A stretch of DNA of 64,000 nucleotides from an uncultured Lachnospiraceae bacterium (GTDB taxonomy: Bacteria; Bacillota; Clostridia; Lachnospirales; Lachnospiraceae), in the NCBI GenBank assembly GCA_946566685.1, contig CAMNXA010000005.1, forward strand, positions 62,001 through 126,000, in the 5' to 3' direction. A program made the position numbers and the translations under genes. The notes beneath the pieces are model-generated. The model ran no database searches and was not told where the DNA came from. It was given only the letters and a program-made list of their open reading frames with translations. Positions 1 through 64,000 of the stretch are shown in pieces. Within the stretch, counting starts at the first letter, position 1. Every line of letters begins with the position of its first letter.

Positions 1-175
1 AATCATCAGGCTTTTTGGCCAGTTTTTTATAATAGCGATAGGCTTTGTAAGAGTTGTGATCGGTGATCAGCATACCCTGATAGCCCTTTTCTTTTAAGAT
101 AGCGATATTTTCTAACAGTTCCAGCTTGCCGTCCGGTGAGCCTTCCTTTGTGTGGCAATGCATGTCCAGTTTCAT
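1..175 (-). CDS. PHP-domain phosphoesterase-like protein (5' part only)
   Basis: Only the first 58 codons are in the window, read on the minus strand from an ATG at 175. The N-terminus shows the PHP metal-binding signature HCHTKEGSPDG at residues 6-16 and a second motif TDHN near residue 39. PHP proteins are metal-dependent phosphoesterases such as histidinol phosphatase or 5'-3' phosphatases; which one this is cannot be told from the fragment. It is divergent from the spoIIIA operon, with about 175 bp between the two starts. Truncated by the window edge. Confidence 0.8.
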   Translation of the reverse strand, partial: MKLDMHCHTKEGSPDGKLELLENIAILKEKGYQGMLITDHNSYKAYRYYKKLAKKPDD

Positions 176-302
176 AAAATCCCTCTTCTATTCTCAATTG
201 TCTCTACATATTTTACCCTCTTTTGCAGGAAAATGCTACAGATTTTTTTTGTATCTTTTTTCCTGTATGGCATATTTTTAGAAAAAACCAACTGGATTTT
301 GC

Positions 303-332
303 TGTCATAACCTGGACAAAGGTTCATATATT
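303..332 (+). promoter_or_regulatory. Candidate sigma-E-type promoter of the spoIIIA operon
   Basis: TGTCATAA at 303-310 and CATATATT at 325-332 resemble the -35 (ATA core) and -10 (CATA..-T) elements of mother-cell sigma-E promoters, with a 15-nt gap between the ATA and the CATA block, slightly short of ideal. spoIIIA operons are known sigma-E targets. The spoIIIAA start lies 20 nt downstream behind a GGGGGAAGAGGA ribosome-binding site. Confidence 0.45.
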
Positions 333-351
333 GAGATAAGGGGGAAGAGGA

Positions 352-1299
352 ATGCGCAGGGAAGAACTTTTACGTATGTTTCCGGAAAAAATGAGGCACC
401 GGTGGCAGGGGATGGCCGATTTATGCGACAATCTGCAAGAATTAAGGTTTCGGGCCGGGCAGCCGGTGATTGTCGTTGACGGAGGCAGGGAGAAGTATGT
501 GGATCTGGAAGGGCGGATTGTGGACAGGCAGGATGCCGGAGCCAGAATTACGGGGCAGGAGATAGAGGAGATGATTCAGCATTTGTGCCAGTATTCCCTC
601 TATGCTTTTGCGGATGAGATCAGACAGGGATTTCTCACAATACAGGGCGGCCATCGGGTGGGAATGGCGGGACAGGTTATCCTGGAAGACACAGGGCGCA
701 TCAGAAATATAAAATACATACGTTATTTAAATATCCGTATTGCCAATCAAATAAAGGGAGCGGCAGATCCGGTACTTCCTTTTCTATATGAAGAGGGCAG
801 GGTATGTAATACGCTTCTGATTTCTCCGCCGGGAGGCGGTAAGACGACCATGCTGCGGGATATCATCAGGCAGATTTCGGACGGAACGGTATACGGACAA
901 GGTGTGAATGTCGGTGTTGTGGATGAGCGTTCGGAGATTGCGGGAAGTTATATGGGAATTCCACAGAATGATGTGGGAAGCAGGACGGATGTGCTGGACG
1001 GTTGTCCCAAGGCGGAAGGCATGATGATGCTGATCCGGTCGATGGCGCCGCAGGTGATTGCCGTGGACGAACTGGGGAGCAGCAGGGATATGGAAGCGCT
1101 GCGGATGGCGTGCGGCTGCGGCTGCAAATTGATGGCAACAATTCATGGCAGTTCTCTCTCAGAGATTCAAAATAAAAAATACATGCGCTATGTAATCGAG
1201 GAAGGGCTGTTTGACAGGTACGTGGTATTAAAACGTGCAAATGGGCGTTGTGTCATGGAGGGAGTCTATGACAGAGAAGGAAAACCATGTATAAGATAG
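352..1299 (+). CDS. spoIIIAA: Stage III sporulation protein AA (ATPase)
   Basis: SpoIIIAA is the cytoplasmic ATPase of the SpoIIIA-SpoIIQ channel that links mother cell and forespore and is needed for late sigma-G activity. At 315 aa the length is normal. The Walker A motif PPGGGKTT is near residues 159-166 and Walker B (VIAVDELGS) near 236, as in type II/IV secretion ATPases. ATG start with a strong purine-rich ribosome-binding site. First gene of an eight-gene operon; its end overlaps spoIIIAB by 13 nt, which suggests translational coupling. Confidence 0.96.
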   Translation: MRREELLRMFPEKMRHRWQGMADLCDNLQELRFRAGQPVIVVDGGREKYVDLEGRIVDRQDAGARITGQEIEEMIQHLCQYSLYAFADEIRQGFLTIQGGHRVGMAGQVILEDTGRIRNIKYIRYLNIRIANQIKGAADPVLPFLYEEGRVCNTLLISPPGGGKTTMLRDIIRQISDGTVYGQGVNVGVVDERSEIAGSYMGIPQNDVGSRTDVLDGCPKAEGMMMLIRSMAPQVIAVDELGSSRDMEALRMACGCGCKLMATIHGSSLSEIQNKKYMRYVIEEGLFDRYVVLKRANGRCVMEGVYDREGKPCIR

Positions 1300-1805
1300 T
1301 GGGAATCTTCTGTATCCTGGCTGGCTGTATGGGACTTGGCAGACTGAAAGTAAGGCAGGAGAAGGAGCGGATCAGACATTTGCGGGAATTGATACGCATC
1401 ATACGCAGGATGCAGGATGAAATCAGTTATGGAAAGCATACACTGCCGGAAATCTGCCTGATTCTTGCAGACAATGTGGACGATTGCTATTCGCCCTGTT
1501 TCAGGGAGATCCACAGGCAGATGCTGGAAGGGGATGGCACAGGACTGAAGGAAGTCTGGGGAGAACAGATGGGAGTCTGTCTGCAAAATCTGCCCTTGCA
1601 GGAGGATGAGAGAGAGATTATCCGTCAACTGCCGGCCTGTCTGGGCCTACAGGAAGAGACGCGTCAGGCACTGGGGTTTGAGCAGGCCGTCAGATTACTG
1701 TCCGGGAAATGCCAGAAGGCGGAAGAAACCTATGAGAACAAATCAAAAATGATAGGCAGTGTCAGTATATTGGCAGGGTTGCTTTTATCGATTCTGTTGT
1801 TATGA
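1287..1805 (+). CDS. spoIIIAB: Stage III sporulation protein AB
   Basis: SpoIIIAB is a membrane-anchored helical protein of the SpoIIIA channel, related in fold to GspF/T2SS inner-membrane components. This 172-aa protein has a hydrophobic N-terminal segment (about residues 3-18), a long charged helical middle, and a hydrophobic C-terminal segment (VSILAGLLLSILLL), the normal pattern and length. Identification rests on that pattern and on its second place in the operon, overlapping spoIIIAA. Confidence 0.93.
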   Translation: MYKIVGIFCILAGCMGLGRLKVRQEKERIRHLRELIRIIRRMQDEISYGKHTLPEICLILADNVDDCYSPCFREIHRQMLEGDGTGLKEVWGEQMGVCLQNLPLQEDEREIIRQLPACLGLQEETRQALGFEQAVRLLSGKCQKAEETYENKSKMIGSVSILAGLLLSILLL

Positions 1806-1826
1806 GGAAACTGGTGAGGAGGATTC

Positions 1827-2021
1827 ATGAATATAAGTCTGATTTTCAAGATAGCAGCAGTGGGTATCTTGGTGACAATATTAAATCAAGTTTTAAAGTA
1901 TAGCGGCAGAGAGGAACATGCCTTTCTGATTAGCCTGGCAGGATTAATTCTTGTTTTAACTTGGATCATTCCTTATATTTATGATCTGTTTCTAATGGTG
2001 CAGGAACTGTTTGCCATGTAA
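1827..2021 (+). CDS. spoIIIAC: Stage III sporulation protein AC
   Basis: Very small membrane protein (64 aa, as in other spore formers) with two predicted transmembrane helices, about residues 4-21 and 34-58. It is a component of the SpoIIIA mother-cell membrane complex and resembles half of SpoIIIAD. ATG start behind GGTGAGGAGG, 21 nt after spoIIIAB. Size, topology and operon position make the call secure. Confidence 0.95.
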   Translation: MNISLIFKIAAVGILVTILNQVLKYSGREEHAFLISLAGLILVLTWIIPYIYDLFLMVQELFAM

Positions 2022-2046
2022 GGAAGGATGAAGGGCAGAAACCGAT

Positions 2047-2433
2047 ATGGATATGGTTAAGATTGGACTGATAGGCATTGTGGGTGTGCTGTTTGCGGTG
2101 TCCGTAAAAAGTTATAAGGCAGAGTACGGTATCTATATCGCTGTTGCCGTCTGCCTTATTATTCTGGAATATATCATGCGCTATTTTATAAATATATTGA
2201 CAGGGATGGAGCAGATTCGGGGATATCTGAACGAAAACTATCAGTTTCTCACACTGCTTTTAAAGGCTGTGGGAGCCACATATGCCTGTGAATTTTGTGC
2301 CGGTATCTGTAAAGATGCCGGATATGGAGGTGTTGCCGGACAAGTTGAGATGCTGGGGAAACTTTATATTCTATCTGTGGGGATGCCGGTGCTTCTGGCT
2401 CTGATGGAAAATATACAGGCGCTTGCCGGATGA
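2047..2433 (+). CDS. spoIIIAD: Stage III sporulation protein AD
   Basis: Integral membrane protein of 128 aa with about four hydrophobic segments, including the conserved stretch around ATYACEFCAGICKDAGY (about residues 78-94) typical of SpoIIIAD. It acts with SpoIIIAC and SpoIIIAE in the mother-cell membrane. The ATG start is preceded by AAGGATGAAGGG, and the stop codon overlaps a possible ATG of the next gene. Confidence 0.95.
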   Translation: MDMVKIGLIGIVGVLFAVSVKSYKAEYGIYIAVAVCLIILEYIMRYFINILTGMEQIRGYLNENYQFLTLLLKAVGATYACEFCAGICKDAGYGGVAGQVEMLGKLYILSVGMPVLLALMENIQALAG

Positions 2434-2447
2434 GGAGGGAAAGGCAG

Positions 2448-3512
2448 ATGGTGGAAGGAGGCGTTGTGTGGGATGAATTGGAGATGGACGCGGTTTCCAT
2501 GGATTTGGGACAACTGTTCCCGGAATTTACCTTTGATGGCGAGGAAGTGTTCTCCTGTGTCATGCAGGGAAGGCTGTGGGATGCCCTGAAGATACTGGGG
2601 AATGGAATAACGGGTGCAATACAATACCAGAAAGAAGAATTGCAGGTCCTGTTTTTGACCATTATTATTCTGGGGATTGCTGCGGCGCTTTTTTCTAATT
2701 TTGCAGACCTTTTCAAGGATCATCAGGTATCGGATCTGGCTTTCTATTTTGTCTATCTGCTATTGATCGCGGTGCTCCTTAAGTTTTTTGCGGAGGCAGC
2801 CGGTACGGTACAGGAGATTCTGCATGGTGTTACAACCTTTATCCGGCTGTATATCCCTACCTATATGATTGTAGTGGGAAGCGCTTCGGGCCTGGTCTCG
2901 GCCTCAGCATATTATCATTTGCTGCTGGTTGTAGTCTATTTCATAGAGTGGGGCTATCTGTCGGTTCTTTTGCCGCTGGTCTGCGGGTATGTGCTTCTGA
3001 CGGTTATCAATGGCATCTGGATGGAAGAAAAGCTGGGGCTTTTGCTGGAATTGATCGAGAAGGTGATAGGCGGCAGCATCAAGGTGACACTGGGAATTAT
3101 TACGGGATTCAGTCTTTTGCAGGCTATGATATCACCTGTTATAGATTCTTTGCAGTCAACGGCGCTTAAGAAGGCGATATCAGCAATACCGGGTATAGGG
3201 GGATTGACAGAGGGGATGTTTGAGATGGTGGTCGGATCCGCAGTGCTTGTCAAGAACAGTATTGGTATCTATATTACGCTGGTATTGATTGGCTTGTGCG
3301 GCATACCGATTTTGAAACTGGCCCTGTTGTCCTGTGTGGTCAAACTGAGTGCGGCGTTGATCGGCATAGTCAGTGACAAACGCATGACGGGCTGTGCCAA
3401 CCGGGTGGGCGATGGGCATTTGATGCTGTTAAAGATCGTGCTTGCCTCGGTGGGAATGTTTGTTATTCAGATAGCGATTATTACCTATACGACAGGCAGA
3501 TATATGATGTGA
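2448..3512 (+). CDS. spoIIIAE: Stage III sporulation protein AE
   Basis: Large polytopic membrane protein of the SpoIIIA complex, about 354 aa with seven or eight hydrophobic segments beginning near residue 70. The start chosen is ATG 2448 because AGGAGGG at 2433-2439 sits 8 nt before it; an in-frame ATG at 2430 overlapping the spoIIIAD stop is possible but has no good ribosome-binding site. The N-terminus is short and acidic, without the clear signal peptide seen in some SpoIIIAE proteins. It spans the mother-cell membrane and is thought to form part of the export path. Confidence 0.94.
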   Translation: MVEGGVVWDELEMDAVSMDLGQLFPEFTFDGEEVFSCVMQGRLWDALKILGNGITGAIQYQKEELQVLFLTIIILGIAAALFSNFADLFKDHQVSDLAFYFVYLLLIAVLLKFFAEAAGTVQEILHGVTTFIRLYIPTYMIVVGSASGLVSASAYYHLLLVVVYFIEWGYLSVLLPLVCGYVLLTVINGIWMEEKLGLLLELIEKVIGGSIKVTLGIITGFSLLQAMISPVIDSLQSTALKKAISAIPGIGGLTEGMFEMVVGSAVLVKNSIGIYITLVLIGLCGIPILKLALLSCVVKLSAALIGIVSDKRMTGCANRVGDGHLMLLKIVLASVGMFVIQIAIITYTTGRYMM

Positions 3513-3531
3513 GGAAGAGGGGTAAGGCAGG

Positions 3532-4122
3532 ATGCTTGAATCTATCAGGGAAATAGGTCTCTTTATGATTGCTGCCCAGGCAGTCATACATTTTGCACCC
3601 GGCAGACAGTATGAAAAGTATATCAAATTAATATCAAGTGTTATAGTATTGTTCCTGTTTATACGGCCCTTTATTGCTGCACAGAATGATCTGGAGAATG
3701 AGTGGCAGACAGGGATGGAGCAGATTATGCAGAACTATGAGGCGGAAGATCTCTGGCAGGAGACGGGCAGGAGTGCAGATGATATGGCGGTGGAGCAGTT
3801 GGAGAAGGAAATAAAATTCAGATTAGATCAGGCCATTGCGGAGGAAGCCTATTGTGTGAATGCGGTATCTCTGGTATTTGAAGAGGGTGACAGCGCTCAA
3901 ACAGGCGCGGCGGGAAGTGGACTACAGCTTGAAAAGGTGGCGGTTGTGATGGCTCCAAGAGGAGAAGAGACGATAACACCTGTTCTTGTTGAGGACATTG
4001 TGATTGGGAAGGAAAGCGGACAGGAAAAGGAAGAGACGGCTTCCAAGTATCAGGAGATTTTTGCTGAAATTCTTGGTATCGTACCGGATGGCGTGGAGGT
4101 GACCTGTGTTGGAGGATGGTAA
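3532..4122 (+). CDS. spoIIIAF: Stage III sporulation protein AF
   Basis: 196-aa protein with two N-terminal transmembrane segments (about residues 6-25 and 33-48, containing LISSVIVLFLFIRPF) followed by an acidic soluble domain facing the intermembrane space, as in SpoIIIAF. The soluble domain adopts a ring-building fold in characterised homologues. It overlaps spoIIIAG by 17 nt. Part of the sigma-E-dependent operon. Confidence 0.93.
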   Translation: MLESIREIGLFMIAAQAVIHFAPGRQYEKYIKLISSVIVLFLFIRPFIAAQNDLENEWQTGMEQIMQNYEAEDLWQETGRSADDMAVEQLEKEIKFRLDQAIAEEAYCVNAVSLVFEEGDSAQTGAAGSGLQLEKVAVVMAPRGEETITPVLVEDIVIGKESGQEKEETASKYQEIFAEILGIVPDGVEVTCVGGW

Positions 4123-4723
4123 AAAGCTGCTTGAGAAGCTGACGGGTGGAAAGAAACTTCGTAAAGACCAGTGCCTGATTGTGATACTTCTGGGGATTCT
4201 TTTGTGTGTGATTTCTCTTCCTGTTGAAAAAGATACAACAATGTCCGGTATATCGGACAATAAAAGTGATAAGATGAGCGAACAAAAACAGTCCGCCGTA
4301 GAGGAGCGGAGTGCAGATTACGTGGAGAACTGGGAGAGGAAGCTGGAGGAATCGCTTCTATATATAGAAGGAGCCGGCCAGGTGAAGGTTCTGATCACAC
4401 TGAAAGAATCAGAACAGAAGATACTGGCGAAGGATGGCATGGAAGATAATACGGAGACTGCGGAGGCGGACGCAGCAGGCGGCAGCCGCAGAACAGTGCA
4501 GAACAGGATAGAGAAAAAGACGATTTATACGGTGGATGACAGAGGGCGGGAGGTTCCCTATGTGGTCAAGACCATAATGCCGGAAGTGGAGGGTGTTGTG
4601 GTGATTGCACAGGGGGCAGACCAGCCGGAGGTGCGCCGGAATATAATCGAAGCAATTCAGGTATTATTTGATATAGACATGAATAAAATAACAATAGTTA
4701 AGATGAAAAACAATAATCAGTGA
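4106..4723 (+). CDS. spoIIIAG: Stage III sporulation protein AG
   Basis: SpoIIIAG forms the large oligomeric ring of the feeding channel in the intermembrane space. The 205-aa product has a basic cytoplasmic start, one transmembrane segment (about residues 24-40), a low-complexity linker, and a C-terminal ring-building domain (YVVKTIMPEVEGVVVIAQGA). GTG start at 4106 behind GGAGGTGA, overlapping spoIIIAF. Length and layout are typical. Confidence 0.94.
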   Translation: MLEDGKKLLEKLTGGKKLRKDQCLIVILLGILLCVISLPVEKDTTMSGISDNKSDKMSEQKQSAVEERSADYVENWERKLEESLLYIEGAGQVKVLITLKESEQKILAKDGMEDNTETAEADAAGGSRRTVQNRIEKKTIYTVDDRGREVPYVVKTIMPEVEGVVVIAQGADQPEVRRNIIEAIQVLFDIDMNKITIVKMKNNNQ

Positions 4724-4736
4724 AGGGGAGAAGAAA

Positions 4737-5453
4737 TTGAAAAATATGATCAAGAAGAACCAAATGATGATCACAGCGCTTGCAATCATGATTGCGGTAG
4801 CAGGTTATTTGAATTTTGCAGGCACGAAGGTGACAGATGAAGAGATTATGTCCGTGAGCGGGACTGTTACCACAGATGGCGGTTCAAGTCTTATCAGAAC
4901 TGAGGAAGAGTCAGATTATTCAGCGCTGATGGATTTGTCGGAGGAAGATTTTGTGCAGGCTTCCGGTGACATTGAGAGCCTTGACGAGGATGTTACCATG
5001 GTGGACAGCGGCAATGTGGATGAAGAATTGGCTGAGGCGCTGGCAGAAGAGCAGATGGATGAAGTGCCGGGGGAGGCAGTGTTTACTTCGGCAGGCATGA
5101 ATTCTGAATTATCCGGTGCGAAGCTACAGAAGGAACAGACCAGGGCACAGAACAAGGAGACGCTCCTGGAGATTATCAACAATGCGAATATCAGTGAGAC
5201 ACAGAAGCAGGAAGCTGTCAATAATATGATCGCCATGACGGATGTGGCGGAAAAAGAGACGGCGGCAGAAATTCTTCTGGAAGCCAAAGGGTTTAGTGAT
5301 GCTGTGGTCAGCATTGATGGTGAAAGCGTGGATGTGGTGGTCAATACCGATGAACTCACAGAGGCGCAGCGTGCGCAGATTGAGGATATCGTAATCCGCA
5401 AGACCGGGGTTAGCGCGGATGCGGTTATCATCAGCACAGTGGATGCGGACTAA
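4737..5453 (+). CDS. spoIIIAH: Stage III sporulation protein AH
   Basis: SpoIIIAH is the mother-cell membrane protein whose YscJ/FliF-like ring domain meets the forespore protein SpoIIQ (or its clostridial counterpart). The 238-aa product has a short cytoplasmic tail, one transmembrane helix (about residues 11-27), an acidic linker, and a C-terminal ring domain ending TGVSADAVIISTVDAD. TTG start at 4737 fits AAGGGGAG 7 nt upstream; an ATG at 4746 is the alternative. Last gene of spoIIIA. Confidence 0.93.
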   Translation: MKNMIKKNQMMITALAIMIAVAGYLNFAGTKVTDEEIMSVSGTVTTDGGSSLIRTEEESDYSALMDLSEEDFVQASGDIESLDEDVTMVDSGNVDEELAEALAEEQMDEVPGEAVFTSAGMNSELSGAKLQKEQTRAQNKETLLEIINNANISETQKQEAVNNMIAMTDVAEKETAAEILLEAKGFSDAVVSIDGESVDVVVNTDELTEAQRAQIEDIVIRKTGVSADAVIISTVDAD

Positions 5454-5509
5454 GGTCACAAAAGCGGTGAAAATGTCAGGAATTGTCAGTGCGGTAACAA
5501 GTAGGTGCA

Positions 5510-5538
5510 TTGCAAATGATTTTATGGTACTATATATT
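5510..5538 (+). promoter_or_regulatory. Putative sigma-A promoter for deoB
   Basis: TTGCAA at 5510-5515 and TATATT at 5533-5538 are separated by 17 nt, close to the vegetative consensus. The spacing to the deoB start at 5596 leaves a leader of roughly 50 nt. This would uncouple deoB from the sporulation-specific operon in front of it. Confidence 0.5.
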
Positions 5539-5595
5539 CGTATGGCGTTTTGCGGCCTGATTGTGCTGTGAAATCATAGGATATGGAGGCAAAAG

Positions 5596-6747
5596 ATGAA
5601 GAGAGTTTTTTTGATCGTATTAGATAGCTTTGGAATCGGAGAGATGGAGGATGCAGAGGCGTACGGGGATAAAGGAACGAATACCCTGCGGTCTGTGTCC
5701 TCAAGCTCTGCTTTTTCCATGCCCAATATGGCGGCGTTGGGACTTTTCAATATAGACGGAGTTACCTGCAGGGAAGGCGTGCAGGCACCGCAGGCCAGGA
5801 TTGCCCGTATGAAGGAGGCATCCAAAGGAAAGGATACCACCATAGGGCATTGGGAGATCGCAGGGATCTTATCCTCTCAGCCGCTGCCCACCTACCCGGA
5901 AGGGTTTCCGGAGGAAGTTCTTTCAGCGTTTCGACAGGCAACCGGGAGAGGGGTTCTGTGCAACAAACCTTATTCCGGCACGGAAGTCATCAGGGATTAT
6001 GGCGATGCGCATGTGAGAACGGGTGATTTGATTGTTTATACTTCGGCGGACAGCGTATTCCAGATTGCGGCGCATGAGGACGTGGTGCCGGTGGAAACCC
6101 TGTATGAGTATTGCAAAATGGCAAGGGAAATCCTTCAGGGCAGACACGGAGTGGGGCGGGTGATTGCCAGGCCTTTCATCGGAGAAAGCGGCAATTATAC
6201 GAGAACTCCCAGAAGACACGATTTTTCTTTGGAACCGCCGGCTGTGACAATGCTAGATCAGCTTAAGGACGCCGGCAGGGATGTGATATCGGTAGGGAAG
6301 ATCAAGGATATTTTTGCGGGCAGAGGGATTACGGAGGCTGTCTACACGAAAGGAAACGAGGAAGGAATCGAAAGGACGTTTGAATATCTGGAACGGGATT
6401 TTGAGGGACTTTGCTTTGTCAATCTGGTAGATTATGATATGCTTTACGGACATCGGAATGATATTGACGGTTATGCCAGAGCGCTCACTTATTTTGACAA
6501 ACAGCTTCCAGAGATGCTGCGCAGACTGCGGGAAGATGATGTTCTGATGATCACGGCAGATCATGGTTGTGATCCGGGATATACGGTGTCCACAGATCAT
6601 TCCAGGGAACATACGCCGTTTCTGATGTATGGACAGAAGGTGACACCGGGCAATCTGGGCACCAGGGAGACTTTTGCGGATATTGGGGCAACAGTGCTTG
6701 CCTGTTTTGGAATAGAACCCAAATTTAGCGGAACATCTATGCTGTAA
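5596..6747 (+). CDS. deoB: Phosphopentomutase
   Basis: DeoB interconverts ribose 1-phosphate and ribose 5-phosphate (and the deoxy forms), feeding nucleoside sugars into the pentose pathway. It is an alkaline-phosphatase-superfamily enzyme with two Mn ions. The metal-binding N-terminus VLDSFGIGE (residues 8-16), the GKDTTIGHWE block near residue 76, and the C-terminal DHGCDP and DHSREHTP motifs (about 322-340) are present. Full length at 383 aa; ATG start behind GGAGG. It sits outside any nucleoside catabolic operon here. Confidence 0.96.
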   Translation: MKRVFLIVLDSFGIGEMEDAEAYGDKGTNTLRSVSSSSAFSMPNMAALGLFNIDGVTCREGVQAPQARIARMKEASKGKDTTIGHWEIAGILSSQPLPTYPEGFPEEVLSAFRQATGRGVLCNKPYSGTEVIRDYGDAHVRTGDLIVYTSADSVFQIAAHEDVVPVETLYEYCKMAREILQGRHGVGRVIARPFIGESGNYTRTPRRHDFSLEPPAVTMLDQLKDAGRDVISVGKIKDIFAGRGITEAVYTKGNEEGIERTFEYLERDFEGLCFVNLVDYDMLYGHRNDIDGYARALTYFDKQLPEMLRRLREDDVLMITADHGCDPGYTVSTDHSREHTPFLMYGQKVTPGNLGTRETFADIGATVLACFGIEPKFSGTSML

Positions 6748-6769
6748 GCATAATCTGGAGGATAAAAAC

Positions 6770-8362
6770 GTGAGTAATTATGCGGACGAAATTAACAAAA
6801 GAAGAACCTTTGCGATCATATCGCACCCGGATGCGGGTAAGACAACCCTGACCGAGAAATTCCTGTTATATGGAGGCGCCATCAATCTGGCGGGCAGTGT
6901 CAAAGGCAAGGCCACAGCCAGACATGCGGTTTCGGACTGGATGGAGATAGAGAAGGAGAGAGGTATCTCTGTCACTTCCTCGGTGTTACAGTTTGAATAC
7001 GGCGGTTTTTGCATCAACATTCTCGATACACCGGGACACCAGGACTTTTCGGAGGACACTTACAGAACGCTGATGGCGGCGGATTCCGCAGTAATGGTCA
7101 TAGATGCGTCCAAGGGGGTGGAGGCGCAGACGCGCAAGCTTTTTAAAGTATGTGTGATGCGCCATATTCCTATCTTTACATTCATCAACAAGATGGACAG
7201 GGATGCCAATGATACCTTTGAACTTCTGGACGATATCGAAAAGGAATTAGGGATTGCGACCTGTCCGATCAACTGGCCCATCGGTTCCGGTAAGAACTTT
7301 CAGGGCGTCTATGAGAGAGAGACCAGGTGTGTCATTACCTATTCGGATACAGAAAAAGGCACCAAAGAGGGACATGCCACCAGAATTCCGGTCTCGGAGG
7401 AAGAAGCATTAAAGGCGCAGATCGGGGAAGCGAACATGGCGCAGCTTATGGAGGAAATCGAACTTTTGGACGGCGCCAGTGCGCCCTACGACCTTGCGCA
7501 GATTCAGGCCGGTGATCTGACGCCCGTATTTTTTGGTTCGGCGCTTACGAATTTTGGTGTGGAAATCTTCTTGCAGCATTTTCTGAAGATGACGACTACA
7601 CCCCTTGCGCGTAAGGCGGATATTGGGCTGATCGATCCGGTGGAACATGATTTTTCCGCCTTTGTCTTTAAGATTCAGGCTAATATGAATAAGGCACACC
7701 GTGACAGGATAGCCTTTATGAGAATCTGCTCCGGCAAGTTTGATGTGACTGAGGAAGTACGGCATGTGCAGGGCGGGAAGGTGCTGCGCCTGTCCCAGCC
7801 GCAGCAGATCATGGCGGATGAGAGAAAGATTTTAAGCGAGGCTTATGCGGGGGATATCATCGGTGTGTTTGATCCGGGCATATTTTCTATCGGAGATACT
7901 ATCTGCATGCCGAAGGAATCGTTTGCCTACGAAGGAATCCCCACATTTGCACCGGAGCATTTTGCAAGAGTCCGGCAGATGGATACCATGAAGAGAAAAC
8001 AGTTTGTCAAGGGAATTACGCAGATCGCACAGGAAGGCGCCATTCAGATTTTTCAGGAGTTTAATACCGGTATGGAGGAGATTATAGTGGGGGTAGTCGG
8101 TGTTTTGCAGTTCGATGTCCTCAAATACCGTTTGGAAAACGAATATAATGTGGAGATTAAGCTGGAGAATCTGCCCTATGAACATATCAGGTGGATTGAG
8201 AATAAGGAGATTGATCTGGACAAGCTGACAGGAACTTCCGATATGAAGAAGATTAAGGATTTGAAAGGGAATCCCCTCTTGTTGTTTGTCAATCCGTGGA
8301 GCATTGGTATGACACTGGATCGGAATGAAGGATTGGTTTTGTCAGAGTTTGGCAGGAATTAG
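6770..8362 (+). CDS. prfC: Peptide chain release factor 3
   Basis: RF3 is the GTPase that removes RF1/RF2 from the ribosome after termination. The 530-aa protein starts with the translational G domain: P-loop SHPDAGKTT (about residues 18-26), switch II DTPGHQDF, and NKMD for guanine recognition. C-terminal domains match RF3 rather than EF-G. GTG start at 6770, preceded by GGAGG, 22 nt after deoB, so probably co-transcribed with it. Not essential in species where it has been tested. Confidence 0.96.
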   Translation: MSNYADEINKRRTFAIISHPDAGKTTLTEKFLLYGGAINLAGSVKGKATARHAVSDWMEIEKERGISVTSSVLQFEYGGFCINILDTPGHQDFSEDTYRTLMAADSAVMVIDASKGVEAQTRKLFKVCVMRHIPIFTFINKMDRDANDTFELLDDIEKELGIATCPINWPIGSGKNFQGVYERETRCVITYSDTEKGTKEGHATRIPVSEEEALKAQIGEANMAQLMEEIELLDGASAPYDLAQIQAGDLTPVFFGSALTNFGVEIFLQHFLKMTTTPLARKADIGLIDPVEHDFSAFVFKIQANMNKAHRDRIAFMRICSGKFDVTEEVRHVQGGKVLRLSQPQQIMADERKILSEAYAGDIIGVFDPGIFSIGDTICMPKESFAYEGIPTFAPEHFARVRQMDTMKRKQFVKGITQIAQEGAIQIFQEFNTGMEEIIVGVVGVLQFDVLKYRLENEYNVEIKLENLPYEHIRWIENKEIDLDKLTGTSDMKKIKDLKGNPLLLFVNPWSIGMTLDRNEGLVLSEFGRN

Positions 8363-8404
8363 AGGACGAGCAGGGGAAATCTGCTAAAAGGAGAGCATAG
8401 GCTG

Positions 8405-9601
8405 ATGAGAAGAACAGGAGTATTATTCATAGGGATGCTGACGCTGATCGGTGCATTGGCCTATGCCTGGCATCGCCAGCCCCATGAGGTGAGAGATCTG
8501 TATTTGCAGGCTGACATGGGAGCGGAGCAGACAGAATTTGAGAGTTCGGAACAGGTGATTCGCCAGGATGACGCACAGATTCAGGTGTCACTGGAAAACT
8601 GTTATGCCTATCAGATGCTGTCTGAGGAAGAGCGGATTGTTTATCTGGAGATTCTGGATGCGCTGGTGAACTTCAGACAGGAGGTAAAGCTGTCCATTTT
8701 TGATAAAGAAAAGATTGCCCATATATTTCAGTGTGTGTTGAATGATCATCCGGAAATTTTTTATGTGGATGGGTATAGCTATACGGAATACACATTGGGA
8801 GATGTGCTCAAAAAGGTAACTTTTACCGGGACATACCATTTCACGCAGAGTGAAGTGGCCGAAAAACAGGTACAGATAGATAATTATGTAAACCAGTGCC
8901 TGGCAGGAATGCCGAAGGATGCAGATGAGTATGAGAAGGTGAAATATATATATGAATATTTGATCCATCATACGGACTATGACGCTGCGGCCCGGGACAA
9001 TCAGAATATCTGCTCCGTGTTTATTGAGGGAAGGTCTGTCTGTCAGGGATATGCCAAGGCCACACAGTATCTGTTGAATCAGGCGGATATCTTTGCAACG
9101 CTGGTGCTGGGCAGGGTGATCGGCGGAGAGGGACATGCCTGGAATCTGGTGAGGATAGATGGGGAATACTATTATGTGGACGCCACCTGGGGAGATGCCT
9201 CCTATCAGGCGGTCGGCGGCAGAGGAAGCTATCCGGAAGAGAAGATACCGACCATTAATTATGATTATCTGTGCGTGACCACCAAACAGCTGGAACTGAC
9301 ACACACGTTGGACAATGTGGTGGATTTGCCGGAGTGTACCGCTCTGGAAGCAAATTATTATGTGCGGGAGGGTGTCTACTTTACGGAATGGGACGAGGAA
9401 CGGCTGGAGCAGATTTTTGCGGATGGTTATGAGAAGGGAAATACCTATGTGACGTTGAAATGCGCTGATTATGAGACGTATCGGCAGATGCAGACCGCGC
9501 TTATTTTGGAACAGGGGATTTTTCAGTATCTGGATTGTCCGGACGGTGCGGTGTCCTATACCGATAATGAGAAACAGTACAGCATGAGCTTCTGGCTTTA
9601 G
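8405..9601 (+). CDS. Secreted or membrane-anchored transglutaminase-like protein
   Basis: A 398-aa protein with an N-terminal signal-anchor (about residues 5-21) and a transglutaminase-like core. The likely catalytic triad is Cys near 213 (RSVCQGYAKA), His near 244 (GEGHAWNLV) and Asp near 259 (VDATWGD). Such domains in Gram-positive surface proteins act as peptidases or crosslinkers of cell-envelope proteins; the substrate is unknown. ATG start behind AAAGGAGAG, 42 nt after prfC. A second protein of this class is at 30510-31370 but differs in architecture. Confidence 0.78.
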   Translation: MRRTGVLFIGMLTLIGALAYAWHRQPHEVRDLYLQADMGAEQTEFESSEQVIRQDDAQIQVSLENCYAYQMLSEEERIVYLEILDALVNFRQEVKLSIFDKEKIAHIFQCVLNDHPEIFYVDGYSYTEYTLGDVLKKVTFTGTYHFTQSEVAEKQVQIDNYVNQCLAGMPKDADEYEKVKYIYEYLIHHTDYDAAARDNQNICSVFIEGRSVCQGYAKATQYLLNQADIFATLVLGRVIGGEGHAWNLVRIDGEYYYVDATWGDASYQAVGGRGSYPEEKIPTINYDYLCVTTKQLELTHTLDNVVDLPECTALEANYYVREGVYFTEWDEERLEQIFADGYEKGNTYVTLKCADYETYRQMQTALILEQGIFQYLDCPDGAVSYTDNEKQYSMSFWL

Positions 9602-9613
9602 AAGGAATAGGGC

Positions 9614-9642
9614 TAGGCAAAAAACAGAAATTTTGATATACT
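9614..9642 (+). promoter_or_regulatory. Possible promoter of the asp23-to-recN run
   Basis: TAGGCA (9614-9619) and TATACT (9637-9642) with a 17-nt spacer lie in the gap between the transglutaminase-like gene and asp23. The -10 is good and the -35 matches four of six consensus positions. No clear terminator precedes it, so read-through from prfC is also possible. Confidence 0.42.
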
Positions 9643-9676
9643 TAATCCAAATGAGAGAAAGGTATGGTTATTGCTT

Positions 9677-10063
9677 ATGGAACAGGAAACAACCAGAAAC
9701 TCCTACGTGTTGAATGAAGATGAAAAATTCGGAACCGTAAAGATTGCGGATGATGTGGTAGCCATGATTGCGGCTCTGGCAGCTACAGAGGTGGACGGCG
9801 TGGCTGCTATGGCCGGTAATATGACCAATGAACTGTTAAACAGGGTGGGTGTCAGGAGCCTTTATAAGGGTGCCAGGGTTTATGTGTCAAATAAGAAGGT
9901 AAAGGTGGAACTGGCCATCACCATGGAGTATGGATATAATATTCCGGCGACCTGTCAGCGTGTCCAGAATAAAGTGAAGGGCGCGATAGAGAACATGACA
10001 GGTTTAGAGGTGCAGGATGTCAATATCCGTATTGCAGGAATTAATGTGACAAAGGAAAAATAA
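9677..10063 (+). CDS. Asp23/Gls24 family envelope stress response protein
   Basis: About 128 aa, with the Asp23/Gls24 core (GTVKIADDVVAMIAALAATEVDGVAAMAG, here quoted only by its start GTVKIADDVV) and the closing segment on a membrane-proximal beta-sheet (VNIRIAGINVTKE). Members coat the inner membrane surface and are linked to envelope stress. In Clostridia one copy lies directly before nusB, as here. An upstream TTG at 9671 has better spacing to GAGAAAGG and is an alternative start. Confidence 0.88.
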   Translation: MEQETTRNSYVLNEDEKFGTVKIADDVVAMIAALAATEVDGVAAMAGNMTNELLNRVGVRSLYKGARVYVSNKKVKVELAITMEYGYNIPATCQRVQNKVKGAIENMTGLEVQDVNIRIAGINVTKEK

Positions 10064-10081
10064 GGCAGAGCGGGAGTCAAT

Positions 10082-10477
10082 ATGAGCAGAAGAGAGTTGC
10101 GGGAGCAGATATTTAAGTTACTGTTTCGCGTAGAGTTTAACAAAATGGAAGATATGCCGGAGCAGGAACAGCTCTTTTTCGAGGATGAAGAGGCGGCACA
10201 GGATGAAGATGCGGTCTATGTATCCGGGAAGTTCAGAAAGATTTCCGAAAAGCTTGCGGAAATTGACTGCCGGTTAAACGAGAAGGCAGAAGGGTGGGAT
10301 ACCACCAGAATGAGCAAAGTGGATTTGACGATTCTCAGACTTGCAGTCTATGAGATCTGTTATGATGAGGATGTTCCCACAGGTGTGGCGATCAATGAGG
10401 CAGTGGAACTTGCCAAGAAATTTGGGCAGGATGCATCTTCCGGATTTGTGAATGGTATTCTGGCTAAATTTGCATAA
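10082..10477 (+). CDS. nusB: Transcription antitermination factor NusB
   Basis: NusB binds boxA RNA with NusE (S10) to support antitermination on rRNA operons. The 131-aa protein is all-helical, opens with SRRELREQIFKLLFR and ends with the conserved DVPTGVAINEAVELAKKFG and FVNGILAK blocks. A slightly enlarged acidic insert lies at about residues 24-43. ATG start; placed between asp23 and xseA as in most Firmicutes. Confidence 0.95.
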   Translation: MSRRELREQIFKLLFRVEFNKMEDMPEQEQLFFEDEEAAQDEDAVYVSGKFRKISEKLAEIDCRLNEKAEGWDTTRMSKVDLTILRLAVYEICYDEDVPTGVAINEAVELAKKFGQDASSGFVNGILAKFA

Positions 10478-10490
10478 GGCAGGTGTGTCC

Positions 10491-11735
10491 ATGCAGAATA
10501 TATATACAGTTGCACAGGTCAATTCTTATATTAAAAATATGTTCACGCAGGATTTTATGTTGCAGTCGATTCGGGTGAAAGGAGAAGTCAGCAACTGCAA
10601 ATATCATACCTCTGGACATATTTATTTTACATTAAAGGATATAAAAGGATCTATAGCATGCGTTATGTTTGCTTCCAGCCGCAAGGGCCTGGCTTTTCGG
10701 CTGGCGGAGGGGCAGCAGGTGGTGGTTAACGGCAGCGTAGATGTCTATGAACGGGACGGCAGATATCAGCTCTATGCCAGGGAGATTTCCCTGGATGGTG
10801 CAGGCGCTCTCTATGAACAGTATGAGCGTCTGAAGCGGGAACTGGAAGAGCGGGGAATGTTTGCAGCCCAGTATAAACAGCCGATCCCGCGCTATATCAG
10901 GACGCTCGGTGTGGTGACGGCATCCACGGGGGCGGCAGTGAGGGATATTATCAATATTGCCAGCAGAAGGAATCCCTATGTACAGATTATTCTCTATCCG
11001 GCGATCGTGCAGGGGGAGGCGGCGGTTCCCAGTATCATAAGCGGTATCCGCGCGCTGGAAAGACAAGGGGTGGATACGATCATTGTCGGCAGGGGCGGCG
11101 GTTCCATCGAAGACCTCTGGGCGTTCAATGAGGAAGCGGTGGCACAGGCCATCTTTGATTGCAGTGTTCCTGTGATTTCCGCTGTCGGGCATGAGACGGA
11201 TACGACCATAGCGGATTTTGTGGCGGATCTCAGGGCGCCGACTCCATCGGCAGCTGCCGAACTTGCGGTCTATGACATAGGACAGCTTCAGGATAAGCTG
11301 GATGAATACGCATATACCATAAGACATCATCTGGACATTGTGATGCAGCGGGCCCGCAGAGAGGTGGAGCAGTACCGGGTAAGATTAAAATACGTCAGCC
11401 CGGTGAATATGATCCGCATGAAAAGGACACAGGCGTTATCTTTAGAGGAAAGATTGCAGAAGGGCATGGAGAGGCAGTTGATCGACAGAAAGCACAGGCT
11501 TGCCCTCTATGCAGAACAGATGAAGGGCCTGTCACCGTTAGATAAACTGTGTCAGGGGTATTCCTACGTATCGGATGCAGGGGGCAGGACATTGTCCAGT
11601 GTGCAGCAGGCTGCCGCGGGGGATCAGATTATGGTTTATGTGAAGGATGGACGGATAAAAGCTGAGGTAACGGATACCGAGATGAGGGAACTTGCAGAAG
11701 ATATAAATCGTGTTGCGACAGTTGGAGAAAACTGA
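10491..11735 (+). CDS. xseA: Exodeoxyribonuclease VII large subunit
   Basis: XseA is the catalytic subunit of ExoVII, which degrades single-stranded DNA in both directions. An N-terminal OB-fold (about residues 5-100) is followed by the catalytic domain with GVVTASTGAAVRDI, GRGGGSIEDLW and SAVGHETDTTIADFVADLRAPTPSAAAE (shown here by its first part SAVGHETD), then a coiled coil. ATG 10491 is preferred to 10452 because AAGGCAGGTG precedes it and the product then starts at the OB fold. 414 aa, normal. Confidence 0.95.
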   Translation: MQNIYTVAQVNSYIKNMFTQDFMLQSIRVKGEVSNCKYHTSGHIYFTLKDIKGSIACVMFASSRKGLAFRLAEGQQVVVNGSVDVYERDGRYQLYAREISLDGAGALYEQYERLKRELEERGMFAAQYKQPIPRYIRTLGVVTASTGAAVRDIINIASRRNPYVQIILYPAIVQGEAAVPSIISGIRALERQGVDTIIVGRGGGSIEDLWAFNEEAVAQAIFDCSVPVISAVGHETDTTIADFVADLRAPTPSAAAELAVYDIGQLQDKLDEYAYTIRHHLDIVMQRARREVEQYRVRLKYVSPVNMIRMKRTQALSLEERLQKGMERQLIDRKHRLALYAEQMKGLSPLDKLCQGYSYVSDAGGRTLSSVQQAAAGDQIMVYVKDGRIKAEVTDTEMRELAEDINRVATVGEN

Positions 11736-11758
11736 CTTTAGGATACATGGAGGACGGC

Positions 11759-11998
11759 ATGAAGGATAAGGATACACCGATACAGGAAGAACAAGAACAA
11801 CCGTTATCTTTAGAGGAGACTTTTGAACAGATTGAGGAAGTGATTGCCCATCTGGAGGCGGAAGAGATTACGCTGGAGGAGTCTTTTCAGGAGTATAACA
11901 GGGGAATGAAGCTGTTGCAGCATTGTAATGCGACAATCGATCAGGTAGAAAAAAAGGTACTACAGATTAATGAAGATGGTGGTTTAGATGAATTTTAA
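11759..11998 (+). CDS. xseB: Exodeoxyribonuclease VII small subunit
   Basis: XseB is a small helical partner of XseA. The product of about 79 aa has the family hallmark SLEETFEQIEEVIAHLEAEE (a coiled coil) and the closing LEESFQEYNRGMKLLQHC. ATG 11759 has GGAGG 5 nt upstream; ATG 11747, four codons earlier, is also possible. It overlaps ispA by 11 nt, suggesting coupled translation. Confidence 0.94.
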   Translation: MKDKDTPIQEEQEQPLSLEETFEQIEEVIAHLEAEEITLEESFQEYNRGMKLLQHCNATIDQVEKKVLQINEDGGLDEF

Positions 11999-12890
11999 GG
12001 AAGAAATGCAGCAAAGGACGGAGCAGATTGAGGAGCTGATCAGAAATCGTCTGCCCAGAGAAGAAGGATACCAGCGCACTGTGGCAGAGGCCATGAATTA
12101 TGCGGCCCTGGGCGGCGGGAAGAGGCTGCGCCCCATGTTGATGGCGGAGACCGCAGTGCTGTTTGGCGGTGCGGACGACAGACTGTCTCTCTTTATGATG
12201 GCCTTAGAGTGCATCCATACGTATTCCCTGGTGCACGATGATCTGCCGGCGATGGATGATGACGATTACCGCAGAGGCCGTAAGACCACGCATATCGTCT
12301 ATGGAGAAGGTATGGCGGTGTTAGCGGGGGACGCGCTTTTGAATTATGCTTTTGAGACAGCAGCGGCCGCATTTGACGGCATATCAGAAGTACAGGACTA
12401 TCGAAGGACGGCGCGGGCGATGCAGATACTCGCAGGCAAGGCCGGTATCTACGGTATGATCGGAGGGCAGTGCGCAGATCTTAAGGCGGAGGAGCCGGGG
12501 GAGCGTGTCACCAAAGACATGCTTCTGTATATTCACGAGCATAAGACGGCGGCTCTGATCCAGGCAGCCATGATGATCGGCGCGGTACTGGCCGGGGCGG
12601 ACGACATGGCAGTTTCACAGATTGAGAAGTGCGCTTACAATATCGGTATTGCCTTTCAGATTCAGGATGATATCCTGGATGTGACAAGCAGTCTGGAGGT
12701 ATTGGGTAAGCCTGTGGGAAGCGATGAGAAAAACAATAAACTTACCTATGTGTCCATGCACGGCCTGGAGGAATCCAGGGAGCAGGTAAAGGGACTTTCC
12801 AGGGAGGCGATTTCGATCTTGCAGTCATTCAGACAGCGGAACCTCTTTTTGGAAGCGTTGGTGGAACAGTTGATCTACAGAGAAAAATAA
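11988..12890 (+). CDS. ispA: Farnesyl/geranyl diphosphate synthase (polyprenyl synthetase)
   Basis: Condenses isopentenyl and dimethylallyl diphosphate to farnesyl diphosphate, the precursor of undecaprenyl phosphate. The first aspartate-rich motif DDLPAMDDDD starts near residue 84, and the second, DDILD, is near 227; GGGKRLRP precedes them. 300 aa is typical of FPP synthases. Lies between xseB and dxs, so DXP-pathway entry and prenyl chain synthesis are linked in one transcription unit. Confidence 0.94.
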   Translation: MNFKEEMQQRTEQIEELIRNRLPREEGYQRTVAEAMNYAALGGGKRLRPMLMAETAVLFGGADDRLSLFMMALECIHTYSLVHDDLPAMDDDDYRRGRKTTHIVYGEGMAVLAGDALLNYAFETAAAAFDGISEVQDYRRTARAMQILAGKAGIYGMIGGQCADLKAEEPGERVTKDMLLYIHEHKTAALIQAAMMIGAVLAGADDMAVSQIEKCAYNIGIAFQIQDDILDVTSSLEVLGKPVGSDEKNNKLTYVSMHGLEESREQVKGLSREAISILQSFRQRNLFLEALVEQLIYREK

Positions 12891-12900
12891 GGGGCATACC

Positions 12901-14775
12901 ATGTTATTGGAAAAAATTGAACAGGCAAATGATATTAAGCAGATCGCACCGGAAGATTATGGTGTTTTGGCGGAGGAGATCAGGCAGTTTTTGATTCAGA
13001 CCATCAGCGTGACAGGCGGGCATCTGGGATCCAATCTGGGGGCAGTGGAACTGACAATGGCTCTGCATCTGTTCCTGGATTTGCCGGAAGATAAACTGAT
13101 CTGGGATGTGGGACATCAGTCCTACACGCATAAGATTTTGACGGGCAGAAGGGATGGGTTTGTCAATTTGCGCAAATTTGGCGGGATGAGCGGTTTCCCC
13201 AAGCGCAAGGAGAGTGACTGTGATTGTTTTGATACGGGGCACAGTTCTACTTCCATATCGGCAGGTCTTGGTATGGTGAAAGCCAGGGATCTTCAGGGCG
13301 GCAGCCAGACAATCGTATCTGTGATCGGGGATGGTTCTCTCACGGGCGGCATGGCTTATGAGGCGCTGAATAACGCTTCCCGTCTGGAGACCAATTTCAT
13401 TATTGTGTTAAATGATAATAACATGTCTATTTCCGAGAATGTGGGCGGTGTCTCGAAGTATCTGAACAATATCCGAACAGCGGATACTTATCTTGGCCTG
13501 AAGGAGGGAGTCTATAATTCTTTGCATGGTAAGTCCAAATACGGGGATAAAGTAGTATCCCAGATCAGGCGTGCCAAGAGCAGTTTCAAGCATCTTGTGG
13601 TGCCGGGGATGTTGTTTGAAGATATGGGGATCACCTATCTGGGACCGGTGGACGGTCACAATATTCCGGAGATGGTACATATGTTGAGGGAAGCCCGCAA
13701 AGTGAAGAAGGCGGTCATGGTTCATGTCATTACCCAGAAGGGCAGAGGATATGTGCCGGCGGAGCGTCATCCCGCCAGATTTCATGGGGCAGAACCTTTC
13801 GATATAGAGACCGGTATTCCCAGTTCGCCCAGAACCAAGGCGAACTATACGGATATATTCTCCACAGTCATGTGCAAACTGGGGCAGCGGGACGAAAAAG
13901 TGGTGGCGATCACGGCAGCCATGCCGGACGGTACGGGGCTGAAGCGTTTTCGCAATATGTATCCGGAGCGATTCTTTGATGTGGGAATTGCGGAGGAACA
14001 TGCAGTGACGTTTGCGGCAGGACTTGCGGCGGGGGGCCTGAAACCCATAGTGGCCATCTATTCGTCCTTTTTGCAGCGTGCTTATGACCAGATTCTGCAC
14101 GATGTATGTATCCAGAACCTTCCGGTGGTGTTCTGCATAGACCGGGCAGGCCTGGTGGGCAGTGATGGCGAGACGCATCAGGGCATTTTTGATCTGTCTT
14201 ATCTGTCCTCCATACCGAATATGCATATTATGGCGCCTAAGAATAAATGGGAGCTTTCCGATATGATAAAGTTTGCGCTTGCTTTCGGGGGGCCGGTGGC
14301 GATCCGTTATCCCAGAGGGGAGGCCTTTGACGGCCTGAAAAATAACAGGGAGCCTATTGTATACGGAAAGAGTGAGGTCATTTATCAGGAGAAGGATATC
14401 ATGCTCCTGGCAGTAGGCAGTATGGTGAAAGTAGCGTTAACTGTGCGGGAACAGCTGATAGAGCAGGGATATGCCTGTTCGCTTGTGAATGCCAGATTTG
14501 TGAAGCCCATAGATGAAGAACTGATCAAAGAGGCCTGTAAGGGGCACCGCCTGATTGTGACGATGGAGGAAAACGTGGCCAGCGGCGGTTATGGCGAGAA
14601 GGTAAGGGAATATGTGGACAGCCTGGGCGTTTCTACGCGGGTGATCGGCATTTCGATTCCGGACGAATATGTGGAACATGGCAATGTGGAACTGTTGAAG
14701 CAGGAGATTGGGATTGATGCCCGTTCGATTGTGGAAAAAGTCGGCAAGAAGTATAGAACTTTGATGGATCAGTAG
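12901..14775 (+). CDS. dxs: 1-deoxy-D-xylulose-5-phosphate synthase
   Basis: DXS joins pyruvate and glyceraldehyde 3-phosphate in the first step of the non-mevalonate isoprenoid pathway, using thiamine diphosphate. Visible are GHQSYTHKILTGR near residue 77, the thiamine-binding GDGSLTGGMAYEALNN region near 142, the transketolase-like C-terminal half with the EEHAV glutamate near 366, and the DRAGLVGSDGETHQG segment. 624 aa, full length. ATG 10 nt after ispA. Confidence 0.96.
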   Translation: MLLEKIEQANDIKQIAPEDYGVLAEEIRQFLIQTISVTGGHLGSNLGAVELTMALHLFLDLPEDKLIWDVGHQSYTHKILTGRRDGFVNLRKFGGMSGFPKRKESDCDCFDTGHSSTSISAGLGMVKARDLQGGSQTIVSVIGDGSLTGGMAYEALNNASRLETNFIIVLNDNNMSISENVGGVSKYLNNIRTADTYLGLKEGVYNSLHGKSKYGDKVVSQIRRAKSSFKHLVVPGMLFEDMGITYLGPVDGHNIPEMVHMLREARKVKKAVMVHVITQKGRGYVPAERHPARFHGAEPFDIETGIPSSPRTKANYTDIFSTVMCKLGQRDEKVVAITAAMPDGTGLKRFRNMYPERFFDVGIAEEHAVTFAAGLAAGGLKPIVAIYSSFLQRAYDQILHDVCIQNLPVVFCIDRAGLVGSDGETHQGIFDLSYLSSIPNMHIMAPKNKWELSDMIKFALAFGGPVAIRYPRGEAFDGLKNNREPIVYGKSEVIYQEKDIMLLAVGSMVKVALTVREQLIEQGYACSLVNARFVKPIDEELIKEACKGHRLIVTMEENVASGGYGEKVREYVDSLGVSTRVIGISIPDEYVEHGNVELLKQEIGIDARSIVEKVGKKYRTLMDQ

Positions 14776-14781
14776 GGACTT

Positions 14782-15678
14782 ATGAAGGAAAGATTGGATG
14801 TGATTCTGGTCAGACAGGGCTATGCCCAGTCCAGGGAGAAGGCAAAAGCGTTACTTATGACGGGCAATGTCTTTGTAGACGGCCAGCGGGAGGACAAGGC
14901 AGGTACCACGTTTGACGAGAGTAAGATACGGATTGAGGTGAAGGGAAATCCGCTGCCATATGTGAGCCGCGGCGGCTTGAAACTGGAGCGGGCACTCAGA
15001 CAGTTTCCCATCATCTTGCAGGATAATGTGTGTATGGATATCGGCGCCTCCACAGGCGGGTTTACGGATTGTATGCTGCAAAACGGTGCGGCGAAAGTTT
15101 ATGCCATCGATGTGGGACATGGACAACTGGACTGGAAACTGAGAAGCGATGCCAGAGTGGTCTGTATGGAGAAAACAAATTTCAGGTATGTGACAGACCA
15201 GGACATTCCGGAAACGATAGATTTTGCTTCGGTGGATGTTTCCTTTATCTCTCTGACTAAGATTCTGATTCCGGCCAGAAATCTGCTGTGCGCAAACGGA
15301 CAGATGGTATGTCTGATCAAGCCACAGTTTGAGGCTGGCAGGGATAAGGTAGGCAAAAAGGGCGTGGTGCGAGATCCCGCAGTACACACAGAGGTGATAC
15401 ACAAAGTAATAGATTATGTGGATATGATCGGATTTGTGGTTGCAGGGCTTACCTATTCGCCAGTGAAGGGCCCCGAGGGAAACATAGAGTATCTTTTGTG
15501 GATAGAAAAGAGAGCAGCGATTCCGGAAACGGTCATCGCCATGACGGAGGCAGAAGCGCTTGGGGCGCTGCACACAGTCCTGGCACAGGAGAGCGGCATA
15601 TCTCATGAACAGGAGATGACAGAGCGTATCCGGCAGGTGGTTGCGGAAGCGCACGATAAGTTGGATGAGGCCAGATGA
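14782..15678 (+). CDS. tlyA: TlyA family rRNA 2'-O-methyltransferase
   Basis: An N-terminal S4 RNA-binding domain (about residues 1-60) is joined to a FtsJ-like SAM methyltransferase with the motif DIGASTGGFTD near residue 84. TlyA of mycobacteria methylates 16S and 23S rRNA and was once called haemolysin; the substrate here is inferred from family. 298 aa is a little longer than usual because of a charged helical C-terminal tail. ATG start, next to dxs and nadK as in other Clostridia. Confidence 0.9.
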   Translation: MKERLDVILVRQGYAQSREKAKALLMTGNVFVDGQREDKAGTTFDESKIRIEVKGNPLPYVSRGGLKLERALRQFPIILQDNVCMDIGASTGGFTDCMLQNGAAKVYAIDVGHGQLDWKLRSDARVVCMEKTNFRYVTDQDIPETIDFASVDVSFISLTKILIPARNLLCANGQMVCLIKPQFEAGRDKVGKKGVVRDPAVHTEVIHKVIDYVDMIGFVVAGLTYSPVKGPEGNIEYLLWIEKRAAIPETVIAMTEAEALGALHTVLAQESGISHEQEMTERIRQVVAEAHDKLDEAR

Positions 15679-15681
15679 TTG

Positions 15682-16515
15682 ATGAAAAAGTTTTATCTGA
15701 TCACCAATGAGGGGAAGGATCCTCAGGGCGATGTGACGAGAAGGATAGTAGAATATATTGAGAGTCGCGGCGGGGAGACATTTTGTGTCAAGAACGAGAA
15801 ACAGGCGCTTATGGATTGCGGCAGGGAGACAGGCTGCGCACTGGTGCTGGGCGGAGACGGTACCATGCTCCGGGCGGCCCGGAATATGATGGGCAGTGAT
15901 GTGCCGCTTCTCGGGATCAATCTTGGCACACTGGGATATCTGGCAGAAGTGGAGAGCGCCCATGTGGAAGAGGCTTTGGACAAGTTGCTGCGGGATGACT
16001 TCATCAGGGAGAATCGGATGATGCTTTCCGGCAGGGTGGAGAATCGGGAGGGGGCCGAGGAGGATTACGCCCTGAATGACATTGTGATTTCACGCAGTGG
16101 CTCTTTGCAGATATTGACCTTTCATATTCTGGTGAACGGACAGTTCCTGACTACCTACTGTGCGGACGGTATGATTGTGGCAACACCTACCGGTTCCACA
16201 GCCTATAATCTTTCGGCTGGGGGCCCGATTGTGAAGCCTGGGGCCAAGATGATTCTGCTGACACCGGTCTGTCCGCATACGCTGAATACCAGAAGCATTG
16301 TGTTTGCACCGGAGGATGAGATTACGATCGAGATCCCACAGGGCAAGGATGGCGGCCGGCAGAGTATGGAGGCTAATTTTGACGGCAGTCATAAGGTGGC
16401 ACTGTATACCGGTGACAGAATCGTGGTGCGCAGGGCGGATAAGACCACAGGAATTTTAAAGTTGAATACGGAGAGTTTCCTTTCGGTACTCCATAAAAAA
16501 ATCGGGGAAGGATGA
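15682..16515 (+). CDS. nadK: NAD kinase
   Basis: Phosphorylates NAD to NADP. The GGDGT motif is near residues 58-62, NLGTLGYLAEV near 80, and the second conserved block TPTGSTAYNLSAGGPI near 170. ATG 15682 is chosen; a TTG lies one codon earlier. It is almost continuous with tlyA (stop at 15678). 277 aa, standard. Confidence 0.95.
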   Translation: MKKFYLITNEGKDPQGDVTRRIVEYIESRGGETFCVKNEKQALMDCGRETGCALVLGGDGTMLRAARNMMGSDVPLLGINLGTLGYLAEVESAHVEEALDKLLRDDFIRENRMMLSGRVENREGAEEDYALNDIVISRSGSLQILTFHILVNGQFLTTYCADGMIVATPTGSTAYNLSAGGPIVKPGAKMILLTPVCPHTLNTRSIVFAPEDEITIEIPQGKDGGRQSMEANFDGSHKVALYTGDRIVVRRADKTTGILKLNTESFLSVLHKKIGEG

Positions 16516-16534
16516 TAAGGGATACGGCAAAGCG

Positions 16535-16987
16535 ATGAAAAAGGCGAGACATGAAAAGATTATAGAACTGATTTCCGGACATGAGATAGAGACCCAGGAA
16601 GAGTTGGTGGAACGCCTGCGGGGGAGCGGATATGAGGTCACACAGGCCACTGTTTCCAGGGATATCAGGGAATTGAAACTCTCCAAGATTCCCAATGGGA
16701 AAGGACAGCAGAAATATGTGGCCTTTACCCAGGAGGAACCGCATCTGGGAGATAAGTACAGCAGGGTACTCAAAGAAGGGTATGTATCCATGGCACTGGC
16801 ACAGAATCTCCTGGTCTTAAAGACGGTGTCCGGTATGGCGATGGCGGTGGCTGCCGCAGTGGATGCTTTGAAAATAGAGGAGATTGTGGGCTGTATTGCG
16901 GGGGACAACACGGTGATGATGGCCATGAGAAATGAGAAGGATGCGGAAGCGGTCATGGATAAGATTGGCCGTCTGGTGGCCCGCTGA
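16535..16987 (+). CDS. argR: Arginine repressor ArgR
   Basis: ArgR/AhrC is a hexameric arginine-sensing regulator. The N-terminal winged helix is marked by HEKIIELISGHEIETQEELV and TQATVSRDIRELKLSKI (about residues 37-53); the C-terminal arginine-binding domain has the GCIAGDNTVMMA signature near 127. 150 aa. Its location before recN is conserved in Firmicutes and does not by itself imply arginine genes nearby; none are in the window. Confidence 0.95.
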   Translation: MKKARHEKIIELISGHEIETQEELVERLRGSGYEVTQATVSRDIRELKLSKIPNGKGQQKYVAFTQEEPHLGDKYSRVLKEGYVSMALAQNLLVLKTVSGMAMAVAAAVDALKIEEIVGCIAGDNTVMMAMRNEKDAEAVMDKIGRLVAR

Positions 16988-17076
16988 GTGCAGCAATATT
17001 GGCTGCGGTGCATTGGGAGCGGTGGATATGGGAAAACCGCTGATATTAGAAAAGATTCCAGGAAACGGGGATAAAA

Positions 17077-18759
17077 ATGTTACAGAGTTTACATGTGAAA
17101 AATCTGGCCCTGATTGATGAGACAGAAGTTTCATTTACAGAAGGTCTTAATATTCTGACTGGTGAGACCGGCGCCGGCAAATCCGTCATCATCGGTTCCA
17201 TCAATCTTGCGCTGGGCGCCAAAGCGGATAAAGAGATGATACGGTCCGGCGCGGAATATGCCCTGGTGGAACTGACTTTTGAGGTGGAGAATGAGAGGCA
17301 GCGCCGGGCGATACAGGAACTGGATCTTCCCATAGAGGAAGGCCAGGTGATCATACAGAGAAAGATTATGCCTAACCGCAGTGTATGCAAGGTGTGCGGG
17401 GAGACGGTGACAGCCAGACAACTCAAGCAGCTGGCGGAGATATTGATTGATATCCACGGGCAGCATGAGCATCAATCCCTGCTCCAGGCGGCCAGACAGA
17501 TGGAAATCCTGGACGCCTATGCGGGAGAGGAACTGGAAGTGCACAAGACAGCGCTGAAGGAGCGCTATAGACAGTATAAAGAGGTCAGGGAAGAACTGCT
17601 TTCGAACACAGTGGACGAAGAGACCCGCAGGCGGGAGATATCCCTTGCCGAGTTCGAGTGCAAGGAGATCGCGGAGGCGGCTCTCACTGTGGGAGAGGAT
17701 GAGGAGGTAGAGAAAGCCTACCAGAAAATGCTCTATGCCCAGAAGATCAGGGAAGCGACAGTGAACGTTCACGGCCTGTGCGGTTATGAGGATAATGGCA
17801 TGGGAAGTTTGATGGGACGCGCCCTCAAAGAAATCCGCAGTGTGTCTGCCTATGATGATGCCCTGCAGGAATTTGAAAAGCAGCTTTTGGATATGGACGG
17901 CCTGCTCAATGATTATAACAGGGCGCTGGCGGAGTACCTTTCCAATCTGGAATTTGATGCACAGCTTTTTGACCAGACGGAAAGAAGACTCAATCTGATC
18001 AATCATTTAAAGTCAAAATATGGAAATACGGTGGAGGAGATTCTTGCCTATTATGAAAGAGCGCAGGAAACCATTGCCAAATACCAGGATTACGATGCTT
18101 ATCGGATAGAATTATCAGGAAAAGCGGATACTTTATATCAGGAAGTTTTGACAATTTGCAGTAAAATTTCGAACATAAGAGTTCAAAATGCCGATATTTT
18201 ATCAGAAGAAATGCGAAGGGCGCTTGAAGATTTGAATTTTGATCATGTTGCCTTTGAGATTCAGGTATCGCCCAATGAGGAACGGTTGGGAGAAAATGGC
18301 TATGACCAGGTCACGTTTCTGATCTCTACCAACACCGGAGAATCGCTAAAGGAACTGACGCAGGTGGCCAGCGGCGGTGAACTTTCCCGTATCATGCTGG
18401 CGCTTAAGACGGTGCTGGCTGATAAGGATGAGATCGAGACCCTGATATTTGACGAAATCGATACCGGAATCAGCGGCAGGACGGCCTGGAAAGTTTCAGA
18501 AAAAATGGGAATTTTGGGAAGGGGCCATCAGCTGATCTGCATTACGCATCTGCCGCAGATTGCGGCCATGGCAGACACCCATTTTTATATAGAAAAACAG
18601 GTGGCAAACGATAGGTCTATCACCGATATACGTAAGCTTGAGGAGCGCGAGAGCGTGGAGGAACTTGCCAGGATGCTTGGCGGCGCGCAGATTACGGAGA
18701 ATGTTTTGAAAAACGCTGAGGAAATGAAAGATTTGGCAAGAAAAACAAAACAATATTAA
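17077..18759 (+). CDS. recN: DNA repair protein RecN
   Basis: SMC-like ATPase acting early in double-strand-break repair. Walker A GETGAGKS is at about residues 29-36, the signature ASGGELSRIMLALK near 430, and Walker B LIFDEIDTGISG near 458, with long coiled-coil arms between. 560 aa is normal. ATG start behind GGGGAT. Followed by a clear terminator, so it ends this transcription unit. Confidence 0.95.
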   Translation: MLQSLHVKNLALIDETEVSFTEGLNILTGETGAGKSVIIGSINLALGAKADKEMIRSGAEYALVELTFEVENERQRRAIQELDLPIEEGQVIIQRKIMPNRSVCKVCGETVTARQLKQLAEILIDIHGQHEHQSLLQAARQMEILDAYAGEELEVHKTALKERYRQYKEVREELLSNTVDEETRRREISLAEFECKEIAEAALTVGEDEEVEKAYQKMLYAQKIREATVNVHGLCGYEDNGMGSLMGRALKEIRSVSAYDDALQEFEKQLLDMDGLLNDYNRALAEYLSNLEFDAQLFDQTERRLNLINHLKSKYGNTVEEILAYYERAQETIAKYQDYDAYRIELSGKADTLYQEVLTICSKISNIRVQNADILSEEMRRALEDLNFDHVAFEIQVSPNEERLGENGYDQVTFLISTNTGESLKELTQVASGGELSRIMLALKTVLADKDEIETLIFDEIDTGISGRTAWKVSEKMGILGRGHQLICITHLPQIAAMADTHFYIEKQVANDRSITDIRKLEERESVEELARMLGGAQITENVLKNAEEMKDLARKTKQY

Positions 18760-18788
18760 ATTAAAAAATCGGATTTTTCATATACTAG

Positions 18789-18820
18789 AAAGGACATACT
18801 GTAATGTGTGTCCTTTTTCT
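18789..18820 (+). terminator. Rho-independent terminator after recN
   Basis: An 11-bp stem pairs AAAGGACATAC with GTGTGTCCTTT across a 6-nt loop, with one G-U pair, and is followed by a T-rich run. It separates recN from spoIVB, consistent with spoIVB needing its own forespore-specific expression. Confidence 0.8.
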
Positions 18821-18853
18821 GTTAAGAAAATAGGAAAGACGAGGAATGGAAAA

Positions 18854-20188
18854 TTGAGCGATTTGATATGTATGACCAAACAACAGGAAAAAAAATACAG
18901 AGGCTTTTTATATATTTTACTCATTGTCGGGGTGGCGGCCCTGATCGTGACAATTTATTTTACCTATTGGGATAAGATTCCTTCCACCATCAAGATTCGA
19001 GCCGGCGTGGAACAGGAACTGGACTTTAGGGTTCCCGTATCCGGGGAGATTTACCGGATTCCGGAAGAGGCGGCGCAGGTATCTTCCGTGACAGAACTGG
19101 CGGATTCCGAGGCCATAGAAGCGGAGGATGCGGCAAGAAGTATCCACGTGGATTTTGCACATACGGTCAAAGTCAGGGCGAATGCGATTGATACTTATCA
19201 GATGGATCTGAAATTGTTCGGTGTTCTTCCTTATAAAAATGTGGATATCCAGGTAATCCAGGATAAAATGCTGATTCCCTCCGGCATTCCTATCGGTATT
19301 TACGTCAAGACCAATGGCGTGCTGGTGGTAGGTGTCGGAGAATTTGAGAACAGCAGCGGGGAAACAGTGTCGCCCGCCAAATATGCGCTGCAAAAGGGAG
19401 ATTACATTCTGGAAATTGATGGGGAAAAGGTGGAAAACAAGAAACAGCTGATCAGACTGGTGGAGGAGTCTGAAGGAAAAGATATGGTATTGACCATCAA
19501 GAGAAACGATGAAATAACGGATGTTATGATAGAGCCTGACATCAATAAGAGCAGTGAGTGGAAACTTGGTATATGGATACGTGACAATGCCCAGGGAATC
19601 GGGACCATGACGTATGAGGGGACAGATCATACTTTCGGGGCGCTGGGACACGGGATCAACGATGTGGATACCTCTATCCTGATGAATCTGGAGGAGGGTA
19701 TGCTGTATAAGACAGAGATTGTGGGCATCACCAGGGGAGCCAACGGTGCGCCGGGAGAATTGACGGGTTATATCGAATACGACAGCGATAACGTGATCGG
19801 GGAGATTACTGAAAATACGGCGGAAGGCATCTTTGGAATCTGCGATGAGGATCGTATGGAGAAATCCGGCTATGAGCCCATTCCCATTGCCTTAAAGCAG
19901 GAGATAGAACTGGGACCGGCACAGATTATCTGCTCCGTTTCCGGGGAACCGGAGTTTTATGATGTGGAAATTGTGGAAGTCAATCTGGAGCACGAAAACG
20001 TAAACCGGGGAATCGTCATCCGGGTGGCAGACGAGAAACTTCTGACGCTCACCGGTGGTATTATCCAGGGCATGAGCGGCAGTCCCATCATCCAGAATGG
20101 AAAACTGGTGGGGGCGGTGACCCATGTGCTGGTGAATGATTCCACGAAGGGATATGGGATCTTTATTGAGGAGATGTTGACGCATTAG
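18854..20188 (+). CDS. spoIVB: SpoIVB serine peptidase
   Basis: SpoIVB is made in the forespore, crosses to the intermembrane space and cleaves SpoIVFA to trigger pro-sigma-K processing. A transmembrane anchor (about residues 18-38) is followed by a PDZ domain (around residue 180, GDYILEIDGEKV) and the S55 peptidase domain with the catalytic His in TFGALGHGIND (near 264) and Ser in GMSGSPI (near 408). TTG 18854 is supported by GAGGA 8 nt upstream; ATG 18872 is the alternative. In most Clostridia spo0A follows directly; here it does not. Confidence 0.93.
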   Translation: MSDLICMTKQQEKKYRGFLYILLIVGVAALIVTIYFTYWDKIPSTIKIRAGVEQELDFRVPVSGEIYRIPEEAAQVSSVTELADSEAIEAEDAARSIHVDFAHTVKVRANAIDTYQMDLKLFGVLPYKNVDIQVIQDKMLIPSGIPIGIYVKTNGVLVVGVGEFENSSGETVSPAKYALQKGDYILEIDGEKVENKKQLIRLVEESEGKDMVLTIKRNDEITDVMIEPDINKSSEWKLGIWIRDNAQGIGTMTYEGTDHTFGALGHGINDVDTSILMNLEEGMLYKTEIVGITRGANGAPGELTGYIEYDSDNVIGEITENTAEGIFGICDEDRMEKSGYEPIPIALKQEIELGPAQIICSVSGEPEFYDVEIVEVNLEHENVNRGIVIRVADEKLLTLTGGIIQGMSGSPIIQNGKLVGAVTHVLVNDSTKGYGIFIEEMLTH

Positions 20189-20192
20189 ATTC

Positions 20193-20306
20193 ATTACCTT
20201 GCGTATTGTATGAAATTTAAATGTTAATTACCTTGCGTATTATATGAAAATCGTCTATAATTTACTTTGCGTACTGTAATAGATTTAATGAAATTACTTC
20301 GCGTAT
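20193..20306. repeat. Four direct repeats over the ATPase promoter
   Basis: Four copies of a unit with core ATTACcTTGCGTAt start at 20193, 20227, 20261 and 20293 (spacing 34, 34 and 32 nt). Copies 3 and 4 vary slightly (TTTACTTTGCGTAC, ATTACTTCGCGTAT). They fill the gap between spoIVB and the ATPase gene and contain the likely -35 box, so they look like operator sites or an RNA/DNA recognition array. Confidence 0.75.
20233..20261 (+). promoter_or_regulatory. Promoter of the ATPase gene, embedded in repeats
   Basis: TTGCGT (20233-20238), the core of repeat 2, and TATAAT (20256-20261), abutting repeat 3, are separated by 17 nt. A repeat-binding factor would compete directly with RNA polymerase. 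Confidence 0.55.
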
Positions 20307-20327
20307 GTTAGAATCAGGAGGATTTTC

Positions 20328-21686
20328 ATGAAAATAAAGAGAAAGATATATCAGAAAATATCAGAGTGGAAACAAGATTGTCGTGGGGAAAAGGCTCTTC
20401 TGATTGAAGGCGCCAGAAGAATCGGAAAGTCTACTGTGGTGGAGGCAATTGGAAGAAACGAGTATAAATCCTATGTGATGATTGATTTTAATAAGGCAAG
20501 TAAAAAGATATTGGGGTATTTTGATAATTTAATAAACCTGGATATCTTTTTTGAACTCATTTCCCTGGAATATAATGTAAAGCTTTATCCGAGAGAATCC
20601 TTGATTATATTTGATGAGATACAGAAATTTCCAAAAGCCAGAGAGGCAATAAAGTATTTGGTTGCAGATGGAAGATATGATTATATTGAGACTGGCTCGC
20701 TGATTTCCATAAAGGAAAATGTGGAGAATATCACGCTTCCATCTGAAGAGCGCAAACTCAAGATGTATCCGGTTGATTTTGAAGAATTTATGGTCTATAT
20801 GGGAGAAGAAATATTGCTCGCCTATATAGCCGACTGCTACAGCAAAAAGCAACCCTTAGACCAGAAGATGCATGCAAAAGCAATGCATTTATTTAAAGAG
20901 TATATGCTGGTTGGAGGAATGCCGCAGGCGGTTGTGGCCTTTGCTGAGAACAGAAGAGATTTTGCGGCTGCAGATATAGAAAAGAGAGATATTCTTGATT
21001 TGTACAGGAATGATATCAAGAAGGCGGCAAAGAAATATAATTCAAGAGTGTCTGCATTATTTGAAAATATTCCGGCGTATTTGTCTACCCATGAAAAGAA
21101 AATCGTTTTAAAAAGGGTTGAAGAAGGGGCATCTTTTGATCAATATGATGATCCTCTGTTTTGGTTGGATGATTCCATGATCTGCAATTTGTGCTATAAA
21201 TGCAACGATCCCAATGTGGGATTTGCGTTAAACAAGAATGATTCCGCCGTAAAATGCTATATGGGTGATACAGGATTATTAGTCAGTCTTGCTTTCAGTG
21301 AGAATGAGATTATGAATGAGCAGCTCTATAGGCAGATTATGAATGAAAGACTTTCGTTGAACGAAGGAATGATTTATGAGAATGCTATTTCACAGATGAT
21401 GGCGGCTAAAGGAAGAAAACTATATTTTTATACAAGATATAATGAAGAAAAACATCGTAATGATATAGAAATAGACTTCCTTCTTTCCAATGAAAGAAAA
21501 ACAAATTTTAAGGTATTTCCGGTAGAAGTAAAATCATCAAAAAATTATACGGCCACCTCATTGGGCCGGTTTAAAGAAATATATGGGAAGAAGATTGCAG
21601 CGCAGTATATTATCCATCCTAAAAATCTGTCTATCGATAAAGAGATTATAAAAATACCGCCTTATATGTTTCCAGTGGCATTTTAA
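20328..21686 (+). CDS. AAA ATPase with C-terminal DUF4143-type nuclease-like domain
   Basis: 452 aa. The N-terminal ATPase has Walker A GARRIGKST (residues 28-36), Walker B LIIFDEIQ (about 92-99) and a sensor-like YIETGS. The C-terminus contains EIDFLLS and VEVKSSKN (about 380-402), the D-x(n)-E-x-K arrangement of PD-(D/E)XK nuclease-like folds seen in DUF4143 proteins. Function of this very common family is not settled; roles in defence or mobile elements have been proposed. The gene is AT-richer than its neighbours, stands alone behind four direct repeats, and splits spoIVB from the rest, so it is probably acquired. Confidence 0.82.
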   Translation: MKIKRKIYQKISEWKQDCRGEKALLIEGARRIGKSTVVEAIGRNEYKSYVMIDFNKASKKILGYFDNLINLDIFFELISLEYNVKLYPRESLIIFDEIQKFPKAREAIKYLVADGRYDYIETGSLISIKENVENITLPSEERKLKMYPVDFEEFMVYMGEEILLAYIADCYSKKQPLDQKMHAKAMHLFKEYMLVGGMPQAVVAFAENRRDFAAADIEKRDILDLYRNDIKKAAKKYNSRVSALFENIPAYLSTHEKKIVLKRVEEGASFDQYDDPLFWLDDSMICNLCYKCNDPNVGFALNKNDSAVKCYMGDTGLLVSLAFSENEIMNEQLYRQIMNERLSLNEGMIYENAISQMMAAKGRKLYFYTRYNEEKHRNDIEIDFLLSNERKTNFKVFPVEVKSSKNYTATSLGRFKEIYGKKIAAQYIIHPKNLSIDKEIIKIPPYMFPVAF

Positions 21687-21735
21687 TTAATATAACGCCA
21701 GTTATTGTTTCGTGGATTTAGGGAAATATTACATC

Positions 21736-21764
21736 TTTACAACAGAACGTATGTTTGATAACAT
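21736..21764 (+). promoter_or_regulatory. Promoter of the dinB unit
   Basis: TTTACA (21736-21741) and TAACAT (21759-21764) lie 17 nt apart, 37 nt before the first gene of the unit. The spacer is almost filled by a LexA-type box. Confidence 0.6.
21745..21756 (+). promoter_or_regulatory. LexA (SOS) box
   Basis: GAACGTATGTTT matches the Gram-positive LexA consensus core GAAC-RNRY-GTTY at every position. It sits inside the promoter spacer, the expected place for repression of a DNA-damage operon carrying dinB. Confidence 0.75.
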
Positions 21765-21800
21765 GATATTACACCAAAGATCAGGAGGGAGGTGTAAGGA

Positions 21801-22100
21801 ATGGAAGAGAACGTGCAGGCAGGCATCCTGATAGACGATCCGGTCAATATACCGATTCAGATGATGTCTTTGACTGACCGTGACGGCAGGATCACACCCC
21901 AGTGGTTTCGTCTGGAGACGGAGAATCATGAGATTCAACTGTGCCGGATTGAGCAGGTAGTGTCCCGCGGGGAAAAGAAGTATGTGGGCGTGCGGGAGAA
22001 ACAGTTTATCTGTAAGATCAGGATGGGAGAAGTATGTAAGACTCTGGAAATGCGGTACAGTGTGGAGTCCCAGAAATGGCGGATCTTCCAGTTCCTGTAA
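21801..22100 (+). CDS. Small conserved-looking protein in the SOS unit, function unknown
   Basis: 99 aa, rich in charged residues and beta-strand-like, with no signal peptide or transmembrane segment. Visible features are a QWFRLETENHE stretch and a C-terminal MRYSVESQKWRIFQF, suggesting a small compact beta domain. It begins with ATG behind GGAGGGAGGTGT, is first behind the LexA box and ends 2 nt before dinB, so it is expected to be induced with the polymerase. I do not recognise the family; an accessory role for Pol IV-type synthesis is only a guess from position. Confidence 0.75.
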   Translation: MEENVQAGILIDDPVNIPIQMMSLTDRDGRITPQWFRLETENHEIQLCRIEQVVSRGEKKYVGVREKQFICKIRMGEVCKTLEMRYSVESQKWRIFQFL

Positions 22101-22102
22101 GG

Positions 22103-23401
22103 ATGAGCAGGTATATATTTCATATTGATGTCAACAGCGCCTTTCTCTCCTGGAGCGCGGCATACAGAGTGGATGTGCTGGGCGAAAAGGAGGATATCAG
22201 ACAGATACCAAGCATTGTGGGTGGAGATCAGGAGAAGCGGCACGGTATTGTGCTTGCCAAAAGCACGCCGGCGAAGAAGTTCGGGATTCAGACCGGCGAG
22301 CCTGTTGTGGCGGCAAAGAGAAAGTGTCCGGGTCTGGTCATCGTGCCGCCCGATTACGGCCTGTATGTCACTTGTTCCAGAGCCTTCATCAAGATCTTGC
22401 AGGAATACAGCGATCAGGTGATCCAGTACAGCATCGATGAAGCCTGGGTAGTGTTTGAGGGATTTGAGAAGTTGTATGGCCGTGACCAGATGGTAACGCT
22501 TGCCTATGAACTGAAGGACAGGATCAGGGACGAACTGGGATTTACGGTAAATGTGGGCATTTCCGATAACTTTCTGCTGGCCAAGACGGCAGGCGATTTT
22601 TCCAAGCCTGACAAAGTACACACCCTTTTTCCGGATGAGATAGAACAGAAAATGTGGCCGCTTCCGGTCTCAGACCTGTTTCTCTGCGGCCGGTCGACTG
22701 TGGAGAAACTGCACCGGCTGGGAATTCGCACCATAGGAGAACTGGCTGTGGCAGATGAGGGGATGATCAACGCCCATCTGAAAAAACACGGACAGACTAT
22801 ACAGCGCTTTGCCAGAGGCGGTGATCTGGATCGGGATATGATTTTCCACGAGGAAAATAAGGGGTATGGCAACAGTCTGACAGCCCCGGTGGACATCGTG
22901 ACGGAGGAATACGCGAAGCATCTGCTTCTTTCGCTCAGTGAGACGGTAGGGGCAAGGCTTAGAAGTGACGGTGTGATGATCAGTCTGGTCAGCGTGCATC
23001 TTACGACCTGTGAGTTTCAGCGCATGAACAAACAGATGCAGTTAGACTCTCCGACCAACACCACGGAGGAGATTTATGAGGCGGCCTGTCAGATTCTTCG
23101 AAAGCTGTGGGATACAAAGATACCTGTCCGCCAGATAGGGGTACATACTTCGAAGGTACAGGAAGATGCAGCCAGACAGTACAGTATCTTTGACACGATG
23201 AAGGACGATAAGCTGGAAAAACTGGAGAAACTGGACAGGACCATAGACCAGATCCGGGCACGGTATGGAGAGGATGCCGTATTTCGTGCCAGTTTCCTAA
23301 AGAGCAATGTATCCCATATGAGCGGCGGCCTGAATAAAGAGAGACGCAGCGGGGTAACCTTGGGGATAGATGTGGAAGGGGAAAATGTGAGGAATCTGTG
23401 A
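22103..23401 (+). CDS. dinB: Y-family DNA polymerase (Pol IV/UmuC-like)
   Basis: Error-prone translesion polymerase. The first catalytic aspartate is in FHIDVNSAFLSW (residue about 7) and the second acidic pair in YSIDEAWV (about 110-111); thumb and little-finger domains follow to 432 aa. ATG 22103 is chosen because it begins directly at the polymerase fold and lies 2 nt after the preceding gene. The SIDEAWV variant and long C-terminus resemble the Firmicutes UvrX/UmuC-like branch as much as classical DinB. SOS control is inferred from the upstream LexA box. Confidence 0.88.
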   Translation: MSRYIFHIDVNSAFLSWSAAYRVDVLGEKEDIRQIPSIVGGDQEKRHGIVLAKSTPAKKFGIQTGEPVVAAKRKCPGLVIVPPDYGLYVTCSRAFIKILQEYSDQVIQYSIDEAWVVFEGFEKLYGRDQMVTLAYELKDRIRDELGFTVNVGISDNFLLAKTAGDFSKPDKVHTLFPDEIEQKMWPLPVSDLFLCGRSTVEKLHRLGIRTIGELAVADEGMINAHLKKHGQTIQRFARGGDLDRDMIFHEENKGYGNSLTAPVDIVTEEYAKHLLLSLSETVGARLRSDGVMISLVSVHLTTCEFQRMNKQMQLDSPTNTTEEIYEAACQILRKLWDTKIPVRQIGVHTSKVQEDAARQYSIFDTMKDDKLEKLEKLDRTIDQIRARYGEDAVFRASFLKSNVSHMSGGLNKERRSGVTLGIDVEGENVRNL

Positions 23402-23449
23402 GGCGCCTGCGAGGGGCTTGTGAGATTCCTGTGACAGGATGGGAGAAAC

Positions 23450-24046
23450 ATGTGCGGAAGATTTTATATAGACGATGAGACGGCCAGGGAAATCGAGAAA
23501 ATAGCCAGAAAGATTGATCATAAGACGGCGAAGACCGGAGATGTGCACCCTTCGGAGCCCGCACTGATTCTGCGGGCAGATCATGACGACATGGTGGCGG
23601 AAGTGCTCCGATGGGGGTATGAGTCTGCGAGGAAGAACACCCTGATCTTTAATGCCAGAAGTGAGACTGTGAGACAACGGCCGATGTTTCGTTATGATTA
23701 TGAAACGCATCGCTGCCTGATACCAGCCGATAAATTTTATGAGTGGAAAGATACGGGGGAAAGGAAGAAGGAGAAGTATGAGTTCTTCGTGCCGGAGGGG
23801 ATTTTGTATCTGGCGGGTATTTATCATAAAGACCCGGAAGGAGACCGGTTCAGCATTCTTACCAGGGAAGCGGAAGGGTGTATGACCGGGATACACAGCC
23901 GTATGCCGCTGATACTTTATCAGGAGGATATGGAGCGGTGGCTGTTTTCGGAAGCGGAGGCCGGGAAGCTGTTGGACAACCATTTTGCGGATTTACAGAG
24001 GAAGAAGAGCGAAGCGGATGGGTATCGGCAGATGAGTTTGTTTTAG
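23450..24046 (+). CDS. SOS response-associated peptidase (SRAP/YedK-HMCES family)
   Basis: SRAP proteins form a thiazolidine crosslink through Cys2 with abasic sites in single-stranded DNA, shielding them. The product begins MCGRFYI, so Cys2 is exposed after Met removal; FNARSET (Asn), KFYEW (Glu, near residue 100) and GIHSRMP (His, near 150) supply the other active-site residues. 198 aa, typical. It follows dinB by 48 nt and probably belongs to the same damage-induced unit. Confidence 0.92.
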   Translation: MCGRFYIDDETAREIEKIARKIDHKTAKTGDVHPSEPALILRADHDDMVAEVLRWGYESARKNTLIFNARSETVRQRPMFRYDYETHRCLIPADKFYEWKDTGERKKEKYEFFVPEGILYLAGIYHKDPEGDRFSILTREAEGCMTGIHSRMPLILYQEDMERWLFSEAEAGKLLDNHFADLQRKKSEADGYRQMSLF

Positions 24047-24124
24047 AATACGCCCCCAAGAGGACCGGTACAGATTACGGCTATAATGATAGAAGCTATT
24101 ATTTAGAAAGTGAGAGGAATGATC

Positions 24125-25501
24125 ATGAATACGAAAACAGAACGATTGGAATTCAGACTGGGAGCCTTCGGCAGACTGATACCGCTTTTCACAGCGGCGG
24201 CTGTGATCCTGTGGGCAGCCTGTAGTCAGTCCAATGTAAACGGCTATGTGATAGCCTTCTTTGCGGCGCTTATTATGGGAGCGCTTTTTGCAAAAGATGA
24301 CAAGTGTTATGGAGAGGCTATTGTTTATGGATTATGTAAACCAATGTTTGCGGTAATCGTGTTGGCGGTGATGCTGGCGGCGGTTTCCGGCAAGCTGATC
24401 TCGGCAAGCGGCATGGTGCAGACCATTGCCGGGTATGTGGTGGCGATCGGCTTTACAGGCAGGCTGTTTGTGGCGGCGGCCTTTCTGATTACCTGCCTTT
24501 TGGCTTTTTCTACCGGCACATCGGTGGGTACATATTTTGTGGTAATCCCGATTCTGTTTCCGGTGGGGGTTATGGCAGGCGTAGCGCCGCAGTATATGAT
24601 TGGGGCCATCGTGTCAGGAGCAGCTTTTGGTGATAATCTGGGGCCGATTTCCGATACAACGATTGCGTCATCCTCCACCCAGCACGCAGATCTGGGCACG
24701 GTGGTCAGGACCAGGATGCGCTACAGCATCCCGGCGGCACTGGGAGCCCTTGTGCTGTTCCTGCTCTTTACAAAGACAGGGAGCGCCGGGCTTGTCGTGG
24801 AAGGGAACGGAGAGGCGGCGGTGCGTCCTATCAGTCTGGTGATGCTGGTGGTGCCGATTACTATTGTGGTGTTGTGTCTGATGCGCAGGCATCTGATCGC
24901 GGCCCTTTCCTATGGAATCCTGACGGGGATTGCGGCAGGACTGATAAGCGGCATCTATAAATTGACGGATCTGGTGGCCTTTCCGGGAGGGTTTACCGTG
25001 ACCGGCCTGGTGACGGAGGCCATAGGCGGAACGGCAGGTACGGTGGCTATGCTGATCGCGGTATTTGCCCTGCTTGGTGTGATGGAAAGGAGCGGCTTGT
25101 TTGAGGATGTGGGAGCGCTTTTGCAGCGTTTTGCCAGAAGTGAGCGGAGTACGGAGGCAACGATTGTACTCTCTACGGGGATCCTCAGTATGATTACAGG
25201 TGTTATTTCTGTGGCTATCGTAGCATTGGGCGATTTGGTGAATGAGATTGGAGAACAGGCAGGAGTAGACCGTTACCGCCGGGCTAACCTTTTGGATTGC
25301 ACGGGATGCGTGTTCTGCTTTCTGGCGCCTTGGACCGTACATTGTGTGATACCGGCCCAGCAGGCGGCCCAGTTCGGTGATTCGTTTGCAGTGGCGCCGG
25401 CCCAGATTCCTTTTGTAAATTATTATTCCATCTGTATGCTGGTGATTTTGATATTTGCCATTATAACCGGCTACGGGAGAAGGTTTCCTAAAGCATCGTA
25501 A
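24125..25501 (+). CDS. NhaC-family Na+/H+ antiporter
   Basis: A polytopic membrane protein of about 458 aa with eleven or twelve hydrophobic segments. The conserved NhaC-type stretch GAIVSGAAFGDNLGPISDTT (about residues 160-180) is present, along with a second inverted half containing a related region (LLDCTGCVFCFLAPWTVH). Substrate could be Na+/H+ or an amino acid/Na+ exchange. ATG 24125 is favoured by GAGAGGA 6 nt upstream; ATGs at 24110 and 24119 are in frame. Confidence 0.85.
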   Translation: MNTKTERLEFRLGAFGRLIPLFTAAAVILWAACSQSNVNGYVIAFFAALIMGALFAKDDKCYGEAIVYGLCKPMFAVIVLAVMLAAVSGKLISASGMVQTIAGYVVAIGFTGRLFVAAAFLITCLLAFSTGTSVGTYFVVIPILFPVGVMAGVAPQYMIGAIVSGAAFGDNLGPISDTTIASSSTQHADLGTVVRTRMRYSIPAALGALVLFLLFTKTGSAGLVVEGNGEAAVRPISLVMLVVPITIVVLCLMRRHLIAALSYGILTGIAAGLISGIYKLTDLVAFPGGFTVTGLVTEAIGGTAGTVAMLIAVFALLGVMERSGLFEDVGALLQRFARSERSTEATIVLSTGILSMITGVISVAIVALGDLVNEIGEQAGVDRYRRANLLDCTGCVFCFLAPWTVHCVIPAQQAAQFGDSFAVAPAQIPFVNYYSICMLVILIFAIITGYGRRFPKAS

Positions 25502-25530
25502 TGCGATGCCTAAATACTCCCCAGACGCAT

Positions 25531-25549
25531 ACTATTGTTTTATAATAGT
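25531..25549. promoter_or_regulatory. Palindrome with TATAAT, possible promoter or operator
   Basis: ACTATT and AATAGT (25531-25536, 25544-25549) form a 6-bp palindrome that contains a perfect -10 hexamer at 25541-25546, but no good -35 is visible at the right distance. It may start a leader of about 180 nt before the Spo0A-like gene, or mark the end of the nhaC unit. Confidence 0.3.
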
Positions 25550-25560
25550 GGAAGAGGAAC

Positions 25561-25663
25561 ATTAAGAAACGCTGAGACGATTTCCAACGCAGTCCGGGAG
25601 TTTCTTAATATCTCAGAGATTTTGAGATTTCGCAGGACGAAATCTTTGCGCCCGCAGATTTCG
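25561..25663 (+). other. Structured leader or interspersed palindromic element
   Basis: Successive inverted repeats are visible: ATTAAGAAAC/GTTTCTTAAT (25561-25570 with 25600-25609), ATCTCA/TGAGAT (25610-25615 with 25623-25628), and CGAAATCT (25638-25645), which can pair with AGATTTCG at 25625-25632 or with a second identical copy at 25656-25663. The second and third stems overlap, so the folds exclude each other. It could be a regulatory leader for the gene at 25734 or an interspersed repeat of the host clade. Confidence 0.45.
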
Positions 25664-25733
25664 GATGTCATGGAAGGCATTATAGGAATTTGGGTGAATG
25701 TAGTATAGTAAAAGGGGAAAACGGAGGAAACAA

Positions 25734-26252
25734 ATGGAGACTTTAAATGTGACAGCAACGCGGGATCAGGAGCAGTTTTACAGGATCATAAATAATCTGA
25801 TAAGTACCAATAAGGAGTTTCAGATCATGATCACGGTGCCGTCCGGCGAGATGGATCAGGAGGCGCCGGCGGTCATGCCGACAGTGACAGAGACAGTGGC
25901 CAGGGATCTGGAGAAGGACGTGACGGATATGATTCATGAAATTGGTGTCCCGGCGCATATCAAGGGATATCAGTATCTGCGGGAGGCCATCATGATGTCG
26001 GTGACGGATGTGGAGATGCTCGGCTCGATCACCAAGATTCTCTATCCTACCATTGCGAAGAAGTATCAGACCACACCCAGCCGGGTGGAGCGTGCCATAC
26101 GGCATGCCATAGAGGTGGCCTGGTCCAGAGGCAGGATGGAGACGCTTGACGCGTTATTTGGCTACACGATCAATACAGGAAAGGGAAAGCCGACAAACTC
26201 AGAGTTTATTGCGCTGATTGCAGATAAAATCAGATTACAATATCGCCGTTAA
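25734..26252 (+). CDS. Spo0A-like regulator lacking the receiver domain
   Basis: The C-terminal 110 residues are an unmistakable Spo0A DNA-binding domain: [19 protein letters not shown] (about 67-85), [10 protein letters not shown], the recognition-helix region [18 protein letters not shown], and [14 protein letters not shown]. Full Spo0A is about 260-270 aa with an N-terminal phospho-acceptor receiver; here only about 60 unrelated residues precede the DNA-binding domain, and no receiver motif exists upstream in any frame. ATG behind ACGGAGGAAA. It may be a paralogue or a cut-down spo0A, able to bind 0A boxes without phosphorylation. Lies 5.5 kb from spoIVB, the usual neighbour of spo0A. Confidence 0.88.
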
Positions 26253-26268
26253 ATTTCAAAATAATCCT

Positions 26269-26296
26269 TTTATTGCCACGTAAAATATTGTATACT
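26269..26296 (+). promoter_or_regulatory. Possible promoter of glgA
   Basis: TTTATT (26269-26274) and TATACT (26291-26296) with a 16-nt spacer, about 60 nt before the glgA start. The -10 is good and the -35 weak. Confidence 0.4.
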
Positions 26297-26357
26297 ATGG
26301 TATAAGAGATTTTGCGCTTACCTATGTGGGGTGGCAATTTATAACTGGAGGGTTATC

Positions 26358-27803
26358 ATGAAAAAAATCTTATTTGTTGCATCGGAGGGCGTACCTTTTA
26401 TCAAGACTGGCGGGCTGGCGGATGTGGTCGGTTCTCTGCCGAAATGTATTGATAAGGAATATTTTGATGTGAGAGTCATTCTTCCCAAGTATACCTGTAT
26501 GAAGCAGGAGATGAAGGATAAACTCACATACAAGACACATTTTTATATGGATTTCCACTGGAAAGAGGAGTACGTGGGAATTCTGGAGGCTGAGGTAGAC
26601 GGCGTGAAGTACTATTTCATTGACAATGAGAGTTACTTCAATGGTTTTCAGCCGTACAGCGACAATGCGCTGTTTGAGATAGAAAAGTATTCTTTCTTCT
26701 GTAAAGCGGCGCTGTGTATTCTGCCGGTGATCGATTTCAGGCCGGATCTGATCCACTGTCATGACTGGCAGACAGGTTTGATTCCGGTATATTTGAAAGA
26801 ACGTTTCCAGGGAGGAGAGTTCTACAGGGGGATCAAGACGGTAATGACCATCCATAACCTGAAATTCCAGGGTAAGTGGAGTGTGAAAGAGGTTAAGGAG
26901 ATTACGGGGCTTCCCGGATATTTCTTTACGGCGGACAAACTGGAAGCTTACAAGGATGCCAATCTCTTAAAGGGCGGTCTGGTGTATGCGGATGCGATCA
27001 CCACGGTCAGCGATACTTATGCGGAAGAGATTAAGACAGCCTTCTATGGCGAGGGACTGAATGGTCTGTTATGCGCCAGGGCCGGAGATCTTCGCGGTAT
27101 TGTGAACGGTATTGACTACGAGGAATTTAATCCGGAGACGGATAAGAATATTGAATTTAATTATAATGCGATTAATTTCCGCAAGGAGAAGATCAAGAAC
27201 AAACGTGCCCTGCAAGCAGAACTGGGATTGAATCAGGACGACAAGACGATGTTGATCGGTATCGTGTCCAGACTCACAGGGCAGAAGGGATTTGATCTGA
27301 TTGCTTATGTGATGGACGAACTGTGCCGGGACAATGTGCAGATTGTGGTGCTGGGTACGGGTGAGGAACAGTATGAGAATATGTTCCGCCATTTTGACTG
27401 GAAGTATCACGGGAAAGTATCTGCGAATATATATTATTCGGATGCTCTTTCCCACAAGATTTATGCGGCCAGTGATGCATTTCTGATGCCGTCCTTATTT
27501 GAGCCCTGCGGCTTAAGCCAGTTGATGTCCCTGCGCTACGGCACGGTGCCGATCGTACGTGAGACTGGCGGCCTGAAAGATACGGTACAGGCATATAATG
27601 AGTATGAGGGAAATGGTACGGGCTTTAGCTTTACCAATTATAATGCTCACGAAATGCTGGGGACGATCCGTTATGCGGAGCATATCTACTATGACAAAAA
27701 GCGTGAGTGGAACAAGATTGTAGACAGAGGCATGGCGGCAGATTTTTCCTGGCAGGTGTCAGCGAGAAAATATCAGGAAATGTATGATTGGCTGATTGGA
27801 TAA
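26358..27803 (+). CDS. glgA: Glycogen synthase (ADP-glucose type, GT5)
   Basis: Adds glucose from ADP-glucose to growing alpha-1,4-glucan. The nucleotide-binding KTGGLADV motif is at residues 16-23, and the C-terminal GT-B block SLFEPCGLSQL near 380. 481 aa. ATG 26358 follows GGAGGG and begins MKKILFVASEG as in the family. No other glycogen genes are nearby. Glycogen-type reserves accumulate in many Clostridia before sporulation; that link to the adjacent Spo0A-like gene is only an inference from position. Confidence 0.95.
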   Translation: MKKILFVASEGVPFIKTGGLADVVGSLPKCIDKEYFDVRVILPKYTCMKQEMKDKLTYKTHFYMDFHWKEEYVGILEAEVDGVKYYFIDNESYFNGFQPYSDNALFEIEKYSFFCKAALCILPVIDFRPDLIHCHDWQTGLIPVYLKERFQGGEFYRGIKTVMTIHNLKFQGKWSVKEVKEITGLPGYFFTADKLEAYKDANLLKGGLVYADAITTVSDTYAEEIKTAFYGEGLNGLLCARAGDLRGIVNGIDYEEFNPETDKNIEFNYNAINFRKEKIKNKRALQAELGLNQDDKTMLIGIVSRLTGQKGFDLIAYVMDELCRDNVQIVVLGTGEEQYENMFRHFDWKYHGKVSANIYYSDALSHKIYAASDAFLMPSLFEPCGLSQLMSLRYGTVPIVRETGGLKDTVQAYNEYEGNGTGFSFTNYNAHEMLGTIRYAEHIYYDKKREWNKIVDRGMAADFSWQVSARKYQEMYDWLIG

Positions 27804-27824
27804 AAGAACAAAAAGATATTTGCG

Positions 27825-27863
27825 AAACGGAAATGATCCATGCAGATGGATTGTTTCCGTTTT
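27825..27863 (+). terminator. Hairpin terminator after glgA
   Basis: A long stem pairs AAACGGAAA with TTTCCGTTT, extended inward by ATCCAT/ATGGAT around a 4-nt loop. The following T-run is short, so it may be a weak terminator or a transcript-stabilising hairpin. Confidence 0.65.
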
Positions 27864-27874
27864 GTGCGCATAGT

Positions 27875-27903
27875 TTGACTTTCCGTTTCCGGAAGGGTAT
27901 AAT
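27875..27903 (+). promoter_or_regulatory. Strong sigma-A promoter of the envelope gene cluster
   Basis: TTGACT (27875-27880) and TATAAT (27898-27903) with a 17-nt spacer, 47 nt before the M15 peptidase gene. One of the best consensus matches in the window. Confidence 0.8.
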
Positions 27904-27950
27904 AAAACATACTTTCTGTCCTGGAAGGTTCTGGTAAAGAAGATGAAAAG

Positions 27951-30482
27951 ATGAATCGTGAAACAAAAATATTTCAGCGAAAAAATATACTTTTTCTGCT
28001 TGTCGTTCTTCTGGTACTGGCGTCTCTTAGTACGATGGGGTTCTATGCTTACATCAGAGTCAGCATAGGCGTAAACAGAGGAAGCATTGGGTGCTGTATG
28101 CAGGATGAGAAGCTGTTGGTTTCATGGCAGACGGTATCTGATAAAAATAGATACCGCTTTTCACGATATGATAAAGGAACCGGGGAATACATCTTTTGTG
28201 GTGAATATGCCGATGGCAGGGCAGAGTTGAACGGGATAACGCCGGACGAAGAACTGACATTAAAGATGCAGGGAGTACGGACAATCCATATATTCGGGCA
28301 TCACCGGGAGATACTGGGGAAGCCGCGCATACTGACGGTAGTGCCGCAGAAACTGGACTCTCCGGTATTGACGAAAACGGCGGATTTAGATAAAAAGTGT
28401 GTTAAGATCACCTGGGATACAAAGCCGGGTGACAGGTACGAAATCTATCGCACGAACGAAGCAGGAGTTTCCAAACTGTATGCGGAGAGCGAAACGGGCG
28501 AGGTTGTATTTGGCATGGAGGAACATGCGGAATTAGCCGGACGAGATCAGGAAATAGGCGTTTCGGTACGCACGGTACGCCGTATGGATGATTATACGCT
28601 CTACAGTGTTATCTCTGATCCGATTGCGGTCAGCCGCGTGGATCTGATGGATGACGAAGTGCACCTGACATATGAAGAAAACGGAGAACTGTGTTATATC
28701 CTGAACTGGCAGGAAAGTAAGAGTGACCGGTATGCGTTGCAGGAATGGTCTTTTGAGGAGCAGGAATGGATCAGCAGACAGGTATATCAATGGTCAGATT
28801 CCCTGTCTTATGATACGGGGCGGCTGCCTTCCGGCACCAAGGTGAGATTTCGTGTCGTCACGGATGACGATGCCGGGCGGAACGATGGGGAAGGGGTTAC
28901 AGAGGCGTCTTCTGAAGTGACGTTTCGGACACCGACTTCACCCGTTTACTGTACAGTCTGGCCGTTGACAGCGCTGGAGTTCTCGGAGGACTCTGCCGGG
29001 GAGAATGTGACAGGGCAGGTGCCTGCCGGAACAACGCTATGTGTTCTTAAGGAGGCGGAAGGGCGCTTTCTGGTGCGGTATGAGGAGCAGTACGGTTATA
29101 TTGATTCCCGGTATTGTCTGATCGATCTGGCGGAATATCTGGGGAATCTTTGTCAATATCATATTACGAACAGCTATTCCTCGATTTTCCGGGTGCATGG
29201 GTATGATATTCCGGAAGTGACTGACAGCGTGATAGCGGGCTATGAGAATATCCATATGGAAGATGGCAGGATGCTGGTTCCCTACTTATATCCCTGTGCG
29301 CAGAGACTGTATCAGGCGGCGCTTCGGGCGGAGGAGGACGGTTATGTCCTGTGTATTTATGATGCCTTTCGGCCAAACGAGGCGACCAGGTATCTTTATG
29401 ATGCTGCGGAAGTCATACTGGATCAGCCGGTTCCGGAGATAGAGGACGAGGACGGGGAAGACGTTGCAGGCGAAGAGTCTGTGACGGATAATGCAGATGA
29501 TGGAACAGAAAGGACTGCACAAAGCCAAAAGGATGTACGGGAGAAGACTGTAAAAGATAAGGCAGAGATTCAGGAGAAAGAGTCCGTAACGGACAATGCA
29601 GATATTGGAACGGAAGAGACGCTAAAAGATGAAAAGGCCGCAGGGGACGAGGGGACAGATGCCAGAACGACCACCCTGTCAGATTTGGAAGTGACAGAAG
29701 AGATGATGGAAAAAGTGAAGCTGTCACTGGAAGAACTTGCGCCTGAATCAATAGAGAGCATAAGAGGATTGTCCGAAGAGGGATTGACGATATTTTATGT
29801 GTTCCCTCAGGAATCCCTGGCGGCCATAGGCAGTGCAATACCGGAGAATCCAGGGGCGGACGGTATCGCTGCGGAGGGTGCTGCCATGGACAGTGGGTCT
29901 GCGGTATCACTCCTGACGCCAGAGGACTTGCTTCTGATTCAGGGGATGGCCGCAGAAGATATTCCGGTCTTAAAGGAAATGCCCTGGGAAGAAGTGTTGG
30001 TACTGAAATGGTATCTGGATAATACCATGACTTATCGCAGCGTGATGACGGACAACCGGTTTCGGCTGGGCAGTTTTCTGGCACAGGCGGTATCTACGCA
30101 TAACAGAGGGATCGCCTTGGATCTGACCCTGGTCAGGGCCGCATCGGGGCAGGAACTTGAGATGCAGTCACAGATGCATGATCTAAGCTGGTATTCCATC
30201 CTGGCACAAAACAATGAAAATGCTGATCTTTTGGCATTCTATATGGAAGGGGCAGGATATCATGGCCTTTCATCGGAATGGTGGCATTTTCAGGATGATG
30301 AGACCAGGAATCGACTGCAATTGGGCTATCTGGAGAAAGGAGTTTCTCCGGAAGGCTGGAAAAAGGATGCGCTGGGCTGGAGATATCGCCTGGCAGATGG
30401 CAGTTACTATTATGCCGTTACGGTTATGATAGATAATAAAGAATGTACTTTCAATGAGGGGGGCTATCTGGTTGATAAGTAG
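27951..30482 (+). CDS. Membrane-anchored M15 (VanY/VanX-type) D-Ala peptidase with acidic insertion
   Basis: 843 aa. A signal-anchor (about residues 14-35) leads into two fibronectin-like beta regions, an SH3-like segment (about 345-390), then an M15 peptidase core: AFRPNEATRYLYD near 472, STHNRGIALDL near 715 and EWWHF near 776, giving the Zn ligands and catalytic Glu. About 200 residues of acidic, low-complexity sequence, including two copies of ESVTDNAD, are inserted between the first and second motifs. The end (GWKKDALGWRYRLADGSYYY) looks like a choline-binding-type wall repeat. M15 enzymes trim D-Ala from peptidoglycan stems or dipeptides. First gene behind a strong promoter. Confidence 0.82.
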   Translation: MNRETKIFQRKNILFLLVVLLVLASLSTMGFYAYIRVSIGVNRGSIGCCMQDEKLLVSWQTVSDKNRYRFSRYDKGTGEYIFCGEYADGRAELNGITPDEELTLKMQGVRTIHIFGHHREILGKPRILTVVPQKLDSPVLTKTADLDKKCVKITWDTKPGDRYEIYRTNEAGVSKLYAESETGEVVFGMEEHAELAGRDQEIGVSVRTVRRMDDYTLYSVISDPIAVSRVDLMDDEVHLTYEENGELCYILNWQESKSDRYALQEWSFEEQEWISRQVYQWSDSLSYDTGRLPSGTKVRFRVVTDDDAGRNDGEGVTEASSEVTFRTPTSPVYCTVWPLTALEFSEDSAGENVTGQVPAGTTLCVLKEAEGRFLVRYEEQYGYIDSRYCLIDLAEYLGNLCQYHITNSYSSIFRVHGYDIPEVTDSVIAGYENIHMEDGRMLVPYLYPCAQRLYQAALRAEEDGYVLCIYDAFRPNEATRYLYDAAEVILDQPVPEIEDEDGEDVAGEESVTDNADDGTERTAQSQKDVREKTVKDKAEIQEKESVTDNADIGTEETLKDEKAAGDEGTDARTTTLSDLEVTEEMMEKVKLSLEELAPESIESIRGLSEEGLTIFYVFPQESLAAIGSAIPENPGADGIAAEGAAMDSGSAVSLLTPEDLLLIQGMAAEDIPVLKEMPWEEVLVLKWYLDNTMTYRSVMTDNRFRLGSFLAQAVSTHNRGIALDLTLVRAASGQELEMQSQMHDLSWYSILAQNNENADLLAFYMEGAGYHGLSSEWWHFQDDETRNRLQLGYLEKGVSPEGWKKDALGWRYRLADGSYYYAVTVMIDNKECTFNEGGYLVDK

Positions 30483-30509
30483 ATTCTGAAAAACAAAGGA
30501 GAAAACGAC

Positions 30510-31370
30510 ATGAAAAAGAATCGATTTTTAGCAGCCATTTTATGCATGTGCCTGGTTTTTGGTACCGTGGCCATGCCTGTACAGGCGGCGCCCAAAGGCG
30601 GATTTGTGGCAACTGAAGAGGGCACCAAATGGCAGAACAGTGACGGAACCTGGGCAATCAATACCTGGATTGAAGCGAACGGACACAAGTACCATACAGG
30701 TGAGAACGGAGTGCTTCAGACAGGACTGATCAAGATAGACGAGCAGATATTTTATTTCTATACGACAGGGGAAGCAGCCACTGGCTGGATCACATTGGGA
30801 GCGGACTGCTATTATTTCGATGCCAATGGCGTCATGGCACAGAATACAGTCGTAAACGGCTGTACGGTGGGCGCCAATGGAAAGCTGCAAAAGACACTGG
30901 ACGAAGAAGGGAAGGCAAAACAGACTGACCTGGTGGCAGGCATTCTGGCATCTACTGTGACACCGGGCATGACAGAAGAAGAAAAACTGCTTGCATGTTA
31001 TAACTACGTGGTCAATGCCAGCGGTTATAAAAGAACCTACGAGACACCGACAGCAGACTGGACTGGTCAGTTTGCCTGGGAAATCCTGTCATCGGGAGAG
31101 GGCAATTGTTTCCGTTATGCGGCGGCTTATGCCAGCCTTGCCAAAGGACTGGGGTATGATGCCAGGGTAGCGACAGGATATATCGGCAACAGAAAAGGCG
31201 GTCTTTCCCCGCATGGCTGGACAGAAGTACGCATTGGCGATACCTGGTATATTTTTGATACGGAAATGCACGATGCCAAAAACGGCAAAAAGAATTATTT
31301 CTTTAAGACATATGAGACATATCCAAGCAAGCCGCTCAAAAAAGAGGCTGACTGGCCGGTATATTTTTAA
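30510..31370 (+). CDS. Secreted transglutaminase-like protein with wall-binding repeats
   Basis: 286 aa with a clear signal peptide (cleavage after about residue 26, VQAAP). Residues 35-125 hold choline-binding-like repeats (GTWAINTWIEANGHKYH, GWITLGADCYYFDANGVM). The C-terminal half is a transglutaminase-like domain with Cys in EGNCFRYAAAYA, His in SPHGWTEV and Asp in IFDTEMHD. Likely a surface peptidase or crosslinker held to the wall. 27 nt after the M15 peptidase gene, same orientation, RBS AAAGGAG; presumably co-expressed. Confidence 0.83.
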   Translation: MKKNRFLAAILCMCLVFGTVAMPVQAAPKGGFVATEEGTKWQNSDGTWAINTWIEANGHKYHTGENGVLQTGLIKIDEQIFYFYTTGEAATGWITLGADCYYFDANGVMAQNTVVNGCTVGANGKLQKTLDEEGKAKQTDLVAGILASTVTPGMTEEEKLLACYNYVVNASGYKRTYETPTADWTGQFAWEILSSGEGNCFRYAAAYASLAKGLGYDARVATGYIGNRKGGLSPHGWTEVRIGDTWYIFDTEMHDAKNGKKNYFFKTYETYPSKPLKKEADWPVYF

Positions 31371-31391
31371 GTGACAGGGAGAAGAGGATAG

Positions 31392-32786
31392 ATGGCATTT
31401 AGTTCAATTCCCTTTTTATGTGCTTTTTTTCCGGTGGTCATCATCTTATATTATCTGACACCTTCTGCTAAACTGAAGAACTGCTTTCTGATTATGGTAA
31501 GCCTGTTATTTTATGCTTATGGAGAAGGCATATATGTTTTGCTGATGCTGGCCTGTGTCTGTGTGAATTATCTGGCAGCCAGACTGATAGAATACAGTAA
31601 AAAAGGGAAAAAGATATTGCTTTTTTTAGCAATTGTATTGAATCTGGGCGTACTTGGCATGTATAAGTACGCCGGCATGATTATAGTGACAGTAAATCGG
31701 ATTGCCGGTTCGGAGATTTCCGTACCGGCGTTCCATCTGCCGATAGGAATTTCGTTTTTTATATTCCAGGCGCTCTCTTATGTGGTGGATGTATACCGGG
31801 ACAGGGTCAAAGCGGATAAAAGCCTGATCAGGATCTTGCTTTATATTTCCTTTTTTCCACAGCTGATTGCCGGACCGATCATCAAATATCATGATATTTC
31901 GGGACAGCTTGACAGAAGGAAAGTATCCTTACCGCAGAGTTGTCAGGGACTGAGGCGGTTTATCATCGGGCTGTCTAAGAAAGTATTGATAGCCAATACG
32001 ATGGGAGTGACGGCAGACTATGTATTTTCCCTGCCATATCATGAACTGGGGATGCTTCTGGCGTGGATTGGCGCAATCGCATATGTATTCCAGATTTATT
32101 TTGATTTCAGTGGTTATAGCGATATGGCCATAGGCATGGGCAAAATGTTCGGATTTCATTTTATGGAAAACTTCCGGTATCCTTATGCGGCCGGGAGTAT
32201 CCAGGATTTCTGGAGAAGGTGGCATATCTCCCTTACCAGCTGGTTTCGGGAATATCTCTATATTCCTCTGGGAGGGAACCGAAAGGGGAAGACAAGAACC
32301 TGGCTCAACAGGCTGGTGGTGTTTTTCTTTACGGGATTGTGGCATGGAGCCAGCTGGACTTTTGTGATTTGGGGATTGTTTCACGGCATGTTTCTGACGC
32401 TGGAGACCATTTTTCCGAAATTGACCAAAAGGATGGGCGTATTCCGCCATCTTTATGTGCTGGTGGTCGTCTGCACAGGTTTTGTTATTTTCCGGGCAGA
32501 CACGATAGGGCAGGCCTGGATGATGCTTGAGGTCATGTTCACGAAGACTGCATGGACGCCGGCGATAGAAGCAGCTGCTGCAAGCGTGTGCAATCTGCTG
32601 TTTCTGGTGACACTGCCAGTGGCGGCTGTCTGTTCCATGCCAGTATTGGAACGGATCAAAAAAACGCACCGGATGCAGCCGTTGCTGGAGGGAGTATCCT
32701 ATCTAATCTCGATTCCGCTTCTGGCGGCTTGTATGGTGAGTCTTGCTGGCGGAACATATAATCCGTTTATCTATTTCAGATTTTGA
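31392..32786 (+). CDS. MBOAT family O-acyltransferase (AlgI/PatA-like)
   Basis: Polytopic membrane protein of 464 aa that moves acetyl groups across the membrane for polysaccharide O-acetylation. The MBOAT hallmark histidines lie in FTGLWHGASWTFVIWGLFHG (about 313-332); FDFSGYSDMAIG near 238 and WRRWHISLTSWFREYLYIPLGG (only its start WRRWHIS quoted) near 275 are typical of the AlgI branch. ATG start 21 nt after the previous gene. It works with an exported SGNH/DHHW partner, which is the next gene. Confidence 0.93.
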   Translation: MAFSSIPFLCAFFPVVIILYYLTPSAKLKNCFLIMVSLLFYAYGEGIYVLLMLACVCVNYLAARLIEYSKKGKKILLFLAIVLNLGVLGMYKYAGMIIVTVNRIAGSEISVPAFHLPIGISFFIFQALSYVVDVYRDRVKADKSLIRILLYISFFPQLIAGPIIKYHDISGQLDRRKVSLPQSCQGLRRFIIGLSKKVLIANTMGVTADYVFSLPYHELGMLLAWIGAIAYVFQIYFDFSGYSDMAIGMGKMFGFHFMENFRYPYAAGSIQDFWRRWHISLTSWFREYLYIPLGGNRKGKTRTWLNRLVVFFFTGLWHGASWTFVIWGLFHGMFLTLETIFPKLTKRMGVFRHLYVLVVVCTGFVIFRADTIGQAWMMLEVMFTKTAWTPAIEAAAASVCNLLFLVTLPVAAVCSMPVLERIKKTHRMQPLLEGVSYLISIPLLAACMVSLAGGTYNPFIYFRF

Positions 32787-32845
32787 CGGATGGTGAAAGG
32801 CGGATAAAGCAGGGCAGAGATGGTGTATACAGGCGGGTGTGAAGC

Positions 32846-35392
32846 GTGAAAAGAAGGAACATAATAAAGGTTAAAAAGAAAATAAGTTTTAATCTCCCCA
32901 AAACAGGCCGAATTAAAAAACTGCATAATAAGCTTAACAAGATAATAAAAGGCAGCAAACATAAGGGGATTGCCAGGAATAAGAAGGATAAGAAATTATA
33001 TGTATGGTTGTTGATGGGGGTACTGTGCCTTGCGGGAATCGGCGCCGCATTTCTGGCTTTTCTTCGCTCTAAACAGAAAGAGGAGCCGGTTGAGGAGATT
33101 ACCGGCTTATCCTTGCCGGAGCGTGAGCCACAGGTTGACGAGAGTGGAACACAGGTTGAAGGACAGGAGAAAGAAGACCAGGGACTGGCAGGAGAAAATC
33201 AGGAGACAGACAGGGAAAAAGATCAAGAGTCGGTCAAGGGAAAAAATCAGGAGAGTAAGACGAAAAAATCAGCAGTGGCAGCGGGAAGCATCCTGTATCT
33301 TCTGCTGGTTCTGGGAATCTGTATTGTGCCGCTTCTGCTGTTTTGGCTCAGACCGGCGGAAAACACAGCGGAGAACCGTACAATGGCAGCACTGCCTGAG
33401 GTCTGGACAGCAGAAGGATTTAACTGGGATGTGCTGTCGGAAGCAGGCGATTATTTTACAGACCACTTTTTCCTTCGGCAGGAAATGGTGTCGATCAATG
33501 CGGGAATCCGGTCGGAGGTTTTTGGCATATCCCTGGTGGAAGATGTGATCGTGGGGGAGAACGGGTGGCTGTATTATGCGGCGACTCTGGATGATTATCA
33601 GCATAAGAACAGTATTTCAGAACGTGCGTTATTTAATATAGCGCATAACACGGCGTTGATGCAGGAATATTCTGAGGGTTTGGGGAAAACGTTTGTTTTT
33701 ACCATTGCTCCCAATAAAAATTCTCTTTATGGCGAGAATATGCCAAAGAGACTGCGGTATCAGGTGGCAGAGAAGAGCGATGCCCAGAGGCTTTTGCCGT
33801 GGCTTGTCAGGGAGAATGTTAACTATGTAGATCTGTTTGCCCTATTTGAGGAGCAGGAGGAGACCTTATATTATGCGAGGGATTCTCATTGGAATGAAAA
33901 GGGTGCGGTTTTGGTCTATCATACCCTTTTAGATGCCTGCGGAAAACAACATGAGACTTTCGAAGAGGCCGAACTCACACGAAGCGAGGATTATTGCGGG
34001 GATCTGGGAGCGATGTTGTTCCCGGTAGGCCAAAGTCCGGAAGTACGCCTGCAATATCCGGTGGAGGATACCTGGCATTATCTGGAGGGAGAAGAGGCGG
34101 AAGATCAGTTTATCCGCACGGCAAATGAGAAGGGAGAAGGAACTCTTCTGATGTATCGGGATTCCTTTGGCAATTCCCTGCTTCCCTATATGGCACAGAC
34201 ATTTTCCCAGACCGTTTTTTCCAGACAGGTGCCTTATGCCATGAGCGATCTTGTGACCTATGAGCCGGATATTCTGATCGTGGAAAAGGTAGAGAGGCAG
34301 CTTCCCACGCTGGGGAAAGTGCCGCCTGTGATGAGCGCTCCCATCCGGGAAACGGAAGAAGCATTTGTTACGGCCAATAGCACGGCGGCGACAGTGAACC
34401 TGTCCAAAGAGGGCGGTTACTGGAAACTGGAAGGGCTGGCGGATCCGGCCTGCATGGATACGGACAGCCGTATTTATGTGGAGGTGGACGATGGCGGCAG
34501 TGCAAAACTGTACGAGGCTTTTTGTGTCAGCAGTGCAGATACAAAGGACGGCAGTACGAATGATTATGGATATATTCTGTATGTTGCAGAAACACAAATC
34601 AGTGGAGATACCTTTCGAATCCGGGTGATAACGGAACAGGAAGGGGTAATGCAGGTTCTGCTGGAACGCAAATTGTACGTCTTACAGGATGGTTCGGTTG
34701 ATGGTTCAGTTAAGTCAGAGTGGGAGGCCGAAGAAGCAGGCAAGGAGAAAGCTGTTACAGAAAACAGTGAGGGAACCAATAAGGAAACTAATAAGGAAAA
34801 CGATAGGGAAACCGATAAGGAAATCAATAGGGAAACCGTGACAGAAAGTGCCGGCGAGAGGCCTGTGACAGAAGAGGGGGCAGAGGACGCAAGAGCAGGA
34901 AGTGCCTCGGAAGAAAGCCAGCCGGGAAATGATTTGGAGCATGGAACGGTGCCGGAAGAGCGGACCTTAGAGGCAGAAGAAACAACAGAAGAGAATGGAA
35001 AGACGGAAGGCAATAAGGTACCTGTGAAGGGTCAGATAAATGCAGAGAAACGACCGGAGAAGAGTCAGCCGGCGCCAGATAAACAAGCGGTAAATTCCCA
35101 GAATGCGGAAGAGGTGCAGCCAGAGGCGGGAACGCAAGTGACACAAGGTCAGACGAGTACAGAAACCCAGCCGGTGCAAAGCCAGACAACACCAGAAACG
35201 CAGGCGACAGAGACCCAAAAGGTGTCACAGCCTCAACAGGCGGCAGAAACCCAAGCTCAGCCGGCAGCCCAACAGCCGGCGCAACAGGCCGTAACCGAGG
35301 TGAACCGTATTTATATGGAAGACTGTGGATCCGACAGCGGATATTGGGTGATCACTTATTCGGATGGGCATGTGGAATATGTGGATGACTGA
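32846..35392 (+). CDS. DHHW/AlgJ-X-like exported O-acetylation partner with long low-complexity tail
   Basis: 848 aa. The N-terminus is strongly basic, with one transmembrane segment (about 52-70), an acidic linker and a second segment (about 149-168). The catalytic region carries RDSHWNEKG (near 346) and YRDSFGNSLLPY (near 438), the DHHW-family signature of SGNH-like acetyltransferases paired with MBOAT proteins. From about residue 640 the protein becomes a Glu/Thr/Gln-rich low-complexity tail with repeats such as TETQ and ETNKEND, ending in a short folded piece (YWVITYSDGHVEYVDD). GTG start. The two-membrane-segment N-terminus is unusual and could be a fusion. Confidence 0.8.
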   Translation: MKRRNIIKVKKKISFNLPKTGRIKKLHNKLNKIIKGSKHKGIARNKKDKKLYVWLLMGVLCLAGIGAAFLAFLRSKQKEEPVEEITGLSLPEREPQVDESGTQVEGQEKEDQGLAGENQETDREKDQESVKGKNQESKTKKSAVAAGSILYLLLVLGICIVPLLLFWLRPAENTAENRTMAALPEVWTAEGFNWDVLSEAGDYFTDHFFLRQEMVSINAGIRSEVFGISLVEDVIVGENGWLYYAATLDDYQHKNSISERALFNIAHNTALMQEYSEGLGKTFVFTIAPNKNSLYGENMPKRLRYQVAEKSDAQRLLPWLVRENVNYVDLFALFEEQEETLYYARDSHWNEKGAVLVYHTLLDACGKQHETFEEAELTRSEDYCGDLGAMLFPVGQSPEVRLQYPVEDTWHYLEGEEAEDQFIRTANEKGEGTLLMYRDSFGNSLLPYMAQTFSQTVFSRQVPYAMSDLVTYEPDILIVEKVERQLPTLGKVPPVMSAPIRETEEAFVTANSTAATVNLSKEGGYWKLEGLADPACMDTDSRIYVEVDDGGSAKLYEAFCVSSADTKDGSTNDYGYILYVAETQISGDTFRIRVITEQEGVMQVLLERKLYVLQDGSVDGSVKSEWEAEEAGKEKAVTENSEGTNKETNKENDRETDKEINRETVTESAGERPVTEEGAEDARAGSASEESQPGNDLEHGTVPEERTLEAEETTEENGKTEGNKVPVKGQINAEKRPEKSQPAPDKQAVNSQNAEEVQPEAGTQVTQGQTSTETQPVQSQTTPETQATETQKVSQPQQAAETQAQPAAQQPAQQAVTEVNRIYMEDCGSDSGYWVITYSDGHVEYVDD

Positions 35393-35429
35393 GTAACAGA
35401 TTAGAAAAAGGAAAGGAGCGGGAGAAGCG

Positions 35430-37136
35430 ATGGAACAGCCAAAGAATAAAAATACGTTCGTGTTCCAGGCAGGCATTCTGGCGGCAGCCGGTATGCTTGT
35501 CAAAGTGATCAGCCTGATTTACAGAAGCCCGCTCCTTAGTATCATTGGTATCGAGGGCAATGGCTATTACAGTGCGGCAATCAATATCTATACGATCATT
35601 CTGCTGATTTCTTCTTACAGCATACCCTCGGCAATCTCCAAGGTGATTGCCCAGCGGCTGGCTTTTAAGGAATACCGCAATGCGCAGAGGGTTTTTGTCT
35701 GTGCGCTCCTTTATGTGCTGATTGTGGGAGGGGTGGCTTCCATCCTTACCTTTGTGGGCGCGCCCTGGCTGGTGAAGGAGAATCCCAACGCGGTGGTGGC
35801 GCTTCGGGTTCTTGCTCCCACCATTTTTTTCTCAGGGTTTCTGGGCGTTTTGCGGGGGTATTTCCAGGCTCACAGTTCCATGCTGCATACTTCCATTTCC
35901 CAGGTATTGGAACAGATCATGAACGCGGCCATCAGTATTCTGGCGGCCCGTTTTCTGATTGATATGGTGATCGATGCGGACAGCACGACCAAGGCGATCT
36001 ATGGTTCGGCCGGCAGTGCGGTCGGAACCGGGGCAGGCGTGGTGACAGGGCTTCTCTTTATGTTTGCCATGTACCGGTTGAACAGGAAGATTATTCACCG
36101 GCGGGTGGAGCGGGATCAGAGCTGGCACGAGGAAAGCTACCGGGAGATTTTTAAGGTCATTTTTACCATTGTCACGCCTTTTATCCTCAGCACTTTTATT
36201 TATAATTGCTCTACCGTTATTAACATGACGATTTATTATGACATCATGGATTTTAAACATGTGGATGATGTGATTGCCTCCAATCACTATGGGATTTTTG
36301 CCACGCAGGCGGTTGCCGTAGTCAATATCCCGATCGCCATTGCTTCGGCCATGTCTTCAGCCATGATTCCCGGCGTTTCGGCTTCTTTTGCCCGGGGTGG
36401 TTTTGAGCAGACGCGCAGACAGGTCTCCAAGGCAATCCAGATGACGATGCTGATATCCATTCCTGCCATGGTGGGAATGGCGGTGCTGCCCAAACCGATC
36501 ATGCAGTTTATCTTTCCCCAGAAGGAGTCCCTGGATATGGCTTCCGGCCTTCTGATGGCTTTGGCGGTATCCATCGTACTCTATGGTCTTTCCACGCTGA
36601 CCAACGCGGTGCTGCAGGGAATCGGCAAGGTAAATACGCCGGTGATTCATGCGGCCATCGCGCTGGTGATACAGGTGGCCGGACTGGTTTTGCTTCTTTT
36701 TAAGACAGAACTGGATCTCTATGCGCTTGCCTGCGCTAACATCATCTATTCACTGGTGATGTGTCTGCTGAATCAATGGTCGGTCAGAAGAAACCTGGAC
36801 TATCGGCTGGATGTTGTCAAAATCTTTATCAAGCCGCTCTTTGCAGCGGGTGTGATGGGAGCGGCAGCATTTGGCGTTTATCATGGTCTGATACTCCTGA
36901 TACCGGTCAGCAGGATTGTATTGCTCGTGGCAATCGGCGTGGGAGCCTGTGTCTACTTTGCCATATTGCTTTTGATCGGCGGTGTGAGCGAGGAAGAACT
37001 TCTGGCCTTCCCCAAGGGATCACTGTTAGTCCGTCTGGCAAAGAAGCTGCATCTTCTGCCGGATGGAAAGAAGCGCAGACGCGTGAAAAAGAAAAAAAAG
37101 CGCAGACGCAAAAAAAAGAAAAGCAAGAGTCGTTAA
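35430..37136 (+). CDS. SpoVB/MurJ-type polysaccharide flippase
   Basis: MOP-superfamily exporter of 568 aa with about fourteen transmembrane segments, starting NTFVFQAGILAAAGMLVKVI as in the putative polysaccharide biosynthesis proteins of Clostridia related to SpoVB. It should flip a lipid-linked sugar intermediate, either a peptidoglycan precursor during cortex formation or a wall polymer. The C-terminus is an extreme Lys/Arg tail of about 25 residues encoded by long A-rich runs. It follows the O-acetylation pair by 37 nt. Confidence 0.87.
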   Translation: MEQPKNKNTFVFQAGILAAAGMLVKVISLIYRSPLLSIIGIEGNGYYSAAINIYTIILLISSYSIPSAISKVIAQRLAFKEYRNAQRVFVCALLYVLIVGGVASILTFVGAPWLVKENPNAVVALRVLAPTIFFSGFLGVLRGYFQAHSSMLHTSISQVLEQIMNAAISILAARFLIDMVIDADSTTKAIYGSAGSAVGTGAGVVTGLLFMFAMYRLNRKIIHRRVERDQSWHEESYREIFKVIFTIVTPFILSTFIYNCSTVINMTIYYDIMDFKHVDDVIASNHYGIFATQAVAVVNIPIAIASAMSSAMIPGVSASFARGGFEQTRRQVSKAIQMTMLISIPAMVGMAVLPKPIMQFIFPQKESLDMASGLLMALAVSIVLYGLSTLTNAVLQGIGKVNTPVIHAAIALVIQVAGLVLLLFKTELDLYALACANIIYSLVMCLLNQWSVRRNLDYRLDVVKIFIKPLFAAGVMGAAAFGVYHGLILLIPVSRIVLLVAIGVGACVYFAILLLIGGVSEEELLAFPKGSLLVRLAKKLHLLPDGKKRRRVKKKKKRRRKKKKSKSR

Positions 37137-37160
37137 CCCAAAAGAAATCCTGAAAGAGAG

Positions 37161-37212
37161 AATAAATGATTGTTCCAACGCGCATACTGTTAGGGACAAT
37201 CATTTATTTTTT
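37161..37212 (+). terminator. Rho-independent terminator before the coat genes
   Basis: AATAAATGATTGTTCC (37161-37176) pairs with GGACAATCATTTATT (37194-37208) with one bulged base, and is followed by a run of T. It ends the flippase unit and sits directly before the ribosome-binding site of the next gene. Confidence 0.75.
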
Positions 37213-37225
37213 AGGAGGGAAGATT

Positions 37226-37411
37226 ATGGCAAACTTATCAGAGTTAGATCTACAGAACCTTCGTCATCTTATGGGCGGTTACGATGTGACACACTGCAAG
37301 ATGAAAGAGTATGCTGAGTGTGCATCCGACACAAAGGTGAAGCAGTTTTTTGAGAAAGGCGCACAGTCGGCAATGCAGAACAAGCAGCAGTTGATGGAGT
37401 TTTTACAGTAA
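37226..37411 (+). CDS. Small CotF-like spore coat protein
   Basis: 61 aa, starting at ATG 37226 behind AGGAGGG; an upstream in-frame ATG at 37166 lies inside the terminator hairpin and is rejected. The sequence LQNLRHLMGGYDVTHCKMKEYAECASD resembles, in short form, the helical CotF-type coat domain (only its opening LQNLRHLMGG is needed for the match). It is followed by another coat-like gene, as usual for these pairs in Lachnospiraceae. Confidence 0.7.
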   Translation: MANLSELDLQNLRHLMGGYDVTHCKMKEYAECASDTKVKQFFEKGAQSAMQNKQQLMEFLQ

Positions 37412-37445
37412 CCGGATAACGAAGATCACAAGAAAGGAGCCTATC

Positions 37446-37706
37446 ATGCAGCTGAATGAAAAGACAATGGTAGCAGATACCCTGACAGGTATCAATGGAG
37501 AACTGGTGCGTTTCGGAGAGATGATCGCACAGACGGAAAATAAAGAATTGAAGCAGACCTTGAAGCAGTTTCGAAATGCCTGTGAGCAGTCGCAGGAGGA
37601 ACTTTATCAGATTGCACGGGAGAAATCCTATTATGTGCCGGCAGCCAAGGCCACCCAGGCGGAGATTGATCATGTGAAGGATCTGTTTTCGTCTAAGACT
37701 TTGTAA
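37446..37706 (+). CDS. CotF family spore coat protein
   Basis: 86 aa, helical, with the CotF-like layout: MQLNEKTMVADTLTGINGEL, a middle helix with TENKELKQTLKQFRN, and the C-terminal YVPAAKATQAEIDHVK. CotF proteins are four-helix-bundle-like spore coat or ferritin-like proteins. ATG behind AAAGGAG, 34 nt after the previous gene; probably one sporulation unit, though no sigma-K or sigma-E promoter could be read with confidence. Confidence 0.82.
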   Translation: MQLNEKTMVADTLTGINGELVRFGEMIAQTENKELKQTLKQFRNACEQSQEELYQIAREKSYYVPAAKATQAEIDHVKDLFSSKTL

Positions 37707-37755
37707 GGGTGATACGGTAATTTATGTAAACCTGTATTAGGTAAATATCATAAAG

Positions 37756-37800
37756 ATGATAAAGGAAACAGGCAGGCCTGAGAAGAGTCTGTCTGTTTTT
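37756..37800 (+). terminator. Terminator after the coat genes, and left copy of an island-flanking element
   Basis: AACAGGCAG and CTGTCTGTT pair, followed by five T residues, forming a good terminator. Positions 37756-37795 also match, in the same orientation, a segment at 56246-56287: over the 28-nt core beginning ACAGGCAGGC, 24 bases are identical. The two copies bracket the glycan island. Confidence 0.7.
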
Positions 37801-37842
37801 GGTAATTGGATTATTATGAGTGGTGTCAGTTTCACAAAATAT

Positions 37843-38301
37843 TTAACTCCTTCCCGATGGAAAGGTTTTTCGATTTCGGTTTTTTAATTTCATAAAATCA
37901 AGAATATCATTTTTATCCCTGTCATCTAACTTATTAAAATAGTATAATAAAAGTTTTTCCTGTCTGTTTAAGGATTTAAACTTTTTGCTATTACTGCTAT
38001 CATTTGTATATTCTAAGAAATCTGTTAAATCATCTGATATAGAGTTCACACCAGACTGTGGTTTGCTGACAAAATCCGTATTAATGCGGTAAGTTACTAC
38101 CAGTTCAAGAAAATTATCTATCGGAACGCCATATAGTTTCGATAGGTTATACAAGGAATTGACAGGGGGTATAATACGGCCGGTTTCATAATGAGAATAT
38201 GTTTGGCGGGTAATATTAAGGTGCGAGGCAACAAATTCTTGTGAGTAATTACAGGATTTTCGAAGTTCCTTTAGGTATTTATCAATTGTTTGTTGAGACA
38301 A
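37843..38301 (-). CDS. XRE-family transcriptional regulator
   Basis: 152 aa on the minus strand, TTG start at 38301. The N-terminal helix-turn-helix is clear: LRKSCNYSQEFVASHLNITRQTYSHYETGRIIP (key parts YSQEFVASHLN and RQTYSHYETG, about residues 19-43). The remainder is a charged helical region with LNRQEKLLLYYFNKLDDRDKNDIL. It is divergent from the secreted-protein gene at 38493 and is the only regulator in the island, so it may control it. Confidence 0.88.
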   Translation of the reverse strand: MSQQTIDKYLKELRKSCNYSQEFVASHLNITRQTYSHYETGRIIPPVNSLYNLSKLYGVPIDNFLELVVTYRINTDFVSKPQSGVNSISDDLTDFLEYTNDSSNSKKFKSLNRQEKLLLYYFNKLDDRDKNDILDFMKLKNRNRKTFPSGRS

Positions 38302-38406
38302 TTCTATTATACCTCACTTTCTTCAAATTAAATAAAATCTATATACTATATTTTCCCTAAAAACCATTTTGACTTTCTATAAATAAAATTTTATTGCAAA
38401 AAATAC

Positions 38407-38435
38407 TTGAAAATATATTAGTAATAGCGTAAACT
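38407..38435 (+). promoter_or_regulatory. Promoter of the secreted-protein gene
   Basis: TTGAAA (38407-38412) and TAAACT (38430-38435) with a 17-nt spacer, in an AT-rich divergent region, 58 nt before the start of the gene at 38493. Confidence 0.6.
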
Positions 38436-38443
38436 TAATAAAA

Positions 38444-38460
38444 AGCTATTATAAATAGCT
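38444..38460. promoter_or_regulatory. Palindrome downstream of the promoter, possible operator
   Basis: A perfect 7-bp inverted repeat AGCTATT-ata-AATAGCT begins 9 nt after the -10 box, around the expected transcription start. A binding site for the divergent XRE regulator is a reasonable guess; a 5' hairpin in the mRNA is the alternative. Confidence 0.4.
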
Positions 38461-38492
38461 GATATATTTTCATCAAAAAAGGAGGAAAAGTG

Positions 38493-39209
38493 ATGAAAGC
38501 AAATATCATTAAGAAACTGATGATTGCTGTCTTAGCCATGACATTGACTGTGACACCAACTCTGGGAGTAATGGCAAGTGGTAATCAAAGCGGTGGGTCT
38601 GGGAATCAGACTTCTGGAAGTTCGAGTTCTGAGAAAACAAAGGAGGAGGCTGTTGTAGAAGCGATTAATGAAAATCTGGAAGCAGCAGAGGCTGGTGAGG
38701 TATCAGTCAGCAGTGTAGCAGAAATTCCGACAACTAGTGCAGTTGCGGGAGTAAAGACAAATGTTACAGGAGTGTATCTGGCGACTAGTGTGAGTGGCTG
38801 TGCAATTACAACTGGATTAAGCACTATTTCCGGCAGTTATGGTTTAAAGGCTGATGAGAAGCCGTATGCAAGATTCTATAATCTTGAGGCAAAACGCAGT
38901 CCACTGGCGAAGGCCGCCATTGATAATGCGGCAGTATCATTAAACGCAGAGGTTGGTCCTTATGTGAACATTGAACTGGGTAAATTGAGCAACGGGAAAT
39001 ACAGTCTTTTGCCTTCTGATGGAGCAGCGATTGAAGTAAAACTTGGAGTGCCGAAAGCTTTTGCGCAGAATGGCAAGACATTTGCAATGATTTGTGTACG
39101 TCCGGGTGGTGTGGTCACCGTATTGGAGGATATCGATACAGATCCGAATACAATTACATTTAACACTACAGGTGGTCAGGGTGCATACGCCATGATTAGA
39201 TACAATTAG
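38493..39209 (+). CDS. Secreted protein of unknown function (Lachnospiraceae-type)
   Basis: 238 aa with a signal peptide (about residues 1-28, ending VMASG), a Gly/Ser/Asn linker (29-48), an acidic helix, then a beta-rich domain with KSP-type LEAKRSPLAKAAIDNAA, GPYVNIELGKLSNGKYSLLP and CVRPGGVVTVLEDIDTDPNT segments (each under 25 residues in the protein; key parts GPYVNIELGKL and CVRPGGVV). I recall similar secreted proteins in Lachnospiraceae but no function. ATG 38493, GGAGG 7 nt upstream. Divergent from the XRE gene. Confidence 0.8.
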   Translation: MKANIIKKLMIAVLAMTLTVTPTLGVMASGNQSGGSGNQTSGSSSSEKTKEEAVVEAINENLEAAEAGEVSVSSVAEIPTTSAVAGVKTNVTGVYLATSVSGCAITTGLSTISGSYGLKADEKPYARFYNLEAKRSPLAKAAIDNAAVSLNAEVGPYVNIELGKLSNGKYSLLPSDGAAIEVKLGVPKAFAQNGKTFAMICVRPGGVVTVLEDIDTDPNTITFNTTGGQGAYAMIRYN

Positions 39210-39254
39210 TTTAAATGGGATTAACGAATTTGTTTTGAAGGTGGTGGCAGGGAA

Positions 39255-39278
39255 AAGGATGCCTTATCAGGCATCCTT
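39255..39278 (+). other. Hairpin before the glycan operon
   Basis: A perfect 9-bp stem, AAGGATGCC/GGCATCCTT, closes a 6-nt loop. There is no T-run, so it may be a weak terminator for the secreted-protein gene or a protein-binding site upstream of the next promoter. Confidence 0.5.
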
Positions 39279-39289
39279 GGAAATGCCGT

Positions 39290-39317
39290 TTGTCTATGAG
39301 AGCCGCTAGTATATAAT
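39290..39317 (+). promoter_or_regulatory. Promoter of the surface-glycan operon
   Basis: TTGTCT (39290-39295) and TATAAT (39312-39317) with a 16-nt spacer, 32 nt before the first glycan gene. No other convincing promoter was noticed for the following 16 kb of closely spaced co-directional genes. Confidence 0.6.
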
Positions 39318-39348
39318 GCATAAATAACGATAGGGGAAGAGAATAACA

Positions 39349-41118
39349 ATGGAAAAGGTAAGAGAAGATTTCTATTTGTTGTTGTTTGCCTTTATTATTT
39401 TTGGCGTTTTTGGGTATGGAATAGGAAAAATTTACGGTATGTCCATTTATCCGGATGAGTTTGGTTACTGGGCAAATGCAGCGCAGGAGGTTGGTTATGA
39501 TTGGAGAGAGGTTACTTCGCTTGCTTCATATTACTCTTATGGATATAGTTTGCTGCTGCTTCCGATTTTAAAGTTTAGCAGCAATGGAGTGACGGCTTAT
39601 AGAATAGCAATATGCATTAATGCATTGGCACAAGCGGGAACGCTATTTTTGGTGAAAAGGATATATGTGAGTATATTTCCAAAAGTAACGAGAGAAAATG
39701 TGGCTATGGCGGTGGGAATGAGCATACTTTATCCGGTTTGGACATTTTATTCACAAATGACATTGGTGGAAAGTATATTGGTTTTCTTCTATCTGCTGGG
39801 ATGTTACTTTTTGATACGTTACTTGGAGAGCGGCAGTGCAGCAATGCTTACCGCTGTAGCGCTCCTGTTTTCATATATGTATATGGTTCATATGCGTACT
39901 ATAGGAGTCCTGATAGCGTTGATGATAACGATTCTGACAATGATCTGGCAACGGAGGGAAGAGAGAAGCAAGTTGTTGGGTACCTTTTTACTCGCGGTGG
40001 CTGGAATAGTGTTTATCGGAGTGGGTAAAAAATATGTAAGTGAAACCACCTATTCCTTAAGTGATGCAAATATACTTGCGGCGAATGGTTATAGTGGCAA
40101 GTTGCGTCTTATTGCACAGGTATTGTCAGGAGAACGGGCGGTCTCCTTTCTTTTTGGATGTGCGGGTAAGTTATATTACCTTTTTATGACGTCTTTTGGC
40201 ATGATTATGCCGGCTACAATTTTTCTGATTCGTCAGGTAAAGAGTTTGATATTAAGAATTTATCATAAAAGGGAAGCTGTAGAGTGGTCCTTTTTTTCTC
40301 TGTTTGTACTCTTGTCCCTGTTTGGACAATTTGCAGTCGCAGCACTTTACATGAGTGGAAATGAACGGCTGGATGTGATTTTCTATGGAAGATACAATGA
40401 TTTTCTTGTTCCACTTGTGATTGGCTTTGGAGCACTGGAACTTTTGCAGAGAGGAAACTTTAAGAAGAATTATCTGTGGGGCGGTAGTGTTGCTTGTGGA
40501 CTTTTTTATATCACATATCTTGCTTTGCAAAACTGTATGACAGATATGATACAGGGTGACTTTGCAGCAGGAATCAACTATATCACGAATGATAGCACCT
40601 ATACGGTTGAGAGCGATTTTATCCAAAGCTTTATGTTCGGTATGATATTGATCTCTATTGTTTTTATTTGTCTATATGCTGCTGGAAAGAAAGGGCGGAC
40701 TGGGGGAGCAATCACTGTGATTGTAATATTGGAAACTGCTTTAGCCTTGATGCTAAGCAGTAAATATACGTATAGATACAATGAGGTTAACTATGCGGAT
40801 ATCAGGTTGTGTGAGCATCTGATGCAAAAAGATAATCCCAGAGTCAGCTATCTTGATGAAGGAGATTACCAATATATAGATTTGGTGCAGTTTACTTTAC
40901 GGGATTATCCGGTACATATCATACGACAGGATGAAATTTCAGAGAATAATGATGGGATTTCTTCAACATGCGCAATCAATTGGGATATTGTTCAAGAGAA
41001 AGTAGGGAAGGACGGATATTTGTTTATACGTTTGGATTCTACCAGTAAAGAAAGGTTGGACAGTGTGTTTTCTGTAGTAGAGGAAGGCGGACATTTTGTA
41101 CTGTTGAAGGCAGAATAA
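39349..41118 (+). CDS. GT-C type membrane glycosyltransferase-like protein (copy 1)
   Basis: 589 aa with ten or more transmembrane segments in the first 460 residues and a soluble C-terminal domain. The first periplasmic-side loop carries YPDEFGYWANAAQEVGYDW (about residues 37-55); an acidic pair in this loop is typical of GT-C enzymes that use polyprenyl-phosphate sugars. It shares this architecture with the protein at 49636-51483 (LPDEMG, GYNW). Probably adds a sugar outside the membrane to the glycan or its acceptor; substrate unknown. Confidence 0.68.
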   Translation: MEKVREDFYLLLFAFIIFGVFGYGIGKIYGMSIYPDEFGYWANAAQEVGYDWREVTSLASYYSYGYSLLLLPILKFSSNGVTAYRIAICINALAQAGTLFLVKRIYVSIFPKVTRENVAMAVGMSILYPVWTFYSQMTLVESILVFFYLLGCYFLIRYLESGSAAMLTAVALLFSYMYMVHMRTIGVLIALMITILTMIWQRREERSKLLGTFLLAVAGIVFIGVGKKYVSETTYSLSDANILAANGYSGKLRLIAQVLSGERAVSFLFGCAGKLYYLFMTSFGMIMPATIFLIRQVKSLILRIYHKREAVEWSFFSLFVLLSLFGQFAVAALYMSGNERLDVIFYGRYNDFLVPLVIGFGALELLQRGNFKKNYLWGGSVACGLFYITYLALQNCMTDMIQGDFAAGINYITNDSTYTVESDFIQSFMFGMILISIVFICLYAAGKKGRTGGAITVIVILETALALMLSSKYTYRYNEVNYADIRLCEHLMQKDNPRVSYLDEGDYQYIDLVQFTLRDYPVHIIRQDEISENNDGISSTCAINWDIVQEKVGKDGYLFIRLDSTSKERLDSVFSVVEEGGHFVLLKAE

Positions 41119-41136
41119 AGGATTGGTTTTATTGTT

Positions 41137-42123
41137 ATGAAATTGATAATACAAATACCCTGTTATAACGAGGCAGAAACCTTGGAAATAGCGTTGAATG
41201 ATCTGCCGAGGGAATTGACAGGAATAGATGAGATAGAGTACCTCATTATCAATGACGGAAGTCATGATGAAACCGTGGAAGTTGCCAGAAATTGGGGTGT
41301 GCATCATATTGTGTCTTTTAGCCAAAATAAAGGGCTGGCAAAAGGATTTATGGCGGGACTTGATGGATGCTTGAGAAATGGGGCAGATATTATTGTGAAC
41401 ACTGATGCGGATAATCAATACTGTGCGGATGATATACCAGTTCTGATACAACCAATCCTGGAAGGCAAAGCTGATATGGTGATTGGAGCAAGACCTATTG
41501 ATCAGACTAAGCATTTCTCATTCATCAAGAAAAAATTGCAGCATTTTGGAAGTTGGGTCGTGCGAAAGGCATCTAATACGGATATTCCGGATGCACCCAG
41601 CGGATTTAGGGCTTTTAGCAGAGAAGCCGCGATGCGGATTAATGTAGTGAATGATTATACTTACACACTGGAGACTATCGTACAGGCTGGCAGGGAAAAG
41701 ATAGCTGTGGCGAGTGTGCCGGTACGAACCAATGCAGAACTGCGTCCTTCAAGGCTTTTTAACAGCATAATGGGATATGTGAAAAAATCCATGCTGACCA
41801 TTCTAAGGGCTTATGTGATGTACAAACCTCTTAAATGTTTTGCCTATCTGGCATGCATTCCTATCATAGTAAGTCTGGGATATATAGTGAGATTTCTTTT
41901 ATATTATATGGCCGGAGCAGGAGGCGGACATGTACAGTCCCTGATTTTGGGATGTACGCTTTTGATTATGGGCTTTTTGACCATTATGATAGGAATTGTT
42001 GCCGATGTGATTTCTGCGAATCGGAAGATATTGGAGGATACTCAGTATCATGTGAGACGAACGGAATATGAAAGGATTTATCGAGAAAAGGCAGATAAGG
42101 AAACTGGTCAGGAGGGGGAATGA
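41137..42123 (+). CDS. Polyprenyl-phosphate glycosyltransferase, DPM1/GtrB-like (GT2)
   Basis: 328 aa. GT-A domain with IPCYNEAETLEIALNDLP (about 5-22), INDGSHDETVEVA and the NTDADNQY metal-binding block near 90, followed by two C-terminal transmembrane helices (about 233-283). This is the layout of enzymes making polyprenyl-phosphate-linked sugars, which would supply donors to the GT-C proteins of the same cluster. ATG start 18 nt after the previous gene; the next start follows its stop by one base. Confidence 0.88.
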   Translation: MKLIIQIPCYNEAETLEIALNDLPRELTGIDEIEYLIINDGSHDETVEVARNWGVHHIVSFSQNKGLAKGFMAGLDGCLRNGADIIVNTDADNQYCADDIPVLIQPILEGKADMVIGARPIDQTKHFSFIKKKLQHFGSWVVRKASNTDIPDAPSGFRAFSREAAMRINVVNDYTYTLETIVQAGREKIAVASVPVRTNAELRPSRLFNSIMGYVKKSMLTILRAYVMYKPLKCFAYLACIPIIVSLGYIVRFLLYYMAGAGGGHVQSLILGCTLLIMGFLTIMIGIVADVISANRKILEDTQYHVRRTEYERIYREKADKETGQEGE

Positions 42124-42124
42124 C

Positions 42125-43060
42125 ATGAGCGTCACGGTGTCAACTTATGCTGGGAAAATAGGGTGGTACGCAAGAAAATATCTGCCGGGAATGGCAAGTG
42201 ATTTTTATTTGAAATTGCAGTATCTGAAAAGAAGAAAGGTTTCTAAAAAATATATAGAGTATTTCTGTAAATGCAAAGAAACACCTCAACCACTAAATTT
42301 TTTGATAGAGACTGTCAATCGGTGCAACAGTACATGTGAGTTTTGTTCTGCAAATAGGAATGTTGAAAGCAGGCCGTTTTGCAGGATGGAATGGGAGTTA
42401 TTTGAAAAGATTATAAATCAGATTGCTGAATGGGATTATGCAGGTTACATATCTTTATTTGCAAATAACGAACCGTTTATGGATACAAGAATAATAGAAC
42501 TGCACAAATACATTAGGAAAAAGTTGCCAAGGGCAAAAATTAAGGTGTTTACAAACGGATTGCTTTTGACAGTGGAAAAATTTGTAGAGATTGCTCCCTT
42601 TGTAGATTTGTTTATCATCAATAATTATTGTGAAGATATGAAATTGCATAGGAACGTCAAAGAGTTATGTGATTATCTTAAAATGCACCCGAAGATTCAT
42701 GAAAATATAGATGTCCAGATTAAGGTCAGATATATCAAAGAGGTGTTAACTAACAGAGCTGGAACGGCGCCAAACAAGAAAGCAGCAGACAAGCCGATTA
42801 AGGAACCATGCTTATTTCCTTATACAGATATGGTGATTTTCCCTGATGGAGTTGTAGGAATATGTTGCTGCGATGTGACAGAGATAACAAATCTTGGTGA
42901 TTTGAATCAAGAAACGGTACAACAGGTTTGGGCGGGTAAGAAGGCTCAAAAGTTTCGGCAACAATTAAGAGACGGAAGAAATGGACATAAATTCTGTGCG
43001 CATTGTGATTTTGTGGATACAGGTTTGAGAGTAAATTTAATTAAAGGGAAGAGAAAGTGA
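42125..43060 (+). CDS. Radical SAM/SPASM protein of the glycan cluster
   Basis: 311 aa. The radical SAM cluster motif CNSTCEFC has cysteines at residues 67, 71 and 74. A SPASM-like auxiliary region near the C-terminus has CLFPY, GICCCD and CAHCDF cysteines, likely binding a further Fe-S cluster. Such enzymes modify peptides or sugars; in glycan loci they are suspected of sugar dehydrogenation, epimerisation or similar chemistry. ATG 42125, with AGGAGGGGG upstream, is preferred to an earlier in-frame ATG inside the GT2 gene. Confidence 0.85.
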   Translation: MSVTVSTYAGKIGWYARKYLPGMASDFYLKLQYLKRRKVSKKYIEYFCKCKETPQPLNFLIETVNRCNSTCEFCSANRNVESRPFCRMEWELFEKIINQIAEWDYAGYISLFANNEPFMDTRIIELHKYIRKKLPRAKIKVFTNGLLLTVEKFVEIAPFVDLFIINNYCEDMKLHRNVKELCDYLKMHPKIHENIDVQIKVRYIKEVLTNRAGTAPNKKAADKPIKEPCLFPYTDMVIFPDGVVGICCCDVTEITNLGDLNQETVQQVWAGKKAQKFRQQLRDGRNGHKFCAHCDFVDTGLRVNLIKGKRK

Positions 43061-43064
43061 AAAA

Positions 43065-44150
43065 ATGAAGAAAGCACGGATAGAAAAGAAGATAAAATTA
43101 CTGTGTATTTCCAGACGGTACTATCCCAGTCTTGGTGGAATGTCTAAATTTTGTTCATCAGTTTTCCCAAGAATCAATAAGGATGAGTTTGATGTGACAT
43201 TACTTGTACTTGGCAAATCGCAGAAGCATTTAATTTGGTTTTTGCCATATACGATTCTATATATGTTGTTAAATGCCAGAAAGTATGAGGCAATATTTGT
43301 CGGAGATTTGTTGATGTGTATTGATGGGTGGATATGCAGCAAAGTATCACCCAAAACAAAAAGAATAGTTGCTGTACATGGGTTGGATATAACTTATCCC
43401 AACAGATTTTATCAATGGTATATCAAAAAATTTTCAAAAGGAAGTTTTGATCAATATATAACGAACAGTGATGCAACGCAAAAGTTGTTGAATCATATTG
43501 GAATATATGATTGTATAACGGTTCCGTCCGGGGTTGATAAAGATAGGTATACCGGTGTAAAGACTGAACGCAAAGATTTTTTACAAAGATATGGTTTTAA
43601 ATCTGATAAGACCATTCTTTTGACGACAGGAAGGCTTGTAAAAAGAAAGGGAGTTAATTGGTTTATCAGAAACGTATTGGGAGAAATAAGATCGGAAATC
43701 GTCTATTTTATTGTGGGGAAGGGGCCGGAATTAGAGAAGATTATTGATTCTATAACAGAGTTGGGGTTGAATGACAGAGTCAGAGTGATTACAGAAGTTT
43801 CTGACGAGTTAATGAATGAGATGTATTGCAATGCGGATTTATTTATTATGCCAAACATTCATATAGAAAATGACATGGAAGGATTTGGCCTTGTTGCAAT
43901 TGAGGCGAGCCTCGCAGGAAATATAGTGATAGCGGCTGATGTTGATGGAATTTCAACTGCAGTACAGGATAAGCGAAATGGCTATTTGGTGCAGGGGGAG
44001 AATGCGCAGGAGTTTATAGATAAAATAGAGGAAATTCAGTCTGTGGAGAATTACAAGGAGATTGGACGGAAATTTTCAAAATTTACAGAAGAAAATTACG
44101 ATTGGAGTATTGTTGTAAAGCGATATGAGAATATTATAAAGGGATTGTAA
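43065..44150 (+). CDS. Glycosyltransferase family 4
   Basis: 361 aa, GT-B fold. N-terminal CISRRYYPSLGGMSKF (about 15-30) and the C-terminal donor-binding half with LLTTGRLVKRKGVNWF, VGKGPELEKI, and the E-x7-E-type motif region EGFGLVAIEASLAG (about 272-285). Retaining transferase of cell-surface glycan assembly; sugar unknown. ATG 4 nt after the radical SAM gene, so tightly coupled. Confidence 0.9.
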   Translation: MKKARIEKKIKLLCISRRYYPSLGGMSKFCSSVFPRINKDEFDVTLLVLGKSQKHLIWFLPYTILYMLLNARKYEAIFVGDLLMCIDGWICSKVSPKTKRIVAVHGLDITYPNRFYQWYIKKFSKGSFDQYITNSDATQKLLNHIGIYDCITVPSGVDKDRYTGVKTERKDFLQRYGFKSDKTILLTTGRLVKRKGVNWFIRNVLGEIRSEIVYFIVGKGPELEKIIDSITELGLNDRVRVITEVSDELMNEMYCNADLFIMPNIHIENDMEGFGLVAIEASLAGNIVIAADVDGISTAVQDKRNGYLVQGENAQEFIDKIEEIQSVENYKEIGRKFSKFTEENYDWSIVVKRYENIIKGL

Positions 44151-44170
44151 AAGTTGAGAGGGAACGAGGA

Positions 44171-44882
44171 ATGAATCAAGTAAAATGGAAAAGCCGCGTT
44201 AAGGAAAATCCTATTATGAACGGAATTGCCGAATGTTATCTTCAGGTGCGGACGATTGTTCGTTATATAGTAAAGGGAAGTTATTCGCAATATTCAGAGG
44301 ATGTTTATGTAAAAGAAATATTTGCTGGGGGGGGGGGTAAATCCGTGGGAAATTAAGTACATAGATATAGGTGCTAACCATTACAAAAGAAACAGTAATA
44401 CATATCTGTTTTATAAGAATGGAGCATCTGGGATAGTTGTCGAGGCGGATCCCTGTTTATGTTCGGCTCTTCGAACAAAACGGAAAAGAGATATAGTGTG
44501 TAATAATTGTATCGGTTCAAAAAAGGGTGAATCGGTAGATTTTTATAGATTATCATTACCGACCAGAAATACCATGGATAAAGAGAGCGTAGACAGATCA
44601 ATAGAAGCAGGGGTAAAAGTAAGGGAAGTCATAAAGATATCGTGTGTAGGAATTAATGAGATATTGGAGCAATATGCCTTTTTGCCCGATTATATGTCAA
44701 TAGATATTGAGGGAATGGACTACAAGGTTCTCAGAACAATAGATTTTAATAGATTTCATATTAAGGTGATTGTAGCGGAAGCTTCCGATGAAGTTATTCA
44801 GGGCGAGAATATGGAACAGTATATGGAGAAGTGTGGATATCGCATTTATAAGAGAACAAAGGGGAATATAATATTTTGTTAA
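44171..44882 (+). pseudogene. FkbM-family methyltransferase interrupted at an 11-G tract (OFF or phase-variable)
   Basis: The first frame, from ATG 44171, runs EDVYVKEIFAGGGG and then stops at 44356. The matching C-terminal part is in another frame from about 44337: WEIKYIDIGANHYKRNSNTY, GIVVEADP and, near the end, DIEGMDYKVL, the SAM-binding and catalytic core of FkbM O-methyltransferases. The switch falls exactly within G11 at 44327-44337. Removing one G (G10) would join both into a 236-aa protein of normal family layout. It may methylate a sugar hydroxyl of the glycan. A sequencing error is the plain alternative. Confidence 0.85.
44327..44337 (+). repeat. Poly-G tract, 11 bases, inside the FkbM gene
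   Basis: Uninterrupted G11, bounded by GCT and TAA. Reading frame of the methyltransferase is restored at G10 (or G7, G13). Tracts of this length are prone to slipped-strand mispairing and are used as ON/OFF switches in phase-variable surface genes of other bacteria. Confidence 0.95.
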
Positions 44883-45856
44883 AAGATCATAAAACAGTGG
44901 CAATTCTTTTATCAACTTATAATGGAAGGGATTATATAGAAAAGCAACTTGAAAGTATTGCCAATCAGACATATGAAAATATTAAATTGTTTATCAGGGA
45001 TGATGGATCAAGTGATGGAACAGAGATATTAATTGAGAAATTTATTGCTCAAAATCATCTTGAAAGTAAAATGATTATGCTAAGGGATCATGATGGCAAT
45101 TTGGGATTTGGAAGGAGTTTTTATAAACTTGCAAATTTTGTCACAGGATTTGATTACTATTTTTTTTGTGATCAGGATGATTTTTGGTTTCCGGATAAAG
45201 TAGAAAGGGCGGTGCGGTTGCTGGAACGGGAATCAGATCACGAGATGATTTGTTATATGTCTAATTATTATATAGGTGATAACAGCTTACAAATAAATAG
45301 GAAAGCGTACAATCACAAGCTTGTTATAGAGAATGATACATTGGGTAGGCAATTATTTGAAACTACGTTAATTGTTGGCATGGCAACAGCGTTCAACGAA
45401 TCGTTTAGGAAGACTGCCTTTACACTGACAGATGACAGCTATGCTCTCTGTTCGCATGATAAGTGGATTGCTTTGGTTTTGGCAGGATTAAATGGAAAGC
45501 TGGTTTATGATGCAAGACCGGAAGCTATTCAACGAAGACACCAGTCAACAACTTCATCTTGTAACCAAATGTCTATTTATAAATTGAAATGGCGGATAAA
45601 CCATGTATTAAAAGGTGATTATTTGTGGCAGATCAGGCAAATGATCACATTGTATAAAAAACTTTATTGTAATCGGATTTATTCAAAATCGGAGAAAAAT
45701 TTTTTGAAGATATTTACGAAAAAAGGGATTGACGGGTATTGCGGAAGAATTTTTTATCCTCGCCGATTACGAGAAAAATTTACGGATGAGATATTGCTGA
45801 GGATTCTATTTGCAATGGGAAAGTATGACAGGTGTAGCAAAAAATCAGTTGGGTAG
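44876..45856 (+). CDS. Rhamnosyltransferase-like GT2
   Basis: 326 aa. GT-A domain with AILLSTYNGRDYIEKQL (about 9-25), IRDDGSSDGTEILIEK, and FFCDQDDFWFPDKVE (about 98-112), the WbbL/rhamnosyltransferase-type signature. The C-terminal half is helical and basic. TTG start at 44876 overlaps the end of the FkbM gene by 7 nt and has AAGGGG upstream, so translation is probably coupled to the broken gene. Role: adding a sugar, perhaps rhamnose, to the lipid-linked glycan. Confidence 0.87.
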   Translation: MLKDHKTVAILLSTYNGRDYIEKQLESIANQTYENIKLFIRDDGSSDGTEILIEKFIAQNHLESKMIMLRDHDGNLGFGRSFYKLANFVTGFDYYFFCDQDDFWFPDKVERAVRLLERESDHEMICYMSNYYIGDNSLQINRKAYNHKLVIENDTLGRQLFETTLIVGMATAFNESFRKTAFTLTDDSYALCSHDKWIALVLAGLNGKLVYDARPEAIQRRHQSTTSSCNQMSIYKLKWRINHVLKGDYLWQIRQMITLYKKLYCNRIYSKSEKNFLKIFTKKGIDGYCGRIFYPRRLREKFTDEILLRILFAMGKYDRCSKKSVG

Positions 45857-45867
45857 GAGAAAGTAAA

Positions 45868-46887
45868 ATGTTTAGGTTAAATCAGAATTCAAAGATTTAT
45901 ATTGTTGCGCCCGTAGATTATTTTAATGGTGGTGCAGAATTATTGCATCAGTTATGTGATGTTATGCGGAGAAATCATCTGGATGCTTACATGTGCTATT
46001 ATAGCAAGGTTACAAATGATTATGAGAAAATCAGTCTGCCAGAACACTTGAAAGTATACCATTTGAAGACCCTTCAGAAAATGGAAGATAATTTTCAAAA
46101 TCTTTTGATTGTACCGGAAAAATATACACAGCCGTTGCGCAAGTATAACAAAATTCAGAAATGTGTATGGTGGTTAGGAATTAATAATTACTTTTGGTAT
46201 TCAGAGATATACGGATGCTATTCCATGGCGGTATTTGCCTATCATTGGATGCGTTATCTTCTTGGAAAATGTACACCTATGTCTTTTGGAGAGATTAAAA
46301 GAATGAATATCCAGCATCTGTCACAATGCTGGTATGGTGTTGCCTTTTTGCAAAAGAAAGGTTTACATAATGTTGCATATCTATCGGATTATATTAACAT
46401 TATACATGAGGAATTTGAGAAAAACGATGTGAATAGAAAAGATATTATATTGTTTAATCCGAAAAGAAATACAAAATATATAAAGGCCATAAAGAGAAGA
46501 GATAGAAGTTTGCATTTTGTTCCAATACAGAATAAGACACCACAACAGGTTATAGAAATGATGAGAAGCGCAAAGATGTATGTTGATTTTGGATCGCATC
46601 CAGGAAAAGACAGGATGCCGAGAGAGGCAGTTTTGCATGGATGTGTTATTTTAACAAGTACGTTGGGAAGTGCAGATTTTTGGAATGATGTTCCGATTGA
46701 TTCAGAGTTCAAATTTGTCAGAAGTCCTCAAAATGTAGATAAGGTGATAAAGAAAATACATGATATATTAGAGAATTATTCTAGATATGTTTCAAGATTC
46801 GATAACTATAGGAAATACATATATGGTGAGAAAGATAAATTTGAACAGGCTGTTTTAGAAATTTTCAATTATGAGAGTAGAGTATGA
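45868..46887 (+). CDS. GT-B-like protein of the glycan cluster, family not recognised
   Basis: 339 aa, no signal peptide or transmembrane segment. The first residues KIYIVAPVDYFNGGAELLHQL resemble the N-terminal Rossmann half of GT-B transferases (key part YFNGGAELLH), and VDFGSHPGKDRMPREAVLHG near 236-255 resembles their acceptor/donor loop with the PREA motif. A glycosyltransferase is likely but remote; sugar unknown. It overlaps the next gene by 4 nt. Confidence 0.68.
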   Translation: MFRLNQNSKIYIVAPVDYFNGGAELLHQLCDVMRRNHLDAYMCYYSKVTNDYEKISLPEHLKVYHLKTLQKMEDNFQNLLIVPEKYTQPLRKYNKIQKCVWWLGINNYFWYSEIYGCYSMAVFAYHWMRYLLGKCTPMSFGEIKRMNIQHLSQCWYGVAFLQKKGLHNVAYLSDYINIIHEEFEKNDVNRKDIILFNPKRNTKYIKAIKRRDRSLHFVPIQNKTPQQVIEMMRSAKMYVDFGSHPGKDRMPREAVLHGCVILTSTLGSADFWNDVPIDSEFKFVRSPQNVDKVIKKIHDILENYSRYVSRFDNYRKYIYGEKDKFEQAVLEIFNYESRV

Positions 46888-48155
46888 GAACATATAAAAA
46901 TATCGTTATAGGCGGTGGGATAACAGGATTATCTTTTGCCAATTTTGCTAAGGATTGTATGGTTCTGGAGAAGGAGAGGGAAGTTGGAGGTTATTGCAGA
47001 ACAATATACAGAGCGCCCTATATTTGGGACTATGCCGGACACTTCTTTCACTTTAAAGAACGGGAGAGTAAGAGGTATTTTGAAAAGGTATTTGTTGATC
47101 AGGGACTTATCTCAAAAAGTAAAAATACCAAGATTTATTATAAAGGACAATTGATTGATTATCCTTTTCAGAGCAATATTCAGCAGTTGGAGAAAGAAGA
47201 ATTTATAGAATGCTTATGCGGTCTGTATCAGGCAGAGCAACATAGAGACAGAAATCAGAACGAGTATGGATCATTTGAAGAAATGTTATTCGAAAAATTT
47301 GGGAGAGGAATCTGTTCCAAGTTTTTGATTCCCTATAATGAAAAATTATATGCGTGTAATTTACAAAATTTAGATACAGATGCAATGGGACGTTTTTTCC
47401 CATATGTTAATTTTCATGATGTTATGAATCATATTTCGGGCGGATATATAACGTCTTATAATGATACATTTATATATCCACGATTGGGGGCGGCTGTTTT
47501 TATCAATTATCTGTCCGGGAAAATTCCGGAGGACAGAATCCGGACAGATTGCCAAGTGAGAAAAATAGATGTCAGAAAACACATTGTATATACGGATGAT
47601 ACAGAATATGAATATGAAAATCTTATCTGCACTATCCCACTGGATCATTTAGTGAATCTGCTCGGTAAGGAATATGATAAGGATGTCTTTTCTTATAATA
47701 AGGTATTGGTCTTAAATATGGGGTTTGATAAACCGTCAATCGATAGGACATTGGATTGGATTTATATCCCGGATAAAGATATAAATTTTTACAGAGTAGG
47801 ATTTTATAATAATATTCTGGGCATGGAAGAATTAAGCATCTATGTAGAGATTGGATATGGGCAAGATGAAGAGATAGATGTGGAACAAGCTAAAAGGGAT
47901 ACTTTAACGAATCTGCGAGCAATAGGAGTTATTACAGATCATATTCTAGTTGACTATCAACCTATCTTGATGTCACCGGCTTATGTACATATTTCTCCTA
48001 AGGCAAATGCATTGAAAGAAGAGATTTTTAAGGATTTAGAAGAAAATAATATATATTCGATTGGCAGATATGGCGGTTGGACGTATTGCTCTATGGAAGA
48101 TTGTTTCCTGGAGGCGCGTGCTTTGGCAAATAGATTAAATAGTAAGAGAATATAG
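46884..48155 (+). CDS. UDP-galactopyranose-mutase-like flavoprotein
   Basis: 423 aa. N-terminal FAD-binding dinucleotide fold with IGGGITGLSFANF (about 8-20), ending LEKEREVGGYCRT, then YIWDYAGHFFHFK, which resembles the FAD and substrate region of UDP-galactopyranose mutase and related amine-oxidase-like proteins. C-terminal IGRYGGWTYCSMEDCFLEA closes the FAD site. The enzyme may make a furanose form of a nucleotide sugar or oxidise a sugar; it is longer than classical Glf (about 370-390 aa), so the exact reaction is uncertain. Confidence 0.72.
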   Translation: MRTYKNIVIGGGITGLSFANFAKDCMVLEKEREVGGYCRTIYRAPYIWDYAGHFFHFKERESKRYFEKVFVDQGLISKSKNTKIYYKGQLIDYPFQSNIQQLEKEEFIECLCGLYQAEQHRDRNQNEYGSFEEMLFEKFGRGICSKFLIPYNEKLYACNLQNLDTDAMGRFFPYVNFHDVMNHISGGYITSYNDTFIYPRLGAAVFINYLSGKIPEDRIRTDCQVRKIDVRKHIVYTDDTEYEYENLICTIPLDHLVNLLGKEYDKDVFSYNKVLVLNMGFDKPSIDRTLDWIYIPDKDINFYRVGFYNNILGMEELSIYVEIGYGQDEEIDVEQAKRDTLTNLRAIGVITDHILVDYQPILMSPAYVHISPKANALKEEIFKDLEENNIYSIGRYGGWTYCSMEDCFLEARALANRLNSKRI

Positions 48156-48166
48156 TAACATAAATT

Positions 48167-49591
48167 ATGAAAAATACATTGGTAAAGAACTCGGTATTCA
48201 ATATATTATATAATCTGTTAAATGCAGTATTTCCGCTGATTTCAGTGATTTATGCTTCGCACGTTTTACTGGATACTGGTGTGGGAAAGGTAGATTCTGC
48301 CCAAAATATGGCACAATATTTTGTAATCTTGGCACCATTGGGAATTACCAATTACGGGATTCGCGAAATTGCAAGAGCAAGAAATGATAAGGAGCAAAAA
48401 GATAAGATTTTTTCGGAACTGTTTTTGTTAAACGCCATTTCAACCCTATGTTTTGGCGGTATCTATTATATTTTGATTTTTACCATCCATGGGTTTGAAA
48501 GGGAACAAAGACTTTATGTTATTACAGGATTAATGGTACTCTGTAATTTTGTGAATGTTGATTGGTATTATAAGGGCATGGAGCAGTTTCGGTATATAGC
48601 GACAAGAAATGTTGCCGTGAAATGTATCGCGTTGAGCCTTTTGCTGGGAGGAGTAAAGAGAGAAGGAGATTATGAGATATATGCGTTGATCAGTATCTTG
48701 GCAACAACGGGAAATTATTTTGTTAATGTACTGAATCTGAAAAAATATGGCGCGGTTTTGAAACTCAGGAACATTGCTTTGACAAAACATTTGAGGTCAA
48801 TGCTTGTTTTTTCGGCGACAACTTTTGCGATAGAGTTATATGCTTTGCTTGATGTGACAATGATTTCTATTTTCTGTAAGCCAGAAAATGTGGCGTATTA
48901 TAATAACGCCATGAAACTGGTAAGATCTATGATAGTCATTATAGCGGCTAGCGGCGGGGCGCTGCTCCCAAGATTGAGTTTGTATTACGAAAAGGGTGAA
49001 TATGAGAAGTGCAGTGAGGTTGCAAATAGAGTATTTGAGGTTATGTATGTCATGTTCATACCCTGTGGCATTGGATTGTTTCTGGTTTCAGAAGACTTGG
49101 TAAGGCTGCTGTTTGGAGACAGTTTTATTCCCTGTATTGTTACTATGAAGATAGCTTCACTATTGATTTATACATTGGGCTTTAGCAATTTGTTTGGAAC
49201 CCAGATACTTTTGACGTTTGGGGGTGAATTGAAAACCTTGTTATGCACGATTATGGGTGCGGTTTCCAATATATGCATGAACTTAGTACTTATACCGAGA
49301 TATCAGCAGAATGGTGCGGCGGTGGCCTCGGTTGTAAGTGAAGGATTAGTGACATTAATGACAATTGTTTTTTCATATCAATATATACACTTTGCACCAA
49401 ACAAAAAAATATTATATATAGCTACAGCAGCAGCTGTGCTAATGGTAATAGCCATTATATGTTTGAATCTTTATGTTGCGGCTGGTATCAAAAGATTATT
49501 CTTAGATATTTTGGTTGGAGGATTAGTGTATATCGGAGTTAATATTGTGTTTAGAAATCCACTGATTAAAAAAAAGTCCTTACAGGTATAA
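48167..49591 (+). CDS. Wzx-type flippase
   Basis: 474 aa with twelve to fourteen hydrophobic segments. The start KNSVFNILYNLLNAVFPLIS and the NYGIREIARARNDK segment (about 63-76) are typical of MOP-superfamily O-antigen/capsule flippases. It should export the lipid-linked repeat unit built by the cluster's cytoplasmic transferases. It is distinct from the SpoVB-like flippase at 35430, which lies outside the island. Confidence 0.92.
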   Translation: MKNTLVKNSVFNILYNLLNAVFPLISVIYASHVLLDTGVGKVDSAQNMAQYFVILAPLGITNYGIREIARARNDKEQKDKIFSELFLLNAISTLCFGGIYYILIFTIHGFEREQRLYVITGLMVLCNFVNVDWYYKGMEQFRYIATRNVAVKCIALSLLLGGVKREGDYEIYALISILATTGNYFVNVLNLKKYGAVLKLRNIALTKHLRSMLVFSATTFAIELYALLDVTMISIFCKPENVAYYNNAMKLVRSMIVIIAASGGALLPRLSLYYEKGEYEKCSEVANRVFEVMYVMFIPCGIGLFLVSEDLVRLLFGDSFIPCIVTMKIASLLIYTLGFSNLFGTQILLTFGGELKTLLCTIMGAVSNICMNLVLIPRYQQNGAAVASVVSEGLVTLMTIVFSYQYIHFAPNKKILYIATAAAVLMVIAIICLNLYVAAGIKRLFLDILVGGLVYIGVNIVFRNPLIKKKSLQV

Positions 49592-49635
49592 GCTTAAATT
49601 GGGCTTGCATGGGGATGGTGTGAGGAACGGACAAA

Positions 49636-51483
49636 ATGATTGGTAGAATGTTTAAGAAATCAACTTTGGCAGGAGTAATATGTTTTCTCCTTTTGTTAGT
49701 ATATCATATTATTTTAAACTTGCAGATTCCATGTATGAGAAGTTTGCCAGACGAGATGGGAGCGGTAACATTAGGGGCAAAGCTGGCTGGGTATAATTGG
49801 AATTATGTGATGACACATCCGGAGATGTATTATGGGAGCGCAAATGTAATATTTGCATTTCCAATTTTTTTGTTGGTTAAGGAGCCTATGCTGCAATATC
49901 AGTCCTTACTTGCGGCAGCAGCTTTTATGAAAGCGATAACCGGTTTTATTACTGTAAAAATATCAATGGATTATTACAATGTCAGCGGTTTGAGAGCAGT
50001 ATTGTTTGGGATTATATGTACTTTGATCACACCAGCGCGAACCAGTAATATTGATAATGAACCTATGCTAATTCTAATGTGCTGGGTAATACTTTACGTT
50101 ATATTGATATTGAGTAAAACAGATATTAAGAAAAAGAAAGTAATCTTAACTGTATTATTATCTTTTTTTCTTGCATATGCACAATTTGCACATACAAGAG
50201 CGATTATGTATATATTTCTTTTGGCGGGGATACTGGTAATTTATTATTTTTTTGAAAAAGAAATAATTATAAATATTCCAGCATTTTTATTATCTTTTAT
50301 TATATTTTATACAATTGTTAAAAGAGGTATTTCCTGGTGTACCATTAATCTGTTTACAGCATCTGAAAGTCAAAATATGGTTATGATAAATACCTTTGAC
50401 AATTTGATTCATATTATTGTGGATAATTTGAAATCTTTGGCGCGCCCAGTGGAGATTAGAAGCTGTGTTGATATAATTTGCGGAAATATTTGGTGCACCG
50501 CTGTCTTTAGCTGTGGTGTGTTAATTTACATATCTATACTGGTAATAAAAGAATTATGCAGGAATTTAAAACTGTTTTTTTGCCGAAAAGAAATGGAGAG
50601 TGAGGATATATTATATTATCTTGCACTTTTTGGCGTTATAGGAGTCTTGGCTACAATGGCGGCATTAAGTATAACATGGAAAGAATCTGTAGTCGAATTA
50701 CATGAAAAAGCGTCCGGAATACCAAGAGGCCTTTTTTATCTAAGATATTATGGCAATTATTTTGGGATTATCATGTTGTATTTTTTGATACTGTGGGATA
50801 GAGAAAAGTTATATAACAGACAGGTGTTAAATTGGACAATAGGAATTATTGCGGGATGCTACATTTACTCCTTTGTCAGTTATGTTACCCCCTTGCTGGA
50901 TGCCGGATATGCAAATTTGGATTGGTTCGGGTATTTTGCTCCGTTATCTATGACTGGAGCTGGATGGGAAGATAAAAGACAGACTTTATTTTACTTTACC
51001 AATGCCACGTTTATTGCAGCAATAATATTTATAGTAATGACAGAATCGAAATGGAAAAGATATATGAGTTTCATTTTGGCGGCGGTCTTATTGTATCAGT
51101 ATAGTTTTAATGTACATAATTGGGATGCGGAATATGCAAATAGCGATTATTATTATCAGGCATCGAACGGGATATGTAAATTGAAGAAGGATCATCCTGA
51201 AATTTTTGATTCTGTCAATAAAATGTACTATTTTTCGGATAATTATGGCTCTCAATATATTGTGCAATTCATGATGGGAAAAATAGAGATTATACTACGG
51301 GATTCGTATAAGGAAGATGATGAAGTGATGATTTTGGCGGATAAAGAAATAAGGGATATCGATCTGAGCGCATATAAATATCTGGTAATTGATGAAAATG
51401 AAATAATGTATGTCAAAGGATTGGAATTGCAGGAAAAGATTAGTAGAGAAGATTTTGTATTGCAGGACTGTGTTGGAGAATAA
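49636..51483 (+). CDS. GT-C type membrane glycosyltransferase-like protein (copy 2)
   Basis: 615 aa with about twelve transmembrane segments and a soluble C-terminal portion of about 100 residues. An early extracytoplasmic loop has CMRSLPDEMGAVTLGAKLAG (about residues 31-50) followed by YNWNYV, matching the position and acidic pair of the related protein at 39349. Probably transfers a sugar from a polyprenyl-phosphate donor outside the membrane. ATG start; very AT-rich. Confidence 0.65.
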   Translation: MIGRMFKKSTLAGVICFLLLLVYHIILNLQIPCMRSLPDEMGAVTLGAKLAGYNWNYVMTHPEMYYGSANVIFAFPIFLLVKEPMLQYQSLLAAAAFMKAITGFITVKISMDYYNVSGLRAVLFGIICTLITPARTSNIDNEPMLILMCWVILYVILILSKTDIKKKKVILTVLLSFFLAYAQFAHTRAIMYIFLLAGILVIYYFFEKEIIINIPAFLLSFIIFYTIVKRGISWCTINLFTASESQNMVMINTFDNLIHIIVDNLKSLARPVEIRSCVDIICGNIWCTAVFSCGVLIYISILVIKELCRNLKLFFCRKEMESEDILYYLALFGVIGVLATMAALSITWKESVVELHEKASGIPRGLFYLRYYGNYFGIIMLYFLILWDREKLYNRQVLNWTIGIIAGCYIYSFVSYVTPLLDAGYANLDWFGYFAPLSMTGAGWEDKRQTLFYFTNATFIAAIIFIVMTESKWKRYMSFILAAVLLYQYSFNVHNWDAEYANSDYYYQASNGICKLKKDHPEIFDSVNKMYYFSDNYGSQYIVQFMMGKIEIILRDSYKEDDEVMILADKEIRDIDLSAYKYLVIDENEIMYVKGLELQEKISREDFVLQDCVGE

Positions 51484-51528
51484 ACTGTTTGTCAATATGG
51501 AGAGTAATTATATTATGAGGAGAAAAGT

Positions 51529-52527
51529 ATGATTATTACACAAACTCCCTTCAGAATGTCTTTTTTTGGAGGCGGGACGGATTTTGAAGAATTTTATCTG
51601 GAGCATGGCGGGGCAGTTATTTCCACGACCTTTGATAAATATTGTTATGTCAATGTAAGACATCTGCCGCCTTTTTTTGATTATCATACAGAGTTGGCAT
51701 ATAGCAGAATAGAACGGGTTGAGGATATAGATGAAATATGTCATCCAGCAGTCAGGGAGGCAATGAAGTACTTGCATATGAAGGATCTTCGCATTACATA
51801 CGAAGCGGATTTACCCGCGCGGTCCGGTCTTGGGACAAGCAGTTCTTTTGCGGTGGGAATGCTGAATGCATTTTATGCTCTGAATGGTAGATATGCTGAC
51901 AAGAGAAGGCTGGCCGATGATGCTATCTATCTTGAACGTAAATTATGTAAGGAAAAAGGAGGAATACAGGATCAGATTGCGGCAGCGTTTGGTGGTTTTA
52001 ATCGTATTGATTTTGGTAGAGAGGGGTACAGTGTGAATCCGGTTATTATTTCTCCAGACAGGAAAGAGCAGCTAAATAGGAATCTGATTTTGTTTTTTAC
52101 GGGATTTTCGAGGTTTTCATCAGATATACAGATGGATGCGGACAAAGATAGAAAGCAGAAAAAACAGCAACTTTTAGAACTATATAGTTTGGTTGATGAG
52201 GCAGAAGGGATTTTGACATCGAAGTGTAATTTAAATGATTTTGGGCGCTTATTGGATTATACGTGGGAATTAAAAAGAGGAATTTCAAATAAGGTATCAA
52301 CGTTTGCCATAGATGTTGCATATGAGACAGCTGTAAAGGCTGGAGCATTAGGAGGAAAACTTTTGGGTGCCGGTGGGGGTGGATTTTTGATTTTTTATGT
52401 GGAAGAAGATAAAAGGGGCTCCGTTTTGTCTGCTATGAAAGATTTGTTGTTTGTTCCATTTGCTTTTGAAAATAGTGGTTCACGAGTAATTCATTACACA
52501 CCGGAAGTGGAAAATTTTAAAAACTAA
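51529..52527 (+). CDS. hddA: D-glycero-alpha-D-manno-heptose 7-phosphate kinase
   Basis: GHMP-family sugar kinase of 332 aa making heptose 1,7-bisphosphate. The start TQTPFRMSFFGGGTDFEEFY (about 4-23), ATP-binding loop PARSGLGTSSSFAVG (about 96-110) and C-terminal LGGKLLGAGGGGFLIFY match HddA. It is first of a contiguous hddA-hddC/gmhB-gmhA set, which makes the substrate assignment much stronger than the kinase family alone. ATG behind ATGAGGAGAAAAG. Confidence 0.9.
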   Translation: MIITQTPFRMSFFGGGTDFEEFYLEHGGAVISTTFDKYCYVNVRHLPPFFDYHTELAYSRIERVEDIDEICHPAVREAMKYLHMKDLRITYEADLPARSGLGTSSSFAVGMLNAFYALNGRYADKRRLADDAIYLERKLCKEKGGIQDQIAAAFGGFNRIDFGREGYSVNPVIISPDRKEQLNRNLILFFTGFSRFSSDIQMDADKDRKQKKQQLLELYSLVDEAEGILTSKCNLNDFGRLLDYTWELKRGISNKVSTFAIDVAYETAVKAGALGGKLLGAGGGGFLIFYVEEDKRGSVLSAMKDLLFVPFAFENSGSRVIHYTPEVENFKN

Positions 52528-52546
52528 TAATGATTTAGGGGGAAAC

Positions 52547-53830
52547 ATGAAAGTAGTGATTATGGCGGGCGGTATGGGAACACGTGTGATGTCACTTAAT
52601 ACCCAAGTTCCGAAGCCTATGATAGAGATATGCGGCAAACCTGTACTCTTATATCAAATTGAGTGCTTAAAGAAGCAGGGATATACAGATATTATAGTGG
52701 TGATAGGACATCTTGGGCACATGATAGAGGAGTTTTTAGGTGATGGTTCAAAATGGGGTGTCAATATTACATACATAAAAGAAGAAAGGCCTTTAGGAAC
52801 TGCTGGTGCATTGTATTATTTGAAAGAGGATATAGAGGATGATTTTTTGCTGCTCAATGGAGATATCATATTTGATGTTGACATAGAAAGGTTCCGAAAT
52901 GTACACAAACAAAACAGTACATTGGCAACAATTCTAACGCATCCAAATAATCATCCTTATGATAGTGGGATTATAGTCACCGGCGATGATAACAGAGTCA
53001 TTAGATGGCTTACAAAGGAAGAAAAAAGAGGCTGGCATAAAAATCGTGTGAATGCAGGTATGCATATGATTTCACCGGAACTGTTAAAAGTGTTTGCGTG
53101 TCCGGAGGAAAAGGATTTGGACAGGGACATATTGAAACCATTGATCGTTGAGGGAAAACTGCATGTATATGATTCACCGGAATACATAAAAGATATGGGT
53201 ACGCCTGAGCGGTATTATGAAGTTGTTAAGGATGTGGAAGCAGGACTTCCAGCAAGAAGGAATCTCAGGAATAAACAGAGGGCAATATTTTTAGATCGAG
53301 ATGGGACGATTAATAAATATGTTGGATTTATAAGAAATATCGATGATTTCGTACTGGTTGAGGGTGTATCCGATGCAATTAAGCGAATTAATCGGTCAGG
53401 GTATTTGTGCATTGTCATCACAAATCAACCGGTTATCGCGAGAGGAGAACTTACAATCGATGAATTAGAAGAGATTCATAATAAGATGGAGACACTTCTC
53501 GGTTGCAACGGAGTTTATGTGGATGATATTTTCTATTGCCCACATCATCCTGATAGGGGATTTGAGGGAGAACGTATCGAGTACAAAATCGATTGTGCAT
53601 GTAGAAAACCCAAACCTGGGATGATACTACAGGCGGCAGAAAAATATAATATTGATCTGGCAAATTCCTGGATGATTGGCGATAGTGAGAATGATGTGCT
53701 AGCGGGGATAAATGCTGGATGCAAAGTTGCGCTTATTGGAGAAGGGCAGGTAATGGGGGCTGTATCTTATTCTGATTTGCTGACATGTGTGAATGCAGGA
53801 TTGTGGGAGGAAGATAAGTGGCTTCGGTAG
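52547..53830 (+). CDS. Fused heptose 1-phosphate guanylyltransferase and 1,7-bisphosphate phosphatase
   Basis: 427-aa two-domain protein. Residues 1-240 are a nucleotidyltransferase (MAGGMGTRVM at 5-14; PKPMIEI; LNGDIIFD), matching HddC. Residues 245-420 are a HAD phosphatase of the GmhB type, with FLDRDGTINK near 248 and a zinc-site-like CPHH (near 331) and CAC (near 350) pattern. The fusion joins the last two steps of GDP-heptose synthesis. Overlaps gmhA by 13 nt. Confidence 0.88.
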   Translation: MKVVIMAGGMGTRVMSLNTQVPKPMIEICGKPVLLYQIECLKKQGYTDIIVVIGHLGHMIEEFLGDGSKWGVNITYIKEERPLGTAGALYYLKEDIEDDFLLLNGDIIFDVDIERFRNVHKQNSTLATILTHPNNHPYDSGIIVTGDDNRVIRWLTKEEKRGWHKNRVNAGMHMISPELLKVFACPEEKDLDRDILKPLIVEGKLHVYDSPEYIKDMGTPERYYEVVKDVEAGLPARRNLRNKQRAIFLDRDGTINKYVGFIRNIDDFVLVEGVSDAIKRINRSGYLCIVITNQPVIARGELTIDELEEIHNKMETLLGCNGVYVDDIFYCPHHPDRGFEGERIEYKIDCACRKPKPGMILQAAEKYNIDLANSWMIGDSENDVLAGINAGCKVALIGEGQVMGAVSYSDLLTCVNAGLWEEDKWLR

Positions 53831-54498
53831 ATGAGCATATTGACAATTTACTTAAGAGATACCCGGTTTTGGAATATAACAAAAAGCAGTTGATAGATGC
53901 TTATGCGGTATTGGAAGAGTGCTATGAAAATCAGGGGAAATTGTTGGTTGCAGGAAATGGTGGGAGTGCCTCTGATGCAGACCATATTGTGGGAGAACTG
54001 ATGAAGGGTTTTTATCTTCCAAGAACAATCGAGAATGAATTGTCTGACAGAATGAAGGCCATAGATTATCGGTTAGGGAAGGAGTTGGCTGGAAAACTGC
54101 AGCGTGGACTTCCTGCAATTGCATTGAGCAATCATAACAGTTTGAATACGGCGGTTTTAAATGATATAGATGGAAATATATGTTTTGCGCAGCAAATATT
54201 AGGATATGGCGTAAAAGGTGATTCTTTTCTTGGAATATCAACATCGGGTAATTCCAAGAACATTCTGTTTTCGGCAATTGTTGCGAAAGCCAAAGGATTA
54301 AAGGTGATTGGACTTACAGGAAAAGGAGGCGGGGGTCTTTCGGAGTTTGCAGATGTTTTAATAGATGTGGCGGAGGAAGAATCATATAAAACGCAGGAAC
54401 TCCATTTGCCGATTTATCATTGCCTATGTTTGGCGCTGGAAGATAGATTTTTTGGAGATGATAAAAGTGAATGCTGTGTCAGAAAGAAAAAGCGATAA
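53818..54498 (+). CDS. gmhA: Sedoheptulose 7-phosphate isomerase
   Basis: SIS-domain isomerase turning sedoheptulose 7-phosphate into D-glycero-D-manno-heptose 7-phosphate, the first step of heptose synthesis. GNGGSASDADHIVGELMKGF (about residues 47-66) and GISTSGNSKNI (about 141-151) are the phosphate-binding loops of GmhA. 226 aa, slightly longer than the classic form. GTG 53818 has GGGAGG 8 nt upstream and overlaps the fused gene before it. Confidence 0.93.
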   Translation: MASVDEHIDNLLKRYPVLEYNKKQLIDAYAVLEECYENQGKLLVAGNGGSASDADHIVGELMKGFYLPRTIENELSDRMKAIDYRLGKELAGKLQRGLPAIALSNHNSLNTAVLNDIDGNICFAQQILGYGVKGDSFLGISTSGNSKNILFSAIVAKAKGLKVIGLTGKGGGGLSEFADVLIDVAEEESYKTQELHLPIYHCLCLALEDRFFGDDKSECCVRKKKR

Positions 54499-55804
54499 CT
54501 TTATAATGATTTTTATTTTGGGAATTTATCCGTTCATTCCGTCACGATATGCGGTAGGGAGTGTGACACTGCAGAGTTTGTCCCTTTTCTGTATTATAGC
54601 GTTTGACATTATTTTGCATTTTATGCAGAGGAGAAAATATCAGTGGCATTTGCCGGGTACGCATAATATGATGGGAATTGCGGTTTGTACATTGGCTGTA
54701 GGTGTAGGTTTTTCTCTCATACAAAAGATGTTACAAGACAATGAACTGGGATATATTTCTTTTGACGGAGAGGTTTTTTTGCTTGCATTGATAGGGGCGT
54801 TTATTTTATTGGGTTCTGGTACGAAATTTCATTCCTGTTACTTTGATTATATAATTTATGCGGGACTTTTGCTGTCAGGAATATACCTCTATTTTTATCT
54901 ATTTGGTATTGAATCGGGCAACTTGATGGAGTTGCCTTTACAGGGGGATGAAGATATTGCTTCTTACATGGTGCTGCTTGGGACAACAAATGTTCTACAG
55001 TACTGTGAATCTCGGGGACGATATAAATCCTTTTTTTATGCCAGTGCTGCATTTATAAGCTTCTTTCTACTATTTTTAACACAAAGTGTGTCAAGAATAG
55101 GAATCATGATTTTGATGTTTATAGCAGTCCCTATATTGTTTCGTTCAACGGTGGAACTTGTAAAGCGGGATATGCAGATGCTTTTTCTTTATCTGTTCTT
55201 ATTAAGTAATATGTCTTTGATAGCGGAATATTCGAATTTTATGTCCGAGGATTTTTCGTACAGTTTACAAAATAGTGTATATTTGGAAATGGTTATGGCA
55301 GCAGGAGGAATCCTATTTTTACATTATTGGCAGCGAATACCGGAAGGTGTGGATACCAAGCGGCTTGTGCTAAGATGTATGCGAAAAGGGTATCGGATAT
55401 TGTTTGGAGGGTTATTTTTTTTAGCACTCGCAGTGGTTACAGGAGATGTAGAAGGAAAATTTACGAATAGATTTGGAGTCTTGGGGGATTTGTATGAAAG
55501 AACTAAAATGTGGGGAGTTCTGCTTCTTGTGTTTACTATGTCAATTTCGACAGAACGGCTTAGAAAAAATTATCATCCGGATAAACCTGAAACAGTAAAA
55601 TTAATTATTTTGTCGGTTGTTTTTATGGTTCAGTTGTTTTTGGGTGATCCTGTACCGCAGACATATCCAATATACATAGCTTTGATGCTCTGTGCCTTAT
55701 ATAGTAAAGAGGAACGCCGGAAAATTTACAGTATCAAAATCAAGAAATGTGGTGAAGAGCATTTAAAATGCAGGTATGAAAAAAATCACAATCATATTAA
55801 GTAA
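54467..55804 (+). CDS. Wzy-like polysaccharide polymerase (predicted)
   Basis: 445 aa with ten or more transmembrane segments and one larger extracytoplasmic loop, the general appearance of O-antigen polymerase/ligase proteins. Sequence motifs in this family are weak, so the call rests on topology and on its place in a cluster with Wzx. GTG 54467 is chosen because GGAGA lies 8 nt upstream; it overlaps gmhA by 32 nt. The C-terminus is basic (KIKKCGEEHLKCRYEKNH). Confidence 0.68.
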   Translation: MNAVSERKSDNFIMIFILGIYPFIPSRYAVGSVTLQSLSLFCIIAFDIILHFMQRRKYQWHLPGTHNMMGIAVCTLAVGVGFSLIQKMLQDNELGYISFDGEVFLLALIGAFILLGSGTKFHSCYFDYIIYAGLLLSGIYLYFYLFGIESGNLMELPLQGDEDIASYMVLLGTTNVLQYCESRGRYKSFFYASAAFISFFLLFLTQSVSRIGIMILMFIAVPILFRSTVELVKRDMQMLFLYLFLLSNMSLIAEYSNFMSEDFSYSLQNSVYLEMVMAAGGILFLHYWQRIPEGVDTKRLVLRCMRKGYRILFGGLFFLALAVVTGDVEGKFTNRFGVLGDLYERTKMWGVLLLVFTMSISTERLRKNYHPDKPETVKLIILSVVFMVQLFLGDPVPQTYPIYIALMLCALYSKEERRKIYSIKIKKCGEEHLKCRYEKNHNHIK

Positions 55805-55829
55805 GAATAAAACTGGGAGGAAAAGGAAT

Positions 55830-56237
55830 ATGAAAAGGAATGAAAGTATGAGGAAAAGGATTTTAGGGAAATGTGTATTATATGGTTATCTCATATCAAT
55901 GATACTTTCCGTGCCGTTTATGGTACAAGCAAAAGAGATACAGCCAGTCAGCAAGGTTGTGTCACTATCGAACAGTCAGTATACAGAATTGTCTTTAACA
56001 CAGATACAGCAGATTCAAGATAGTACAGCACTGGATGCAGAGTTTGCAGAATTGGAAGAAGAAAGTGTTCTGATTGTGGAGGAAGTAGAGCGACAGCGAG
56101 CAGAGGCGAGACGATCTAAGATATGGGGAGCAATAATCATAGTGCTTGTTATGTGTATTTTTAGTATCGGTATTGTATCAACTAATAAGGATAAGAAGAA
56201 TACAGGTCATACTCGTAAGAAATCTTCGTCAATGTAA
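55830..56237 (+). CDS. Small exported protein with C-terminal membrane anchor, unknown
   Basis: 135 aa: signal peptide (about 1-33, ending VQAKE), a short helical, Gln/Glu-rich extracellular part, and one C-terminal transmembrane helix (KIWGAIIIVLVMCIFSIG) followed by a Lys-rich cytoplasmic tail. ATG 55830 follows GGGAGGAAAAGG. Last gene of the island. Could be a small membrane partner of the glycan machinery or a quality-control/anchor protein; I do not recognise it. Confidence 0.7.
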   Translation: MKRNESMRKRILGKCVLYGYLISMILSVPFMVQAKEIQPVSKVVSLSNSQYTELSLTQIQQIQDSTALDAEFAELEEESVLIVEEVERQRAEARRSKIWGAIIIVLVMCIFSIGIVSTNKDKKNTGHTRKKSSSM

Positions 56238-56245
56238 TTTAATAT

Positions 56246-56287
56246 ATGATAAAATTTTGACAGGCAGGCTCGGGAAGAGTATGTCTG
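56246..56287 (+). repeat. Right copy of the island-flanking element
   Basis: Same orientation as 37756-37795; both begin ATGATAAA and share ACAGGCAGGC and GAAGAGT-x-TGTCTG, 24 of 28 bases in the core. Here the hairpin is weaker (CAGGCA/TGTCTG) and lacks the T-run, so terminator function alone does not explain it well. Confidence 0.6.
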
Positions 56288-56463
56288 ATTCATCTTTTAC
56301 TTGACGCCACCCTCTCTGTCCCCTACACTCGAAGTTAAGGAAATATTTTTTGCCAAATAAGGCATCTGTCCTGAAAGGGTTTTCGCTTACTGATGGTTCG
56401 GGGTATAAATTATCCGGCGTGAATAGTAACGAAAAATTTTTCAGGGAAATTTGTTTTTTGGCA

Positions 56464-56492
56464 TTGTACTTTTTCCTGCTTTTGCGTATAAT
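56464..56492 (+). promoter_or_regulatory. Strong promoter of the candidate antitoxin RNA
   Basis: TTGTAC (56464-56469) and TATAAT (56487-56492) with a 17-nt spacer. Transcription is expected to start near 56499, only about 42 nt before a terminator, so the main product would be a short RNA. Confidence 0.75.
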
Positions 56493-56498
56493 ATAGTT

Positions 56499-56540
56499 GC
56501 AGGACGCTTTACAGCGTGCGGCAGAGAAACATTGTTTATC
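56499..56540 (+). ncRNA. Candidate type III antitoxin RNA (single unit)
   Basis: The short transcript between promoter and terminator contains a small hairpin, ACGCTttacAGCGT (56507-56520 approx.), and single-stranded A-rich sequence. Type III antitoxins are normally two or more tandem repeats of about 34-45 nt; here only one unit length is present and no tandem repeat is visible, which weakens the case. Boundaries are inferred. Confidence 0.4.
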
Positions 56541-56570
56541 AGCCTCCGGTGCGAGCCGGAGGCTTTCTTT
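56541..56570 (+). terminator. Rho-independent terminator between RNA and toxin-like gene
   Basis: Perfect 9-bp GC-rich stem AGCCTCCGG/CCGGAGGCT with a 6-nt loop and TTCTTT tail. In type III toxin-antitoxin loci a terminator in this place sets the excess of RNA antitoxin over toxin mRNA. Confidence 0.85.
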
Positions 56571-56606
56571 GACAAAACATCTTTTGACGGATGAAGAGGT
56601 ACTGTT

Positions 56607-57029
56607 ATGATTGAGCGCGGGTTATATTATGCAACCGCTGATTTTGCACAGATGATAAAAAATAACGGCGGCACATGGAGTGATACCAAGCACCGCCCCA
56701 TTGTCTGCCTTATCAAAGCCAAAGAGCATGACGGGCTGTATTGGGCCATCCCAATGGGAAAACTGAACCACCGTGATGACGCAGGACAGAAACGTCTTGA
56801 TTCTTATTTGAACCTTCCCGAAAGGGATATACGCTCTTGTTATTACCACATCGGGCGGACTTCCTCACAATCCATTTTCTTTATCAGCGATGCCATACCC
56901 ATCACGGATAAATACATAGACGGAATCCATGTCGGAGGCGATAACCAGCACTACATTATCAAAAACAGGAAGCTGATCTCCGAATTGGAGCAGGAACTCG
57001 AAGCGGAAAAACAGCCCACGGATACATAG
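56607..57029 (+). CDS. Candidate type III toxin (ToxN/CptN-like endoribonuclease)
   Basis: 140 aa, soluble. The block RPIVCLIKAKEHDGLYWAIPMG (about 29-50), with a YW-x-IP core, then a helical-basic stretch and SIFFISDAIPI (about 90-100), recalls the compact beta-barrel of ToxN/AbiQ/CptN RNases, whose members share little sequence. The call leans on locus structure: strong promoter, short RNA, terminator, then this gene 37 nt later. ATG behind GAAGAGG. Alternatives are another MazF-like or phage-defence protein. Sits directly at the edge of the glycan island. Confidence 0.48.
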   Translation: MIERGLYYATADFAQMIKNNGGTWSDTKHRPIVCLIKAKEHDGLYWAIPMGKLNHRDDAGQKRLDSYLNLPERDIRSCYYHIGRTSSQSIFFISDAIPITDKYIDGIHVGGDNQHYIIKNRKLISELEQELEAEKQPTDT

Positions 57030-57088
57030 CAGGGCGGCTAAAAGGCATCCATTGCGGCCTGATTGCCAAGTATAGCGTATAGGTATGT

Positions 57089-57116
57089 TTGTCTCCGGGC
57101 TGGGGGATTTCATAAT
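57089..57116 (+). promoter_or_regulatory. Possible promoter of the lipoprotein hydrolase gene
   Basis: TTGTCT (57089-57094) and CATAAT (57111-57116) with a 16-nt spacer, about 20 nt before the gene. The short leader leaves room for GCGGAGG. Confidence 0.35.
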
Positions 57117-57136
57117 ACGGGATTGCGGAGGTATGC

Positions 57137-57988
57137 ATGAAAAAAACATGGCGGTTTTGGGCGATTATCGTGATACTGCTTTTTATCATATCCGGGTGTG
57201 CCGGGGAGACAGATTCGCGGCCGAAGGAGACAGCCGCGCAAGACTGGGTGCTTAAGGTAACCTTTCTGGATACCGGAAAGTCAGACTGCATCATCATGGA
57301 AATGGGAGATTTTGTAGTGGTCAACGATACGGCGGACGCCGATGATGCGGCGGCCATCTGCGCCTTTTTGGATGAACGGGGCGTGGAGCGGATTGAATAT
57401 TTGATCTTAAGCCATTTTGATAAGGATCATATCGGTAGTGCGGCGGCGCTTCTGTCGAAATATGAGGTGGGCTGTGTGCTGATGCCGGATCATGAGGAGG
57501 ATTCAGAGCCCTACCTTATGCTGACACAGGCCCTCGCACAGACTGAGGCAGAAGAGAGACGGCTTGTGGAGGATTACAGTTTTACTTTGGCAGGCATTAC
57601 TTTTACTGTGGATGCGCCGGAAGAAGATTTTTATGACGATGATAATAATTATTCCCTGATCACTACGGTATCCTGCGGGGAGACGCGGTTTTTGCTGATG
57701 GGAGATGCGCTGAAAAAGCGGACGGGGGAATTTTTGGATTCTGATGCCGGGGAAGAGCGGTATGATCTGATCAAAATGCCGCACCACGGGGATTATAATA
57801 AGAAACTGCCGGAACTGTTTGCCCTTGCCCGGCCGGAATATGTGATTCTGACGGCGGGGGAGGAGCGGGTCAGGGTGGATGACAAGACCATCGAACTTTT
57901 GGGACAGTCCGGCAGTCAGGTGTTTTATACGGACGAAGGAACCGTCACGGCCCTGTCGGATGGCAGAACCGTGAGGGTGATGCAGTGA
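57137..57988 (+). CDS. ComEC-like metallo-beta-lactamase-fold lipoprotein
   Basis: 283 aa. The signal sequence ends in a lipobox, FIISGCAGE, so Cys near residue 22 is probably lipidated. The hydrolase domain shows LDTGKSDCIIMEMGD, the metal-binding LSHFDKDHIGSAAAL (H-x-D-x-D-H, about 94-108), LLMGDAL and KMPHHGDYNK, like the soluble domain of ComEC/Rec2 proteins. Such proteins are putative nucleases or phosphodiesterases at the cell surface. Converges with rqcH, 16 nt between stop codons. Confidence 0.88.
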   Translation: MKKTWRFWAIIVILLFIISGCAGETDSRPKETAAQDWVLKVTFLDTGKSDCIIMEMGDFVVVNDTADADDAAAICAFLDERGVERIEYLILSHFDKDHIGSAAALLSKYEVGCVLMPDHEEDSEPYLMLTQALAQTEAEERRLVEDYSFTLAGITFTVDAPEEDFYDDDNNYSLITTVSCGETRFLLMGDALKKRTGEFLDSDAGEERYDLIKMPHHGDYNKKLPELFALARPEYVILTAGEERVRVDDKTIELLGQSGSQVFYTDEGTVTALSDGRTVRVMQ

Positions 57989-58004
57989 AGCGGCCGGGAG
58001 TATG

Positions 58005-59792
58005 TCAGCCAAGTTCTTGCAGTCCTGAAATGTCGGAGTCGATCACCATGGAATAATTGGTGTAGTAGACCACAAAGCCGGGTTTGGCTCCGGCCGGTTT
58101 CTTTACATGTTTTTTCTGGATATAATCAATCTCTACCTTATCCTGCTCACGGCCCTTGGAGTAGTAGGCAGCGAGTTTTGCGGCTTCCTCGAAAGCGCGG
58201 TCGGGGACTTCCTTCCCTTCTGTCTTTAAGATCACATGGGAGCCGGGAATCTGCTTGGCATGAAACCACCAGTCGCCACCGGAAGCAAATTTAAAGGTCA
58301 GGTCATCGTTCTGGTAATTGTTCTTACCCACATACAGATGGAACCCGTCACTGCTGATATAGTGGAAGGGTTTGCTGGTGATCTTCACCTTTTTCGTGCC
58401 GCCCTTGCGGCGGATGTAACCGCTCTCGATCAGTTCTTCCTTAATCTGGACAAGGTCTTCCTCCTGCATGGCGATATCCAGGGCCGCCAGAATGGATTCC
58501 AAATGTTCAATCTCTTGTTTGACTTGTATGGTCAATTCTGACAGGGCTTCATAGGTTCGTTTGAGTTTTCCGTATTTATCAAAATATACCTTGGCATTTT
58601 CCTGGGGAGAAAGCGTTGGATCCAGGGGAATGTCGATCATCTCATTGGTATAGTAGTTGAGCGCTTCCAAAGACTTGGCGCCCGGTTCCACGTTGTATCC
58701 GTAAGTGTTCAGCAGTTCGCCGTAGACTTTGTATTTGTCCTTCTTTTCGGTATCCTGCATCTGTTTCATCTGCAAGTCGTATTTCTTCACATTGCGTTCC
58801 AGGGCGGTCTGCACGATCTTGCGCAGATCTACGGATTTTTGCCGGATACGGGTTATGATATTGCGCTGGGCATAATAGTGCTCCAACAGGGCGCTGATGG
58901 AATCGAAGTGCTCTCCCTGCTTGTCTGCGTAAAGGGTCAGGGGAAGCGCCGCAAATTCAATGGGCTTTCGCCCCTCATAGATGATGACGGGAGCAAATTC
59001 CTGCGCTTTGACACATGACATCATATCGCAGAACACGGTATGGACAGCAGGCAGGGCCGACCCGGCGGGTACAAGGCTTGCGGGCACATCCGCTTTGTCA
59101 TCTGCGGCCAGCACATTGGCGGGCAGATCGGCGTCCACCCCGGCACGGTAACAGATTTCCTGGGCAATCACAGGAGAGAGGCCGGTGTAAGAAGTATACA
59201 GCGCCTTATATAGGGGCATGGGTTTTGCCTGCATCCTGGCCCGGAAAGTATCATAGGACCAAAGGGCATCGTCCAGGGGATCTTCTTTATCCTGTGTTTT
59301 GGGGATAAAATAGGTTCTCCCCGGCAGTACCTCGCGCACGGAACTGATCATACCGGAGATATGTTTGATGCTGTCAATGATCTTATCCTCCATGTCACAG
59401 AAAATAATGTTGCTGTGTTTGCCCATGATCTCCACGATCAGCTTTTTGCGGCAGACATCCCCCAGTTCGTTCAGGTGTTCCAGTTCCAGGTGGATGATAC
59501 GCTCCAGGCCGGGCTGGGTGATGCCTACGATCTTCGCATTCTGCAAATGTTTGCGAAGCAGCATGCAGAATCCCGGCGCAGTCATGGGACTGGGTTTGTT
59601 GGTCTCGGTCAGATAGACCAGAGGGAGGGAGGCATCCGCAGACATAAGAAGCCGGTACTGGGTGCTGTGATTCTTGATGGTCAGGAGCAACTCATCGCTC
59701 TCCGGCTGGGCAATCTTATAAATTCGTCCGCCTAAAAGGGTTTTATGCAGTTCGCTTGTGATACCTGCTATGGTAATGCCGTCAAAAGCCAT
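58005..59792 (-). CDS. rqcH: Rqc2/RqcH ribosome quality-control factor (NFACT protein)
   Basis: 595 aa on the minus strand. NFACT-N domain from MAFDGITIAGITSELHKTLL, central coiled coils (about 280-440), and the C-terminal NFACT-R domain with GGDWWFHAKQIPGSHVIL (about 505-522). RqcH adds C-terminal alanine tails to nascent chains on stalled 50S subunits; older annotations call it a fibronectin-binding protein. ATG start at 59792. Full length. Confidence 0.95.
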   Translation of the reverse strand: MAFDGITIAGITSELHKTLLGGRIYKIAQPESDELLLTIKNHSTQYRLLMSADASLPLVYLTETNKPSPMTAPGFCMLLRKHLQNAKIVGITQPGLERIIHLELEHLNELGDVCRKKLIVEIMGKHSNIIFCDMEDKIIDSIKHISGMISSVREVLPGRTYFIPKTQDKEDPLDDALWSYDTFRARMQAKPMPLYKALYTSYTGLSPVIAQEICYRAGVDADLPANVLAADDKADVPASLVPAGSALPAVHTVFCDMMSCVKAQEFAPVIIYEGRKPIEFAALPLTLYADKQGEHFDSISALLEHYYAQRNIITRIRQKSVDLRKIVQTALERNVKKYDLQMKQMQDTEKKDKYKVYGELLNTYGYNVEPGAKSLEALNYYTNEMIDIPLDPTLSPQENAKVYFDKYGKLKRTYEALSELTIQVKQEIEHLESILAALDIAMQEEDLVQIKEELIESGYIRRKGGTKKVKITSKPFHYISSDGFHLYVGKNNYQNDDLTFKFASGGDWWFHAKQIPGSHVILKTEGKEVPDRAFEEAAKLAAYYSKGREQDKVEIDYIQKKHVKKPAGAKPGFVVYYTNYSMVIDSDISGLQELG

Positions 59793-59829
59793 GGTCGTTT
59801 CGTCCTTTTCTTATGATATTAGGAAAATT

Positions 59830-59910
59830 TTTCGCGTATCCGAGTCCGCGAAGCGGATCTCGCAATCGAGCTTGCTCGATTTGTTATTCTGCGAAGCAAA
59901 TTACTTTTGT
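59830..59910. repeat. Cluster of small palindromes between rqcH and yicC
   Basis: Three hairpin-forming units follow one another: TCCGCGAAGCGGA, AATCGAGCTTGCTCGATT and TGCGAAGCA, all in the divergent intergenic region of 263 bp. The layout resembles a REP-type extragenic palindromic element; they could also be transcript hairpins of the rqcH leader. No ORF is seen in the region. Confidence 0.55.
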
Positions 59911-59964
59911 TATTGTACAATAAGCGGAGCTATTTTTCAATCGCAGTTGCTTTCGTTCTATTTC

Positions 59965-59993
59965 TTGACTACGACAGCGGATTATTCTATAAT
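59965..59993 (+). promoter_or_regulatory. Strong sigma-A promoter of the yicC operon
   Basis: TTGACT (59965-59970) and TATAAT (59988-59993) with a 17-nt spacer, about 60 nt before yicC. Best promoter match of the window together with the one at 27875. Confidence 0.8.
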
Positions 59994-60055
59994 AAAAAAT
60001 GTACGCGTGGGTCTGTCTGTACGTGTGCCTACAACAGAAAAGGAAGAAAAAGACG

Positions 60056-60934
60056 ATGATAAAGAGCATGACCGGTTTCGGGAGATGTGAGGCGGCGGAA
60101 GGTGAGCGGAAGATCACGGTGGAAATGAAATCCGTCAATCACAGATATTTGGATGTCAATATCAAAATGCCTAAGAAACTCAACTTTTTTGAGGCGGCGA
60201 TCCGCAGTGAGCTCAAGAATTATATCCAGAGAGGCAAGGTAGACATCTTTATCAGCTATGAGGATCTTTCAGAGTCCAATATGTGCGTGAAGTACAATAA
60301 GGATCTGGCGGCAGAGTATATGCGCTATCTTTCGCAGATGGCGGAGGAATTTACACTGGATAACGATATCCGCGTGTCCACGCTTTCCAGATATCCGGAA
60401 GTACTGACCATGGAGGAGCAGACGGTGGATGAGGAAGAACTGTGGCTGTTTTTGGAGAAGGCTGTCAAAGGCGCGGCAGAGGCTTTTGTGGAGACCCGGG
60501 TTAAAGAGGGCGAGAATATCAGGCAGGATCTGGTGGCGAAACTGGATGATATGATGACCCATGTGGATTTCATCGAGGCGCGTTCTCCGCAGATCATCGC
60601 AGAGTACAGGCAGAAACTGAGAGATAAGGTACGGGAACTTCTGGAGGATACGCAGATAGAGGAGAGCAGGCTTTTAACAGAAGTGACGCTCTTTGCAGAC
60701 AAGGTGTGTGTGGATGAGGAACTGGTCCGTCTGCGCAGTCATATTGCCACCACCAGGGAAAATCTGATACAGGGCGGCAGTGTGGGACGCAAACTGGATT
60801 TCCTGGCCCAGGAGATGAACCGTGAGGCCAATACCATTCTCTCGAAAGCGAATGATCTGGAGATTTCCAACCGGGCGATCGAACTGAAGACGGAAATTGA
60901 AAAGGTCAGGGAACAGATTCAGAATATTGAGTAG
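60056..60934 (+). CDS. yicC: YicC family endoribonuclease-like protein
   Basis: 292 aa, the usual family length. Starts IKSMTGFGRCEAAEGE, with EMKSVNHRYLDVNIKMP near 22-38 and the C-terminal GGSVGRKLDFLAQEMNREANT (key part KLDFLAQEMNRE). Family members cleave RNA and act on sRNA turnover in E. coli. ATG 60056 behind AGGAAG; an open frame extends upstream to 59999 but lacks a ribosome-binding site. First gene of a conserved Firmicutes run. Confidence 0.95.
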   Translation: MIKSMTGFGRCEAAEGERKITVEMKSVNHRYLDVNIKMPKKLNFFEAAIRSELKNYIQRGKVDIFISYEDLSESNMCVKYNKDLAAEYMRYLSQMAEEFTLDNDIRVSTLSRYPEVLTMEEQTVDEEELWLFLEKAVKGAAEAFVETRVKEGENIRQDLVAKLDDMMTHVDFIEARSPQIIAEYRQKLRDKVRELLEDTQIEESRLLTEVTLFADKVCVDEELVRLRSHIATTRENLIQGGSVGRKLDFLAQEMNREANTILSKANDLEISNRAIELKTEIEKVREQIQNIE

Positions 60935-60943
60935 AGGTTACAG

Positions 60944-61204
60944 ATGGGCAGACTGATTCATATAGGATTCGGTAATGTGGTCAATACGGGAAAGATTATC
61001 GCCATAGTGAGTCCTGATTCTGCGCCGGTCAAGCGCATGGTGCAGAAAGCAAAGGAGACAGGGATGGCGATCGATGCCACACAGGGACGCAAGACGAAGG
61101 CTGTGCTGGTGATGGAAAACAGCCAGATTGTCCTGTCGGCGCTGCTACCGGAGACCATATCAGGAAGAGCACAGACAGAGGGCGGGCAGACAGATGAAGC
61201 GTAA
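60944..61204 (+). CDS. remA: RemA-like DNA-binding regulator (DUF370)
   Basis: 86 aa. MGRLIHIGFGNVVNTGKIIAI and QGRKTKAVLVMENSQIVLSALLPETI are the defining parts of the family (key parts GFGNVV and GRKTKAVL). In Bacillus, RemA forms rings that bind DNA and activates matrix genes; in Clostridia the gene is found before gmk. ATG behind AGAGG; overlaps gmk by 11 nt. Confidence 0.92.
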   Translation: MGRLIHIGFGNVVNTGKIIAIVSPDSAPVKRMVQKAKETGMAIDATQGRKTKAVLVMENSQIVLSALLPETISGRAQTEGGQTDEA

Positions 61205-61817
61205 GGGAATTTTGGTTGTTGTTTCCGGATTTTCCGGAGCAGGTAAGGGAACTTTGATGAAAAAACTGGTGCAGAAGTATGATAACTATGCGCTGTCCAT
61301 TTCAGCAACCACCAGGAGTCCCAGGCCGGGCGAAATAGATGGCAGGGAGTATTTCTTCGTCACAAGAGATGAGTTTATGCAACGGATCAAGAACGATGCA
61401 TTGATTGAATACGCCTGCTATTGCGATAACTATTATGGGACGCCCAGGGACTATGCTGAAAAGCATCTGGAAGAGGGGCGGGATGTGATTCTGGAGATTG
61501 AGATACAGGGAGCCCTTAAGATTAAGGATAAATATCCGGATGCGCTGCTTTTGTTTGTCATGCCGCCAAGTGCGGCGGAACTGCGGCGCAGATTATCCGG
61601 AAGAGGTACTGAGACGCAGGAAGTGATAGATAAGAGGCTCCAACGTGCCGCTCAGGAGGCGAAGGGAATCGAGGAGTATGATTACATTGTAATCAATGAT
61701 GACATAGATACCTGCGTGGAAGAACTTCATGCAATCATTATCGCGGCACATAATAAGCCGGTGAGGAATGAGGAGTTTATAGAAAAAATGAGAATGGAAC
61801 TGGAAGGAGAAGAATAA
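61194..61817 (+). CDS. gmk: Guanylate kinase
   Basis: Phosphorylates GMP to GDP. The P-loop GFSGAGKGT is at about residues 12-20, followed by the GMP-binding region SISATTRSPRPGEIDGREYFF (key part TTRSPRPGE). 207 aa. ATG 61194 begins at the family N-terminus; the gene ends in TAATG shared with rpoZ. Confidence 0.96.
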   Translation: MKRKGILVVVSGFSGAGKGTLMKKLVQKYDNYALSISATTRSPRPGEIDGREYFFVTRDEFMQRIKNDALIEYACYCDNYYGTPRDYAEKHLEEGRDVILEIEIQGALKIKDKYPDALLLFVMPPSAAELRRRLSGRGTETQEVIDKRLQRAAQEAKGIEEYDYIVINDDIDTCVEELHAIIIAAHNKPVRNEEFIEKMRMELEGEE

Positions 61818-62149
61818 TGTTACATCCATCTTATGCAGATTTGATCAAGGTAGTAAACAGTGAAGTGGAGGAAGGGGAAGATCCTGTAGTGACCAGCAGG
61901 TATTCCATTGTGATGGCAACTTCCAAGCGGGCGAGACAGATTATCGCCGGGGACGATGAACTGGTGGATTGCAGGGGAAAGAAACCGCTCTCTGTGGCGG
62001 TGGAGGAATTAAGCCAGGGTAAGATTAAGATCATAAACGATGAGGTGCCGGAAGAGGAAACGCTGATGGAAGAGACAGCGCAGGCGGAGGAGGCTTCGGC
62101 AGAAGAAGAGGCCGCACAGGAAGAGCCGGCTGCCGAGACAGAGCAGTAA
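61817..62149 (+). CDS. rpoZ: RNA polymerase omega subunit
   Basis: 110 aa. LHPSYADLIKVVN, SRYSIVMATSKRARQI and KKPLSVAVEEL are the conserved omega elements; in Firmicutes the first residues are typically LHPSY. From about residue 75 onward it carries an acidic, Glu/Ala-rich tail of about 35 residues not needed for the core fold. Start overlaps the gmk stop (TAATG). Confidence 0.95.
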   Translation: MLHPSYADLIKVVNSEVEEGEDPVVTSRYSIVMATSKRARQIIAGDDELVDCRGKKPLSVAVEELSQGKIKIINDEVPEEETLMEETAQAEEASAEEEAAQEEPAAETEQ

Positions 62150-62160
62150 GGTCATTATGT

Positions 62161-63504
62161 ATGAATAAAAAGGTTATGTTTATCTCCCTGGGATGCGATA
62201 AGAATCTGGTGGATTCCGAACAGATGCTGGGACTGCTTGCTGAGGGCGGCTATACTTTTACCGATGATGAGCGCAAGGCGGATGCGGTAGTGATCAACAC
62301 CTGCTGCTTTATCAACGATGCCAAACAGGAGAGTATTGATACGATCCTGGAGATGGCTGAACTCAGAAAGAACGGGGATATTGAAGCTTTGATCGTGGCA
62401 GGATGCCTGGCAGAGCGTTACCGGGAGGAAATTCAGAAAGAGATTGAGGAAGTGGATGCCGTCATCGGCACCATGGCCATTGATGAGATTGTAAGAACGC
62501 TTCAGGATGTACTGTCCGGAAAGCGGGAGAACCATTATCAGAGTCTGGACAGAAAGCCGCTTGCAGGATTACGCCGTGTGGTGACCACAGGCGGTCATTT
62601 TGCTTATCTGAAAATTGCGGAGGGCTGCGACAAACACTGTACCTACTGTATTATCCCCAGGATTCGCGGTGGATTCAGGAGCGTGCCCATGGACAGCCTC
62701 CTGAAGGAGGCCCGGGAACTGGCAGCCGGGGGCGTGAAGGAACTGATCCTGGTGGCGCAGGAGACCACTCTGTACGGGATGGATCTCTATGGCCGGAAGG
62801 CACTGCCTGAATTGCTTCACAGGTTATGTGAGATAGACGATCTGTATTGGATCCGGATTCTGTACTGCTATCCGGAGGAGATAGATGAAGAACTGATACA
62901 GGTCATCAAAGAGGAAAAAAAGATTTGTCATTATCTGGATCTGCCGGTGCAGCATGCCAGTGACAGGATTTTGAAGCGGATGGGACGCCGGACGAACCGA
63001 GAGGAGTTGACTCGTATAGTCGATCACCTGCGGGAGGAGATCCCGGACATCTGTCTGCGCACTACACTGATCACGGGATTCCCCGGAGAAACGCAGGAAG
63101 ACCATGAGACCATGATGGATTTTGTGGCGGAAATGGCGTTTGACAGGCTGGGCGTGTTTCTTTATTCCCAGGAAGAGGATACGCCGGCGGCGGTTATGGA
63201 TGGGCAGATTCCGGAAAAGGTGAAAGAAGAACGATATGGGGAACTGATGGCCCTGCAGCAGGAGATTGCCTTTGAGGCGGCGGCCGATATGAAGAATCAG
63301 GTAGTCACTGCCATGATTGAGGGTAGAGTGTCCGATGAGGACGCGTATGTGGCCAGGACTTATAAGGATGCGCCAAACGTGGATGGATTTCTGTTCGTGA
63401 ATACGGACAGGGACTTCATGACCGGCGATTTTGTGCATGTCAGGATTACAGGCTCTCATGAATATGATCTGATTGGAGAATTGGAAGATGAATTTACCGA
63501 ATAA
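62161..63504 (+). CDS. rimO: Ribosomal protein S12 methylthiotransferase RimO
   Basis: Radical SAM enzyme adding a methylthio group to Asp of ribosomal protein S12. The N-terminal MTTase domain starts MFISLGCDKNLVDSE, with cluster cysteines; the radical SAM motif GCDKHCTYC has Cys near 156, 160 and 163; a TRAM domain ends the protein (near 380-447). 447 aa. Its last 17 nt overlap pgsA. Confidence 0.95.
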   Translation: MNKKVMFISLGCDKNLVDSEQMLGLLAEGGYTFTDDERKADAVVINTCCFINDAKQESIDTILEMAELRKNGDIEALIVAGCLAERYREEIQKEIEEVDAVIGTMAIDEIVRTLQDVLSGKRENHYQSLDRKPLAGLRRVVTTGGHFAYLKIAEGCDKHCTYCIIPRIRGGFRSVPMDSLLKEARELAAGGVKELILVAQETTLYGMDLYGRKALPELLHRLCEIDDLYWIRILYCYPEEIDEELIQVIKEEKKICHYLDLPVQHASDRILKRMGRRTNREELTRIVDHLREEIPDICLRTTLITGFPGETQEDHETMMDFVAEMAFDRLGVFLYSQEEDTPAAVMDGQIPEKVKEERYGELMALQQEIAFEAAADMKNQVVTAMIEGRVSDEDAYVARTYKDAPNVDGFLFVNTDRDFMTGDFVHVRITGSHEYDLIGELEDEFTE

Positions 63505-64000
63505 GTTAACAACATTCCGCGTGATACTGATCCCCTTTTTTGTAGTGTTTATGCTGGTGGATGTGACAGCTTATGACAAATGGATCGCACTGGCTGTCTT
63601 TATCATTGCCAGCCTGACGGATCTTCTGGACGGTCATATCGCAAGAAAGTATAATCTGGTGACGAATTTTGGAAAGTTCATGGATCCTCTGGCGGATAAG
63701 CTCTTAGTCTGTTCGGCGCTGATCTGTCTGGTGGCGCTTTCGAGGATTCCGGCCTGGATCGTGATTGTTATTATTGCCAGAGAATTTATCATCAGCGGAT
63801 TTCGTCTGGTGGCTTCCGATAACGGGGTGGTCATTGCGGCCAGTTACTGGGGCAAGTTCAAGACCACTTTTCAGATGGTCATGATCTGTCTGATGATTGC
63901 GGATCTGGAAGCCCTTGGGCTTGTCACACAGATTGTGATGTGGGCGGCGTTATTATTGACGGTCATCTCATTGGTGGATTATCTGGTGAAGAATAAAGAT
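63488..64000 (+). CDS. pgsA: CDP-diacylglycerol-glycerol-3-phosphate 3-phosphatidyltransferase (3' end missing)
   Basis: First 171 codons are present. PgsA makes phosphatidylglycerol phosphate, the entry to anionic phospholipids. MNLPNKLTTFRV is the typical start, and the CDP-alcohol phosphotransferase motif is complete: D45, D48, G49, A52, R53, G62, D66 and D70. Several hydrophobic segments follow. It starts inside the end of rimO, so translation is probably coupled. Truncated by the window end, likely close to its natural stop (family about 175-185 aa). Confidence 0.93.
   Translation, partial: MNLPNKLTTFRVILIPFFVVFMLVDVTAYDKWIALAVFIIASLTDLLDGHIARKYNLVTNFGKFMDPLADKLLVCSALICLVALSRIPAWIVIVIIAREFIISGFRLVASDNGVVIAASYWGKFKTTFQMVMICLMIADLEALGLVTQIVMWAALLLTVISLVDYLVKNKD

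Follow-up and report, generated by a model that had tools for sequence, protein, structure and literature searches.

Within the window, the 64 kb stretch of DNA that was analysed here, a gene for an FkbM-domain methyltransferase sits in a same-strand run of genes of the surface-polysaccharide type. On the forward strand, the FkbM gene is preceded by a GT2 glycosyltransferase (41137..42123; PF00535, E = 3.1e-22), a radical SAM/SPASM protein (42068..43060; PF13186 and PF04055) and, as its 5' neighbour, a GT4 glycosyltransferase (43065..44150; PF00534, E = 4.1e-31). It is followed on the same strand by a second GT2 glycosyltransferase (44876..45856; PF00535, E = 9.3e-21), whose TTG start overlaps the end of the FkbM gene, a flavin amine-oxidase-type oxidoreductase (46884..48155; PF01593, E = 1.4e-11) and a polysaccharide flippase-type membrane protein (48167..49591; PF01943, E = 1.1e-25). 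In the region 51529-53830, a GHMP kinase gene (starting at 51529) adjoins a gene for a nucleotidyltransferase fused to a HAD domain (starting at 52547), a pair which we take to resemble nucleotide-heptose synthesis. An MBOAT gene (starting at 31392) and an adjoining AlgX-like gene (starting at 32846) lie farther upstream in the window.

The first-pass annotation had described the methyltransferase gene as split at a run of 11 Gs with its family core preserved, and re-reading of the sequence bore this out. The G11 tract, the proposed slippage switch, occupies exactly positions 44327-44337 on the coding strand inside the FkbM-type gene; no other G or C run in the window reaches 7 bases. The gene is open on both sides of it in two different frames, as a 52-codon start and a 180-codon methyltransferase piece. 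The 5' piece (44171..44326, forward strand) begins with ATG 44171, preceded by GAACGAGG, a plausible ribosome-binding site; its frame reaches the tract after 52 codons, with G11 at codon 53, and ends at a stop at 44354-44356. The product from this ATG in the assembled state is a 61-residue stub. In contrast, the frame leaving G11 stays open for 540 bases, to a stop at 44880-44882, and the 3' piece (44340..44882, forward strand) on its own matches the full PF05050 profile (positions 1-173 of 173; E = 8.7e-18; 65.5 bits against a cut-off of 22.7). A match of the 3' piece to NCBIfam TIGR01444 falls just under the cut-off (35.7 against 37.7 bits), and the gene is therefore filed under PF05050 only. 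The full-length domain is shared with other FkbM-domain methyltransferases, whereas here the frame is broken, at a tract that precedes the entire domain and thus lies in the 5' part of the gene.

The N-terminal piece gave no match in a Pfam search. A single-locus search aligned 48 of its residues with the start of an intact homologue at 31% identity (E = 9e-7), which indicates that both pieces belong to one gene. No sequence relatives of the FkbM protein were found in the PDB at E <= 0.01. From its domain and its neighbourhood, the protein is a putative SAM-dependent sugar methyltransferase; a DNA-methyltransferase phasevarion was ruled out, as the domain is FkbM. Because the frame break truncates the protein ahead of the methyltransferase domain, the assembly would represent the OFF state of a glycan methyltransferase. 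It had also been noted that the downstream GT2 frame can begin inside the end of the FkbM gene, and this was found to be correct (TTG 44876; FkbM stop 44880-44882). The OFF-state stop precedes the GT2 start by 520 bases; given this distance and the overlap of the two genes, a loss of coupling or a polar effect on the glycosyltransferase is plausible.

Random runs of a single base drop off with increasing length. In the window, G or C runs numbered 46 of length 5, three of length 6, none of lengths 7-10, and one of length 11. In a dinucleotide shuffle of the window, four G8 words were seen against 3.86 expected, a number reached by 46 of 100 shuffles; this comparison says little, since all four words come from the single G11 run. 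The source genome (3.9 Mb) contains 27 runs of at least nine Gs, with an abnormal peak at exactly 10. Exact lengths of 8, 9, 10 and 11 were represented by 6, 4, 16 and 4 runs, respectively, and there was one run each of G12, G14 and G21. Runs of at least 10 were seen 23 times, as compared with 1.3 expected from the run statistics of the window, and with 7.3 expected under a generous ratio of 0.3. Although the G8-word shuffle of the window was not significant, the genome-wide length distribution rules out a chance run.

We inspected 26 of the 27 tracts of at least nine Gs in the source genome, that is, all except C24:42-50. In seven cases the tract splits a gene, with the coding sequence open on either side but in different frames; 11 tracts are contained in a gene without breaking its frame, and eight are intergenic or at gene ends. 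Besides the window FkbM gene with its G11, the split genes are a second FkbM gene (C1:3493), two MBOAT genes (C1:2576 and C87:7568), a radical SAM gene (C1:11151), a gene for a solute-binding-type lipoprotein (C12:39983) and a gene without assigned function (C89:8623). In-frame tracts were found in two FkbM genes (C1:14222 and C1:150239), two solute-binding lipoproteins (C2:27430 and C7:98319), a protein with a GDSL-type match below its cut-off (C1:234918), four proteins on C9 (one Calx-beta, one with sortase and Big_2, and two without a Pfam match), a protein placed by reading frame only (C47:10790), and a truA-like ORF, so named by eye, on C46. Four of the seven PF05050 matches in the source genome carry G10-G12, an enrichment with a hypergeometric probability of 3e-8 to 7e-8 on the assumption that 22 of 3000-3700 genes carry tracts.

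Two of these tracts deserve a separate description. The lipoprotein split at C12:39983 (L054:2856-4582) had no Pfam match of its own; its relative in another species, recognised by eye (L101:1388-3010, genome G022), matches PF01547. In this pair the tract sits in a linker, as a G9 with the gene split in L054 and as a G10 with the gene in frame in L101. The tract on C46 (L057:3456-3476) is an odd run of 21 Gs, followed by a C and then six Gs, and the truA-like ORF stays open through it; this run may be a sequencing or assembly artefact.

In 60 genomes of the genus, PF05050 gave 127 matches, from 45 genomes, all of which were read. A tract of at least nine Gs lies in or at the gene in 26 of the 127, spread over 13 genomes; tract lengths were 9 (17 cases), 10 (6 cases), 11 (1 case) and 12 (2 cases), and the position of the tract within the gene varies. 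Sixteen of these 26 tracts leave the gene in frame, eight split it, and two are ambiguous. The density of such tracts was 26 per 131.7 kb of FkbM gene against 13 per 287.4 kb in the same-strand rest of the loci (Fisher 6.5e-6); the ratio is approximate, as some loci overlap, the test treats bases as independent, and the flank control omits the flanks of the window and of L041 (three of the 26 tracts). A contig scan together with a search of all 77 genus genomes returned a single close homologue of the split gene, from another species (L040 in genome G008; public record CANPUE010000003.1), and no second strain of the source species. The source 3' piece is 52% identical to L040. Homologues of the upstream GT2, radical SAM and GT4 genes (81, 71 and 64% identity, respectively) lie beside the FkbM homologue in changed order, forming a partly syntenic cassette. 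The homologue has an in-frame G9 of its own, which aligns about 18 residues before the source tract, that is, at a shifted codon and as G9 against G11.

These counts bear on two ways in which the split could be misread. An assembly or sequencing miscount, with the gene truly in frame and always on, is unlikely. The length of long G runs is difficult to determine by sequencing, and the G21 in the truA-like ORF shows that the assembly may contain odd G runs; however, 7 of the 26 inspected tracts of the source genome are split and 11 of the 26 are in frame, and the eight split FkbM tracts of the genus come from independently assembled genomes. Moreover, a miscount leaves the presence of the tracts unexplained, and even if it had occurred, the locus would stay a candidate switch, caught in the ON state. 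A fixed frameshift, by which the gene would have become a recent pseudogene with no switching, is very unlikely. The frame is indeed broken in the sole genome of the source species examined, but the 3' piece has remained open over its whole length with a full domain, FkbM genes throughout the genus are enriched in the kind of tract at which the break falls, and in-frame states are the commoner ones among the FkbM tracts of the genus (16 of 26).

Tracts of the same kind were found in MBOAT O-acyltransferase genes, for which the sample consisted of six regions selected because an open frame was short or a tract lay close by. Split genes were L041:1312-2816 (source genome, C1; G11), L059:2851-4345 (source genome, C87; G10), L249:707-2192 (G017; G9), L245 (G037; G10) and L248 (G038; G10). 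In L041, L059 and L249 the tract lies at the same place despite its differing length (G11, G10 and G9), and each gene is split there; the 3' pieces are 47-49% identical, and the split pieces align consecutively along intact MBOAT proteins. The pair from G037 and G038 likewise has its tracts at matching positions. Two acyltransferase-3 (PF01757) genes were also observed with a G10: one is split at the tract (L108, G054), and the ORF of the other stops there (L110, G017).

The MBOAT genes are informative for a further explanation, namely that recoding or re-initiation, through a programmed frameshift, transcript slippage or a start at a TTG at 44322, gives a working FkbM enzyme now. The TTG (44322..44324, forward strand) lies 5 bases 5' of the tract and shares the frame of the complete domain (ORF 44322-44882); it is thus a possible re-initiation site, from which a short product may be made. 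Against re-initiation, no clear ribosome-binding site was seen by eye before this TTG. Against recoding, the homologous MBOAT site carries G9, G10 and G11, so that its length is not conserved, and FkbM genes occur both in frame and split, whereas a programmed frameshift needs one fixed relation between the two frames. These mixed states, together with the in-frame state of the closest homologue, rule out a programmed frameshift gene, and the explanation as a whole is most unlikely.

In our view, the split FkbM gene is very probably a translational contingency locus that undergoes slipped-strand phase variation at its poly-G tract, a reading built on the comparison of sequences. The first-pass annotation had put the gene forward as a candidate phase-variable switch, and the proposal is supported by the G10 peak, the 27 tracts of the source genome, the tracts in 4/7 and 26/127 FkbM genes, and the separate in-frame G9 of the homologue. 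G11 in the 5' part of the gene would be a hot spot for slipped-strand mispairing during replication, and slippage would then occur in the living population. In the assembled state, the frame would break just before the SAM-binding region and only the 61-residue stub would be made, presumably leaving the glycan without methylation by the FkbM enzyme (OFF). Were the tract length to change in the appropriate register, the start and the methyltransferase piece would be read through as one frame (ON). In this way, switching would alter how a surface polysaccharide is decorated with methyl groups, and through polarity it may also affect how strongly the GT2 gene downstream is expressed. The FkbM switch would be part of a whole repertoire of such poly-G switches in the genome and the genus, many of them probably in glycan-modifying enzymes (FkbM, MBOAT, acyltransferase-3 and radical SAM), surface lipoproteins and adhesin-like proteins. 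A repertoire of this kind may be of benefit against phage or host immunity.

The mismatch-repair gene mutS is intact: TIGR01070 scored above its cut-off in 28/28 genomes tested, the source genome included. A mutator background through loss of mutS, the one gene considered in this respect, is thus ruled out. The persistence of the tracts without such a loss fits selection for them. Campylobacter is not known to possess mismatch repair, in contrast to the intact MutS found here.

Poly-G switches are well described in other bacteria. The poly-G tracts of Campylobacter are most often 9 (53%) or 10 (26%) Gs long, and the genes that carry them include ones for SAM-dependent methyltransferases and for a radical SAM enzyme (PMC6321876). 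The Campylobacter phasome (PMC6321876) has in common with our system that poly-G tracts lie on the coding strand in surface or glycan genes, with many loci per genome; in contrast, here we are dealing with a genus of Lachnospiraceae, the peak in the source genome is at G10, genes for MBOAT proteins, FkbM proteins and solute-binding lipoproteins are prominent, and switching is a prediction from assemblies. Among the literature matches listed, the G tract of the Bifidobacterium breve pilus switch is the nearest precedent from a Gram-positive gut commensal (PMC9187656). Both systems have an intragenic G tract that turns a surface-structure gene into two ORFs. However, the B. breve account (PMC9187656) concerns sortase-dependent pili of an actinobacterium and shows replication slippage by deep sequencing, whereas here the genes are glycan and lipoprotein genes, the phylum is another one, and the evidence is drawn from assemblies. 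Helicobacter canadensis, as described in PMC2823697, likewise has homopolymer-associated genes with 5' tracts (on/off) and 3' tracts, with methyltransferases in a glycosylation region; there, C-terminal switching is described and variation was seen in reads, as opposed to the assemblies used here. Clostridia are among the groups surveyed in PMC2831843. Among the matches listed from a search of the open-licence literature (titles and abstract openings, most subscription journals being outside its scope), there was no report of poly-G phase variation in Lachnospiraceae. Poly-G phase variation is a known kind of switch, and its Lachnospiraceae setting is not met in the open-licence literature listed. 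If our reading is true, gut commensals of this genus share with Campylobacter and Neisseria a random variation of surface sugars, which would be relevant to phage resistance, to recognition by antibodies and to the heterogeneity of strains in the gut. For annotation it would mean that apparent pseudogenes split at G runs in this genus may be OFF states.

The trait belongs to much of the genus and not to a single gene, and is strong in part of the genus. Exact G10 runs are present in 50 of 60 genus genomes, with 290 in total and up to 24 per genome; of 20 genomes from the family's other genera, 3 have such runs, 5 in total. Counting against a simple picture, exact G10 runs outnumber exact G8 runs in 28 of the 60 genus genomes, are fewer in 22 and equal in 10; exact G8 runs in the genus number 359, of which 141 come from four genomes. 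A Pfam search at exact-G10 loci of the genus covered 10 proteins from 9 of 30 loci. With less confidence than for the single locus, we consider it rather probable that a genus-wide phasome acts as a combinatorial generator of surface states, in which poly-G switches lie in methyl- and acyltransferases for glycans, in lipoproteins that bind substrates and in large surface proteins (and possibly in the C-terminus of a response regulator, a leader peptide and a flagellin). Such a phasome would largely have evolved within the genus and been kept despite intact MutS, with tracts regained at new codons of the same families.

Several observations stand beside these results. In G076, a genome from another family (f18) of the order, exact G10 runs number 29, which sets it apart from most other non-genus genomes searched. 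In the source genome, a response-regulator gene (L056:2698-3426, C34) has a G11 at its last codons, and a relative in another genome (L094, G028) has a G10 at the same place, where the frame reads on, partly into masked bases; C-terminal switching is possible for this tract. A further G11 lies near the end of a small ORF of the source genome (L046:3020-3355, C6), with a stretch that, by eye, is leader-peptide-like and ends in Gly-Gly. Finally, in G015 a G10 (L095:1502-1511) is located immediately 5' of the start of an ORF that is flagellin-like by eye, where it might tune expression.
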